DNA from: Antedon mediterranea
Lineage: Eukaryota > Echinodermata > Crinoidea > Comatulida > Antedonidae
Direction: 5' to 3'
Assembly: GCF_964355755.1 (NCBI RefSeq)
Contig: NC_092678.1
Span: 21,238,922-21,302,921, forward strand
DNA: 64,000 nucleotides
Made by a program: the position numbers and the translations under genes. This document shows positions 1-64,000 of this stretch, one piece after another. The notes beneath the pieces were generated by a model. The model did no database searches and was not told where the DNA came from. It saw nothing but the letters and a program-made list of their open reading frames with translations. Position 1 is the stretch's first letter, and every line of letters starts with the position of its first letter.

Positions 1-2325
1 AATCATGGCATAAAAGCAATACCTTACTACTCAAAGACCTCATATTAATAAGTTCTACTTCCATTACAAAAATAAGAGCTGCTCGTTGCAGCCCCATTGC
101 AGCTCAACAATACCTTCACAGCTACGTCGAATTATATCCCCTTTAACTTTGTTCTTTCTGGTATAACCAAAAAATATACAAAAGAAGAATGAGCAATCGT
201 TGGTTTTTCCTGCAACACTAATGGTTTCCCATGGAGTAATGTATGCGTACGTCGAGATGTATCTGGAGCTGTATTACCGAAGCTTTTGCAGTCTATTTCC
301 TCCTAAACGTAGCCAATACATGTGGGCTAATGCACCTTTCGCAAAATACAAATATGTTGAACAGTGATTTTCACGAAAAATGTGTTTTTAGACAAAGTTC
401 TCAATCAACAAGCGTTCAGACATTTTCAGGTCACATTGAGGTCAAAGATGTTTGTAGAATGTGGTATGAGCTAGTCTACATGTATACAATTTCTACATTG
501 TCCCTCTTGAGAACAGGCAGCGGAGCTGGTATGAACAAAGCGGGTGAACAATATCAACCTTAAAGCCAAACATGTTAAGGCCTGTCATCTAGAACGGAAA
601 CATTGTGGAAACATAGGTGACACAGATATTCAAAACATTACAATCAAGTTATTAAATTTATAAATGCGGGTGGCAAAAGAATTTATTGCATACAGTACTC
701 AAACATAAAAAGAGAAAAGCACAATTCTTAATAGTATTAATCAAAATATTAGACAAGAAAAAGTAAGACAAATCAAGTGTACGACATTCATTCACAAAAA
801 TATAAAATTATTTTACTACTTTACAAATTCCTTAAATCTGGATTAAAAAAATCAAGAAATTACACAAAAACTATGTACCTAATCTTATTCCGATAACAGA
901 GCCAACCATCACACCCTGGCGATTGTTGTTTACAGGGGTGAATTAGAAAAGTAAACATTCCCCCTCCTGCTTTTGAAGTTGCAAAAATAGTGTGCAAAAT
1001 TATAAAAGTTCAGCATATGAACTATTGTCCCTCCCTTCCACCATTCTAAATTTTGGGAATGCAACTGTCTAGTAACGATAAATTATTCGTGTAGATGGCT
1101 CTCAAGAATTACCTGTTGAAAAGCACACATTTAGAACACAAACACATCATTTTTATGAAATATGGAAATGGCATATCAAGAAAAAAAACACAAAACAGCA
1201 CATTTAAGAATATACAAGAGAAACTGTCATGAAAAATATATAAAGGACCACAAAGTACAAATTTTAAAATAGAAATATGAAATTAAGAAAAAGATATTTA
1301 CATCACAAAGGTTATCACCTTTGACAAGTTAAATGAGATAGAGTTCATATTTACAAATCCTGCCTTCTATTTTTTTTCTTCAATAAAGACATACTTTTAA
1401 ATATATTTGTGTTTTTTTGGTTATTTTAATTAATTAGATATATTTATCAATTAATTTCATATGTGAAAACATGTTTATTTTATACAATCTGTTTTTAGTG
1501 TGTATAATAGGATATTTCCATAGCTGTGATATACGTAAAGAGTGTCAACTTTAATAAATTTGCACCGTGGAGAAGGACCATGAAATATAGTTGCATCGCA
1601 TCAGAAAATATACACCGGTTTAAACCTGAAGACGAATTCACAGTACAGTACGCTACAGTATTTGTTTACAGATAAGGCATTCATTTTGAGGAGTTCCTCC
1701 CCCCGTTTGCATCACTTGGCTTAGTTGACTCTCTAGTTGTATAATACCTATATGGGATTTTCAATGTTGTGTGCTGTTAAAAAAAATCCAATGAGGCTGA
1801 TGATGTTGATATACTACAAGGCAGTCATTTTGAGGAGTCCCTCCCCCTGTTTGTATCACTTTGCTGTCGCTAAGTTGACTCTCTAGTTGTATAATATGAG
1901 ATTTTCAATTTTGTGTGCTTATGTTGATATACTGTAACAATGTCTGCAGCATTTCATGAAGGCTTTGACCATATTCCATTCCTTTGATTGAATGCTTGTC
2001 AAATGAACTGTTCAATCCAACAAAACAGCATGCAGCATAAATTAATCACATCTCGTGACCATAGCATTAAGATTGCATTTAGAGTGAAGCACTTAGAGGA
2101 GCCATATACTGAAATATTTGTATATGGCCAACCTCTATTCAGGGGACACCCCTAAAGTTTCCTCTTAATAAGGGTTCTAATGAATTCAAACTTCTTGAAA
2201 ACTCCTACTCATCTTTGGACAACTTTGCAATAAACTAAATTATCCCTATCCCCCCACCCTATCCATCGCACCTGCACAAAGACACTCTGATCTTTGATGG
2301 GAGGGTAAGCTGTATTCTAACAAGA
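1..2325. other. AT-rich non-coding stretch left of the ASB stop codon
   Basis: No gene could be supported here. The part next to 2325 should contain the 3' untranslated region of the minus-strand ASB gene. An open frame at 243-563 (+, 106 codons) has somewhat more balanced composition than its surroundings, but I see no domain, signal peptide or convincing splice sites. The direct repeat at 1675-1922 and a fragment of the second MITE family near 2118-2183 are the only recognisable structures. Confidence 0.5.
1675..1922. repeat. Diverged direct repeat, two copies of about 105 bp
   Basis: The segment beginning with ggcattcattttgaggag near 1676 recurs near 1820. Both copies contain a run of C, the phrase agttgactctctagttgta and an ending similar to ttttcaatNttgtgtgct. 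They are separated by about 40 bp. Each copy carries small indels, so this is an old local duplication. Confidence 0.7.
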
Positions 2326-2544
2326 CTAGCTCCCTCTTGAGTTTAAATCCTTTAATTGTAGACGATTCTGAAGTGTCTCTGGCAGATGCAAACTTTCTAT
2401 GTTCTTTAGGCCATGCTGTCCTAACCGTTTGCGTACCACAATGGCGCACAGTTCCTGAAGAGTGCGTGGCGTCTGAGAAACTTGTCGCAGCCATTTACAC
2501 ATTTGCGTATGTCTTGCTAATTGCTTTGGTATACCACCGGTTTT
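2326..2544 (-). CDS. SOCS-box-encoding terminal exon of the ASB-like gene
   Basis: This exon is 72 codons plus TAG. It starts after the acceptor tttaaacag and is in phase 0, which fits exactly the phase-0 donor at 7489 (gtaagt). The translation opens with KTGGIPKQLA, which fits a degenerate last ankyrin repeat, and continues with a SOCS box: PRTLQELC, then VRKRLGQ, then LPETLQNRL. The longest open frame here is in another frame and is a shadow. Another small ankyrin exon inside the intron cannot be excluded, but none is needed for the phases to close. Confidence 0.82.
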   Translation of the reverse strand, partial: KTGGIPKQLARHTQMCKWLRQVSQTPRTLQELCAIVVRKRLGQHGLKNIESLHLPETLQNRLQLKDLNSRGS

Positions 2545-5500
2545 CTGTTTAAAATAAATAATAATTTATATATAATAATAATAATAATAACACTACTAAT
2601 AATAATAATAATAATAACAATAAAGAAAATAATAATATTGATAATGTTCATCACTGAAAAAAATGTGGATTATGTTGGTCCTCTGTGGACCCATGGCAGC
2701 CACATTGCAGCGCCTACCAGGCTGATATGAATCCTACACAGGGTAGCGCATATGCTAAAGCCTCAATGCACTTAAAATACAATAAAATTCCAAAAAATTA
2801 ATGAAAATACATAAAAACTGCCTTTGATAAAAAAAAATGTTTATGTTAATTATTTCTTGGACTTTTTCAAACAGAACAAATTAGTTTTTTTTAAATTTAT
2901 AATTACATTGTTTGAAACTTGCATGATAAATAAACAAAAACAAATCTGTTTTTGTTGGAATCAACCAAGTTGAAAAAAATATTTGTCATTTTTGACAGCT
3001 AAAAAATATAAGTATCTATATAATTTAGCAAGAAAACTCCTAAACAACAATGTATTAATAATACATATAAATCTGAAATACATTACTGTATAGCATAACA
3101 TTTTAAATTACCTACACCTCAATGGAATAGACCATGTGGCTCTACCACTTGTTATGCAAATGAAGGTCAAAGATCTCTGGAAATAGCAAGTACAACAGCA
3201 GTGTGGTATTGGCGGTACTGGGAAGAAGTATTGGGATAGTGGTAGTAGTCATTAGTTAATACAAAGCCTAAGTAAGTCTACATTCAAATATTTTGACTCT
3301 ATTTTAGTTGATTATGTGAAGAATAGCTTTTTAAAAAATGTTGATGCAGTGTAGTTAATTGAGCAAGACTATTCTAGGCCCTTTGAAGACTGTAATTGCA
3401 TGTACATTGCATTCAGTTTAAACACTGCTATTGAGGACTGGTACAGACTAAAAGAATTGAATGTGTAGGCCTACAACACCTTCACCCATTGTAGTACAAT
3501 AACCACTGATGTTTAGTAATAAATTATTGTGTATTGTTAATATAAAGGGCATGTTTTGGATGCAGTTCAAAATGGCTGCATATTCTGTGGATTACCATAG
3601 AAATGTATATTGATGAATCTACAGTATTCTAGGTATAGTACTGTGTTAAGTTTGTACAAATGGAGTGTACTGTAAATTTTAAATTTATTTATTGTTTTGT
3701 CAGATTGTTGTGTCTAAAACATTGCAGCCATGTTGAAGAAACTTCTTACGATTGGGTGCATTGTCTGTCTTGTCTTCATTTACTGTGATGCAGTCACCGA
3801 CAAATACAAAAGAACCAGTGCCTTCGCCGCTACTAAGATCACTCCTATTGGCAGTATCCAAAGCAACATTACAAGCTACGATAACATTGTGACTAACGTC
3901 GGCAACGATTTTGACGACGCTGCTGGTTCTTTCACGTGCAGGGTACCTGGGTTGTACTTCTTCAAATTTCATTTCCCGCAAACGGTGACGAATTACGAAT
4001 TGACATTAATTACGCTTTTTAAGAACAGCTTTGGTTCAGCAGAAACGGAAATCACCAGTGCTTTTCAGCCGGCATCACGGGAAGACTACGGTGGCGGGGG
4101 CGCATTAGCCGAACTGGTTGCTGGTGAGAAAGTGTACCTGTACCTAGATGGGAATCTGCCTTTACAAGCAGATAAACCATTAGTTTTTAATGGATTTCTA
4201 CTCTACAGAACTGATAAAGATGAAATAAAGATGAAAAAAGCAATGTTCTCAATCTGAGAAAGACACTATTGTTTAATATAAAAAAAATTAACTAATCTGT
4301 TTAGGCTATAATAGAGAATTGATTGGAGTATGCATATGTTTAGAAATATGAATAAAGGATTCTATTGTATTTAATATTCACATGAGTAAATGACGTTTGA
4401 ATAAAGAACACCAAAGATAAAACTGTGATGATTATTCTAATTTACTAAGTAGCATATTATATCCCCTTAAAATATTCCTCTACAGGTACTGTGGAAATAT
4501 AACCTAGAGAAAAAATTGTAAAGAAATAGCAATACTTGTTACTTCCTAGAGAAAAAATTGTAAAGAAATTGCAATACTTGTGACTTGCTATCGCTGCTAC
4601 TTAAATGAAAACAACTAAATGAGTGTTCTCTGCACTTGAAATATCCAACCAAATTCTGCTGCATTAAATGTATTTTGTCCAATCAAACACCTGGGTTATA
4701 ATTACATCTGTCTGTGTGATGCATGAATTAAAATAGTCATCATATTTATATTAATATAGAGGGGGTAAGCCTCATTCTGAATACAAGAGTCTTTGAAATA
4801 ACTAATCTAGAACTATAAACTAAAATCAAACCGTGTTCATAATACGAATAATACTAAACACAATTTTTAGAAATGGAGAACTTGTGCATTTAATATGCAA
4901 CCCTTGAGAGGGAATATGAATTTTCAAGTAATATGATTCTAAAAATCCTACTATATTTAGGAGATGTTTGTGCTTTTTAATTGTTTTGATAAATAATGGA
5001 TTTTGTGTGGGTTCAATATATGACTATGAATTGAAAATAGTTGTAAATGCAAAATCTGGGCATTTTAATATCTTCAATAGTGGTAAATTCAATTTTTTTT
5101 TAAAGTTAAAACTCTCGTTTAACAAATTATATTTTGGCTTATTCATTTATTTTACCAGATGTGTAAACTTTAATAATACTGTATTAATAACAAATATTTA
5201 ACACAATCATCATGGAACCTAAATGGTATAGTCCAAAACAGATTTCCCAGAATTCTTCACTACTAATTTGAATAAGCAGGTATTTTGAGGAAGTATCTTT
5301 AGTCACTCAACAGCCTTACAGGGAACAGCTACCACACTCTACTGTCTGGTGTTGTCCACCATTTTGTTTTTACAGTAGTAACAACTTGAAACATACAGAT
5401 AATTTATCTTGTGGTTTTTGGGGTAAGTTTTCAGTATTAAATTAGTTTTTTTATTATTTTTCTTTTCAATTTAAAAGTACTTTGATTATAAATAACTAAA

Positions 5501-8487
5501 CCTTAACTTGTCTAAGCTAGGCCAGCAAACCTAGAAATTCTATTTAGTCTGGTTCAACACAGTAGGTGCTCTTTCTAGGTAGTCTTTGTTGGTACTAAAA
5601 TATACTAAGATGCATGTAGGCCTATGCCTGTACATTGTGTGTAATGACTATCACAATTTTACTTTATTTATCTAAGGCGATTAATGGTTCTTTTAAGAGT
5701 AAACTACTTTATAAAATTGTTTGTGTAAATTGGTTTTGAAGATCTATCAAAGATTTATCTGTGTTGACAAACTCTAGCATATCAATGGTGTTTAGCAGCT
5801 TTCCTTTTATACCTCTGTGTTGTATTTATGAATGGATAAATAAAATATTAACTTTTCAATTTCAGCTGTTGACATCATAATGCAACGTGTCCTACCGGTG
5901 TGTATATTACTCGCACTGTATCTACCAACATCATTTGCTCTGTCAAAGTATTTCCAAGACTCGGCTTTCAGTGCTAAATTCACTGGCACAATCAACAAGA
6001 CAATTTCTGAAACGATCGAAGATTTTCAAACACCGGTTTTAAACCGAGGAGAAGATTTTAACAGTGCTACCGGAACATTCACATGCGAATTACCTGGAAC
6101 GTACTATTTCGAGATTGACGTACACTTGGCTGATGATCAAACGAACACGAAATTGTCAACAGATCTGGTCTTCATTAGTAATGTTGACAATCTGGTGTTG
6201 ACCTCTAACCTGAAAATCTTGAATTCAGAGACGGCCAGTGTCGTTGCTCTTGGGGTTGGCGACAGAGTTCAGCTTCACGTGCCGTATGGTCTAGTTGAAA
6301 CTTTTGACGATGATCATCCACTTGTATTAACTGGGTTCCTTTTAAATCGTAAGTTGTTTTTTTTTAAACTTTTGTTTCATAAATTGATTTTGAAAATAAA
6401 AATGCCTGGCCCACTGTGGTGGTATTGATATTGTGGCGATTTAAAAAAAATTAATTGATAACCTTAAGCATTACAAACTAAACTACCAATATGATCTAGT
6501 ACTGAGGCCAGATTCATAACTTCTGAATGAGTGTAATAATCGCAAACATAATTTCTTAAATGTATGTTAATAAGATTATCTTATAAAAATAAATAAATCA
6601 AATCTTGCAGATGATTGTCATTGCGGAGGTAAGTTCACCAAAGAAGTGTCCTTTACAGTGGTCAACTTGATCCAACCCGGTGAGTCTATCGAATTGGGCA
6701 ACGTCACCTACCAGTTGGCGCTCAACAACATCGGCAACTGTATCAACGCCGATACAGGCATCTTCACGGCACCATACAGCGGAACTTATTACTTCTCTTT
6801 CACCGCCATCACAAAAGGAATGGTAACTTTCGAAATTAATAAAAATAACGAAGCAGTCTTAACAATGACAGATGGTGCGGATTTTGATTCTCTCTCCGGT
6901 AGTACTGTCCTTGCACTCGTAAAAGGCGATACGGTTCTGTTGGAATATTCTGCGGGTAGTCCAATTGAATTAGTAGGTGGATCTATTGTGTTTACAGGGT
7001 TTTTATTGTGAACATTTGAATTTTATTTAATTAATAATTCTATCAAATTGTGTCAACATCTATCTATTGCAGTAATACCATATCTACATTTTGTAATCAT
7101 TTTTTTTTCCATCAAAATAAATTGATTTTGAATTGGATTAACTCCAGTGTTTGGACATTGTCTTAATAATAAGATTTTATATACAGTACTAGCATTTATT
7201 TACTTTTGATTATAAACCATATTATCTGAAAGAATTCATATACATATATTTTGTTAGCTATTTTTTAGTTAGTTTAAATCATATATATTTACATAATTTT
7301 TTAAGTTGAATATATTATTTGGACTTATTTGAGCAAGTTATTAATTTAACATTTTGAGACTTCAGTATCCATTTAAGTAATTACAGTATTATATTGGTAT
7401 ATTGCATAATGTATTGTATTGTTACCATCGCACCACACCTGATAGTCATAGTCCTTACCTGACCATGTCGAAATGTTTACCTCACTTACTTGGTTTATAA
7501 AAGTGAACTTTGACCCAGCTTTGATGAGCAGCTTTATGCATTCAAGTTGACCATTGCAGGCAGCAGTGTACATTGGCGTGACACCCCAGTTGTCGCGTAG
7601 ATCTACGTCAGCACCAGCCTAGAAAAAAAAACATGTATTAATATCAAATACAAAATAATAAAAATTATAAACTGGTGAATTTATTGGTTTTTTTTTCTCT
7701 ATGTCCTCAATTTTAGTATGGCAATTTCTTGTAAATTAATAAGTTGTTGTCAGAAGAAAATTGTTTTCGTAAGGTTGATTACATCCCGTTACCTTTATAA
7801 GAAGAGACATGCATTCTGGGTAAAGAGCTGACACGGCATGTAGCGGGGCTTGTCCGTGTTTACATTGACTGTTCACGTCTGCTCCGTTCTCAATTAAAAC
7901 TTCTAGACAGTTTGCGTGTCCTTTATAAGCTGCCCAGTAGAGGGCAGACTTGCCATAAAAGTCTTTCCTATTTATACCTACAGTACCTGCAATAAAACAA
8001 AAGGTAATAATTGTGGTTTTAGGTACCGTAAAAAAAACCAGTTTATGAATGTTTTGGCATAGTCAAGGGGTTTATTCATCCTTTAATTTGGATACATGTA
8101 TGTATAAATTTGTACATAGAGAGTAGAACCTTCGGGACCCAAAATATGTCCCCTTATTATTAAATAGGGGTGTCCCCTGAATTGCAAGGTTGACCATAGT
8201 GTTAAAACATATATTGCCCCTTGTTCATTTCATAGGTAAGTGTACCCTTACTTAGGCAGCCACTGCAATAACGCCGGTGTCATTCATGCGTGACATTTAC
8301 CTTCTGCCTGGTATATTTGCTGTATTTTCTCTACATTGCCATGACTTGCAGCATAGTGTAAAGCAGTCCAATTATGTGTAAACTTTGGAGGTCGACCTGA
8401 GCTTTTTGGCGTTTTGCAATCGTCTTCGTTTTGTCCAAAACAATCAAATTTCCATTCCATGGGCAATGAACTCCACTTTGAACCCAT
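2326..8487 (-). CDS. Ankyrin repeat and SOCS box (ASB-like) protein, four coding exons
   Basis: Predicted substrate-recognition subunit of a Cullin5-Elongin B/C ubiquitin ligase: ankyrin repeats bind the target and the SOCS box binds Elongin C and Cullin5 (family knowledge). Coding exons on the minus strand are 8487-8301, 7986-7793, 7618-7490 and 2544-2326, with matching phases 1, 0 and 0, giving 242 residues. Ankyrin repeats lie at about residues 39-70, 71-100, 104-130 and 137-165, with cores such as TALHYAASHG and APLHAV. A short fifth repeat start (KTGGIPKQLA) begins the last exon, followed by the SOCS box from about residue 196 (PRTLQELC...LPETLQNRL). The ATG at 8487 is chosen because an acceptor (tattattag) lies just upstream and the frame above the ATG has a stop, so the upstream exon is 5' UTR. 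The last intron is 4.9 kb and houses both C1q genes on the other strand. I cannot name the ASB orthologue. Confidence 0.85.
3730..4257 (+). CDS. Secreted C1q-domain protein, single coding exon, 175 aa
   Basis: Predicted secreted globular C1q/TNF-like lectin without a collagen stalk (the 'sghC1q' type common in invertebrates and fish), likely a soluble pattern-recognition or extracellular protein. Residues 1 to about 21 form a signal peptide (MLKKLLTIG followed by a hydrophobic stretch ending near CDA). The C1q domain fills residues 27-162, including FDDAAGSFTCRVPGLYFFKF (the family's F-x-A/C-P-G-x-Y-F-F strand) and the terminal FNGFLLY. The start is the first ATG and lies 3 nt after a possible acceptor (cattgcag), so a 5' UTR intron is likely. 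Poly(A) signals AATAAA follow at 4351 and 4400. The gene is antisense inside the ASB intron. Its specific ligand cannot be told. Confidence 0.9.
   Translation: MLKKLLTIGCIVCLVFIYCDAVTDKYKRTSAFAATKITPIGSIQSNITSYDNIVTNVGNDFDDAAGSFTCRVPGLYFFKFHFPQTVTNYELTLITLFKNSFGSAETEITSAFQPASREDYGGGGALAELVAGEKVYLYLDGNLPLQADKPLVFNGFLLYRTDKDEIKMKKAMFSI
4351..4405 (+). terminator. Two AATAAA polyadenylation signals of the first C1q gene
   Basis: AATAAA occurs at 4351-4356 and again at 4400-4405, about 95 and 145 nt after the TGA. Both are correctly oriented for the plus-strand C1q transcript and would end it well before the second C1q gene. Confidence 0.5.
4503..4586. repeat. Tandem duplication, 2 x 42 bp
   Basis: The 42 bp starting cctagagaaaaaattgtaaa is present twice head to tail (4503-4544 and 4545-4586) with two substitutions. 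It lies between the two C1q genes. Confidence 0.85.
4587..5865 (+). other. Intergenic/5' region between the C1q genes
   Basis: AT-rich sequence without a supportable protein. A possible 5' UTR exon of the second C1q gene ends at 5422, where a good donor (gtaagt) follows; the matching acceptor is at 5865 (tttcaatttcag), 14 nt before the ATG. The open frame at 4968-5201 is low-complexity and has no support. Confidence 0.4.
5880..7011 (+). CDS. Secreted protein with two tandem C1q domains, two coding exons
   Basis: Exon 1 is 5880-6348 and exon 2 is 6611-7011, joined by a phase-1 intron (donor gtaagt, acceptor cttgcag), giving 289 residues. Residues 1-20 are a signal peptide (MQRVLPVCILLALYLPTSFA). 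The first C1q domain covers about residues 25-157, with FNSATGTFTCELPGTYYFEI and the closing LTGFLLN. A short linker with two cysteines (HDCHCGGK) leads to a second C1q domain at about 165-289, with GIFTAPYSGTYYFSF and the closing FTGFLL. If the intron were retained the protein would end after one domain with a short odd tail, so intron retention could switch between one- and two-domain forms (inference). AATAAA is at 7116. It is a paralogue of the C1q gene 1.6 kb upstream. Confidence 0.87.
7116..7121 (+). terminator. Polyadenylation signal of the two-domain C1q gene
   Basis: AATAAA lies 104 nt after the stop codon in the sense orientation. Confidence 0.5.
8115..8225 (-). mobile_element. Copy of the agtagaacc...ggttcta MITE family
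   Basis: Lies in the first coding intron of the ASB gene. In the minus orientation it contains the phrases attcaggggacacccctat and gggtcccgaaggttctact, which match the clearer copy at 56190-56318. Confidence 0.5.
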
Positions 8488-9035
8488 TGCATGTCCTCAT
8501 CTAATAATAATATATTTAAAAATTATAGTAGCATTGCAGTTTTGGCATTAAATACTGGTAATAACATGTTGTCATTAGTTAGCGTACACAAATTCTGTTT
8601 ATATCCTCCCAAAATAAGGACCACTGTTCACTTAAATCATGGTCCATGCTTAAATGAATAATCTGTTTACCACTCACCCCAGACTGACAACAAAGGAATA
8701 TTAATAATATTATTAAATAACAAAACAAAGACTTCTTCTGCCAATAAATTACCTACAGTAATTAAATTGTTAATGTTACCATAGTTAACATACTTTTTAT
8801 GCCACGAATTATTGTTGGAACTTGAAGTAACTAGGCCTACATACAGTATATCCTAATGCAATAGCTATACTACTAGGCCTAGGCTCATAAGCCTCTCTAC
8901 CTCCTTTTGGTTGGTCGTCGAAAAGTTCGCCTTCCGTCCGTGGTGGTGATGGAAAATGATTCACTTCGACTCGCTCACCGTGTGGGGCTGGGCAACATCG
9001 AGGGTTGTTTGCTCTAAGATCCAACTTTTAAAATA
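8488..9035 (-). other. Probable 5' UTR and leader intron of the ASB gene
   Basis: An acceptor (tattattag) at about 8504 precedes the start codon. Upstream, the segment 8880-9025 is less AT-rich and holds donors on the minus strand (cacg|gtgagc and gag|gtagag), so it is the best candidate for an upstream non-coding exon. The frame through it opens only from a TTG and does not join the ASB frame, because a TGA lies between acceptor and ATG. Confidence 0.4.
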
Positions 9036-9780
9036 ACAGTAATACTAGAAAAAGTATGAAAATAGTGAATTAGGATTTGAATAATATTTTATGTGAACTA
9101 AACATTTAAAAAAATTAAAATTACTGCATACTTACGATAAAAATATCAAAACAAGCAACAAACCACTGTATTTTTTTAGAGCAGCGCCACCTAGAGTTCC
9201 AAGGTACGTTCGAGCCGCACGTACGACGTACGTACATATATACATTTCATCAATCATATCCAGGGTTGTTTTGTAATTTAAAAAAAAATAGGGCCTAATA
9301 CAGTAGTATTAAATTGCTTTAAATTCTGTAAGTTTGTGTACATATATGCGTAGAATTTACTAACGTCGGTCTAAGAGATGTTTTACTGTCGTATAGCTTT
9401 TCAAACAAATGAAGCGTTCAAAATGAACAATAATAGAATAGCCTACATTTCATTCAAACTCATTTAAAATAAACCATTTAGTTTCTATTGTTTTGAATTA
9501 TTCGTTATCTATCTTTTATTGCTTCATTTTGTATAATTTAATACACAAAGTACACAATAAATAAGTAAAATAGATGAATTAGGTACGTCTACTTCCTAGA
9601 ACAGAGGGGTGGTGTTTGCTGTTCTAAACAGCAAAGATACAGAAAACATTTTGTGAAACGTCGTCCAATCATCGAAGCCTACCGGTAAGATCCGGTTTAG
9701 GATCGCGCGTTTTGAGGAGACGGGCTAATAAACCAATCAGCGGCCAGTAATTTGCTAATTAACATACTTAGTACAACTTT
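9036..9780. promoter_or_regulatory. AT-rich stretch with a GC-rich CCAAT-bearing segment
   Basis: CCAAT occurs at 9665-9669 and 9733-9737 in plus orientation, with a CpG-containing core (gatcgcgcg) between them. A second CpG-bearing patch lies at 9180-9235 (repeated cgtacg). These are the only promoter-like features upstream of the ASB gene. Which strand they serve is not clear from the sequence alone. Confidence 0.35.
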
Positions 9781-9840
9781 TTCTTCCTTTTGGAAGAAGA
9801 CGGCGAGGAAGATGGTCGACAACCAAGGGACATGATGTAG

Positions 9841-9969
9841 GCCTTACGGCGAAGCTGAAATGATGCCTGGAAAAGCAATCCCGTTCCTCATCAAGCATAA
9901 TACTTTTTTACTACATATACTGTTCTAAATAAATACTAATAGTACAAAAAGTAAAAGTTCCACAAAAAA
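9841..9969 (-). repeat. Left copy of an inverted block flanking the uncharacterised gene
   Basis: Read on the minus strand, this block matches 13893-14010 on the plus strand. The shared landmarks occur in the same order: tgtggaactttt, then attatgcttRatgaggaac, then cttcRccgtaaggcct. In both copies a short open reading frame starts at the shared ATG (MLDEER here, MLNEEQ in the other) and runs to a donor-like gtaagg (gt at 9847-9846 here). It may be a duplicated 5' exon or promoter, or the remnant of transposon ends. Confidence 0.6.
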
Positions 9970-10493
9970 ATACCTGGCGTTTGGTAGAAAATTACCGTTA
10001 AAGTTGGTAAATATGCCAACGATTTCCTACGAAATAGCGAGGCTGAAACAACTGGTGGCGCACTATAACTAGACTGTACTATTATTATCACGGTTTATAA
10101 GAAATATATAGGCAAGTTATTTATTATCAAAATAGATTTATTCTTTATTTTTTTAAATAAATTTGGTGAATACAAATTTATATTAACTCTAAAATTGAAA
10201 TTTAGAGTTAATAATTATCCCCCGACATTAAAACATTTATAATTACAAATGGCTTCAACTGTTCGTATAATGGTTTCTCCCGACAGGTAGGCTATTAATA
10301 GCAGTAGAAATACAGCAGCAATATTATGCGAAGTTTATACCGTAGGATGTACATAGTGACTGATACGATTTAACTGTGAAACATATAGAACACATATTCC
10401 TAGTAATAAACACCAATGCAATAGTAAATTTAAATTATTAAATAAAATACAAACATCAAATATTTGTTTTGTTTCAATGTAATTGTATTTATT

Positions 10494-10770
10494 CTCATGG
10501 TTAATATTTTTCTTTATATTCTCATGGTTACACAATTTCTTTTAATGGTTACACAATTTCTTTATATTCTCATAGTTACTATTTTTCTTTATATTCTCAT
10601 GGTTACAGTTTTTATTATTATATTCTCATGGTTAAATTATTTATTTATATTCTCATGGTTACAGTTTTTATTATTATATTCTCGTGGTTACATTATTTAT
10701 ATTCTCATGGTTACAGTTTTTATTATTATATTCTCATGGTTATATTATTTATTTATATTCTCATGGTTTC
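10494..10770. repeat. Minisatellite, about 28 bp unit (attctcatggttac...)
   Basis: About ten imperfect units carry the phrase tattctcatggttacagttt followed by an AT-rich filler of variable length. It keeps several frames open on the plus strand, which explains the hydrophobic open frames there; they are not genes. Confidence 0.8.
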
Positions 10771-11034
10771 CATTTTGTTTTCATTTTTTTTAAATCTTTT
10801 TTTTTATTCACATGCTCACAGTTTCTGTTTGCATAACCATGGTTAGTGTTTCACATTGGTTATAGTGTAGGCCTATTACATTACAGTTACTTTTTATGAT
10901 GATTTTGTTGCATTCAAAACCGTATAAACTATATTTCATATTCATCTTCCTTATAGTCTAATTCATCATCTTCAATGCCATAGTCTGGTGTGTCTTCTTT
11001 TTCTTCTCTTGTCCTGTTTTCACACTCATCTCAT

Positions 11035-13742
11035 TCACACTCGAACAGTTAATCCTAGAGCAAGTGACTTTGGAGTCTGCCTTCTTCCTTTCCAAGCAAG
11101 GTACAGGATGTCCTGGCTTATCGATAAAATTTTCGTTCGAGTTTCTTCAGTAACATCTGAAAATGAGGTTTGTATAGTATCTTCTGCAGCACCAACACAC
11201 TTTGCGATTAGATTAAACAACTCATATGGCACAATTTCAGATATGTCAACATCATTAATGTCCGCTGCTCTTGGAGGCCATTCACTCTGCATACCTTTGT
11301 TTGATTTGATGGCATTATTTACTATCGTACCTGCAAGTACATTTTATAGCATTGGGTGAATGAAACATAGTAATAATAAATTTATATAAAGCATATACTG
11401 TATTGTGTACAGCATTTATGATCGACACCACTTACTATCATAACAGTTTTGTTTTTTGAGTGTATACAGCTTTCACCTCTTTGATCCACAGCATTTCCTT
11501 AATTATGCAATAACATTTATTGTTGTTATTTAAAAATAAACCAATATATACAAGTTATTGTATTTTAACCGTACCTGCAAAATATAGAGTCCTTAGTTTG
11601 TCTCTATTGTCACCATCAGTGGAGATTTCGTGTGTTGTAGAAGTAGTTGGAATATCTATGTCATACTTTGATGATTCATCTGTCTCCGTTGTACTTTTTC
11701 CTGATGACAAAAATGGATCAGCCACAAATCCAGGGGATACATTGCTAAAGTACACCAGAACTGATTCATTTCTAATTAAGAAAAAATAAATAAAATATTT
11801 AGTTTGACCAATCCACAAAAAGATTTTTTTTTTAAATTATCCCTGGTGAAATAATCATTTAATATAAACACACTAAGCAACTAACCTTCTTGTGGGTGAA
11901 TAAAAAATTAGGTTAGGATAATCCATCTTGAGCTTCTTCTTCAACACGTCTGATCTATAAATAACACATTAATTGATTATAATTAATTGTAACATAGATA
12001 CAATGAAGAAATTATTACAGTAACTGGATCTCAAAATTATTTCATCGTTTTTAAGAAGGAATCGACAGCCTACCTTATAGTTGACAAGTAAACTTTTTCT
12101 GTTTTTTCAATTGATTTCATGAAAAGCTTTTGGAGTTTTGCGAGTCTTAGTATCTCCTGTCCATACTGTAACCGTTTATCAATTGCATCTCTGCAAAATA
12201 CCTTATAGCTTTGCTTATATGTTAAAAAAACACTTTCCAATTCCCTGTAAATAATAATAAATACTGTATTATTAAAATATATTTTAATATTTTATAGATT
12301 TTGGTGTTTAAAAATTCAACATTTAGACTGAAGCAAATAAATAAAAAATTAAAAGTGTAAATTAAAAAAACCAACAGAGTTTTAGAAAGTTACGTTTTAC
12401 TCACTTTCCAGAATCATGTCGTTTACGTGAATTAACAACTATTTTGGTGTAGTTTTTGTAACATTGGTCATGATATCGCACTTCAATACAAGCACAGCTT
12501 TTGCCTCGAATGTCTTTTAAAATACTTTCGTCCTCTCTCATTTCTGCAGCTTTTCGCAACATTCCTGTCATAAATCAAATCAACAAAAGCAATAGTGTGT
12601 AATTCCTAAATGATTGAAATGATATTTTGTTATGCATAACTACAGCATGGAGATATAAAATGTATAGCTCCATGTACACTATATAGCAAAGGTTCACATG
12701 GAAGAAATGTCCTGGAACACCTCATTATGCTGTACAGTAGGAAGGTTTTCTAATTGGATTACATCAGTTGAGCCTGCAAAACTCATTATAGGATGGGGAT
12801 TAGAAAGCAGATTGATTAATTAACCATATGTTTACAAATTTAAAGGATAGGAGAAACAACAATAACAAGTAAATTTTTTTTCTTCAAATAATTACCTGCA
12901 TCATCTGTTAAAGCCTTTCTTAATTTATCATGACCTCTTTTGCCTTGGATCGTCACTAATTTGTCTTGCAATTTACAAATGATACATTTCTTTGGCAAAA
13001 TAGTGGCTTTTTGAACCATTGCTGTGGCTGAACTACTTCTCAAAAAATGCTTGGCCCTCTTAACTGGTGGCTCATCTGGGCTCTCACTGTCTCCTGCTTG
13101 GGATCTCTTTTTGGCAACTCTTGTTTCAGCCTAAACATCAATTTCAACGTATAATTAATTTATACAGCATTTTATTTTGTCTTATATAGAGCCTATATTG
13201 GTATTTACCTAAAATTAATTTTGTAGCCTACTGAATAATATATACTGTATAATATAATATGGCCTAGGCCTAGGGCCTGGTACTACAGTAGTAGAAAGCC
13301 CAATCAACAACCAAGCACAGAAACTAAGGGCACAATATAGATCTATAAGTAAGTGCAGTAGCACCCTATATACTGTATCATTTAACTATATTATTAACTC
13401 TTAGAGTATTCTGATAATAATCGAAACCAAATATTACCTTTTTTAGTCGAGATGTATCAGTATATCGCCTGTAACAGGTAGCATGAAAACCTAAGCCTGA
13501 TGCTCGCGTACGACATCGTCAAACGATTTACCTTCATCAGACATACCAAGCTCCGTCAAATGTATGGCGATTTCCTTGCCGTCTCCATCTAATTTTATCC
13601 AACTCTTTGAACAGAGCAACACTTTATTCCATCGAATCTCAGTAATTGGACTGATAATTTCATTTGAATGCTTGTAAATTTGGAAAAAACAGTTCAACTT
13701 TACTTTGTCTGAGCGAGAAGATCCTTCCTCGTCGGACGCCAT
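11035..13742 (-). CDS. Uncharacterised protein with HxxCYxxYT motifs, eight exons
   Basis: Exons on the minus strand are 13742-13532, 13490-13438, 13130-12896, 12564-12405, 12244-12074, 11954-11886, 11771-11575 and 11330-11035. All junction phases close, giving 463 residues. GFHATCYRRYTD lies at residues 71-82, CIIC at 137-140 and YHDQCYKNYT at 197-206, so a C-x2-C...H-x2-C zinc site is likely (inferred). The C-terminal part holds SPTRRNESVLVYFS and KGRRQTPKSLALGLTVR. From memory these motifs match a large uncharacterised family in corals, fish and other aquatic animals, in which the protein continues well beyond this point; here a TGA follows after one further residue. The exon 1-2 junction is doubtful: it needs a 41-nt intron or else marks a frameshift. 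The start is the first ATG, with a CCAAT box 54 bp upstream. The gene could be an active host gene or a decayed mobile-element gene. Confidence 0.7.
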
Positions 13743-13830
13743 TTCGTGTTTACATCGTGCTGATTTTGACGTCTGCTGCCTAAACGTCGCGTATGATTGG
13801 TTTAACTGATGTCATGTGATACAAAATGGC
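13743..13830 (-). promoter_or_regulatory. Promoter region of the uncharacterised gene
   Basis: A CCAAT box on the minus strand (attgg at 13796-13800) sits 54 bp upstream of the ATG, within a CpG-containing segment (acgtcgcgta). tgatgtcatgtgat follows immediately. The closeness to the inverted block at 13893 suggests divergent transcription. Confidence 0.4.
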
Positions 13831-13892
13831 AACTGCGAAAATATATTCTTTTATACTTTTAAAATCAAGATTTCTTTAAAATGTCAGGAAAA

Positions 13893-14010
13893 TTTTCGTG
13901 GAACTTTTTAATACGTGATTAATTTATTTTTATGTATATGAATCAAGAGAGTTCACTTATTATGCTTAATGAGGAACAAGAACAAATGTTTTTATCTTCA
14001 CCGTAAGGCC
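13893..14010 (+). repeat. Right copy of the inverted block
   Basis: Partner of 9841-9969. A short reading frame begins at an ATG in tatgaatcaagag (MNQESSLIMLNEEQEQ...) and meets a donor-like gtaagg at 14003. This could be the first exon of a plus-strand transcript that enters the repeat block, but no coding continuation was found. Confidence 0.6.
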
Positions 14011-14019
14011 TAATGGAGG

Positions 14020-14650
14020 TATGTTTTATTTTACATCTAAAATATACATAATTCAAAGATATTTAACTACCAGAGGCAATTATAATAAAACTATTACTGT
14101 ATAGTGCTTTGTTGGAAAATTTTAATTAGTAAAGATACTTGAATTTGTTAGATTTATACAGCTCAAACTGAGCTCTTGTAGTGCGCCCGACCCCTGCTTG
14201 AGAAGGTGAACCCTTGAGAAACCATGTTTCTTTCGCCCACTGTTCAACAAACGGACCTCATCTCATTTTCTGACTGCCTTTATTCAGATTATGTGTACAT
14301 TATTAGACTTCTATATTGCAGTGTTTGTTTCTATTTAAATGCAAGATGTGTAGAATCTTTATTCGCCGTTAATATTCTTCCAAGATGAAGCTGTTTTCTG
14401 GTCTAATTTTTTTTTCTGATCATCCCTGTCGCACACCTAGTCACACGCGCGTCAGCGGCGGCGATGGAAAATAATAGCGGCGGCCACCAAATCCAAACTA
14501 AATGATTTATGAAGGCCTGTACTATGGTCTATTTCTTTGTTATTTTATGCAAAATTACTGTTAAATCAATGCAGTGGATTTCTGGTATTTTAAGATTAGA
14601 AATTTGGTTTTGGAGAGTTTTAATTTTTAATTACAGGATGGACCAACTGT
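14020..14650. other. Non-coding stretch with one CpG-rich patch
   Basis: The segment 14440-14490 is GC-rich (gcgcgtcagcggcggcgatgg) and contains a 13-codon open frame that ends in TGA. It could be a 5' UTR of a plus-strand transcript. Nothing else was recognised here. Confidence 0.35.
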
Positions 14651-14699
14651 GATGTGTTCCAGCCTCTGTGTCGTTGGTGCATTGGTGTACAAGTTGGTG

Positions 14700-17095
14700 G
14701 TGTTTTTATTTTCTTAATTCACAAATATACAAATAAAATACAAAGGTGTTGGTGTCTTTTTTATTTTATTTCACAAAATAAAATAAAAATGTGTTTATAA
14801 AATGTCTATTTTAATTTTAATTCACAAATTTATGAAACAAAATACATGTTGGGGTTTATACATGTTGGCATTTATACATGTTGGCATCTAATATTTCTTT
14901 TACAAAATGACAAACTAAAATACAATAATGTTTGTTGGTATTTATTTTCACAAAATACAAATGTGCATTGGTGCCAATTTTTTATTTACAAATATATGGT
15001 TGTGTCTATTTTTATTCACATATTTACAAAATAAAATAAGGTGTGTATGGTGTCTATTTTTTTTTTTATTTCACAAATTTACTGTTTGCTGCCCTCTTTA
15101 TCTATAAACTTTTTTTAATGTAAACTTTTAGGCATGGGCATTCTTAAATAACACTCAACATTTACAATCAAATACAAATATGTGTTGGGTGTCTATTTTT
15201 TATTTTCAAAATAAAATGTCTATTTTTTATTTATTTCACAAAATGAAATACAAATATGTGTTTGGTTTTTTTTATTTCACAAATATGTGTTGGGTGTCTG
15301 GTTTTTTTATTTCACAAATATGTGTTGTGTGTCATTTTTTATTTCACAAATATGTGTTGGGTGTCTGGTTTTTTTATTTCACAAATATGTGTTGGGTGTC
15401 TGGTTTTTTTATTTCACAAATACAAACAAAAATGTTGGTGTAAATTTTTTATTTCTAAATATTTGTAGGGGTTCATGAAATAAAATACAAATGTGTTGGG
15501 TGTCTATTTTTTTATTTTACAAAATGAAATACGAAATATGCGTTCGGTTTTTTTTTTTATTTCACAAATATGTGTTGGGTGTCTATTTTTTATTTTCAAA
15601 ATAAAATGTCTATTTTTTTTTTAGTTCACAAAATGAAATATAAATATGTGTTGTGTGTCTATTTTTTTATTTCACAAAATAAAATATAAATAGGTGCCTA
15701 ATTTTGTTTTTACACAAATTAAAATACATATATGTGTTGGGTGTCTATTTTTTTATTTCACAAATATGTGTTGGGTGTCTGGTTTTTTTATTTCACAAAT
15801 ATGTGTTGTGTGTAAATTTTTATTTCACAAAATACAAAAAAAATGTTACCTGTAAATTTTTTATTTCTAAATATTTGTAGGGGTTCATGAAATATGAAAT
15901 AAAATACAAATGTGTTGGGTGTCTATTTTTTTATTTCACAAAATAAAATATAAATAGGTGCCTAATTTTGTTTTTACACAAATTAAAATACATATATGTG
16001 TTGGGTGTCTTTTTTTTTATTTCACAAATATGTGTTGGGTGTCTGGTTTTTTTATTTCACAAATATGTGTTGTGTGTCATTTTTTATTTCAAAAAATCCA
16101 AAAAAAATGTTAGTGTAAATTTGTTATTTCTAAATATTTGTAGGGGTTCATGAAATAAAATATAAATAGGTGCCTAATTTTGTTTTTCCACAAATTAAAA
16201 TACATATATGTGTTGGTGCATATTTTTTTTATTTCACAAATATGTGTTGGGTGTCTGGTTTTTTTATTTGACAAATATGAGTTGTGTGTCATTTTTTATT
16301 TCACAAAATCCAAAAAAAATGTTGGTGTAAATTTTTTATTTCTAAATATTTGTAGGGGTTCATGAAATAAAATATAAATAGGTGCCTAATTTTGTTTTTC
16401 CACAAATTAAAATACATATATGTGTTGGTACATATTTTTTTTTAATAAAAAAAAAAAAATACAAATAGGTGTTGTTGAATGTTTATCTTTTTTCATTTCA
16501 CAAAACAGAATTTTCTTTAATTTTCAAAAATAAAATACAAAATATGTATTTGTAATTTTTTTTTTTATTTCACAAATATGTGTTGGTTGTCATTTTATTT
16601 TACAAAATAAAATGCAAATATATCTTTTGTCTATTTTCTAATTTAATTCACAAATTTATTGTTTGCTGCCATCTTTGCCTACAAACTTCTTTTACTGTAA
16701 GTTTTAGCCCATGGAAGTGAGACCCAGCCATTGAAAGCCATTTGAAGTCTGACCCTGCCATTTGAAGTCTGACCCAGACATTGGAAGTCTGACACAGCCA
16801 TTGGAAGCCTGACACAGCCATTTGAAGTCTGACCCAGACATTGGAAGTCTGACACAGCCATTGGAAGCTTGACACAGCCGTTGGATGCCAAATCAGCATT
16901 TTTAATTTACATATGTACAAAATAAAATACATTATTATATGCATTTGGTTTTGTTATTATTCATAAGTGGTGTGTGTCTATTTTTTGCATATTTACAAAA
17001 TTTAAAAAAATACATTGTTTTTTAATTTTATGTGAGTTTTTTTTTAATTCAAACATTTAAAAAATAAAATAAAGTGTTTGTTTTTATTTTTTATT
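14700..17095. repeat. AT-rich minisatellite block (tgtgttgggtgtctattttt...)
   Basis: Degenerate units of about 35-60 bp are built from tgtgttgggtgtct followed by a T-run, atttcacaaa and an A-rich half. At 15280-15425 the 35 bp form is nearly regular. A larger unit of roughly 215 bp, marked by tatttgtaggggttcatgaa, recurs near 15460, 15875, 16132 and 16345. Open frames here are repeat artefacts. Confidence 0.85.
16720..16885. repeat. 20 bp repeat array, about 8 units
   Basis: The unit is close to agtctgacacagccattgga. It interrupts the AT-rich block and belongs to the same family as the arrays at 23424, 27287 and 30807. Confidence 0.85.
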
Positions 17096-17157
17096 TTGAT
17101 TCACCTATATTTACTGCTTGCTGCCCTCTTTACCTTTCTACTTTTTTTTTCTGTATA

Positions 17158-17425
17158 GTCCGTGAAAGCCGGACACCGTCACTGGAAACCGGACGCAGTC
17201 GCTGAGAGCCAGAAGCGATCGCTGAAAACCAAATACATTCGCTGGAAGACGGACACAGTCGCATAAAGCCGGACGAGGTCACTGAAAGCCAAACGCATTC
17301 GCTAGTAGCCGGACGCAGTCAACTAAAGCCGGGCTCAAAGACGGTCATGCTCGCTCAAAGCCAACCGCGCTCGCTCAAAGCCAGCTGCACTCGCTCAAAG
17401 CCAGCCGCGCTAGCTCAAAGCCATT
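17158..17425. repeat. Diverged GC-rich 20 bp repeat array
   Basis: About 13 units are close to agccggacgcagtcgctgaa. They align position by position with agtctgacacagccattgga, mostly through transitions, so this appears to be an older or CpG-retaining branch of the same family. It is one of the most GC-rich stretches of the repeat block. Confidence 0.7.
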
Positions 17426-18000
17426 AAAAAATAATCTGCATTATTATTTTCTTTTATTTATTTTGTTTATTTACTTTTTTCTGCTTCTAAATTTATAGGT
17501 ATACAGCTTTCTTCAGATGTCATGAGATGTGCAGACAAATGTTCACCAACACATTTTTTGTGTGTGTATATATAACCTAAAATAGGAGGGCTATAAATGA
17601 TGCTATCAATAAAGTTATGTATTAAATAATACCTAAATTATTTTAATAACCAATTGATATATTTTATTTTGCAGTTCAAATCAGATTGCTCAATGGAAGT
17701 TTCTTATCAGTTATTTTTGTTATAATTTTATCTTTATGTCTTTCAGTTTTCTTTATATTTCATTCATATTCCATTTTAAATTTTGCCATGTCGATTGCAG
17801 TTTTCTCTGCATTTTTTGGATACTAAAACTGATGGTTCATGATATTGTTTCTGTATCAAGTTTGCTGACTGGTATGGTCTAATGGTAAACATGCAACTGA
17901 TTCATATTTTTTTTTTTTTTTTTTTTTGCCCTCTTTTGCTGTGTCTGACTGAAGTACAAATGATGGATCTAGGTTTCTTCAGTCTCCTTGCAGCAATTAG
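17426..18000. other. Unique AT-rich spacer between repeat arrays
   Basis: No gene was found. A T-run of about 20 lies near 17908. The stretch ends in ggtttcttcagtctccttgc, which resembles the block that recurs inside the following satellite. Confidence 0.4.
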
Positions 18001-18544
18001 TCTACACCAAGATGATTCACATCATCCTAACAAGTCTACACCAAGATGATTCACATCATCCTAACAAGTCTACACCAAGATGATTCACATCATCCTAACA
18101 AGTCTACACCAAGATGATTCACATCATCCTAACAAGTCTACACCAAGATGATTCACATCATCCTAACAAGTCTACACCAAGATGATTCACATCATCCTAA
18201 CAAGTCTACACCAAGATGATTCACATCATCCTAACAAGTCTACACCAAGATGATTCACATCATCCTAACAAGTCTACACCAAGATGATTCACATCATCCT
18301 AACAAGTCTACACCAAGATGATTCACATCATCCTAACAAGTCTACACCAAGATGATTCACATCATCCTAACAAGTCTACACCAAGATGATTCACATCATC
18401 CTAACAAGTCTACACCAAGATGATTCACATCATCCTAACAAGTCTACACCAAGATGATTCACATCATCCTAACAAGTCTACACCAAGATGATTCACATCA
18501 TCCTAACAAGTCTACACCAAGATGATTCACATCATCCTAACAAG
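18001..18544. repeat. Perfect tandem array, 16 x 34 bp
   Basis: The unit starts tctacaccaagatgattcac and ends atcctaacaag. Sixteen copies follow head to tail without a visible difference (544 bp = 16 x 34 exactly). The next unit at 18545 already differs and starts the degenerate 38 bp satellite. There are no spacers, so this is not a CRISPR array. Confidence 0.97.
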
Positions 18545-21500
18545 TCTACATCAAGATGATTGACGTCAACCTTAACAGCAAGTCTACACCAAGACGATTG
18601 ATGTCAACCTGAACAACAAGTCTACACCAAGAAGATTGATGTCAACCCTAACAGCAAGTCTACATCAAGAAGATAGACGTCAACCTTCACAGCAAGTTTA
18701 CATAAAGACGATTGACGTCAACCTTAACAGCAAGTCTACACCAAAACGAATGATGTCAAACTTTGGTTACGTTCAACACTTATTTCACCATTTTTAAACC
18801 CTGTCCCTTCCCCCTTCCAAATTGTCCTTAGTGTGCAACATTTACATCCAGTTGCTTTTTTCAAAGTTTGTCATGCTTTAGCGCAACATTCTTGCCTTTG
18901 CAATAGCACTGACTCTCTTGTCTTTTTTAAAATCTTGACCTCTTTTAATTGCTTTCTCTGATGTACCATACAAAAGGTGGGTTTAGGTTTCTTCAATCTC
19001 TTTACAGCAAGTCTACATGAAGACAAGTGATGTCTACTTAAAGTGTAAATGAAGTAGATAGCTGACGTCAAATTGCAATGCAAAAAAGGCATTTAATTTA
19101 GGTTACATTCAGTCGTAATTCCACCATTTTCAAGTCCTCATCCCATCCCTCCTATTTCAAAATCGTACAAAATGTTTTTTTACGTCGCACATAACATCAA
19201 TTCCACATGAAGACAATGACGTCAACTCTAACAGCAAGACTACACCAAGATTGACGTCAACTTTAACAGCAAGTCTACATCAAGATGATTCACATCAACC
19301 TAACACATCAACATGAAGACGATTGACGTCAACCTTAACAGCAAGTCTACACCAAAACGAACGATGTCAAACTGTGGTTACGTTCAGCACCATTTTTAAA
19401 CCCTGTCCCTTCCCCCTTCCAAATTGTCCTTAGTGTGCAACATTTCCATCCAGTTGCTTTTTTCAAGGTTTGTTATGCTTTAGAGCAACATTCTTGCTTT
19501 TGCAGTAGCACCGACTCTCTTTACATCAAGTCTACCTGAAGACAAGTGATGTCAATTTGAAGTCTAAATTCAGTATTTAATTCCACCATTCTTAAGTGCT
19601 CATCCCATCCCTCCTATTTCAAAATCGTACAAAATGTTTTAAATCACACATAACATCAATTCCACATGAAGAAAAATGATGTCAACCTAAACAGAAAGTC
19701 TACATGAAGAATATTAAAGATGTATTGTCCCTTTGTCAAATTCCCAAAAAATTAAAAAAAAAGATTTCGAAACTATTTAACTTGTGAATTACTCTTTTCA
19801 GATCTTGCTTCTATGAAGGTATATTGAAGGTATCAATCAACGGCAAGTCTACATGAAGACGAATGACTTCAACCATAACAGCAAGTCTACACCAAGATTG
19901 ACGTCAACCATATCAGCAAAAGTCTACACCAAGACGATTGATGTCAAACTTAACAGCAAGTCTACACCAAGAAGATTGATGTCAACCTTAAAATCAAGTC
20001 TACATCAAGACGATTGACGTCAGCCTTAACAGCAAGTCTACACCAAGAAGATTGATGTCAACCTTAAAAGCAAGTCAACATCAAGACGATTGACGTCAAC
20101 CTTAACAGCAAGTCTACACCAAGAAGATTGATGTCAACCTTAACAGCAAATCTACACCAAGACAATAGATGTCAACCTTAACAGCAAATCTACACCAAGA
20201 CAATAGATGTCAACCTTAACAGCAAGTCTACACATAGACGATTGACGTCAACCTTAACAGCAAGTCTACCCCGAAGTCTACACCAAGACGATTGACGTCC
20301 CATCCCTCCTATTTCAAAATCGTACACAATTTTGTTTTACGTCACACATAACATCAATTCCACATGAAGACAATGATGTCAACCCTAACAGCAACACTAC
20401 ACCAAGATTGACGTCAACCTTAACAGCAAGTCTACATCAAGATGATTCACATCAACCTAACAAGTCTACATAAAGACGATTGACGTCAACCTTAACAGCA
20501 AGTCTACACCAAAAGGAACGATGTCAAAAAATGTGGTTACGTTTAGCACTTAATTTCACCATTTTTAAACCCTGTCCCTTCCCCCTTCCAAATTGTCCTT
20601 AGTGTGCAACATTTCCATCTATTTGCTTTTTTCAAAGTTTATTATGCTTTAGCGCAACATTCTTGCCTTTGCAATAGCACTGACTCTCTTTTTTAAAATC
20701 TTGACCTCTTTTAATTGCTTTTTCTGATGTACTGTACAAAAGGTTGGTTTAGGTTTCTTCAATCTCCTTACAGCAAGTCTACATGAAAACAATTGATTTC
20801 AAATTGAAGTCTACACGAAGAAGATGCAAAATATAAGACATTTAATTTAGGTTACATTCATTCTTAATTCCACCATTTTTAAGTCCTCATGCCATCCCTC
20901 CTATTTCAAAATCGTACAAAATGTTTTACATCACACATAACATCAATTCCACATGAAGACGAATGATGTCAACCTAAACAGAAAGTCTACATGAAGAATA
21001 TTAACTTAACAAGTCTACACTGAGAAGATTCATGATGTCAACTTTAACAGCAAGTCTACACCAAGACAATAGATGTCAACCTTAACAGCAAATCTACACC
21101 AAGACAATAGATGTCAACCTTAACAGCAAGTCTACACGAAGACGAATTTTGATTAATTAAATTAATTGTATCGACATATGAATATATATTTAACTTGTGA
21201 TTACTCTTTTCAGATCTTGCTTCTATGAAGGTATATTGAAGGTATCAATCTTAACGACAAGTCAACATGAAGACGAATGACTTCAACCATAACAGCAAGT
21301 CTACACCAAGATTGATGTCAACCATAACAGCAAGTCTACACCAAGAAATTGATGTCAACCTTAACAGCAAGTCTACACCAAGAAGATTGATGGCAACCTT
21401 AAAAGCAAGTTTACATCAAGACGATTGACGTCAACCTTAACAGCAAGTCTACACCAAGAAGATTGACGTCAACCTTAACAGCAAATCTACACCAAGACAA

Positions 21501-23423
21501 TAGATGTCAACCTTAACAGCAAGTCTACACAACGACGATTGACGTCAACCTTAACAGCAAGTCTACACCAAGAAGATTGATGTCAACCTTAAAAGCAAGT
21601 CTACATCAAGACGATTGACGTCAACCTTAACAGCAAGTCTACACCAAGACGATTGACGTCAACCTTAACAGCAAGTCTACACCAAGACAATAGATGTCAA
21701 CCTTAACAGCAAATCTACACCAAGACAATAGATGTCAACCTTAACAGCAAGTCTACACCAAGACAATAGATGTCAACCTTAACAGCAAGTCTACACCAAG
21801 AAGATTGATGTCAACCTTAAAAGCAAGTCTACATCAAGACGATTGACGTCAACCTTAACAGCAAGTCTACACCAAGACGATTGACGTCAACCTTAAACAG
21901 CAAGTCTACACCAAGATGATTGATGTCAATCTTAACAGCAAGTCTACACCAAGACGATTGATGTCAAACTTTGGTTATGTTCAGCACTTAATTTCACCAT
22001 TTTTAAATGCTGTCCTTTCCCACTTCCAAATTTTCCTTGTGCAACATTTCTATCCAGTTGCTTTTTTCACAGTTTGTTTAGCACAACATTCTTGTTTTTG
22101 CAATAGCACTGACTCCCTTGTCTTTTTTAAAATCTTGAACTCTTTTAATTGCTTTCTCTGATGTACTGTACAAAAGGTTGGTTTAGGTTTCTTCAATCTC
22201 CTTACAGCAAGTCTACATGAAAACAAGTGATTTCAAATTATAGTCTACACGAAGAAGATGCAAAATATAAGACATTTAATTTAGGTTACATTCAGTCTTA
22301 ATTCCACCATTTTTAGGTCCTCATACCATCCCTCCTATTTCTAAATCGTACAAAATGTTGCATACATCACACAGAGCATCAATTCCAGATGAAGACGAAT
22401 TATGTCAACTAAACAGAAAGTCTACACCAAGAAAATTGACATCAACCTTAACAGCAAGTCTACACCAAGACGATTGATGTCAACCTTAACAGCAAGTTTA
22501 CATGATGAAAGATAGGACACTTGCGTTACATTCAGAACTTTCAGAATGTTTAAGCTCTATCCCCTCCCTTTAATTTCAAAATCGTCCTTATTGTGCAATG
22601 TTTCCATGCAGCTGCTTTTTTCAGAGTTTGTGCTTTAGCGAAGCATTCTTAATTTTGCAACAGCACCGACAATTTTGTCTTATTTTTTTTCTTATTCTAT
22701 GATGTACAAAAGATGAGTCACAGGTTTCTTCGGTCTCTTTGCCCCAAGTTCATGTACATCAAGGCAATTGTAGTCAACCTTAACAGCAAGTCTACATCAA
22801 GACGATTGATGTCAACCTTAACAGCAAGTCCACATGAAGACGAATGACGTCAACCTTAACAGCAAGTCTACACCAAGACGATTGACATTAACCTTAACAG
22901 CAAGTCTACACCAAGACAATTGACGTCAAACTTTGGTTACGTTCAGCACTTATTTCATCATTTTTAAACCCTGTCCTTTCTTCCTTCCAAATTGTCCTTA
23001 GTGTGCAACATTTCCATCCAGTTGCTCTTTTAAAGTTTGTTATGCTTTAGCACGCCATTCTTGCTTTTGCAATAGCACGGAATTTCTTGTTTTTTTTAAA
23101 TCTTGACCTCTTTAAATTGCTTTCTCTGATGTACTGTACAAAAGGTGATTTTAGGTTTCTTCAATCTCTTTACAGCAAGTCTATATGAAAACAAGTGATG
23201 TCAAATTAAAGTCTACATGAAGAAGATATATGTCAAATTGCAGTGCAAAAGATAAAACATTTAATTTAGGTTACATTCAGTCTTAATTCCACCATTTGTA
23301 AGTCCTCATCCCATCCCTCGTAGTTCAAAATCGTACAAAATGTTGTTTTACTTCACACATAACATCAATTCCACATACAGAAGAATGATGTCAATCTGAA
23401 CAGAAAGTCTACATGAAGACGAG

Positions 23424-23870
23424 GTTGACACAGCTGTTGGAAGTCTGACCCAGCCATTGGAAGTCTGACACAGCCATTGGAAGTCTGACACAGCCATTGG
23501 AAGTCTGACGCAGCCATTGGAAGTCTGACGCAGCCATTGGAAGTCTGACAAAGCCATTGGAAGTCTGACACAGCCATTGGAAGTCTGACAAAGCCATGGA
23601 AAGTCTGACAAAGCCATGGAAAGTCTGACCCAGCTATTGGGAGTCAGACAAAGCCATTGGGAGTCAGACAAAGCCATTGGGAGTCAGACAAAGCCATTGG
23701 AAGTCTGACACAGCCATTGGAAGTCTGACACAGCCATTGGAAGTCTGACACAGCCATGGAAGTCTGACACAGCCATTGGAAGTCTGACACAGCCATTGGA
23801 AGTCTGACAGCCATTGGAAGTCTGACACAGCCGTTGGAAGTCTGACCCGCCATTAGAAGTCTGACCCCGC
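23424..23870. repeat. 20 bp repeat array, about 22 units
   Basis: The unit agtctgacacagccattgga appears with some 18-19 bp and substituted variants. All three minus-strand frames stay open because the unit has few stops, giving overlapping open frames of 60-110 codons that are not genes. Confidence 0.9.
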
Positions 23871-26800
23871 CAACGTTAACAGCAAGTCTACATCAAGATG
23901 ATTGACGCCAGCTTTAACAGCAAGTCAACACCAAACGATAAACATCAACCATGACAACAAGTCTACACCAAGAAGATTGACGTCAAACTTTGGTTATATT
24001 CAGCACTTATTTCATCATTTTTAAACCCTGTCCCTTCTTCCTTCCAAATTGTCCTTAGTGTGCAACATTTCCATCCAGTTGCTTTTTTCAAAGTTTGTTA
24101 TGCTTTAGCATGCCATTCCTCCTTTTGCAATAGCACTGACTCTCTTGTCTTTTTTAAAAACTTGACCTCTTTTAATTGCTTTCTCTGATGTACTGTACAA
24201 AAGGTTGATTTAGTAATGAAAACATTTCTTCTGGTTTCGATTCGTATAATGATATAAGTAGTTCTTTGAGGTTGGTTTAGGTTTCTTCAATCTCTTTACA
24301 GCAAGTCTACATGATAGTGATGTCAAATTAAAGTCTACATGAAGAAGATATATGTGAAATTGCAGTGCAAAAGATAAAACATTTAATTTAGGTTACATTC
24401 AGTCTGAATTCCACCATTTGTAAGTCCTCATCCCATCCCTCCTATTTCAAAATCGTACAAAATGTTGTTTTAAGTCACACATAACATCAATTCCACATGA
24501 AGACAATGACGTCAACCCTAACAGCAAGACTACACCAAGATTGACGTCAACCTTAACAGCAAGTCTACATCAAGATGATTCACATCAACCTAACAAGTCT
24601 ACATGAAGACGATTGACGTCAACCTTAACAGCAAGTCTACACCAAAACGAACGATGTCAAACTGTTGTTACGTTTAGCACTTAATTTCACCATTTTTAAA
24701 CCCTGTCCCTTCCCCCTTCCAAATTGTCCTTAGTGTGCAACATTTCCATCTAGTTGCTTTTTTCAAAGTTTGTTATGCTTTAGCGCAACATTCTTGCTTT
24801 TGCAATAGCACTGACTCTCTTCTCTTTTTTAAAATCTTGACCTCTTTTAATTGCTGTCTCTGATGTACTGTACAAAAGGTTGGTTTAGGTTTCTTCAATC
24901 TCCTTACAGCAAGTCTACATGAAAACAAGTGATTTCAAATTGAAGTCTACACAAAGAAGATGCAAAATATAAGACATTTAATTTAGGTTACATTCAGTCT
25001 TAATTCCACCATTTTTAAGTCCTCATCCCATCCCTCCTATTTCAAAATCGTACAAAATGTTTTACATCACACATAACATCAATTCCACAAGAAGAAAAAT
25101 GATGTCAACCTAAACAGAAAGTCTACATGAAGAATATTAACTTAACAAGTCTACACAGAGAAGATTCATGACGTCAACATTAACAGCAAATCTACACCAA
25201 GACAATAGATGTCAACCTTAACAGCAAGTCTACACCAAGACGAATTTTGATTAATTAAATTAATTGTATCGACATATGAATAACTATTTAACTTGTGAAT
25301 TACTCTTTTCAGATCTTGCTTCTATGAAGGTATATTGAAGGTATCAATCTTAACAGCAAGTCTACATGAAGACGAATGACTTCAACCATAACAGCAAGTC
25401 TACACCAAGATTGACGTCAACCATATAAGCAAGTCTACACCAAGACGATTGATGTCAAACTTAACAGCAAGTCTACACCAAGAAGATTGATGTCAACCTT
25501 AAAAGCAAGTCTACATCAAGACGATTGACGTCAACCTTAACAGCAAGTCTACACCAAGAAGATTGATGGCAACCTTAAAAGCAAGTCTACATCAAGACGA
25601 TTGACGTCAACCTTAACATCAAGTCTACACCAAGAAGATTGATGTCAACCTTAACAGCAAATCTACACCAAGACAATAGATGTCAACCTTAACAGCAAGT
25701 TTACACATAGACGATTGACGTCAACCTTAACAGCAAGTCTACACCAAGACAATTGACGTCAACCTTAACAGCAAGTCTACACCAAGAAGATTGATGTCAA
25801 TCTTCACAGCAAGTTTACACAAAGACGATTGATGTCAACCTTGAAAGCAAATTTACACCAAGAAGATTGACGTCAACCTTAACAGCAAGTCTGCACCAAG
25901 ATTGACGTCAAACTTAACAGCAAGTCTACATCAAGACGATTGACGTCAAACTTAACAGCAAGTGTACATCAAGACGATTAACGTCAAACTTAATAGCAAG
26001 TCTACACCAAGAATTGTTAGAAATCAACCTTAACAGCAAGTCTACACCAAGAAGATTGACATCAACCGTAACAGCCAGTCTACACAAAGACGATTGACGT
26101 CAACCTTAACAGCAAGTCTACACCAAGAAGTTAGATGTCAACCTTAACAGCAAGTCTACACCAAGACAATTGACGTCAAACTTTGGTTACGTTCAGCACT
26201 TATTTCACCATTTTTAAACCCTGTCCCTTCTTCCTTCCAAATTGTCCTTAGTGTGCAACATTTCCATCCAGTTGCTTTTTTCACAGTTTGTTATGCTTTA
26301 GCACGCCATTCTTGCTTTTGCAATAGCACTGACTCTCTTGTCTTTTTTACAAACTTGACCTCTTTTAATTGCTTTCTCTGATCTACTGTACAAAAGGTTG
26401 GTTTAGGTTTCTTCAATCTCTTTACAGCAAGTCTACATGATGATAGTGATGTCAAATTAAAGTCTACATGAAGAAGATGTCAAATTTCAGTGCAAAAGAT
26501 AAAACATTTAATTTAGGTTACATTCAGTCTGAATTCCACCATTTGTAAGTCCTCATCCCATCCCTCCTATTTCAAAATCGTACAAAATGTTGTTTTACGT
26601 CACACATAACATCAATTCCACATGAAGACAATGACGTCAACCCTAACAGCAAGACTACACCAAGATTGACGTCAACCTTAACAGCAAGTCTACATCAAGA
26701 TGATTCACATCAACCTAACAAGTCTACATGAAGACGATTGACGTCAACCTTAACAGCAAGTCTACACCAAAACGAACGATGTCAAACTGTGGTTACGTTT

Positions 26801-27353
26801 AGCACTTAATTTCACCATTTTTAAACCCTGTCCCTTCCCCCTTCCAAATTGTCCTTAGTGTGCAACATTTACATCCAGTTGCTTTTTTCAAAGTTTGTTA
26901 TGCTTTAGCGCAACATTCTTGCTTTTGCAATAGCACTGACTCTCTTGTCTTTTTTAAAATCTTGACCTCTTTAAATTGCTTTCTCTGATGTACTGTACAA
27001 AAGGTTGGTTTAGGTTTCTTCAATCTCTTTACAGCAAGTCTATATGAAAACAAGTGATGTCAAATTAAAGTCTACATAAAGAAGATATATGTCAAATTGC
27101 AGTGCAAAAGATAAAACATTTAATTTAGGTTACATTCAGTCTGAATTCCACCATTTGTAAGTCCTCATCCCATCCCTCGTAGTTCAAAATCGTACAAAAT
27201 GTTGTTTTACTTCACACATAACATCAATTCCACATACAGAAGAATGATGTTAATCTGAACAGAAAGTCTACATGAAGACGAGGTTGACACAGCTGTTGGA
27301 AATCTGACCCAGCCATTGGAAGTCTGACACAGCCATTAGAAGTCTGACCCCGC
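23871..27353. repeat. Higher-order repeat, copy 1 (3,483 bp)
   Basis: This copy begins at caacgttaacagcaagtcta and contains 38 bp runs, four 450 bp blocks and a short 20 bp array at its end. The same order and sequence follow in the next 3.5 kb with only scattered differences. Confidence 0.92.
27287..27353. repeat. 20 bp repeat array, about 3 units
   Basis: Short version of the same array, placed exactly where the longer ones stand at 23424 and 30807. Array length is therefore the main difference between the higher-order copies. Confidence 0.85.
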
Positions 27354-30300
27354 CAACGTTAACAGCAAGTCTACATCAAGATGATTGACGCCAGCTTTAA
27401 CAGCAAGTCAACACCAAACGATAGACATCAACCATGACAACAAGTCTACACCAAGAAGATTGACGTCAAACTTTGGTTATATTCAGCACTTATTTCATCA
27501 TTTTTAAACCCTGTCCCTTCTTCCTTCCAAATTGTCCTTAGTGTGCAACATTTCCATCCAGTTGCTTTTTTCAAAGTTTGTTATGCTTTAGCATGCCATT
27601 CCTCCTTTTGCAATAGCACTGACTCTCTTGTCTTTTTTAAAAACTTGACCTCTTTTAATTGCTTTCTCTGATGTACTGTACAAAAGGTTGATTTAGTAAT
27701 GAAAACATTTCTTCTGGTTTCGATTCGTATAATGATATAAGTAGTTCTTTGAGGTTGGTTTAGGTTTCTTCAATCTTTTTACAGCAAGTCTACATGATAG
27801 TGATGTCAAATTAAAGTCTACATGAAGAAGATATATGTGAAATTGCAGTGCAAAAGATAAAACATTTAATTTAGGTTACATTCAGTCTGAATTCCACCAT
27901 TTGTAAGTCCTCATCCCATCCCTCCTATTTCAAAATCGTACAAAATGTTGTTTTAAGTCACACATAACATCAATTCCACATGAAGACAATGACGTCAACC
28001 CTAACAGCAAGACTACACCAAGATTGACGTCAACCTTAACAGCAAGTCTACATCAAGATGATTCACATCAACCTAACAAGTCTACATGAAGACGATTGAC
28101 GTCAACCTTAACAGCAAGTCTACACCAAAACGAACGATGTCAAACTGTTGTTACGTTTAGCACTTAATTTCACCATTTTTAAACCCTGTCCCTTCCCCCT
28201 TCCAAATTGTCTTTAGTGTGCAACATTTCCATCTAGTTGCTTTTTTCAAAGTTTGTTATGCTTTAGCGCAACATTCTTGCTTTTGCAATAGCACTGACTC
28301 TCTTCTCTTTTTAAAATCTTGACCTCTTTTAATTGCTGTCTCTGATGTACTGTACAAAAGGTTGGTTTAGGTTTCTTCAATCTCCTTACAGCAAGTCTAC
28401 ATGAAAACAAGTGATTTCAAATTGAAGTCTACACAAAGAAGATGCAAAATATAAGACATTTAATTTAGGTTACATTCAGTCTTAATTCCACCATTTTTAA
28501 GTCCTCATCCCATCCCTCCTATTTCAAAATCGTACAAAATGTTTTACATCACACATAACATCAATTCCACAAGAAGAAAAATGATGTCAACCTAAACAGA
28601 AAGTCTACATGAAGAATATTAACTTAACAAGTCTACACAGAGAAGATTCATGACGTCAACATTAACAGCAAGTCTACACCAAGACAATAGATGTCAATCT
28701 TAACAGCAAATCTACACCAAGACAATAGATGTCAACCTTAACAGCAAGTCTACACCAAGACGAATTTTGATTAATTAAATTAATTGTATCGACATATGAA
28801 TAACTATTTAACTTGTGAATTACTCTTTTCAGATCTTGCTTCTATGAAGGTATATTGAAGGTATCAATCTTAACAGCAAGTCTACATGAAGACGAATGAC
28901 TTCAACCATAACAGCAAGTCTACACCAAGATTGACGTCAACCATATAAGCAAGTCTACACCAAGACGATTGATGTCAAACTTAACAGCAAGTCTACACCA
29001 AGAAGATTGATGTCAACCTTAAAAGCAAGTCTACATCAAGACGATTGACGTCAACCTTAACAGCAAGTCTACACCAAGAAGATTGATGGCAACCTTAAAA
29101 GCAAGTCTACATCAAGACGATTGACGTCAACCTTAACATCAAGTCTACACCAAGAAGATTGATGTCAACCTTAACAGCAAATCTACACCAAGACAATAGA
29201 TGTCAACCTTAACAGCAAGTTTACACATAGACGATTGACGTCAACCTTAACAGCAAGTCTACACCAAGACAATTGACGTCAACCTTAACAGCAAGTCTAC
29301 ACCAAGAAGATTGATGTCAATCTTCACAGCAAGTTTACACAAAGACGATTGATGTCAACCTTGAAAGCAAATTTACACCAAGAAGATTGACGTCAACCTT
29401 AACAGCAAGTCTACACCAAGATTGACGTCAAACTTAACAGCAAGTCTACATCAAGACGATTGACGTCAAACTTAACAGCAAGTGTACATCAAGACGATTG
29501 ACGTCAAACTTAATAGCAAGTCTACACCAAGAATTGTTAGAAATCAACCTTAACAGCAAGTCTACACCAAGAAGATTGACATCAACCGTAACAGCCAGTC
29601 TACACAAAGACGATTGACGTCAACCTTAACAGCAAGTCTACACCAAGAAGTTAGATGTCAACCTTAACAGCAAGTCTACACCAAGACAATTGACGTCAAA
29701 CTTTGGTTACGTTCAGCACTTATTTCACCATTTTTAAACCCTGTCCCTTCTTCCTTCCAAATTGTCCTTAGTGTGCAACATTTCCATCCAGTTGCTTTTT
29801 TCACAGTTTGTTATGCTTTAGCACGCCATTCTTGCTTTTGCAATAGCACTGACTCTCTTGTCTTTTTTACAAACTTGACCTCTTTTAATTGCTTTCTCTG
29901 ATCTACTGTACAAAAGGTTGGTTTAGGTTTCTTCAATCTCTTTACAGCAAGTCTACATGATGATAGTGATGTCAAATTAAAGTCTACATGAAGAAGATGT
30001 CAAATTTCAGTGCAAAAGATAAAACATTTAATTTAGGTTACATTCAGTCTGAATTCCACCATTTGTAAGTCCTCATCCCATCCCTCCTATTTCAAAATCG
30101 TACAAAATGTTGTTTTACGTCACACATAACATCAATTCCACATGAAGACAATGACGTCAACCCTAACAGCAAGACTACACCAAGATTGACGTCAACCTTA
30201 ACAGCAAGTCTACATCAAGATGATTCACATCAACCTAACAAGTCTACATGAAGACGATTGACGTCAACCTTAACAGCAAGTCTACACCAAAACGAACGAT

Positions 30301-30836
30301 GTCAAACTGTGGTTACGTTTAGCACTTAATTTCACCATTTTTAAACCCTGTCCCTTCCCCCTTCCAAATTGTCCTTAGTGTGCAACATTTACATCCAGTT
30401 GCTTTTTTCAAAGTTTGTTATGCTTTAGCGCAACATTCTTGCTTTTGCAATAGCACTGACTCTCTTGTCTTTTTTAAAATCTTGACCTCTTTAAATTGCT
30501 TTCTCTGATGTACTGTACAAAAGGTTGGTTTAGGTTTCTTCAATCTCTTTACAGCAAGTCTATATGAAAACAAGTGATGTCAAATTAAAGTCTACATAAA
30601 GAAGATATATGTCAAATTGCAGTGCAAAAGATAAAACATTTAATTTAGGTTACATTCAGTCTGAATTCCACCATTTGTAAGTCCTCATCCCATCCCTCGT
30701 AGTTCAAAATCGTACAAAATGTTGTTTTACTTCACACATAACATCAATTCCACATACAGAAGAATGATGTTAATCTGAACAGAAAGTCTACATGAAGACG
30801 AGGTTGACACAGCTGTTGGAAATCTGACCCAGCCAT
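27354..30836. repeat. Higher-order repeat, copy 2
   Basis: Near-identical to copy 1. Landmarks are offset by 3,483 bp at the start and about 3,520 bp at the end, because copy 2 has an extra 38 bp unit near 28680. I noticed only a handful of substitutions, for example ttgtctttag for ttgtccttag. The duplication is recent, or homogenised, or an assembly product. Confidence 0.9.
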
Positions 30837-31133
30837 TGGAAGTCTGACACAGCCATTGGAAGTCTGACGCAACCATTGGAAGTTTGACAAAGCCATTGGA
30901 AGTCTGACAAAGCCATTGGAAGTCTGACACAGCCATTGGAAGTCTGACACAGCCATTGGAAGTCTGACAAAGCCATGGGAAGTCTGACCCAGCTATTGGG
31001 AGCCAGACAAAGCCATTGGAATTCTGACACCGCCATGGAAGTCTGACACAGCCATTGGAAGTCTGACACAGCCATTGGAAGTCTGACACAGCCGTTGGAA
31101 GTCTGACCCAGCCATTGGAAGTCTGACCCCGCC
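30807..31133. repeat. 20 bp repeat array, about 16 units
   Basis: Same family and same junctions as 23424-23870. It ends in cgccagcgttaacagc, after which the 38 bp satellite resumes. Confidence 0.9.
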
Positions 31134-32189
31134 AGCGTTAACAGCAAGTCTACACCAAGACGATTGACGTCAACCTTAACAGCAAATCTACACCAAGACG
31201 AATGACGTCAACCTTAACAGCAAGTCTACACCAAGACGATTGATGTCAAACTTTGGTTACATGTTCAGCACTTATTTCACCATTTTTAAACCCTGTCCCT
31301 TCCCCCTTCCAAATTGTCCTTAGTGTGCAACATTTCCATCCAGTTGCTTTTTTCAAAGTTTGTTATGCTTTAGCACAACATTCTTGCTTTTGCAATAGCA
31401 CTGACTCTCTTGTCTTTTTTAAATCTTGACCTCTTTTAATTGCTTTCTCTGATGTACTGTACAAAAGGTGGGTTTAGGTTTCTTCAATCTCTTTACAGCA
31501 AGTCTACATGAAGACAAGTGATGTCTACTTAAAGTGTAAATGAAGAAGATAGACATCAAATTACAATGCAAAAAAATGTAGGTTACATTCAGTCTTAATT
31601 CCACCATTTTCCACCAGTCCTCATCCCATCCCTCCTATTTCAAAATCGTTTTATGTCACACATAACATTAATTCCACATGAAGACGATGACGTCAACCCT
31701 AACAGAAAGTCTACATCAAGATGATTGACGTCAACCTTCACAGCAAGTCTACACCAAGACGATTGACGTCAACACTAACAGCAAGTCTACACCAAGAAGA
31801 TTGATGTCAACCTTAACAGCAAGTCTACACCAAAATGATTAACGTCAACACTAACAGCAAGTCTACACCAAGAAGATTCATGACGTCAACCTTAACAGCA
31901 AGTCTACACCAAGATGATTGATGTCAACACTAACAGCAAGTCTACACCAAGAAGATTCATTACTTCAACCTTAACAGCAAGTCTACACCAAGATGATTGA
32001 CGTCAACACTAACAGCAAGTCTACACCAAGAAGATTCATGACATCAACCTTAACAGCTAGTCTACACCAAGATGATTGACATCAACACGAACAGCAAGTC
32101 TACACCAAGAAGATTGACGTCAACTAACAGCAAGTCTACACCAAGAAGATTCATGACGTCAACCTTAACAGCAAGTCTACCAATTGATG

Positions 32190-32640
32190 TCAGAAGATGA
32201 TGTTCTGAATCATGACATTTTCTTATGTATATGTTGTGATAAATTAAATTAATTGTATCATGAATATATGTATGAATAACTATATCACTTCTCAATTACT
32301 CTTTTCAGATCTTGCTCCTATGAAGGTATTAATGCATGAGACAATTGAAGTCACAGGTAAACAACTTCATCGGTAGGCCTACACACACACAACTTAATTC
32401 TCTTCTCTACTCTTTCAGATCTGTTTCAAGTGCTGATGCAAAGCTGTTTTAACTAAACACAGTTATGCCACCTTAAATGGGTATGTACAACAATTTTTGT
32501 TTACAGATCAGATGAAATGGTCTTGTGAAAAGCTGTTGAAATAGCAGGTAGGAAGTGCTAAATGGATCTAGATGAAGAATGATGAATTTTATTTTTACTC
32601 TTGGTAAATTATTACATGTTATAGACCTGTAATATGTATG
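32190..32640. other. Unique-looking spacer with splice-like sites
   Basis: It contains cttttcag followed by a 17 nt segment and gtatta (32309), and a second acceptor-like tctttcag at about 32419 that precedes cttaaatgg|gtatgt. No reading frame is maintained. It may be part of a non-coding transcript. Confidence 0.35.
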
Positions 32641-34740
32641 TTGGTTTTGGTATGATACTTTTTTCCTTGAGTAATTTAAATGTATTGTAGCTAAGAAAGT
32701 AAAGCTTTTAGTTAGGTAAGTTTAAATGTATTTCAATTAATTTTATTTGTTTTGAGCATATTTTATATTTAATGTGTAAGGATGGATTATCTTAGTATAT
32801 TAGTTTTCCTATAGTGTGTCTGTAGCTAATTTAAATGCGAGTTTCAATTGGTATTTTCTTGGTATATATTTTCTCTGCAGTTAGGTGTGTAGCTAAGTTA
32901 AATTTCAGATTAATTATAGTTAAGAAGGTAAGTTTAACTGTATATCAATTGGTTTTATTCTTTTATTATTTTACACAATTTGTAAGGTAGTATTATCTTT
33001 GTTTGGTAAGTTTTCCTGCAGGTATGTGTGTAGCTAAGAAGTAAGTTCAGATTAATTGTAGTTGAGAATTAAGGTATTATGTTTAAGGTAAGTTTAACTG
33101 TATATCAATTGGTTTTATTATTTTTTTTTTTTTGTAAGGTGGTATTTTTCAGGTACATGTGTAGCTTAGTTAAATGTAAGTTTAGCTATTAAGTTCAAAT
33201 TTATTATTGTTAAGAAGGTATATGTTTAATTTAAGGTTAAATGCATATAAATTGGTGTTATTCTTTTATTATTTTATATAATATGTAAGTTGGTATTATC
33301 TTGGTATAAGTTTTCCTGCAGGTATAAGTGTAGCGAAGTTCAGAATAATTGTAGTTAAGATGGTATATGTATAGGGTAAGTTTAAATGCATATTAATTGG
33401 TGCTATTATTCTTTTATTATATTATTATATAATGTGTAAGTTGGTATTATCTTGGTATATAGGTTTTCTTTAGACATGTTATGAGTTACATGTAAGTTTA
33501 GCTATAAGTTCAGATTAATTCTGTTAAGGTATAGAAAATATGTTTAAATGCATATCAATTGGTTTTATTATTTTACAATTCAATATAACTCCCTGGTATT
33601 ATCTTCATGTAAGTGTTCAAGTTTTTGTTTAAGTTTCATATTAAATTGTAGTTAAGAGGGTATATGGTTTAAATGCATATCAATTGGTGTTATTCTTATA
33701 CTATTTTATATAATTTGTAAGTTGGTATTATCTTCATGCAGGTAAATGTAAGTGTTCAAGTTTTTGTTTAAGTTTCATATTAAATTGTAGTTAAGAGGGT
33801 ATATGGTTTAAATGCATATCAATTGGTGTTATTCTTATACTATTTTATATAATTTGTAAGTTGGTATTATCTTGGTATATAGTTTTTCTGCAAGTACTGT
33901 ATGTGTGTATCTATGTTAAATGCAAGTTCTTAGCTAAGTTCAAATTAATTGTAGTTAAGAAGGTATATGTTTAAAGTAAGTTCAAATGTATATCAATTGG
34001 TTTTATTCTTTTAATATTGTATATGATGGGTAAGTTGTTATTATCTTGGTATATATTTTTCCTGCAGGTGTGTGTGTGTGTGTAGCTAAATTAAATGTAA
34101 GTTTAGCTAAGTTTAGATTGTAGTTAAGAATTAAGGTATATGTTTAAGGTAAGTTTAAATGCATATCAATTGGTTTTATTCTTTTATTATTTTATATAAT
34201 GTGTAAGTTTGTATACGTTTTCCCGCAGGTAGGTGTGTAGCTAAGTTATATTGTTGATAAGAAGTTTCAGATTTAAGGTAAAAGTTTCAATGCATTTCAA
34301 ATCATTTTATTTGTTTTAAGTTTATTTTATATAATTTTAAGGAGATATTATTTTGGTAGTATATGTGTAGCTAAGTTAAAATTAAGTGTTGATTAGGAGT
34401 TACAGGTTTTAAATGTAAAAGTTTTAATGCATTTAAATTCAGGTTTTTGTTGCAAATTTATTTTACATAATTGTAAGTTGGCATTACCTTGGTGTAGTAA
34501 CTTTTTTTTATGAATGTTGCCAAGTTAAATTTAAGTGCAGCTAAGAAATAAAAGGTAAAGTTTCAATGCATTTAAATTCATGTTTTTGGTTAATTTATTT
34601 TATTCAATAATGTTTAAGGTGGTATTATAGTTTTGTGTAGTAAATTTTCTTGCTGTTGTGTTTGTAGCTCAATTAGATTTGAGTGCAAAAAGTCAAAGGT
34701 TTAAAATAATATATGTTCTGTATCTGTAGGCTAACTATTG
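32640..34740. repeat. AT-rich tandem repeat, about 190 bp unit
   Basis: About ten to eleven degenerate units carry the ordered landmarks aaggtatatgtttaaggtaa, gcatatcaattggttttatt, gtaagttggtattatcttgg and ctgcaggtatgtgtgtagct. Two units near 33600-33860 are almost identical. No coding potential is seen. Confidence 0.85.
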
Positions 34741-34917
34741 TTCTTCTTAAGCACTATTTTTCAGAGTTGCTAGGAATAGCAGTGCATACTGGAACAGCCT
34801 ATCATACTTTATTATATGTGCGGGACTATTGGTTGGAATCGAAGATAAAACAGAATTTACTCATAGGGAGATACAGTTGATGCAGCACCAAGTTTAACCA
34901 ACATTCTGCAATTTCAG

Positions 34918-35640
34918 AGTTGGCCGATTAATATCCGGACCAACCTGTCTATCAGAGATATGTGCAGAACTTGGATTCTGGACTTAGAGGATGTTGTAGC
35001 AGAGGAAACAAGACCTACTACTGGAAGACAGTTTGTATTTTTGGACATGGAAAGACAATCAAGTAAGTTTACTACTAACCAAAATTCTTAAATTTTAGAA
35101 TTGGCCGATTAATATCTGAATCAACCTGTCTATCAGATGTGTGTGCAGAACTTGGATACTGGAATAGAGGATGGAGTAGCAGAAGAAACAAGACCTACTA
35201 CTGGAAGACAGTTTGTATTTTTGGACATGGGAGGTCAATGACGCAAGTTTACTACTAACTGAAATTCTGGAATTTCAGAGTTGGCCGATTAATATCTGAA
35301 CCAACCTGTCTTTCAGAGATGTGTGCAGAACTTGGATACTGGACATAGCGGATGGAGTAGCAGAAGAAACAAGACCTACTACTGGAAGACAGTTTGTATT
35401 TTTGGACATTGAAGGTCAATCACGTAAGTTTACTACTAACCAAAATTCTTAAATTTTTGAGTTGGCCGATTATTATCTGAACCAACCTGTCTACCAGAGA
35501 TGTGTGCAGAACTTGGATACTGGACATAGAGGATGAAGTAGCAGAAGAAACAAGACCTGCTACTGGACGACAGTTTGTATTTTTTGGACATGGAAGGTCA
35601 ATCACGTAAGTTACTACTAACCAACATTCTGCAATTTCAG
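34918..35640 (+). repeat. 181 bp tandem repeat with splice-site-like unit borders, 4 copies
   Basis: Units start near 34918, 35099, 35279 and 35460, with a diverging fifth at 35641. Each starts after an acceptor-like aatttcag (changed to ttttag in unit 2 and ttttga in unit 4) and about 145 bp later reaches caatcac|gtaagt (gcaagt in unit 2). The body reads gttggccgattaat and ends tttttggacatggaaggtca. Stops occur in all plus-strand frames, so any exons would be non-coding. Confidence 0.8.
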
Positions 35641-36188
35641 AGTTGATTGCATACACTGCTGCTGATTACAGAGCACATTGCATTGGAATAGGCCTACAAC
35701 CGAGTATAAGTAAGTATATATCTGTAAGGTAAGTTATAGGTGGTATAATATATTTATAGGTAGTGTGACCAATAATGTTGCATCTTTTAACTTTGTTTCT
35801 AAATTCTATATTTCCCATTTTAACCTCTACTTCTCTCCAGTCCTCTATTGTCCTTCAATTATTTAACTCTGATATAGTTTTCTTACTGCTTTAGGTTTCC
35901 ATGTCAAACAGTCACTCCAAATTTCCATTGCTGGAGAATCCACCCCTGACTTGTCTCTAATCCATTCTTAAAATCTTAACTTGCTCACTTATTTTTAGTG
36001 TCAATTACTAAATTTGTATTTTTCATTTCATTCATTGCCTTGCATCCATTCAACTTTATGTTATGCAAAATATTTTCCCTATCTTTCACCCCTTCTGAAA
36101 TAAAATTGCTGTTAATATCACATCATTTACCCATGTCTGCCTCTAATTCATTCTCAACATTGCTCACTTATTATTCTTATTGTCAATT

Positions 36189-36706
36189 ACGTAACTCTTA
36201 TTGACCACCTATGTAACTCTTATTGACCACCTACGTAACTCTTATTGACCACCTACGTAACTCTTATTGACCACCTACGTAACTCTTATTTACCACCTAC
36301 GTAACTCTTATTGACCACCTACGTAACTCTTATTCACCACCTACGTAACTCTTATTCACCACCTACGTAACTCTTATTCACCACCTACGTAACTCTTATT
36401 CACCACCTACGTAACTCTTATTCACCACCTACGTAACTCTTATTCACCACCTACGTAACTCTTATTGACCACCTACGTAACTCTTATTGACCACCTACGT
36501 AACTCTTATTGACCACCTACGTAACTCTTATTGACCACCTACGTAACTCTCCTACGTAACTCTTATTGACCACCTACGTAACTCTCCTACGTAACTCTTA
36601 TTGACCACCTACGTAACTCTTATTGACCACCTCATTAACTCTTATTGACCACCTACGTAACTCTTATTGACCACCTCATTAACTCTTATTGACCACCTCA
36701 TTAACT
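36189..36706. repeat. 22 bp minisatellite (ctcttattgaccacctacgt)
   Basis: About 23 units of 22 bp are nested in the 215 bp repeat. Sub-variants are clustered: a run with attcacc in the middle, flanked by attgacc on both sides. Some units are shortened to 13 bp. The palindrome tacgta is at the unit junction. Confidence 0.92.
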
Positions 36707-37954
36707 TCTTTGCCTCGCATCCATTTACTTGCTCTTTGATATTATGCAAACATTTTGATTATCACATCGTTACTCTTTTACTTTACATCTTTAACTTGCT
36801 CACTTATTAGTCTTAGTTGGAATTACTGTACTTTTATTTTTCATTTCCTTGCATGCTTCAGATCTATTTAACCTTTGCTCTATAAGTTGTGTAAAATATT
36901 TTCCCCATCATACTTCCTTCTTCCATCCCTTCTGAAATATAATTGGTGATTACATAATTTACCCATATGTGTCTCTAATCCATTCTTTACTTGCTCACTT
37001 ATTATTCTTAGTGTCAATTACTCAACTTTTATAAGTCATTGCCTCCATGCCTCGCATCCATTCAACTTACTCTATTATGTTGTGCAAATTATTTTCTCCA
37101 CCACACTCTACCCCTTCTGTGATTAAAACGTCCGTTTTTTAGCATCTAAATTTATTCTTGGTGTCATGCTGTTTTGTCAATTTCCATTGTTGGACAAATG
37201 CCCTATCCTTTTTTAGGTTTCAATGTCAATTCTATTATTGCAATCACTCCCACTACACCTTTCAATCATGCATGAATTTCATTATCTGCACCATCTTCTT
37301 CATTTAGTTCATCAGTTTTCCATGTCATTCCTGTTATAGCCTACAATCCTCCATGCTTAAAATAGTCTTAATGTCAACTAACTACTTAACTTGTTTTGTT
37401 CATTCTATTTATTCCATGCTTCACATCAATACAACTTCCTCCATCTATTATATTGTGCAAAATCATTGCCTTCCCTGTCTCGCATCCATTCCACCTTTGC
37501 TCTGTTATAATTTGCAAAATATTTTCCCCATCACACTTCCTCCCCTTCTAAAATCTAATTGTCGTGACTATCACAGTTTACCCATGTCTGTCATCATAAC
37601 TTTTGTTATAACTATTTGTCTTGGTATCAATTACTCAACTTTTATTTTTCATTGCCTTCCATGCTTCACATCAATTCAACAAGGTTGGACAAAATATTTT
37701 CCCCACTTATACTTCCACCCCTTCTGAAACCTATTGCTGTAATTATAACATCATTTACCCAAGTCTGTCTCTAATTCATTCCTAAATTCTTAACTTGCTC
37801 ACTAGTGTTAATTACATAACTTTTATTTTTAATTGGCTTCCTTGTCTTGCATCCATTCAACTTCATGTTGTGCAAACCACTTTTTCCACCATACTTCCAC
37901 CCTTCTGAAATGTAATTAGATTATTTACCCATGTCTATCTCTAATCCATTCTTA

Positions 37955-38130
37955 ACATCTTAATCCATTCTTAACATCTTAATCCGTTTTTAACATCTTA
38001 GTCCAAGCTTAATCTATTCTTAACATCTTAATCCAAGCTTAATCCATTTTTAACATCGTCTTAGTCCAAGCTTAATCCATTCTTAACATCTTAGTCCAAG
38101 CTTAATCCATTCTTAACATCTTAATCTTGC
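37955..38130. repeat. Short tandem repeat (taatccattcttaacatct)
   Basis: Nested local amplification of a piece of the 215 bp unit, with alternating taatccattcttaacatct and tagtccaagct modules. Confidence 0.8.
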
Positions 38131-39839
38131 TCACTTATTATTCTTAGTGTCAATTACTACATTTTCATTGCCTTCATGCTTCACATCCATTCAACTTATG
38201 TTTTACAAAATATTTCCCCACCATACTGTACTTCCACCCCTTCTGATATATAATTTAGGTTACCATGTCAATGCTGATGTAATAACTATTGACTTCCATT
38301 ATTGCAAATGCTCTATCCTCTCACATCAATGCTGTTTGCAATCACGGACACCTTTCAATCATGCAAATGCTATAGCAAATTCCATCATCCATACCATCTT
38401 CTTCACTTAGTTCATCCCACTTCCTTCTCATCAGTTTCCATGTCATTCCTGTTATGCAATCACTACCAAACCTCCATTCTTAAGACTAGCTCACTTAGTT
38501 TTAAATGTCAACTACTTAACTATTATTTGTACACTCCATTTATTCCATGCTTCACATCAATTCAACTTCTTCTATCTATTACATTATGCAAAATATTTGC
38601 TTTTATTTTTCATTGTCTTCCATGCCTCGCATGCTCTATCATGTTGTGTAAACTCATCATACTTCCACCCTTTCTGCCAGCTACTGGCTGTGATTATAAC
38701 ATCAGTAATTTTATATAATTATTAACTTGCCCACTTATTATTCTTAGTTTCAATTACTTTGCTTTTATTTTTCATTGCCTGTCCCTTCGCGTTCATATTT
38801 TCCCCATCATATACTTCCACCCGTTCTAAAATATAATTGTTGTGATTTTCACAGTTTACTCGTGTATGTTTTCATAACTTGCTCACTTATTTGTCTTGGT
38901 ATCAATTACTCAACTTTTATTTTTCATTGCCTTCCCTGTCTAGTATACATTCAACTTTTGCTCTATTATAATTGTGCAAATATTTTCCCCATCATACTTC
39001 CACGGCCCCTTCTGAAATCTAATTGCTGTGATTATTACATAATTTATCTGTTTTATAACATATTGACTTGTTTATTTATTAGTCTCAGTGTCAATTAGAT
39101 TTATTTTTCATTGCCTTCTCTCTCTTGCATCCATAATTTTCCCACCATAATTCAACCCTTCTGAAATCTAAACTGGATTTAATCTAATCTGGTGTGATTA
39201 TCACATCATTTAACATGTCTCTGTCTAATCCATTCCTAACTATTATTTTTCATTTGCTTTCCATTCTTTTATATTGTGCAAAATATTTTCCCACCATACT
39301 TCACCCCTTCTGTAGAATCTAATTGTGATTATAATATCATTTACCCATGTCTGTCTGTAACCCCATCCCTAACATTTTAACCTGCTCACAATTAGGCTTG
39401 TGTCAATTACTTCACTTTTATACCGCATCCATTCAATTTTCTTTTTATATTGTGCAAAATATTTACCCCACCATACTTCACCCCTTCTGAAATCTAATTG
39501 TTGTGATTATGTGATTTACACATGTCTGTCTGTAACCCATCCATAACTTGCTTACAATAATAGTCTATCAATTACTTAACTTTTACCTCATATCCATTCA
39601 ACTTTTGCTCTTTATATTGTGCAAAATATTTTCCCCACCATACTTCACCCTTTCTGATATCTAATGGCTGTGACTATCACATCGTTTACCCATGTCTGTC
39701 TCTAATCCATTCCTAAAATCACTTAACTTTTACCTCATATCCATTCCACTTTTGCTTTTCATATTGTGAAAAATATTCACCCTTCTTATAACATCATTTT
39801 AATACCCATATCTGTCTCTTAACATCGTAACTTGCTCAC

Positions 39840-42186
39840 TTAGTCTTAAGCAACTTGGTCAATTAATTATAATGCATTGCAATTTATATAATTTATATGT
39901 ATTTCATGATAAATGCATTTTTTTAAATAAAATATAATACTGTATATGTTTCCTTATATATTTTTGATGAATGTATTTTGTTTTATATGTTTTTTCCACC
40001 TTCGAGGAGCATCATTACACATGCTACCTGCCCTAGGTGTCCTCGCTGTGATCATCAACCTTGACGTGGTAGCGAGGCTTGTGTGTTTCCAACTTGGAAG
40101 CCGGACTAATGATGATCATCTAAATTATACAAATTGTTTGTTACACAAATTGTTGCTATTGGTTAAGCAACCAGAATTATTTTGATATTTAAACAAGGTA
40201 ACCAAATATAACCTTATGATTGAAGAGAGATATTTAACTCATAAAATCGTCTGGAGTATAAACTAAAATTTTGAAGTTTTATTAGTTAGTTATTTTATAT
40301 TTATCTACTGTAGCTCTGTCCACACTATCAAACTAGTTTGACAAAATAAGGTGTGTTGTACCCAAATACGGTAGTGATATGCTCAAATTTGACAGTGATA
40401 TAACATTATCATGTCACATAAAGTTTGATAGTGTAGACAGAGCTTAATTATTGTTTTGTTGTTTTATATAGATTTGTGATTGATAAACAGAATGCTCATT
40501 TCAAGGATGAATACCAAACCCATTTAGGCATCTTTCTAGTGACGGTTCATACATGTAGTGTACATTGCTCATCATCTCCCTCTTTACTGTGCAGAATCAC
40601 GTTTGAGTATTGGTGACAGCTGAGTTGGTTATATTTATACAGGTTTTTAATTTTAGGTCATCATCACAAATACAATTCTTGAATCCCTCTAGTCATGGCT
40701 TTTAGGAGTAGTATGTTCCAAAGACAGATTACGTCTTGAAAGAACTTTTACTTATACCTTGTACCCTTTTGTTCCTATTTACAAATTGGTCAAAACATTT
40801 ATAGTTTTCTGTTTTCTTTATTAAATCATTCACTGCAAATGCTGAATAACTTAAAATATAAAATAAAAATCATTTTAAATAAACATTCCATCACCAAAAC
40901 ATATTTACAACATTATGATTTTTTCAATACTTAAAAAATAAACTTTATTTTTATCAAAATTAAATATATTCAGGAAGAATCATTTAATGAGTACAGAGAA
41001 CAAAAATGAATGGAAGGTATTTTTTTGTTGGCGACCACCAATTGGAATATTGTAATAGAAAATGTTATAGTATTCATGATTTTAAATAAAAAAACAATCA
41101 AACTTGCAGCGATGTCTACCATGAAAACATGATATATGACATACAGTAATCATGCTTTGAAAACTTAAATTTTAAACTAAAAACACCTACTTCAATATAA
41201 ATAAACACACATTGATTTGTTCTTAAACATTGAGGTAATTATAATTAAGGCACTGTTATTCACTTTATGCACTAGTGTTATGTTATGTTTCATTTAGGCT
41301 TAGTTTTGTACCCGTATGATTTTAAGGGCCAATTATATCTAACTTTGGTGGGTAGGTCACTTACTTACCTGGGTAAATAACTAAGCCTAAAATATAAACA
41401 TAACTGTTAAATTATATACAAAAAGAAATTTAAAATGTATGAAGATTATGGAAACTCTTGTACTGAACTATTAAGTTTAAGAAGGTGTTTGAATAGTTCA
41501 TGAGTATTGGAAGCATTAAACCTTTTTCACATGAAAAAACCAATATGGATCCTCCCTGTGATAATCTGAAAATATAATGTAATATTTTAAAAATTTATTT
41601 TAAATAATTAACAAAAAACCATTTATTTAACCCTGTAAATTATATAAAATGAAATGCACTAATAATTAGCTATATTTTAATCAAGTTAGGATATCTTCAT
41701 ATTTCTTAGTAGTTTCAGAATCCTTATACCTTCATATAAAATATACCAATAATAGTTTGCCGTGCACACCCTAGTAAGAAAATAAACAAATGTTTTTAAT
41801 ACAAAATATATAATACCTAATGCAAGACAGCAACAATTTAAATATTTTAATTTAGTAGCAGCATAAAACAAAACTGTAATTCTTGACATCTCAAACTACA
41901 TCTATAATCCATACATAATTATACAATAAACCAATTAAGTAAAACCAATAGTTCTTTCATTTCAAAATTTATTTAGAATTTTTAGAATATATTTGGCATT
42001 ATTTCCAGTGGTTTTTTTTTAAATTATATAAAAGTGTTTAAAAACTTCTTGACCATGTAAAATGTATTTGGTATGTTTTTTTTTTCCTGGTATAAATCAG
42101 ATTTCACAGGTTTCTCTTTTTCCTTGAATACGTTTTTAGTTAATTTATTTGGTATGTATAATTCTAGAGATAAAATCTAAAGCCTT
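39840..42186. other. AT-rich intergenic stretch
   Basis: It holds one MITE (40312-40444) and a small GC-richer island at 40004-40125. Otherwise it is AT-rich sequence without supportable genes. The part next to 42187 should contain the 3' UTR of the first AGPAT gene (minus strand). Confidence 0.45.
40312..40444. mobile_element. Palindromic MITE, copy 1 (133 bp)
   Basis: Terminal inverted repeats of about 23 bp start agctctgtccacactatcaa and end with the complement of the same sequence, one mismatch. Internal landmarks are ggtagtgatatg and atgtcacataaagtttga. Flanking target duplication is not clear. Confidence 0.85.
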
Positions 42187-45100
42187 TTATCTCCCTTTTC
42201 TACTACTTTCACACAACTTCCTCCTGTCTTCCTCATCCATGACCCCGTTCCCTACCCCGTTCCCAATCATTCCGTCTTGTCTTGTTATCTCATTTTGATT
42301 GCGTTCAATTTTCCCATTGCTCTGTGCCGTATTTAGACTTTTCTGTACTGTTGGGGGTAAGTACTTGGAGATTTGGTAGTAAGTTTCCAGCATCCTGTTT
42401 CGGCACGTTTCTAAAAGCGTTTCAAGATTTTCTTCCGTCATTCCCTTGGTTTCTATTGGTTCCAAAATTCTTGCCGTGATATTCACTGTAAAAATAACCA
42501 TTTTTATAAATTGAAAATTTTTATTTAGAAAATAGTGTTCCCTTTGTTTTTATCAGTTCCAAAATTCTCGCTATACTATTCACTGTAAATTGACAATTGA
42601 TTGATAGAAAATATACTGTTTTTTGTTTGTTTTATATTGATACTGGGCGACCTCCAGTTGGTGATCAGTGGCTGTGATGTACTAATACACCGGGGTAACC
42701 CCCTACTCGTCTCGAAAGATGTACTAGGTTCTTTAAAGTGCACACGAGCTAGATGTGTACACTGTACCTACGGTTTATAGTCCTTATCCGAGAAGACTCG
42801 TTCTACCACCAGAACCATGGAGTGAGTGAGCCTCGAACCCCTGCCGATGTTATGGCTACGTAATTACGGTTTCACTGTCTTAACCGCTCGGCCACTCAAC
42901 TTACTGAATTGAACTGTAATATTCAATTACAATTTTGTATGAATTTGATTTGAATAAATCTTGATCAAACAACGCGTGTCAATATGGTGCTTTGTTTGCA
43001 TATCAACTGATTAGCTGTAGTCTGTGTTTGCTAACTGTTGGAAAAGCATCATTTTGAGTACACAACTTTTGATCTGCAGGTGATGTCCACAAATATATTT
43101 TATATTGTAAACCAATTATTTATAATATAGCATGCGACTATGTTTGTCTTCCAATCTACTTACCTTTATCAAACTTGCGTAGTTGAGTATTGTACTGATG
43201 TTTGTAGTACGAAAAAACAACTGGTACAATTGGAACCTAAAAATAAAAAGGAAATCTTTAAATTAAGACTAGAATAATCTTTTTAATTTGATAGTTATTT
43301 GCATGTATCTATGCTAGAAATCTGACTAATAATTATTGTTTTATAAACGGCATATAAAATTCTCATAGGTACCGGGACACAAACTTATTGACATTTATTA
43401 TTCAGTATTATACAGTATCCCTTCTTTTGGACACCCCTATAAGGGGTCACCCATATCAAGGGGACAATTTGTTGGGTCCTGAAGGTGTACCCTCAATAGG
43501 GGGTCTACTGTACACTCTAACAATGTTGAAATTACAGATAAGACAAATTTAATGTGTTACTGAAACACGATACCTGAGCTTGAATGGCCATATGGAATGC
43601 CCCTTTCTTGAATGGTAACATATCAATCTGGTTGTTACCAGATCTCGTTCCCTCTGGGTACATCCATATCTTGACCTGCCAAAAAAAATATATATATATG
43701 GCCCTGGTTAATTTAGGGTGGCTTTTCCAGTTGATTTCGATCACAAAAGTCGTTAAGCTCCTGTCTACACTATCAAACTGGTTTTGACAAAAATAATGTG
43801 ATATGGTAGTGACAATGACATCATCACATAATGTTTGATAGTGTAGACAGAGCTTTATGTTATCCTAATTGACTTGGATGATTGTTTTTGCGGTTATGGG
43901 GATATGACGCTATAAAAATCTACATTATTAACGCCCTTTTCTTCCATCTGTACTGCACTGTTTATTTATTGTGTTATAATTGCCAATAGTATCAATTATA
44001 CATACATATCGTTCAACTGCACATGCTCATAATACATTTATGACTGAGCATGTGTAGAATCAATTATTTTTTAATCAACAGCTGCACAACATGTCATGAA
44101 AATAATTGTATGTACAATGCAAGCAAATATAACTTATAAATTTATTCTCTATATTAAGGCACTATATACAGTACAAACACTACAAAAAACTATATATTAA
44201 ATGCATATTATTAATCAAAATTCTGTAAAAGAATTGTTTAGCAATAAATAAGATTAACAAGAAAGTTTGTAACAAAATTTTACATAATAAAAACATAATA
44301 CTAGAAACAAAAATATTTTTAAATATTGTAAAATTTGCTATTTTAAAGCAAAGAAAAAAATGAAAGTTTAAAAGTTTGTAATCTTGAGAAATTGAGCAGC
44401 AAGTATAATGAATTAGCGGTGATATCATACACGACCTATGACCTTGACACATTGCAGTATGATGGTGGTACATGTATTTTTATCCATACAGAAGAATATT
44501 AATGCTGGAAAGACAATACTACCCACAAAAACATTACGGTACTTTGTCTATTTAGGTTTGAAAAGCGCACATAAACAAATTGAATTGTAAAGGGATCAAA
44601 ACAAAAATAAAAACCAAAGCAATCATTAGATTTAAGCATTTTAATAAACTTACTTTTCAGGTATTCTTCTTCAATGTGAATAATCTGTCATAAATGATTA
44701 TATTTTATTTATGTTATATTAATTATTGGGTACAGTATGCTGTTTTTTAACATTGCTTTCATCAACTTGATAGCTGTCAAATCAAAGAGATTTTACCATC
44801 TAACTAATATGTACTGTATAGTTAGGATTTTATTGCAGGACCACTCCACCTACTGTACTGGTACCAAGACAGATATTCAGAAAATATGGAGTTAATAGTT
44901 AATAATTATAATATTTTAATAATTATAATATTTTAATAATATAATTTTATGTAACATACTTCATTCTCACTTCTGAGGATGGTTACAGTATATTGATCAA
45001 AAAGTCTAGAAACAGTTGTTTTCAGGTGTTGTACCGCAAACTTTATATCAATATTAAACATACTTACATTATGATATTTCATTAAGTTAACACATTTATC

Positions 45101-47132
45101 AACATTCTTTTTCGCCTCAACTGGGTCACGTCGTCGCTTTACAAACACTGCTCCGGCGAGCATACTAGCTATTCCAAACGTGAAAGCGTACTGTAGAGAT
45201 TTTTTAGCGACGATTGTACATCTGGATGGCCAGAACGCAACAGAAGCTGAAAAAGCATGACAGTTTAATTATTAGATTAGATATTTAATGGGTCATACAT
45301 CCTACTACAGAGCCAAGAAGTAAAAAAAAAACAGGTGGTGGTGTTTTCTTCAGGTTAACAGTGCAGATAAGGAGTGCCTATGTGAGGAGGAATCCACTTT
45401 TCGTTCGGAAAATGAATAAATAAAACAATTATGACCGCTTTTTTGTTACATTTAATATACAACAGTTATCTTTGTAATCTGCAAGAAAATGTGGAAAACT
45501 GGAAGCACGATGTTAGGGCAGAGGCGCATCTAAAATACGGGAGTCTCCTGGCCTAAATGACTCGGTGTGTACAGTAAAATTAAAGAAACATAAAACTATC
45601 TTTTAATAAAGCAACCAGATAAAATTCTTTTAATTATGCACAATTTAAAAATATAAAAATACAAGTGCTGGTATACCTGCAATATCCATAGTATCTTGAT
45701 GGTTACTAACGACAATGCATGCTTTATCTGTCTCAAGTATCTCTCCATTCTCAACTTTAACGTTAATTCCAAACAGCCAATGCGTGTTGAAAAAATCTAC
45801 AAAAATCCTCCAAAACCTGTAGTAAAAAACAATAAACAAAATAATGACGCATTGAATTTACATTTGATTTGGAAGAAGTGTAATCTGGGTTTGGGAGAGC
45901 TCGTTACATAATATTGTCAAATTTGTGTATTCATTTTCATAGTGTTTGATGTTCCATATTATAATAATAGACTCCGTTTAACAAATGGTTTAGTATTTCT
46001 TACAAAATTATTAAATAACATTACATGAATTATTTTTTTGTTTATTTCAATTACAAAAAAAAATAGAAATGATTCTAAACGTTATTATTATTGTACACAT
46101 ACATATAATTTTATTCAGGTTAAAATTATCAGACCGTTAGGATAGAGTGCTCAATACCAAGGTAGAGCATAAATAAATAAATAAAATAACAGCAGAAAAC
46201 TTTGTTACTTCATTGTTTACATATATTTTTATATTTATTAAAACTTGGTTACTTCATTGTTTACATATCTTTTTATATTTATTAAAACTTGGTTACTTCA
46301 TTGTTTACATATATTTTTATATTTATTAAAACTTGGTTACTTCATTGTTTACATATATTTTTATATTTATTAAAACTTGGTTACTTCATTGTTTACATAT
46401 ATTTTTATATTTATTAAAACTTGGTTACTTCATTGTTTACATATATTTTTATATTTATTAAAACTTGGTTACTTCATTGTTTACACATATTTTTATATTT
46501 ATTAAAACTTGGTTACTTCATTGTTTACATATCTTTTTATATTTATTAAAACTTGGTTACTTCATTGTTTACATATCTATTAATTATTTTACCGGTATAC
46601 TTGTTTGTATTTATTATACAGTTCTTTTGTCATCTATCCTTGAGGCAAGTATAAATAGAATAGAACTTGTCAGGATTAGCAATTCCTTTCATTTTTAGTT
46701 ATTGTATTATATTGACCTTGACACAGATTTTTAATAATGATTCAGGGACGATTCGGCCCTGAGACTTAATAATCATCGTCGAAACTGGCTAAAGTTAGTG
46801 ACGATAATATATTAAAAAAACAGATAATTTGACCACCCAAAGAAATGCCAACTCATTGAATAGGCATTGGGGATATATAAAGTTTGCTTAATTAAAAACT
46901 TTAAATAGAGAAGAAGTCTATTTTAAGCCTAAGCATGTTGAACTTACCTCATATTTGATTGATCGCCAGGGTTTGGAAGGGATGCGATCGCGACAAACAC
47001 CGCGATGAATCCATGCCAAAATAACAGTGTAATGTTTTTAGCATAGAATTTAAACGTACTCGAAACGTAACACAAGGATATAATTAGCAAAATAACTGCT
47101 AACAACATCGAACAAAATTGGTAGAAATCCAT
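42187..47132 (-). CDS. 1-acyl-sn-glycerol-3-phosphate acyltransferase (AGPAT), six exons
   Basis: Transfers an acyl group from acyl-CoA to lysophosphatidic acid to make phosphatidic acid, in the ER membrane (family knowledge of AGPAT1/2). Exons are 47132-46948, 45816-45677, 45246-45068, 43675-43574, 43236-43164 and 42485-42187, phases 2,1,0,0,1, giving 325 residues. Membrane segments lie at about 5-24 and 33-51. All four acyltransferase motifs are present: NHQDTMD (100-106, catalytic H101/D106), GAVFVKR (140-146), PEGTRS (175-180) and VPIVPVV (203-209). The C-terminal 70 residues are hydrophilic and Asn/Arg-rich. The length fits the family (about 280-330). The first ATG is used, with two CCAAT boxes upstream. 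The gene is a tandem paralogue of 49301-51834. The LPA-acyltransferase assignment is sure at family level; the acyl preference cannot be told. Confidence 0.93.
42645..42900 (-). mobile_element. tRNA-headed SINE in the last intron of the first AGPAT gene
   Basis: Read on the minus strand, it starts gtggccgagcggttaag, a good A box of a Ser/Leu-type tRNA. About 45 bp later comes gggttcgaggc, close to a B box. The body follows with ggataaggactataaacc, ctttaaagaacctagtacat and gagacgagtaggggg. These phrases resemble, from memory, the conserved body of SINEs shared among marine invertebrates (Meta-SINE type). The tRNA part no longer folds as a functional tRNA, as far as I can judge. Confidence 0.72.
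43412..43512. mobile_element. Copy of the second MITE family
   Basis: Starts acagtatccc and ends gggtctactgta. Its interior contains ggacacccctataagggg and gggtcctgaaggtgtaccct, matching 56190-56318. It lies in intron 5 side sequence of the first AGPAT gene, between exons 5 and 4. Confidence 0.6.
43756..43854. mobile_element. Palindromic MITE, copy 2
   Basis: Ends agctcctgtctacactatca and gtgtagacagagct are inverted repeats. It is inside intron 3 of the first AGPAT gene, 80 bp from exon 4. Confidence 0.85.
46201..46578. repeat. 44 bp minisatellite, 8 full units plus a partial
   Basis: The unit starts ttggttacttcattgtttac and ends ttatttattaaaac. Units start every 44 bp from 46201 to 46553 and differ at only a few positions. 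It lies in intron 1 of the first AGPAT gene. Confidence 0.95.
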
Positions 47133-47204
47133 ATTTCTTATGATAAAGTCGAGCTTCTAGGCTTACCAAACACGCCCATCTAACGTTGATAAAGTTGCAT
47201 TTAA

Positions 47205-47305
47205 CGCTTCATTGGTTTTCACAATCACAACTTGAACGCCCTCTCCATGGCAAAGGTCGTCAAGACCACAGTCGCTCACCGACGTTCTGATTGCTGATTG
47301 GATAA
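47205..47305 (-). promoter_or_regulatory. CCAAT-box promoter of the first AGPAT gene
   Basis: On the minus strand, CCAAT occurs at 47215-47211 and 47301-47297, about 80 and 165 bp upstream of the ATG, in a less AT-rich segment with several CpGs. Confidence 0.5.
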
Positions 47306-49300
47306 AACTCATTAGTGGTATGAATATTAAATTTATTTCCGACAAAATGGTCGTAGCACCATGTAAACCATTTAACTGTAACTAATTGATGTGTATATAG
47401 ATTAATGTTTATTTGAATTATTTTGTTAGCAATTAACAGCATAAGTACAAAAACAATTCCTTTATCTTGGGTCTTTTTTATATTGATTTTATGTTTTTTT
47501 TTAAACATTAAATGATGTCGTATTATTCATTTTGTTATTTAAATTTTATATGCGAGAAACATTGTGTAATTATTTAATCTGTTTACATGTATGATGTTAA
47601 CAAAGTATATAATAGGCAAGTATTGTCATTATTTTTAATTCACCTCTGTACTGTATCTCCACATATGGCATAATTATTCCAGTATCATAGGCAACTTCTA
47701 TAATACAGTGTCACAATGTACCACATGTGGCAACTGTATCTTAAAGTTAAGTTTGGCTTATGGTCTATTATACAGACCTAACATTATTTGCCTGATACTG
47801 AACAATTTATACAGTACCTAGAATTGCTGCCAATGCTCCATAGTCTAAACTATCAAACAAAATGAACAAAATGTGGCGTACCGTTATATGGACATGATGT
47901 CATATCACTACCATATTTGGGCACATCACACTTTTTTTGTCAAACTAGTTTGATAGTAGACAGAGTTTAAGACAACAACAAATTATTATATCATTCCACA
48001 GAAAAAAAAAGAACAGAATTTGACACATTTTTATCAGTTCAAATTTTAATACTTCATTGTTACATACTAAATTTGTTTACTAGTACCAATCACAATTGCA
48101 CGTTGCAGTGGCAGCCATATTCAATATAGTACAAAATTAAAATAATGCATAGTTGTCATTGATATTTGTCACATGTGAGTACATCTAATTGGTGTATCAC
48201 TGCATTTGCCTAGATACAGTTCATTAATCTGTTACAGAAAGATCTGTGGGAATACTGACTTAACTTAATATTTAACATTACATTTTAAAATACACTTACA
48301 AATTATTATAACTGATTCCATAAAATTTAAAATGATATACTTACAGATTTGATCATCTATTTAATACCAATAAAAAAATACTACTACTAAATACTGGATG
48401 TCATAATACTGGTTGTGCTAAAAATATTATTTCACCGATACTTTCAATAGAAAAAAGATCATTTGTTAGACTTGCTCCAAATGTGTAGTTATATACATAT
48501 GAAACGCCATGTGTGCCAAAAATATTGATCAACATTAAGTTGAAATGTAATTTGTATGCATACATTTTTACTTAATTTTATTGTTAAATATGAATAAGAC
48601 TGGATTTTTTTAATTCTGTGTCTATAAAAAACGTGTGTATACATTTTGTAATAAAAAGTTCTTTTTTAATTACACTATTACTCAGTACAAAACAGTTTAA
48701 TACTAGTTCTATAGCAATAAGAAAGGTACAGTATATACTAATAACAACCTAAATTTGTATTTAAAGGCTTCCAACTTGAAGGCTTAGTAGAACTCTTATC
48801 AAAATTAAGTTATTATATTGCGTTATTAAACCATTTTATTCACCACCATCATTAAACATTAATTTACATCATAAAAAAAAAATTATGTGTTAGAATTAAA
48901 TTTGTATTGCAAAACATACGGAACTTAAAGGCAAGCAAATTAGGCAATAATAATACATTTAATAAATAATTGTTTATGGAATGGAATTTATAATCATTTA
49001 AAAATAAATTAACGTGTTAAATTATTTCATACTTAAAAACAATATTATTATTTGTTTGTGCTTAAAATAATATGTATAGTTTGGTCTGTCATATATTTTT
49101 ATACTCAAGATGTGTTCATTATAGTAGAAATTATCATTATGTATAGATTTTAAAAGGTGTGCTCATATATCCACTAGTTAAGTACAATTGCCCCATATAA
49201 GGTTAAAAGGTTCCATATTTAGGAATGATGTTCCCATATATAGTAATGATTACCCCTGATACCTTAGTATAAACCCGCAAAACCATATTTTTTCATCTTT
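47306..49300. other. AT-rich intergenic stretch between the AGPAT genes
   Basis: No gene was seen. One degenerate MITE lies at 47835-47968. The remainder has AT content typical of the window's intergenic DNA. The right end should contain the 3' UTR of the second AGPAT gene. Confidence 0.5.
47835..47968. mobile_element. Palindromic MITE, copy 3 (degenerate)
   Basis: Left end tagtctaaactatcaaac and right end gtttgatagtagacagag are inverted with a few mismatches. The interior contains catatcactaccatatttgg, as in the other long copies. Confidence 0.7.
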
Positions 49301-51834
49301 TTACTGTTCCCGCTCCATTATTTTGGTACCATTCATCTCATTTGCCTTCCTGTTTGATACCGTGCTTTCATTCTCTACATTGTTTATTCCAACAGGAACT
49401 GTTTTCCTGTATGTGGCCAACATGCTTTCCCTAACCTTGTGGATTAACTCCGGGACGTCGTCTTCCGTCAATCCCTTCGTTTCAAACGCCGGGAGTCCAA
49501 TCAAATTTATTGTCACTGCAGTGTAAATAGTAAATTATTTTGATTTAAATCGTTAAAAGTGGATGTGGTTGTGTGGACAAAGTGGTGGATGACATCACAC
49601 TTTTTTTACATACAGTGTCATTAATGATGACATCACAGAGTGGTGAATGACATCACACTTTTTCACATACAGTGTCATTAATGATGACATCACAGAGTGG
49701 TGAATGACATCACACTTTTTCACATACAGTATCATATCATTAATGATGACATCACAGAGTGGTGAATGACATCACACTTTTTCACATACAGTGTCATTAA
49801 TGACAACATCACCATCATGATGACATCACACTTGTATAAATACCTTTATTGAATGTCTGTGTTTTTATATTGTACATGTGTTTGTAGCATGACATCACCA
49901 CAGGAACAATAGGTACCTAGACAAAAGGAATAATAACAGGTTAACTAATAGTAACCACTTTTCAAAATGTTAGTGAACTGAAGCTTGTTGGTTAACATGC
50001 TTTAGTGACTAACATGCTTAGTGGACATTAGCATTAGTTCTTGCTTACCAATTCTGGGTACAAATCCTCATTTTTCTCATGGCCAAAATAGTACCACTAC
50101 CTATGACTTCACTTAAAAATAATAATTCAATAATTGGTGATTTGTACTAAAATTACATAATTAATATTTGTTGTTTTTTCTCTTTGTTTGAGCAACACCT
50201 TTTACCTGAGCTTGTATGGCCATATGGAAAGCACCCTTCTTAAACTCTCTCATATCAATATCCATGTTCATGGTTCGAGTCCCTTCAGGATACAACCACA
50301 GTTTCAACTAAAAAGAAGGAGGTATCAAACTTTATTTGACAAAAAAATATGTGCCCATATATAGACATGATAATGTCATACCACAACTATATTTGGGTAT
50401 ATCACTACCATATTAGGAGTTTGCTTTTTAACTGATCTAATATATGAAATGTTTATATGGTAAAAATGAACTTTAACCTTTTCCTCTTGCATCCTTCGTA
50501 CTACCTCTTGCATACATTTCCTTGATTTTTCTCTATTTTTTCTATCAACGAATACAACTCCGCTGAACAGACACCCTAGGCCTAGCGTACCCATATACTT
50601 AATGGATTCTTTAGCCAGAATAGTACAGGTTCCCCCGATGTGGTTCCATACATCAACAAGAGCTAACAGAAAAATAGTAATAAATATAAAATATATTGTG
50701 TATAAAAGTGTTTATATTATAAATAATTGTAGGACAATACACAGGGCTTATATCAGGACATTACACATACCCATTTGGTCCATTTCGCTTTGATGGTTGC
50801 TCACTATAACACATGATTCCTCTGTGTTCAGAACTTCCAAATTTTCACTTTTAATTTCCATATTGAAAAGAGTAAAAGTACGAACAAAGTGTTGTGCGTA
50901 TCGCCACCATCTGAAAAATCAAATTTCAAACATTGTATTTAATGAATATTAGAATCTATCAATATATGATAAACTGTAAAAGATTTTTTATATATTTTTA
51001 TTATAAAGTTGAAATAGAATTAGTTAAAATCTGGAAAACCATATCTATAATTTGAACAGCAAACACTAAAATAATAGTATATTTTTTATTAGAGCTGTTC
51101 TTGTTTGTTTTTAACATCAGGTGAGCATGAAGGAATTTAAGTTTATCAAAACAATCACTGAACAAAGAAGACTTGAAATATTTATTTGACTTAGCAATAC
51201 AGTACTAACTTTGCCAGTCATTGTTGCCATATTTATTATTTATATTAGGGGAAACGATTAAGATAAGAAATGAGCACGAGATAAAAACAGTTGTTTGACG
51301 AATCTAAACTACCTTTTTGATTTTAGTTAAACCAAAATAAAATGGGGAAATGTAAACTTAATGGAGTATGCTGAAACTTTAAAATTAATTTATAGCACTA
51401 CTGCTGCAATCACTAATCATTTTTATGCTATTACTAATTGTACTTAAAATAGAAACCATGGAGAGGGTAATTAACATTTGACCTGGAAAAAAACAAAACC
51501 ATCGTCTGATTATTATCTAGGCCTATCCAAAAAGAAACCAAACGTACACCAAAAAGGCCTATTACACGGACCAAATGTAGTGTCGCGCATTATAATTATA
51601 TAATAATAGACCAGGGTGCCTAGATTAGCGCATGATACCAATGCTAAACAACACTCACTTCATGTTGCGAACATCACCTGGCCTGGTAAAACTCTTCACA
51701 CAGACGACAAACCCGATCACTAGAAATATTAATAAAAAACAAATGTTCTTGATATGAAATCGCACAGTTTTGTTAAAATAACACAGAGAAGCAAGCAACA
51801 GAATAGCAGTTATAAAATAAGCAAGAATCCCCAT
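49301..51834 (-). CDS. Second 1-acyl-sn-glycerol-3-phosphate acyltransferase (AGPAT), six exons
   Basis: Same predicted reaction and ER location as its neighbour at 42187-47132. Exons are 51834-51659, 50910-50771, 50662-50478, 50307-50206, 49916-49844 and 49515-49301, with the identical phase series 2,1,0,0,1, giving 296 residues. N-terminal hydrophobic segments lie at about 3-20 and 31-47. Motifs: NHQSEMD (97-103, catalytic H98/D103), GVVFVDR (140-146), PEGTRT (174-179) and VPIVPVV (202-208). The C-terminus is shorter than in the paralogue and ends MEREQ. The donor of exon 3 is a weak gttaaag; it is chosen because it keeps the phase of the paralogue and is followed by the good acceptor ctttttag. 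The two copies are clearly diverged in sequence, so the duplication is old. Confidence 0.93.
49581..49815. repeat. 57 bp minisatellite, 4 units
   Basis: The unit starts agtggtgaatgacatcacac and contains acagtgtcattaatgatgac. Unit 3 is 5 bp longer than the others. It lies in intron 5 of the second AGPAT gene. Confidence 0.92.
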
Positions 51835-51919
51835 TTTGCTATAATTTGGGGAGATAAGAGGAGAACAACAGTCAAAACCACCGAACCGAGAAACTTTATG
51901 AATAATGAATGAATGTTTA

Positions 51920-51975
51920 TTTGTAGACGTCGCCCTCTATAATATGTAAGTTTGTAAACGTCGCCCTCTATATAT
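51920..51975. promoter_or_regulatory. Duplicated acgtcgccctctata upstream of the second AGPAT gene
   Basis: The phrase acgtcgccctctata occurs twice, about 30 bp apart, some 90-140 bp upstream of the AGPAT start codon. It could be a promoter element or the flank of the palindromic array that follows. Confidence 0.35.
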
Positions 51976-51989
51976 ATGTGTTATGCGCG

Positions 51990-52195
51990 ATTTGCGCAAC
52001 TTGAAATTGCGCAAAAAAATCCTTGCGCAATTTGAAATTGCGCAAAGAATTCTTGCGCAATTTCAAATTGCGCAAGGATTTTTTTGCGCAATTTCAAATG
52101 GCGCAAGAAAATCTTTGCGCAATTTTAAATTGCGCTGCACAATTTGTAAATTGCGCAAGATAGTTCTTGCGCAATATGACACCTTTGCGCATTTT
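51990..52195. repeat. Palindromic minisatellite with ten TTGCGCAA sites
   Basis: Alternating orientations of ttgcgcaatttgaaattgcg create a long imperfect palindrome centred on agaattct near 52047, with arms of over 40 bp. TTGCGCAA appears ten times in 205 bp. It lies between the divergently arranged second AGPAT and UBL4A genes. Confidence 0.9.
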
Positions 52196-52587
52196 GAAAA
52201 CGAACTGTAAATTTTCCCATACATGGCTAGGCTAGGCCTAGGCAGAGGAGTTTAAAATTTAGTATTTTATTATATAAATAAGACCATTTCAATGAAGATA
52301 ATGTTTAATACTCACTTTTTAAGTTTTTAATATTAGTTTAAGCTAGGCCATGTAACCTAGTCAGTATCAGTAGTCCAGACCCTAGCTAGGCTAGAGTAGT
52401 ATAGCCGTGCCCGCCTGGTGGAACACCACCGCTTCGTTTTCCTTCGTCGGTTCTTCGACGGTATGCTAACTTATAACAATATTTGCACTACTAAAATAAG
52501 GAAATGCGATATTTATCTTTAATTTTGAATCATTCTTAGAAATTACTATAAAAATATGGGTGTGCATGATTTCACAATCTGTCGAAA

Positions 52588-52720
52588 AACCTTGCGCAAT
52601 TTGCAGATTACTTGCGCAATTTAATACGTTGCTTGCGCAATTTGAAACACATGTTTCAATTCAAATTACGCAAGGATTTTTTTTGCGCAATTTCAAATTG
52701 CGCAAATCGTTCAAAGCGCG
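52588..52720. repeat. Second cluster of TTGCGCAA units
   Basis: Five more TTGCGCAA palindromes with the same flanking aattt are spread over 130 bp and end in aaagcgcgc. It is less regular than the first cluster and shares the phrase gcaaggattttttttgcgca. Confidence 0.85.
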
Positions 52721-53444
52721 CATAACAAATGTATGAAGCACCTATCAAAACAGTGATATTTTAATATTTTATTTGATTCCAATTGTATATTATAATAATT
52801 CTTAATCATCTACATATTTGTTTATTCAATCCAATTTTAAATGCGCAGCTCGTTAAAATCGCGCATTTTGTATTCTTATATAATTAAATTGATACCATCC
52901 ATACCATCAACTTTTGTTATTTTTCAATTCTTATATAACTTCTTGGAATAAATTAATAATGACTTAATGTCTGTTTTGATGATTTTCAGAATCTTTAATA
53001 AATCATGTTACACATATCATAGCCCCTTTAATTTTATATTTAAACTTTAATGCTAAAAAATCAATTAAAATTTTCAAAAAAATAATATGTAGCATAATGG
53101 GATTTTCCCTCTTATAGTCGCTTATCCAGACGCTTTGGTTTTAATTTGACACAATTATTATGTATAAATAAAGGCATCTGTTCATCAAAAATGTTATAGA
53201 ATAGTGTAATACTATTTATAAATATGAATACAGTTTTTCCTAACTTAAAATAAAAGTCTCATAAAGATTTAGGGTACAATGAATGTAAAAATGTTTGTGG
53301 GCAACGTCTGGTTTCAGCCAGCAGGTGATAAAAATAAAAATTGATTTCTGTTGTGGATTCGAACGATTTTTCAGTGTGTCGCATTCCGGTATTTCACGTA
53401 CGCAACTAGGCTAGGCCCAGTTCGGGAAGGAAGAATTTCTTCTA
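52721..53444. other. AT-rich stretch and UBL4A upstream region
   Basis: No gene was seen between 52721 and 53380. The last 65 bp before the UBL4A start are less AT-rich and contain cattccggtatttcacgtac, a plausible core promoter or 5' UTR. Confidence 0.4.
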
Positions 53445-54756
53445 ATGATGATTTTAACTGTAAAAATACTACCAGGCGGAAGAAAAGAATGTTCAATAGA
53501 GGTATATAGTATATAGGAATTGAAAGTACATTAATTTATTGAAAATATATGATATTTAACCTGTTTATTTCGTTTAATTTAGACCACTTCCCGTGAATGG
53601 GTTGGTAGCTAAATCACCACCAGCAGACGCTGGTGCTGGCGTGAGGATGGTACTACTACTAGGCCTAGCTTAGACTTGCCTTCTAGGCCTGGGTATTAGT
53701 AGTTAAAACTACTAATGTAATAATATGTTTTTCTTTTGAGGTAATGAACCAAGAATCAATTTTATCGGTTAAGAGAATGGTAGCAAGAGAGCTTGATGTT
53801 CCTGTCCATCTTCAGAGATTAGTTTTTAGGGGAAAGACTTTATCAGGTTGGTATTTGATCCGATTTGAATTGAAATCACAACTTTGCTATTTATTTTTAT
53901 TATTGTGGTATGTACTTGTCAATTGTATGGCCCACTATACAACCCCTGGAGAGCTGCATCATTTGTCCGATGTACGTCATACCTTATTAATAATAATATT
54001 ATGAATACCATGATGCACCCCTGTGTGATACCCACTATATAAAATGTGACCATTATATAATTCTGTCTGTTGTATCCATAATACATTCAAATGAACTTAC
54101 AGATAGCCTAATTAATTAAATTGAGACAATTATTTTATTGTTATTAATTAAATAACCATTGCCCTCTGAATGCAGGTTGGCCATAATATTATAATAATTG
54201 GCCACATATATTTCCCCTCGTTTGTTGAAATGTTTCCATTAATAGAGGTGTCCCAACCAAGGAGTTTTCTATTGTATTCTGAATTATACTTATATACGTT
54301 TTTGTTTTAGATGGATCAGCTTTGAATGACTACAATATAGGTCCCAATACAAAGATACACCTTGTGGTAAGAAAACCAGAATCTGAAAATGACCCACTAA
54401 GTACATCAAAAATAGGAACATCTACAGAATTTTGGGAAAAACTGCGTTCAAAACTTTGTAAGCATTTTTCACAAGAAGATGCCGAAAAGGTTCTTCATCA
54501 ATATAAATTGGTAAGGACCCTGTTTTTTAACAATATTTCTAGGAATTTTTCTTCAATTGTGGTGAGATTTAGAGGTGTCAATATCCTAACCCTATTTATA
54601 ATAAAAAGTGTACCACTACCTTCACATGAATAATAAAACTCTTTTTATTTGCAGCAATTTTCTTCAGATCTTAGCAATCTTAGTCTTGGAGACATTGAAA
54701 GGTTAGCATTAAAACATGAAAACAAAGACACAGACCAAGCAGGACCGTCCAGCTAG
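53445..54756 (+). CDS. UBL4A: Ubiquitin-like protein 4A (GET5 homologue), four exons
   Basis: Component of the cytosolic BAG6-UBL4A-GET4 complex that hands tail-anchored proteins to the TRC40/GET3 pathway (family knowledge). Exons are 53445-53501, 53741-53846, 54311-54510 and 54655-54756, phases 0, 1, 0, giving 154 residues; human UBL4A has about 157. The N-terminal ubiquitin-like fold (residues 2-75) has MILTVKILPGGRKECSIE, LQRLVFRGKTLSDGSALNDY and IHLVV. The C-terminal TUGS helix region that binds BAG6 spans about 95-145, with HFSQEDAEKVLHQ and LSLGDIERLA. Two consecutive ATGs start the frame; the second gives the closer family match. Reading through intron 2 or 3 makes longer open frames that are artefacts. 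Exon 1 is only 19 codons and was found by matching the donor gtatat and the missing first beta-strand. Confidence 0.93.
54165..54262. mobile_element. Fragment of the second MITE family
   Basis: Partial copy in intron 2 of UBL4A, recognised by aggttggccataat and attaatagaggtgtccca. Confidence 0.4.
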
Positions 54757-54769
54757 TACATCGCTGACA

Positions 54770-54925
54770 GTTTCTAGGCCTAAGACTCCCAGGGCCTAGA
54801 AAAGTGGGAAATTTCTAGGCCTAAGACTCCCAGGGCCTAGAAAAGTGGGACATTTCTAGGCCTAAGACTCCCAGGACGTGCCTAGAAAAGGTAGACCATT
54901 TCTAGGCCTAGACTCCCAGGGCCTC
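54770..54925. repeat. Tandem repeat, about 41 bp unit, 3-4 copies
   Basis: The unit is tttctaggcctaagactccc followed by agggcctagaaaagtggg, located just after the UBL4A stop and probably in its 3' UTR. It contains the taggccta word typical of this genome. Confidence 0.9.
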
Positions 54926-55747
54926 ACGATTCAAACTCTCTGGATTTCTTGGTTGTTCAGTCTGGTTAACTAAGGTTTAAATCAGCATTGAAGCAACACA
55001 AACAATTGTGGTGTTTTGGGCATTTTTATCTTTTTTCACTTATTGCCCACTACATCATTTTGGTTTGTATATGTACAGTGTATACTACAATTCCTTTACA
55101 GACAGCCATATTTTGTATTAAGTAAACAGAGCATAAGAAATATAAGACAGGTATATGTCCTGTCATTACATAAGTATGTTTTGTAGCAAACTTATTTACC
55201 AATAGCTTGATGCATACAATGTGCATGAAACATAATTTTTGCCTGAAAAAATCCATATTTATAATAATAATACTTTATTTTAAAAACTATGTACTACTGG
55301 TTTGGATCTGCCAATTGAACATAAAAATGGGTCTGTTTTGCCTGTATCATAGACGCTAAGCTAATACAGGCGCCACATGATGTAATATTTTACAAATTAT
55401 GCGAGAGATACAGTACCGACCGTATGTAAACATAGGGGGGTGTTTTTTAGACCATAAAAAATTCAAGTTAAAATCGAGAACATTAAATGCAAGATTTGTA
55501 AATATGCAAATTCACAACTTGCCTAATACATTTTGCGTATTTTTCAGGCTTAGGATTTTAAAGTATCATGTTTTAGTACACCATAAATACTTACTAAATA
55601 TTAATAGCTGCAATGTGTATAAAACGGTTGTTGGGTTGATATGAAAATCCTTGTATGTATTATTATATATTTAAACATTTAATTAAAAACATGATTTTGA
55701 TTTGATTTCTTATAATTATAGCAGAAGATATTCTCTAATTTGAGCTA

Positions 55748-55812
55748 AGCTCTGTCTACACTATCAAACTAGTTCAAAAAAGTAAGATGAAGTTTGATAG
55801 TATAGACAGAGC
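55748..55812. mobile_element. Palindromic MITE, shortest copy (65 bp)
   Basis: Two arms of about 28 bp, agctctgtctacactatcaa and its complement, are joined by a short centre. The internal part of the longer copies is missing, so this is almost a pure hairpin. Confidence 0.85.
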
Positions 55813-56189
55813 ATTGGTCTATTTATATGATACAATAAATTAAGATTTAATTTTGATATCTGTCTGATTGTTCGCCTCCTAATTTGAAATTAAACATATA
55901 CAGGTATTATTAAAAAGCATTTTTAATATTCATAATAGTAAAATTAGAAAAAGAAAGATTCTGTTATTATAACAACAAGTCTTTACTATACTTATTTGTA
56001 AATACATTTCAACCATGAAAATTGTGTTTTAATTCAATTCAAATAGAAAGGATGTTTACTTTTAAAAATTGAATCTTACAAAAATTGGTTCAACCATGTT
56101 GGGCGTGGTCTTATACAATTTGGTGGTTATGGAAAATGCAGTTGTATGTTGTTGTATGATTTTCTTTATAATATTGATATTAAAATAAT

Positions 56190-56318
56190 CAGTAGAACCT
56201 CTATTAAGAGGACACTTTTCCGCGGAACAAGCGGATGAAAGATATGTTTCAACACCATGGCCAACCTCTATTAAAGGGACACTTTGTCCTGAAGGTGTCC
56301 CCTAATAGGGTTCTGTAC
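56190..56318. mobile_element. Second MITE family, clearest copy
   Basis: The ends cagtagaacctctatta and taatagggttctgtac are inverted repeats with few mismatches. The interior repeats the phrase ggccaacctctattaaaggg and ends tcctgaaggtgtccccta. Confidence 0.7.
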
Positions 56319-57094
56319 TTTATAAATTTAGTGATAATAGTAATACTAATTTTCATATTTTAAATCAATAAATGTGTAGTATTTTTTTGTTTTGTATTAA
56401 GTACAGTGAACTTTCCTAAGACTTAGCACATTGGGCTAGCCCACCCGCAAGAATTTGCAAGCCTTGAGACATTTAATAAAATTGTGGTTTTCGGAGACTA
56501 CTGTAGAGTATTCTAAAGCTGGTCTGTCTACACTGTCCAACTTTATGGGATATTTTATGTTTTTCTTGGATGGGGTATGACATCATGTCCATCGCAATTT
56601 TTTGTCATAAAGTTTGAAGGGCTTCAGAGTGGGATGGAACCCGTAGCTGAAGATAAGGCAGCCAGAAGTCATTTCTGGAAAAAGAGATGTTTTGAACCAC
56701 ATTGTCACATTTCTCGATAACTGCATTTTATAATTTCTCATTACCACTGAATTCCTTGCCGAAAATAGAATCATATTCATGCATCCTCTTTCAATTTTTC
56801 AAATAACTGTTGAGTTGATTACCCTTTCTTTTTATTTGACTTTATATCTAATTCTATTTTACACCCATGTTATTGCGTTATAATAGCAGAAATGTTATTA
56901 CATTTTGACAAACTTTAGCAAAAGCCTGTGTAGTAATTTATATGAAATATTGCGTTATTATTCTGTTGTAATTTCAGTAAGAAATATTTTTTTAATATAT
57001 TGTGGCTCATTTTGTGCAAATCCATTATTCAGTCAGTATGAGTTAATAAAGAATAGGATAAATATAATTCCACAATTTGTTGTTTCTTATTTAT

Positions 57095-59262
57095 CAGGGC
57101 TGCAAATTAACTTTTTTACTTGGTAGCACTATCAAATTTGTATGATGGCTCATAATAATTTTTGGTAGCACCACCAATTTTTTTAGTAGCACCTTTTCAT
57201 CGACAACTAACCCCTTTCCCTCAAACCCCATTCCGCACAGATCCGTTTTTAGTAGTTGGGGGGGGGGGGGGGAGTGTATAAAAATGAGAGCCCCCCCCCC
57301 CCCCGCGCTGGGGGGGGGGGGATTTTTAAGTAATTATAGGTTGTTTCAATCGATTTCTGAGCTCATAAATTGGGTTATGCACATTTTAGGCACTGGTTCT
57401 GATGCGCCACTTATATTCACGCAAGATCTATTCTTTTTACGGTACAGAAAGAAATTACTGGTTTGTATGTAACCTTTCGTAGCCTACCCGTAAATAGATC
57501 GTAGGTCATTGTTCTCTAAACGTATCCTGCAATTTACAAAGTACTGTTCGTTGCCTACGATGTATTGTTGTTTATGATAATATCTATGCGTCGATACACC
57601 AATGTCATCGCCTTTAATAGGAGCATGAACAATGGAAACAAACATGTATTGTTGGCTAATTAAAATCCTAGAAGACGTTAATTTTTGTAGCCGCCCTACA
57701 CATCGATTGTCCTAATTTGACAGGACATCCGCCGACGAGACGACATCGGACCCCGAGGCCCTCAACTCACGCAGAGAGAGTTTCGGCGGCCTACATGATT
57801 CAATCCGGCCATTCAACCCTACCTTGGTTTTTAGCGAATTATAAAAACAACAACACCTTGGCTAGGACACCAACAAAATATATGCAAAATAAATATATAT
57901 TCCATGAAGATTTAACATAGGCCTTTGTAAATTATTATATTACGATAAAAGGCCCGACCAGAATTTGGAGGGGAAAAACGTGCGAATCGTGGGAACAGTT
58001 TAGAGCTGTATTACGTTTCATGTGACGCAAAATTCAGGTACAAGTACTGTACTCTGTTTTGTAGCCACGCGAGAGGTTTGCGGTGGTAAAACACAGAGTA
58101 TCGCATTTCATGACATGTGACCAAAAAACTAGGTCTGTATTAATTACGGTCTTCTGTCGGCAGTCTTTTTGAGCGACCGATTGAACGTTCTGATCAGGGA
58201 GTCTTATTTTACAACTCCCTGTTCTGATACTATATTTAGAATGAATTTTTTACGATATTTTTGTTTGCATATGTTTTTGGATCGACTGGACGTTCGCTAT
58301 ATTATTTTTATTAGTTGGCATAGTTCATTGTGTTGGATCGTGTCTCTACGTTTACATTGTGGGAAATTTATATTCGCCGCTGAGAGTAAAAAAACACACG
58401 AATGAAACATCTACGAATAAAAAATATTATATTATATATTTCTTAGTAATGTACAAATTGGTCCTCCTCCGCCAGTCAAAATTAACACATCAAATAATAA
58501 TTTTCACACCTTGTTACTTACTAAGAACATCGTGAGGTTGTTTATTGAGGTTACTAACGAAGCCAAACAATGTAACCTACAAAGCCAACAACGTAGCCTG
58601 TTTTATCTACGAAGCTACTTCGTAGGAAAGTTGCGGTATTTTCTCTGATATATAATTTTCGATAATCAGAATCTGGAATAAAGTATTAAATCTACCGATA
58701 AATAATACTGCTGTTTAATCTATATAATGAATAGATATTATTATATATATTATACTGCCTAAAAATGCTGATGGCTGCGCGGCGACAATCCTTTGTATCT
58801 GCCGCGCCCGCCCTGGCTAACTTCTGTGTACGGCGGTACAATTGTTTTTTTATATTCCTTCTTTAAAACGGAGGTGATTTTCCACGAGGTTTGTGTCGTC
58901 CGCGCGTCACACTGTGCTGTGTGTTTGGTGTCCTTTTGTGTGATTGGGTAAGGCAGCATGCAATAAATGGACGAACTTCCAATCACAACGAGTGTAAAAT
59001 GTTTAGGGGCTTTGTACGCTTGAATGAACCTAACTCCTTTGCGCCGGCGGTGACTAGTGGAAACTCCTGAGCCTTCCGTAGTAGAGAGATTAAATTACAA
59101 CACAGTGTTTGAAATAGGGAAAACACACCTAACTTCAATTTGAAACAACTCGCACAAGCAGACGATCTTGTCGCGCCATGCGCGACCTATTCTGTTTCTT
59201 TAGTCGCAAACAGAAAAATTAGGTCGCAAATGCGACCAAATACCCCTTAATTTGCAGCCCTG
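57095..59262. mobile_element. Candidate DNA transposon with 16 bp TIRs, 2,168 bp
   Basis: The left end cagggctgcaaattaa (57095-57110) is matched perfectly and inverted at 59247-59262. The CAGGG start recalls hAT elements (family knowledge). The flanking 8 bp, ttatttat and tttatcat, match at five positions, so a target duplication is possible but decayed. Inside are G and C homopolymer tracts, several short inverted segments and gtcgcaaatgcgacc near the right end. No transposase reading frame is seen, so the element would be non-autonomous. Confidence 0.65.
57258..57321. repeat. G15 / C14 / G12 homopolymer cluster
   Basis: Fifteen G at 57258-57272, fourteen C at 57291-57304 and twelve G at 57310-57321. 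Either G-tract could pair with the C-tract, and the G-tracts could form quadruplexes. Lengths in an assembly are unreliable here. Confidence 0.9.
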
Positions 59263-59536
59263 TTTATCATTCAATACTTAGCTATTAATAATAATTTAAT
59301 ATATGAATATATTGCATAAACAATTAATACAGTATTAATTTTTTAAATAATATTGTATTAATTTATTTAATTATATTATATAAATTGATTGATGAGAGGA
59401 AATCATGTGTTGAGATAAGAAAAAAAGATCAGAGAAAACTTCCCGAATATGTCTGACCTCTCTCATTGGGCAAAGGAAGTGTGACGTCAGCCATAATGTG
59501 TATCTTGTCATCTGAGTCGCGAATGGCTATTGTAAG
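59263..59536. other. AT-rich spacer with a gaaaacttcccgaa site
   Basis: The phrase gaaaacttcccgaa occurs at 59434 and again at 61711 in the same orientation, outside the inverted block described next. Otherwise it is AT-rich sequence. Confidence 0.4.
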
Positions 59537-59630
59537 CAAAGATCGTATAGCGCCACGTAGTGGCGCAAGATATGGAACTGACGCTCGAAAAATGATAATT
59601 CCATGGGCAGCCATTCCGGCAAGCGGATTA
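59537..59630 (+). promoter_or_regulatory. Left copy of an inverted promoter-like block
   Basis: About 90 bp that match the reverse complement of 61796-61901. It contains the hairpin gcgccacgtagtggcgc (59550-59566). On the minus strand it contains cttgccggaatggctgccca, where CCGGAA fits an ETS site and AATGGC a YY1-like site (motif knowledge). Confidence 0.6.
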
Positions 59631-59639
59631 CCCAGTAGG

Positions 59640-61795
59640 CAATGCGGCACGCCACCAAATCAATGAAAACAAATAGGATTTACATCTACGCGATAAACAG
59701 TACGACTTTATTTTATCTTTCGCGTCAAAATGAAAGAACATCTATATAAAATTCGATTATATAAATTTACTCCATTTGATATTACACTTACATATGCGTA
59801 TATCACTGTCCAACCTCAAACGGCTACAGAATAAACACTGACTGTATGGAGGACGAATTTTGTAGGCAGTCGGTTGAGGCATAGTTATAAATAGTGTCGC
59901 GGGGCGCAGCGCGATGCTACGCACTTCACGCCCAAGGTCGGCCGCGTTTGGCCTAGGCTGGGATGATGGCTTAGTTTATGTGCGAGAGAAGCATTTTTTT
60001 GGAGATGAATTGTAATAATTGCCAAATATATTGTCCAAAACTGTCTTTTTAATTTAAAAAAAAAAAAAATTAATGGGCAGGGGGATGTTCTTTCCCCTGT
60101 TCGGACCCTCTCTTTCTATTTTGTGTGCTTCAGGCCTACAAAGTTATTTCATTGCAAGGGGAATTTTACTACGATCTGCCACAACTGTAGTATACTGTAC
60201 AAACATTACTAGATACAAAAACAATTGTTACATTTTTTTAATTTCAAAAAAGTAAAAGTATTAAATATTAATTTTAAAAATTCATATTCATAATTTGTTC
60301 TTTTCAACCCACTTTTATTAGCTCAACTTTCAATATTACAGACAGGATTAAAATGCAATAAAAATACTGAAAAATCTCACTTTATACAATATTAATAAAT
60401 AATGATGGAATAATTAAATACACTCAATAAATAAATTACGAATGTATGGTTTTAGCCTTCTTAAATACAAGGAAAATTCTATTATTTTGATTTCTTGTAT
60501 TACAAAAGAAGCCAATAGGCCTAAACAACAGTACTGATAATAACTGAATTCTGGTTATTTCCTTTCACTTAAAAGTATGAGGTGTGTGAAAATAGTGATT
60601 TTATTTGTAATCCCATAGGATACTGCTCCTTTTCAAGAATCAAAAATATAAACTATTATTACTATTGAAATATAATTGTCCATCAGTTCTGGCCTTTGTA
60701 TTTAATTCTTGTGTAAAATACCACTTTGCACTCAATCATCTATCTTCTCAATTTTACAGTATGATGACAGACTTATATCTTTCTGAAATAGGGAAAAATA
60801 TATCATTAAATTATTAGGTCACTTTTCGAACTGTTACATAATCATTTGATTACTTATTATAGTATTTTAAAATACTATACATTTTTAAATTCAAAACAAA
60901 AGTCAATATACTATTTATTAATAATTGTAAGTATTCAAAAATGTTTACATTAATTAACTAAATATTTTTCAAATAAAGATGAAGAACAAAATAAATATGA
61001 GGATCAAATTTATAATTTAAATTTATTAAATAAAAAAAACAAACAATTCATTCATTCATAATAACATTTATTTCTTATCATTTCAAAGTAAACAAAATAA
61101 CAATTTAAATATACATAATTAAGAGGCAACACCCAGAAAGTAATAACATTTGGAGGTTTCCCTCCAAAAAAACTTGTGACGGGTAGCCAGTTAAGAAATT
61201 GTAATCATATTGGAGTTTAAACAAACAGAAACAAAACAAGACAAACAAACATGTAAAGCAAGACAACGACAAATTAACAACAATAACAACATCCTCACGA
61301 TTTTTGATTTCATTACATTTAATTATTTCTGTTAATGTTATTATTAATAAAACGCTATATTGTCTTGTACATTTTTATTAAAAATTCCTAATTCCCGAAC
61401 AGCTTCAGTTTTTTTCTTAATCTTCCATCCATCCAAGCCTTGTTTGATCCATCTATCATCAAGACGCCAATCAATATCATTCATCCTCCCAGACTTTTTT
61501 TTATTAATCATACTAACTAAACTAGGCCTAGTATTCGGCATTAAATATGCCCAGGCCTACTACTACTAGTACTAGGCCCTAGATCGGATTGCGCAGAAAC
61601 GCCTGCCTGAACTAAATTTAAACAACAATTTAATAATTTTGTTAATGTTTACTAACAAAAAAATATATATTCTAAAAACTTACCACTACAATTTACCCAA
61701 TACAACACGAGAAAACTTCCCGAACAAACAATAACACGTCACACGTGGATGTGGTTCAATGGTTTATTATACACTTCCGGGGTATGTGATCGCGT
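59640..61795. other. AT-rich intergenic stretch left of NF-YB
   Basis: A CpG-bearing patch at 59895-59960 (cgcggggcgcagcgcgatgc) stands out. The rest is AT-rich with no supportable gene. A short hairpin-like ggaggtttccctcc lies near 61152. Confidence 0.45.
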
Positions 61796-61901
61796 AACTT
61801 GCTTGCCGGAATGGCTGCCCATGGAATTTCACTCATGCGCAGTGTATAAGAGATAGGAGTTCCCTATCTTGCGCCACTTCGTGGCGCTATAGTATCTTTG
61901 A
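61796..61901 (+). promoter_or_regulatory. Right copy of the inverted block, upstream of NF-YB
   Basis: Contains cttgccggaatggctgccca in plus orientation and the hairpin gcgccacttcgtggcgc (61871-61887). It lies just upstream of the likely NF-YB first exon, so it is the best promoter candidate for that gene. Confidence 0.6.
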
Positions 61902-61904
61902 TTG

Positions 61905-62034
61905 TAAGTCATCAGCTCACCAACCACTGAACAGCGAAGAAAACCGTGCGTTTTTACTGGTTATCGGCCCTATCGAGCCCTGAAAAGACTGCCGAATCTC
62001 AACCAACCAGTGTTGTCCTCTAGGCCCAGAGACT
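61905..62034 (+). other. NFYB: Probable NF-YB 5' UTR exon
   Basis: A balanced-composition segment ends at a strong donor (gact|gtaagt, gt at 62035). The transcription start is not determined. No ATG in it leads into the NF-YB frame, so it should be non-coding. Confidence 0.45.
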
Positions 62035-62978
62035 GTAAGTATTGGACCAATAGTTTTATGGATTTATTTTCTGTGGTTTTAAAGAGTCCGCGGGATGGAT
62101 TTAACTATCAATTTTGCTTCTTTTGTTTGATGAATTTACCTTAATTGTAGGAAAAATACCAACGCCATTTTGAAGAGCTGAGCAATGTCTCTTTGTTTGT
62201 CCTTCTCCGCCGCCTGTTGGTAGCTGTGCAGCCCAACCAACTACCTAGCCTAATGAATGAGTAGGCTTTGACTGAGGCCTAGGCCTACCTAGGCCTAGTA
62301 GTAGTTGTAGGCTAGAGGCCTTGTAAATTGTAGGAGGCTACCGTACCTAGGCCTGGACTCACTACAAAACTATGATTTAAAAATACAGCGTAGGCCTATA
62401 TGTGCGGGTGTACTAATCTTTGTTTAATCTTGTGCATTTTATTTTAATAATTAATATAAATAATAATAATTTAAATAAATAATTTAATATATTATTAATA
62501 ATGCATTTTAAAGCATCAATTATAACATATATTTTTTTTATAATAATATTATTATTAATAATAATCTGATTATTGTATTGTAAGTCTGAGTAGGACAATT
62601 GAATAACAGAATAGTCCTACCTACTCGGTAAAATAAAGCCTAATAATAAATTAAGCTTGCACATAAGCGCAACACAAGAGAGTTGACCAATGACAAGCAA
62701 CAGTTTAGATAATCCATCGCTTGCATTGCACCCCAGTGGGAACCAAGCATTTAGTGGGCCTACCTAGTAATAATATTTGTGTACATTGTGTATAGCATGA
62801 TTTTTAAATTGCGAAAAATGTCTTGTATCAATTTTTTTTTCTCTGCACACATTTATAATCAATAAGAAACAGACAGAAATATTCCAAGTTTATATCTTCC
62901 TTTTTAGGCTCTACTCTAAATGTAGAAAGCACAAAGTATACAATGTTTTTTTTATTTTTTTTACTGAAGAAAGCCAAT
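62035..62978 (+). other. Probable first intron of NF-YB
   Basis: Mostly AT-rich with several taggcctag words at 62275-62400 and long A/T runs at 62440-62570. A pyrimidine tract and ctgaag or gaaag acceptor lie just before the start codon. Confidence 0.4.
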
Positions 62979-64000
62979 ATGGAGTCTTCTGAACAATCAA
63001 ATGATAGTAGTCAAGTTCTTGGAATTTCTGGTGACTACGCACTGGCAACTGCTGCTGCAGGAATCTACCAGAATGCTGAAGGTATATAAAGCTATGACTA
63101 CACTATCAAACTTTATGTGACAAAAATGTGTGATGTTCCCACATAATGGTAGTGATATGCCCAATGTGGTAGTGATAGTCATGTCTATATATGGGCACTT
63201 CACATAAGGTTTGATAGTGTAGACAGAGTTTCCTCAAAATAAAATAGCAAAATAGCTTTATTTTCACAAATTTTCATGCCACAATTTAGTTTAACAACAA
63301 AACATTTGATAAAACAAAGCCTAATTATTCAAAACACCTAGTTTGTTTGTCCAAGTGTCATAGAGTTCCCCACCCCATGGAGTCCAGTTTTTCTTACTCG
63401 TTTCCTCGTTTTTATTTCAATAATAATATGTCGTTCTTTTATACCACTAAATGCACAAAGCCTCTTAAGTGCTTCACATTATTACCCCCTCCCCCCTCCC
63501 ATCATTTTTTGGCTGTTAACTCCACTGATACTCAATAATAATTTTCATAAGCTGTAACAGGTAACAATGGTGATGATACTATATCCGTGCACACCTTGGA
63601 TGAGGAAACGACAGAGAAACAGTATCCACCGCTAAGAGAACAGGATCGGTTTCTACCAATTGCTAATGTTGCAAGAATAATGAAGACTTCCATACCGCCC
63701 AATGGAAAGGTAAATTATTCATATAGTTCTAACATACAGTTCTACATTTTCTATGAATTCCAACCAGATGAAAAAAAAACAATGTTGTATGTATATATTT
63801 TAGAAGGATGTAGACAAAATAACGTAATGTTTAAAGGAACAATGTATGGACACAATATTTTTTTTTACTATAGTAGAAGTCCCTCCCTTAGAAAATCCCT
63901 ATCAGGAGACCGCTATTGTATTTTGTCTTTGCTAGGTTTCTAAGGAAGTTAAGGAGTGTAATATAATGTTGTCTTTGCTAGGTTTCTAAGGAAGTTAAGG
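62979..64000 (+). CDS. NFYB: Nuclear transcription factor Y subunit beta, 5' part (cut by window end)
   Basis: Histone-fold subunit that pairs with NF-YC and, with NF-YA, binds CCAAT boxes in the nucleus. Coding exons are 62979-63081 and 63561-63709 (phase 1 then 0), followed by the start of a third. The N-terminal region has SSQVLGISGDYA, matching the SQLGISADY region of vertebrate NF-YB. The conserved core begins REQDRFLPIANVARIMK, the diagnostic start of the NF-YB histone fold, and exon 3 ends PPNGK. The next exon should continue with VSKEVKEC, but its acceptor and first bases are present twice, at 63936 and 63982; the first copy runs into a stop. The start ATG is the first one in the exon and gives the family N-terminus. 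Everything after the histone-fold start is outside the window. Confidence 0.93.
63090..63231. mobile_element. Palindromic MITE, copy in NF-YB intron
   Basis: The ends agctatgactacactatcaa and gatagtgtagacagagtt are inverted repeats. The interior ggtagtgatatgcccaa matches copy 1. It starts only 8 bp after the exon donor at 63082. Confidence 0.85.
63923..64000 (+). repeat. Duplicated splice acceptor and exon start, 46 bp period
   Basis: The 32 bp beginning ttgtctttgctaggtttcta occur at 63923-63954 and at 63969-64000. Each contains a tttgctag acceptor followed by codons for VSKEVK. Confidence 0.9.

Follow-up and report, generated by a model that had tools for sequence, protein, structure and literature searches.

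A single-locus complex satellite with dozens of perfect cAMP response elements, probably passengers, next to micro-exon-like repeats in the crinoid Antedon mediterranea

A stretch of 64,000 nucleotides from the Antedon mediterranea genome (354 Mb in 18 contigs), referred to below as the window (C9:21238922-21302921), contains a long repeat array in which a perfect cAMP response element (CRE), TGACGTCA, recurs dozens of times. Does such an array serve bZIP factors as a sponge or a long enhancer, as the initial annotation proposed, or has the motif been copied along with the repeat that carries it? Our analysis points to the second answer: the array is probably a complex satellite at a single locus of a micro-exon family, with the CRE as a passenger and with no role as a bZIP sponge. 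Animal-type genes recognised in the course of the analysis were C1q, an acyltransferase, and a UBL4A-like gene.

The CRE content of the array was compared with 500 dinucleotide-preserving shuffles. Positions 18545-32190 hold 67 exact copies of TGACGTCA and 53 of TTGACGTCAA, against shuffled means of 0.28 and 0.03, respectively, and a shuffled maximum of 3 for these motifs. The dozens of perfect CREs reported at the outset are thus real, and repeat and profile scans also bore out the 38-bp unit and the coordinates assigned to the array. The many deamination variants that had been described were found for one product only: TGATGTCA occurs 43 times (0.45 in shuffles), whereas the 5 copies of TGACATCA do not exceed what shuffling yields (mean 0.8, maximum 6). 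Because tandem duplication multiplies every motif of a unit alike, the 67 sites are not independent observations; TGACGTCA ranks merely 22nd by frequency among the 8-mers of the region. Close TGACGTCA pairs are not special to the array locus either: pairs 20 to 44 bp apart number 158 in the genome and 19 at the array locus, with 691 for the reversed octamer.

The features of the array and its flanks are listed in Table 1. Tandem-repeat and profile scans place the 38-bp units in tandem, head to tail. The array is not 13 kb of 38-bp units throughout: the ~139 copies cover only ~5 to 5.2 kb, roughly 40% of the 13.6-kb array. The rest consists of spacer A (~232 bp, 15 to 16 copies), which terminates in the acceptor-like TTTCTTCAATCTCTTTACAG, a degenerate unit pair, spacer B (~110 bp, ~16 copies), the 20-bp satellite TGACACAGCCATTGGAAGTC, which is present in the left flank too (16736-16885), and pieces of right-flank modules copied into the array (19771-19822, 21147-21267, 25245-25333, and 28765-28853). 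Blocks are duplicated at several scales, up to 3.5 kb, and the two 3.5-kb copies (23.8 to 27.3 and 27.3 to 30.9 kb) differ by only 5 substitutions when the 20-bp repeat is excluded. Unit subtypes follow the order "Cc Ag Ct At Cg At Cg At" block after block; therefore, the blocks arose by copying. The most homogeneous expansion is the 34-bp derivative at the left edge of the array. Since its copies are essentially identical, it is probably the newest amplification of the locus.

Table 1. Repeat features of the array and its flanks (positions in the window; a slash marks an apparent splice boundary).
Feature	Positions	Strand	Details
Complex satellite	18553-32190	+	~139 38-bp units (AAGACGATTGACGTCAACCTTAACAGCAAGTCTACACC) in spacer-separated blocks; 67 exact TGACGTCA
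Representative spacer block	22934-23372	+	Spacer A (232 bp), degenerate unit pair, spacer B (110 bp); ~15-16 copies in array
Embedded 20-bp satellite TGACACAGCCATTGGAAGTC	23426-23865	+	Further copies at 27285-27355 and 30805-31127
Tandem segmental duplication, recent	23807-30864	+	Offset 3,483-3,520 bp, ~99% identity
34-bp derivative of 38-bp unit	17999-18552	+	~16 essentially identical copies; no CRE, no CpG
Micro-exon-like modules	32190-32560	+	ctcttttcag/ATCTTGCTCC...GTCACAG/gtaaac plus two more
~140-bp tandem units, dispersed family	32888-34684	+	Motifs TTTTCCTGCAG/GTATG and GTAAGT; paralogues on C9 and C11
Four 181-bp units	34895-35645	+	145-bp exon-like and 35-36-bp intron-like parts (GTAAGTTTACTACTAACC...TTTCAG)

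A genome pattern search at three or fewer mismatches returned 58 matches of the 38-bp unit, all inside the window, in agreement with BLAST; spacers A and B gave no match outside the window at the search sensitivity used. A dispersed satellite would place the same unit at several loci; here, the relatives found on C11 and C2 are all diverged. An origin of the spacer as a dispersed transposon was ruled out by the location of 20 of 20 matches inside the window. The 38-bp unit showed no significant homology to the 20-, 22-, 75-, and 103-bp repeats. The array was also ruled out as protein coding, the unit not being a multiple of 3 and TGA/TAA occurring in one cycled frame, and searches of Rfam and with ARAGORN (tRNA) returned no match. 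The 22-bp repeat, TACGTAACTCTTATTGACCACC, is present in 23 copies at 36188-36698 of the window, and a GC skew of ~−0.5 extends across 36 to 40 kb around it.

The exon-like modules on the right flank have relatives elsewhere. Loci of this family lie at C9:24.113-24.134 Mb (plus strand) and at C11:1.14-1.15, 1.736-1.760, 3.087-3.098, 18.392, and 19.571 Mb (minus strand), and micro-exon relatives are found at C2:14.739-14.744 Mb (plus strand). The order of modules is common to several loci across chromosomes, with some modules missing at some loci. The 181-bp units have paralogues at C9:24.13 Mb and C11:19.57 Mb; their exon-like part, read by eye, contains stop codons in every frame. The intron-like stretches in the window are matched by 33-bp ones at C11:19.57 Mb, and introns of the tandem micro-exon-like modules measure 33 to 62 nt across the family. 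In the apparent introns of 33 to 36 nt (window 34895-35645; C11:19.571 Mb), a donor, a TACTAAC-like branch site, and an acceptor are recognisable.

Conservation of splice signals was estimated in C11 paralogues rather than in the window. The 1.7- and 3.1-Mb loci are built of ~103-bp units, each comprising a 41-nt exon-like part ending in AACCAATCACAG and a roughly 60-nt intron-like part (GTAAG...TTTTCAG). A strict pattern extracted 118 such units from the former locus and 42 from the latter. Among distinct units of the two arrays, the donor GT is retained in 74 of 77 and 58 of 60, and GTAAGAAA shows an identity of 0.90 to 1.00 compared to ~0.5 to 0.75 in the intron interior, above which the splice signals are thus conserved. 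Because the exon end served as the anchor in extracting the units, their exon conservation is biased by selection; the donor bases lie outside the anchor. The exon-like lengths of 41 and 40 nt are not multiples of 3, and stops occur in every frame, if rarely (1 to 2% of codons). Both features speak against a protein, although the scarcity of stops leaves a little room for a fast-evolving peptide. The consensus 41-nt exon-like unit itself has no stops in the three forward frames (C11:1.733-1.773 and 3.085-3.105 Mb).

At C11:19.57 Mb, a 57-bp head satellite (327 copies, 18.7 kb) is located upstream of the tail modules, as the 38-bp array is in the window. The alignment of the two units revealed modest homology (p 0.0005 for dimers and p 0.004 for a single copy), and the position aligned with the CRE reads TTGATGTATTCAA in the 57-bp unit. 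A 55-bp array at C2:13.978-13.991 Mb is related to the 57-bp unit (p 0.001); when compared directly with the 38-bp unit, it showed no significant similarity (p 0.30). TGACGTCA was not found in the C11 57-bp array or in the sampled parts of the C2 55-bp array. The 6 kb adjoining the latter contain none of the tail modules seen in the window, so that only its satellite ties the 13.98-Mb locus to the family. The C9 locus and the other C11 loci have micro-exon arrays instead of such a head satellite. Overall, the head-satellite position recurs at one sister locus; its sequence and its CRE do not.

A functional CRE would be expected to be better kept than the rest of the unit. Conservation was calculated in the 93 units left after one of the two large duplicated copies had been set aside. 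Column entropy averaged 0.36 in the octamer versus 0.32 in the other columns (one-sided Mann-Whitney p 0.70), and the octamer ranked 17th of 31 by conservation among the eight-column windows of the unit. In non-duplicate units, TGACGTCA is retained exactly in 44% and AGTCTACA in 79%. The CRE is therefore not the conserved part of the 38-bp unit.

Genome-wide, TGACGTCA occurs 25,377 times, compared to ~3,300 expected at window composition, and the share of the array is 67/25,377, or 0.26%. Part of the excess is supplied by a dispersed CpG-rich repeat, a main CRE reservoir of the genome: the CRE-containing 18-mer TGACGTCATCRTATGGCC has at least 6,373 near-matches, versus 19 for the reversed control. 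This repeat, seen at C1:920400-926000, C1:418900-421700, and C1:5.69-5.81 Mb, has a CpG observed/expected ratio (o/e) of 1.6 to 1.8 and TGACGTCAT motifs spaced 177 to 178 bp. Another TGACGTCA run lies at C3:34851700-34852600 in an apparently protein-coding repeat (EENDVSQ-type), and a near-perfect 29-bp minisatellite at C1:4176400-4176900, unrelated to the 38-bp unit, carries one TGACGTCA per unit. Orthologues of CREB, ATF2/7, and Jun, named by eye from their basic regions, are encoded in the genome, so that bZIP binding to the array sites is possible, but no result sets this array apart from the other CREs.

Deamination is expected to yield TG and CA products equally. At the central CpG of the CRE, we found 38 TG and 5 CA (27:5 among distinct units); the binomial p of ~1e-4 or less for this ratio assumes independent copies, which unit copies are not. 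The TG state is linked to unit subtypes, e.g., GAAGATTGATGTCAA and GACAATAGATGTCAA. Since the subtypes carry it and their order is repeated, it reflects a few founder changes that were amplified and not unit-by-unit decay. In spacers A and B, transitions at CpG are faster than at other C/G positions: they affect 9/40 and 5/39 in CpG columns versus 27/783 and 2/325 in other C/G columns (13 to 23% versus 0.6 to 3.4%, in both directions, with copies again not independent). Because spacer CpG sites mutate faster, germline CpG methylation at the locus is plausible. The initial annotation had drawn this conclusion from the decay pattern; the spacer transitions and a CpG o/e of 0.5 to 0.63 in the window are in line with it, but the subtype-linked products at the CRE are not. 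The 57-bp satellite (C11:19577000-19586999) has a CpG o/e of 0.05, the strongest depletion among the sampled stretches; the value of 0.50 in the 38-bp array might hint at retention.

How do these observations bear on the alternatives? That CREB/ATF/Jun dimers are titrated by the array, or that it drives a neighbouring gene as a long CRE enhancer, is very improbable. The 67 perfect sites far exceed chance and the cognate factors exist, but a sponge should hold a substantial share of genomic sites, and the 0.26% found here argues against one. So do the thousands of near-matches in a single dispersed repeat, the lack of excess conservation of the octamer, and the absence of the CRE from the related arrays and the 34-bp expansion. 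It is also unlikely, though less so, that a once homogeneous TGACGTCA array has been losing its octamers independently, unit by unit, through methylation-driven CpG deamination. The elevated spacer transitions would fit such a history, as would the central CpG of the CRE, which is among the most variable unit columns, and the CpG-poor 57-bp sister array, with TGATGT at the aligned place. Against it stand the excess of TG tied to subtypes, the other CpG of the unit, where a transversion (C5 to A) is the most frequent change, and the 3.5-kb duplication, a recent event after which no CpG has changed when the 20-bp repeat is left aside.

Somewhat less unlikely is a neutral intergenic minisatellite cluster, whose exon-like modules would be untranscribed repeats merely resembling splice sites. 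It would account for the high local repeat content, the single locus of unit and spacers, and the lack of Rfam or tRNA matches, but not for the splice signals, which rank with the best-conserved sequence of the paralogous units, or for a module order common to different chromosomes. We favor a passenger CRE in a locally grown satellite. The array is of local origin and made of blocks, its CRE is not extra-conserved, its relatives are CRE-free, and the paralogues carry conserved splice signals. Slippage, unequal exchange, and block duplication would have enlarged the satellite at one locus, on the 5′ side of a single member of a tandem micro-exon family that is dispersed (C9 and C11, with related repeats on C2) and probably non-coding. 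TGACGTCA would have been present in the founder unit and then spread by copying, with no detectable selection. We infer that the locus may be transcribed and spliced from the plus strand with the array inside the primary transcript. Any function would then reside in that RNA, and a role at the RNA level is more likely than one through CREB/ATF or other bZIP binding. Some points weigh against this reading: the homology of the 38- and 57-bp units is modest, the 38- and 55-bp units are not significantly similar, the array has kept more CpG than its 57-bp sister, and bZIP factors could occupy the 67 perfect sites even if these are not under selection. More tentatively, several chromosomes may carry a family of spliced non-coding genes made of up to more than 100 tandem micro-exons of ~41 to 48 nt with introns down to 33 nt; the array would then be the rapidly evolving head repeat of one member, and each locus would swap in its own quickly amplified head unit.

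A satellite can gather dozens of perfect transcription factor sites without a sign of selection, which calls for caution with claims based on motif counting. In addition, the tandem micro-exon loci appear to form an undescribed family (no description of such a locus was found in the literature) whose paralogues can be compared for array turnover and for constraint on splicing.

Complex minisatellites and higher-order satellite DNA are characterized by head-to-tail units, subtypes, block duplication, and local homogenisation. The array shares all of these features; unlike them, it occupies one locus and is interleaved with long spacers and flanking exon-like pieces. Schistosome micro-exon genes (MEGs) are rich in very short exons arranged in tandem, with splice signals that are conserved, and the exon-like units of the family described here share these traits. 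In contrast to MEGs, the C11 units are 41/40 nt long, not multiples of 3, have stops in all frames, and show no apparent secreted protein. The octamer of the array is as perfect as the CRE targeted by CREB/ATF, but it lacks conservation beyond that of its unit, and any promoter context would be hypothetical. Human satellite III and Drosophila hsr-omega give rise to repeat-bearing long non-coding RNAs, and satellite III repeats carry putative binding elements for HSF1 (PMC9032817). Our locus resembles them in its long tandem repeats, which lie within or close to a putative non-coding transcription unit; it differs in having a predicted transcript, sister loci that lack the CRE, and additional micro-exon arrays.
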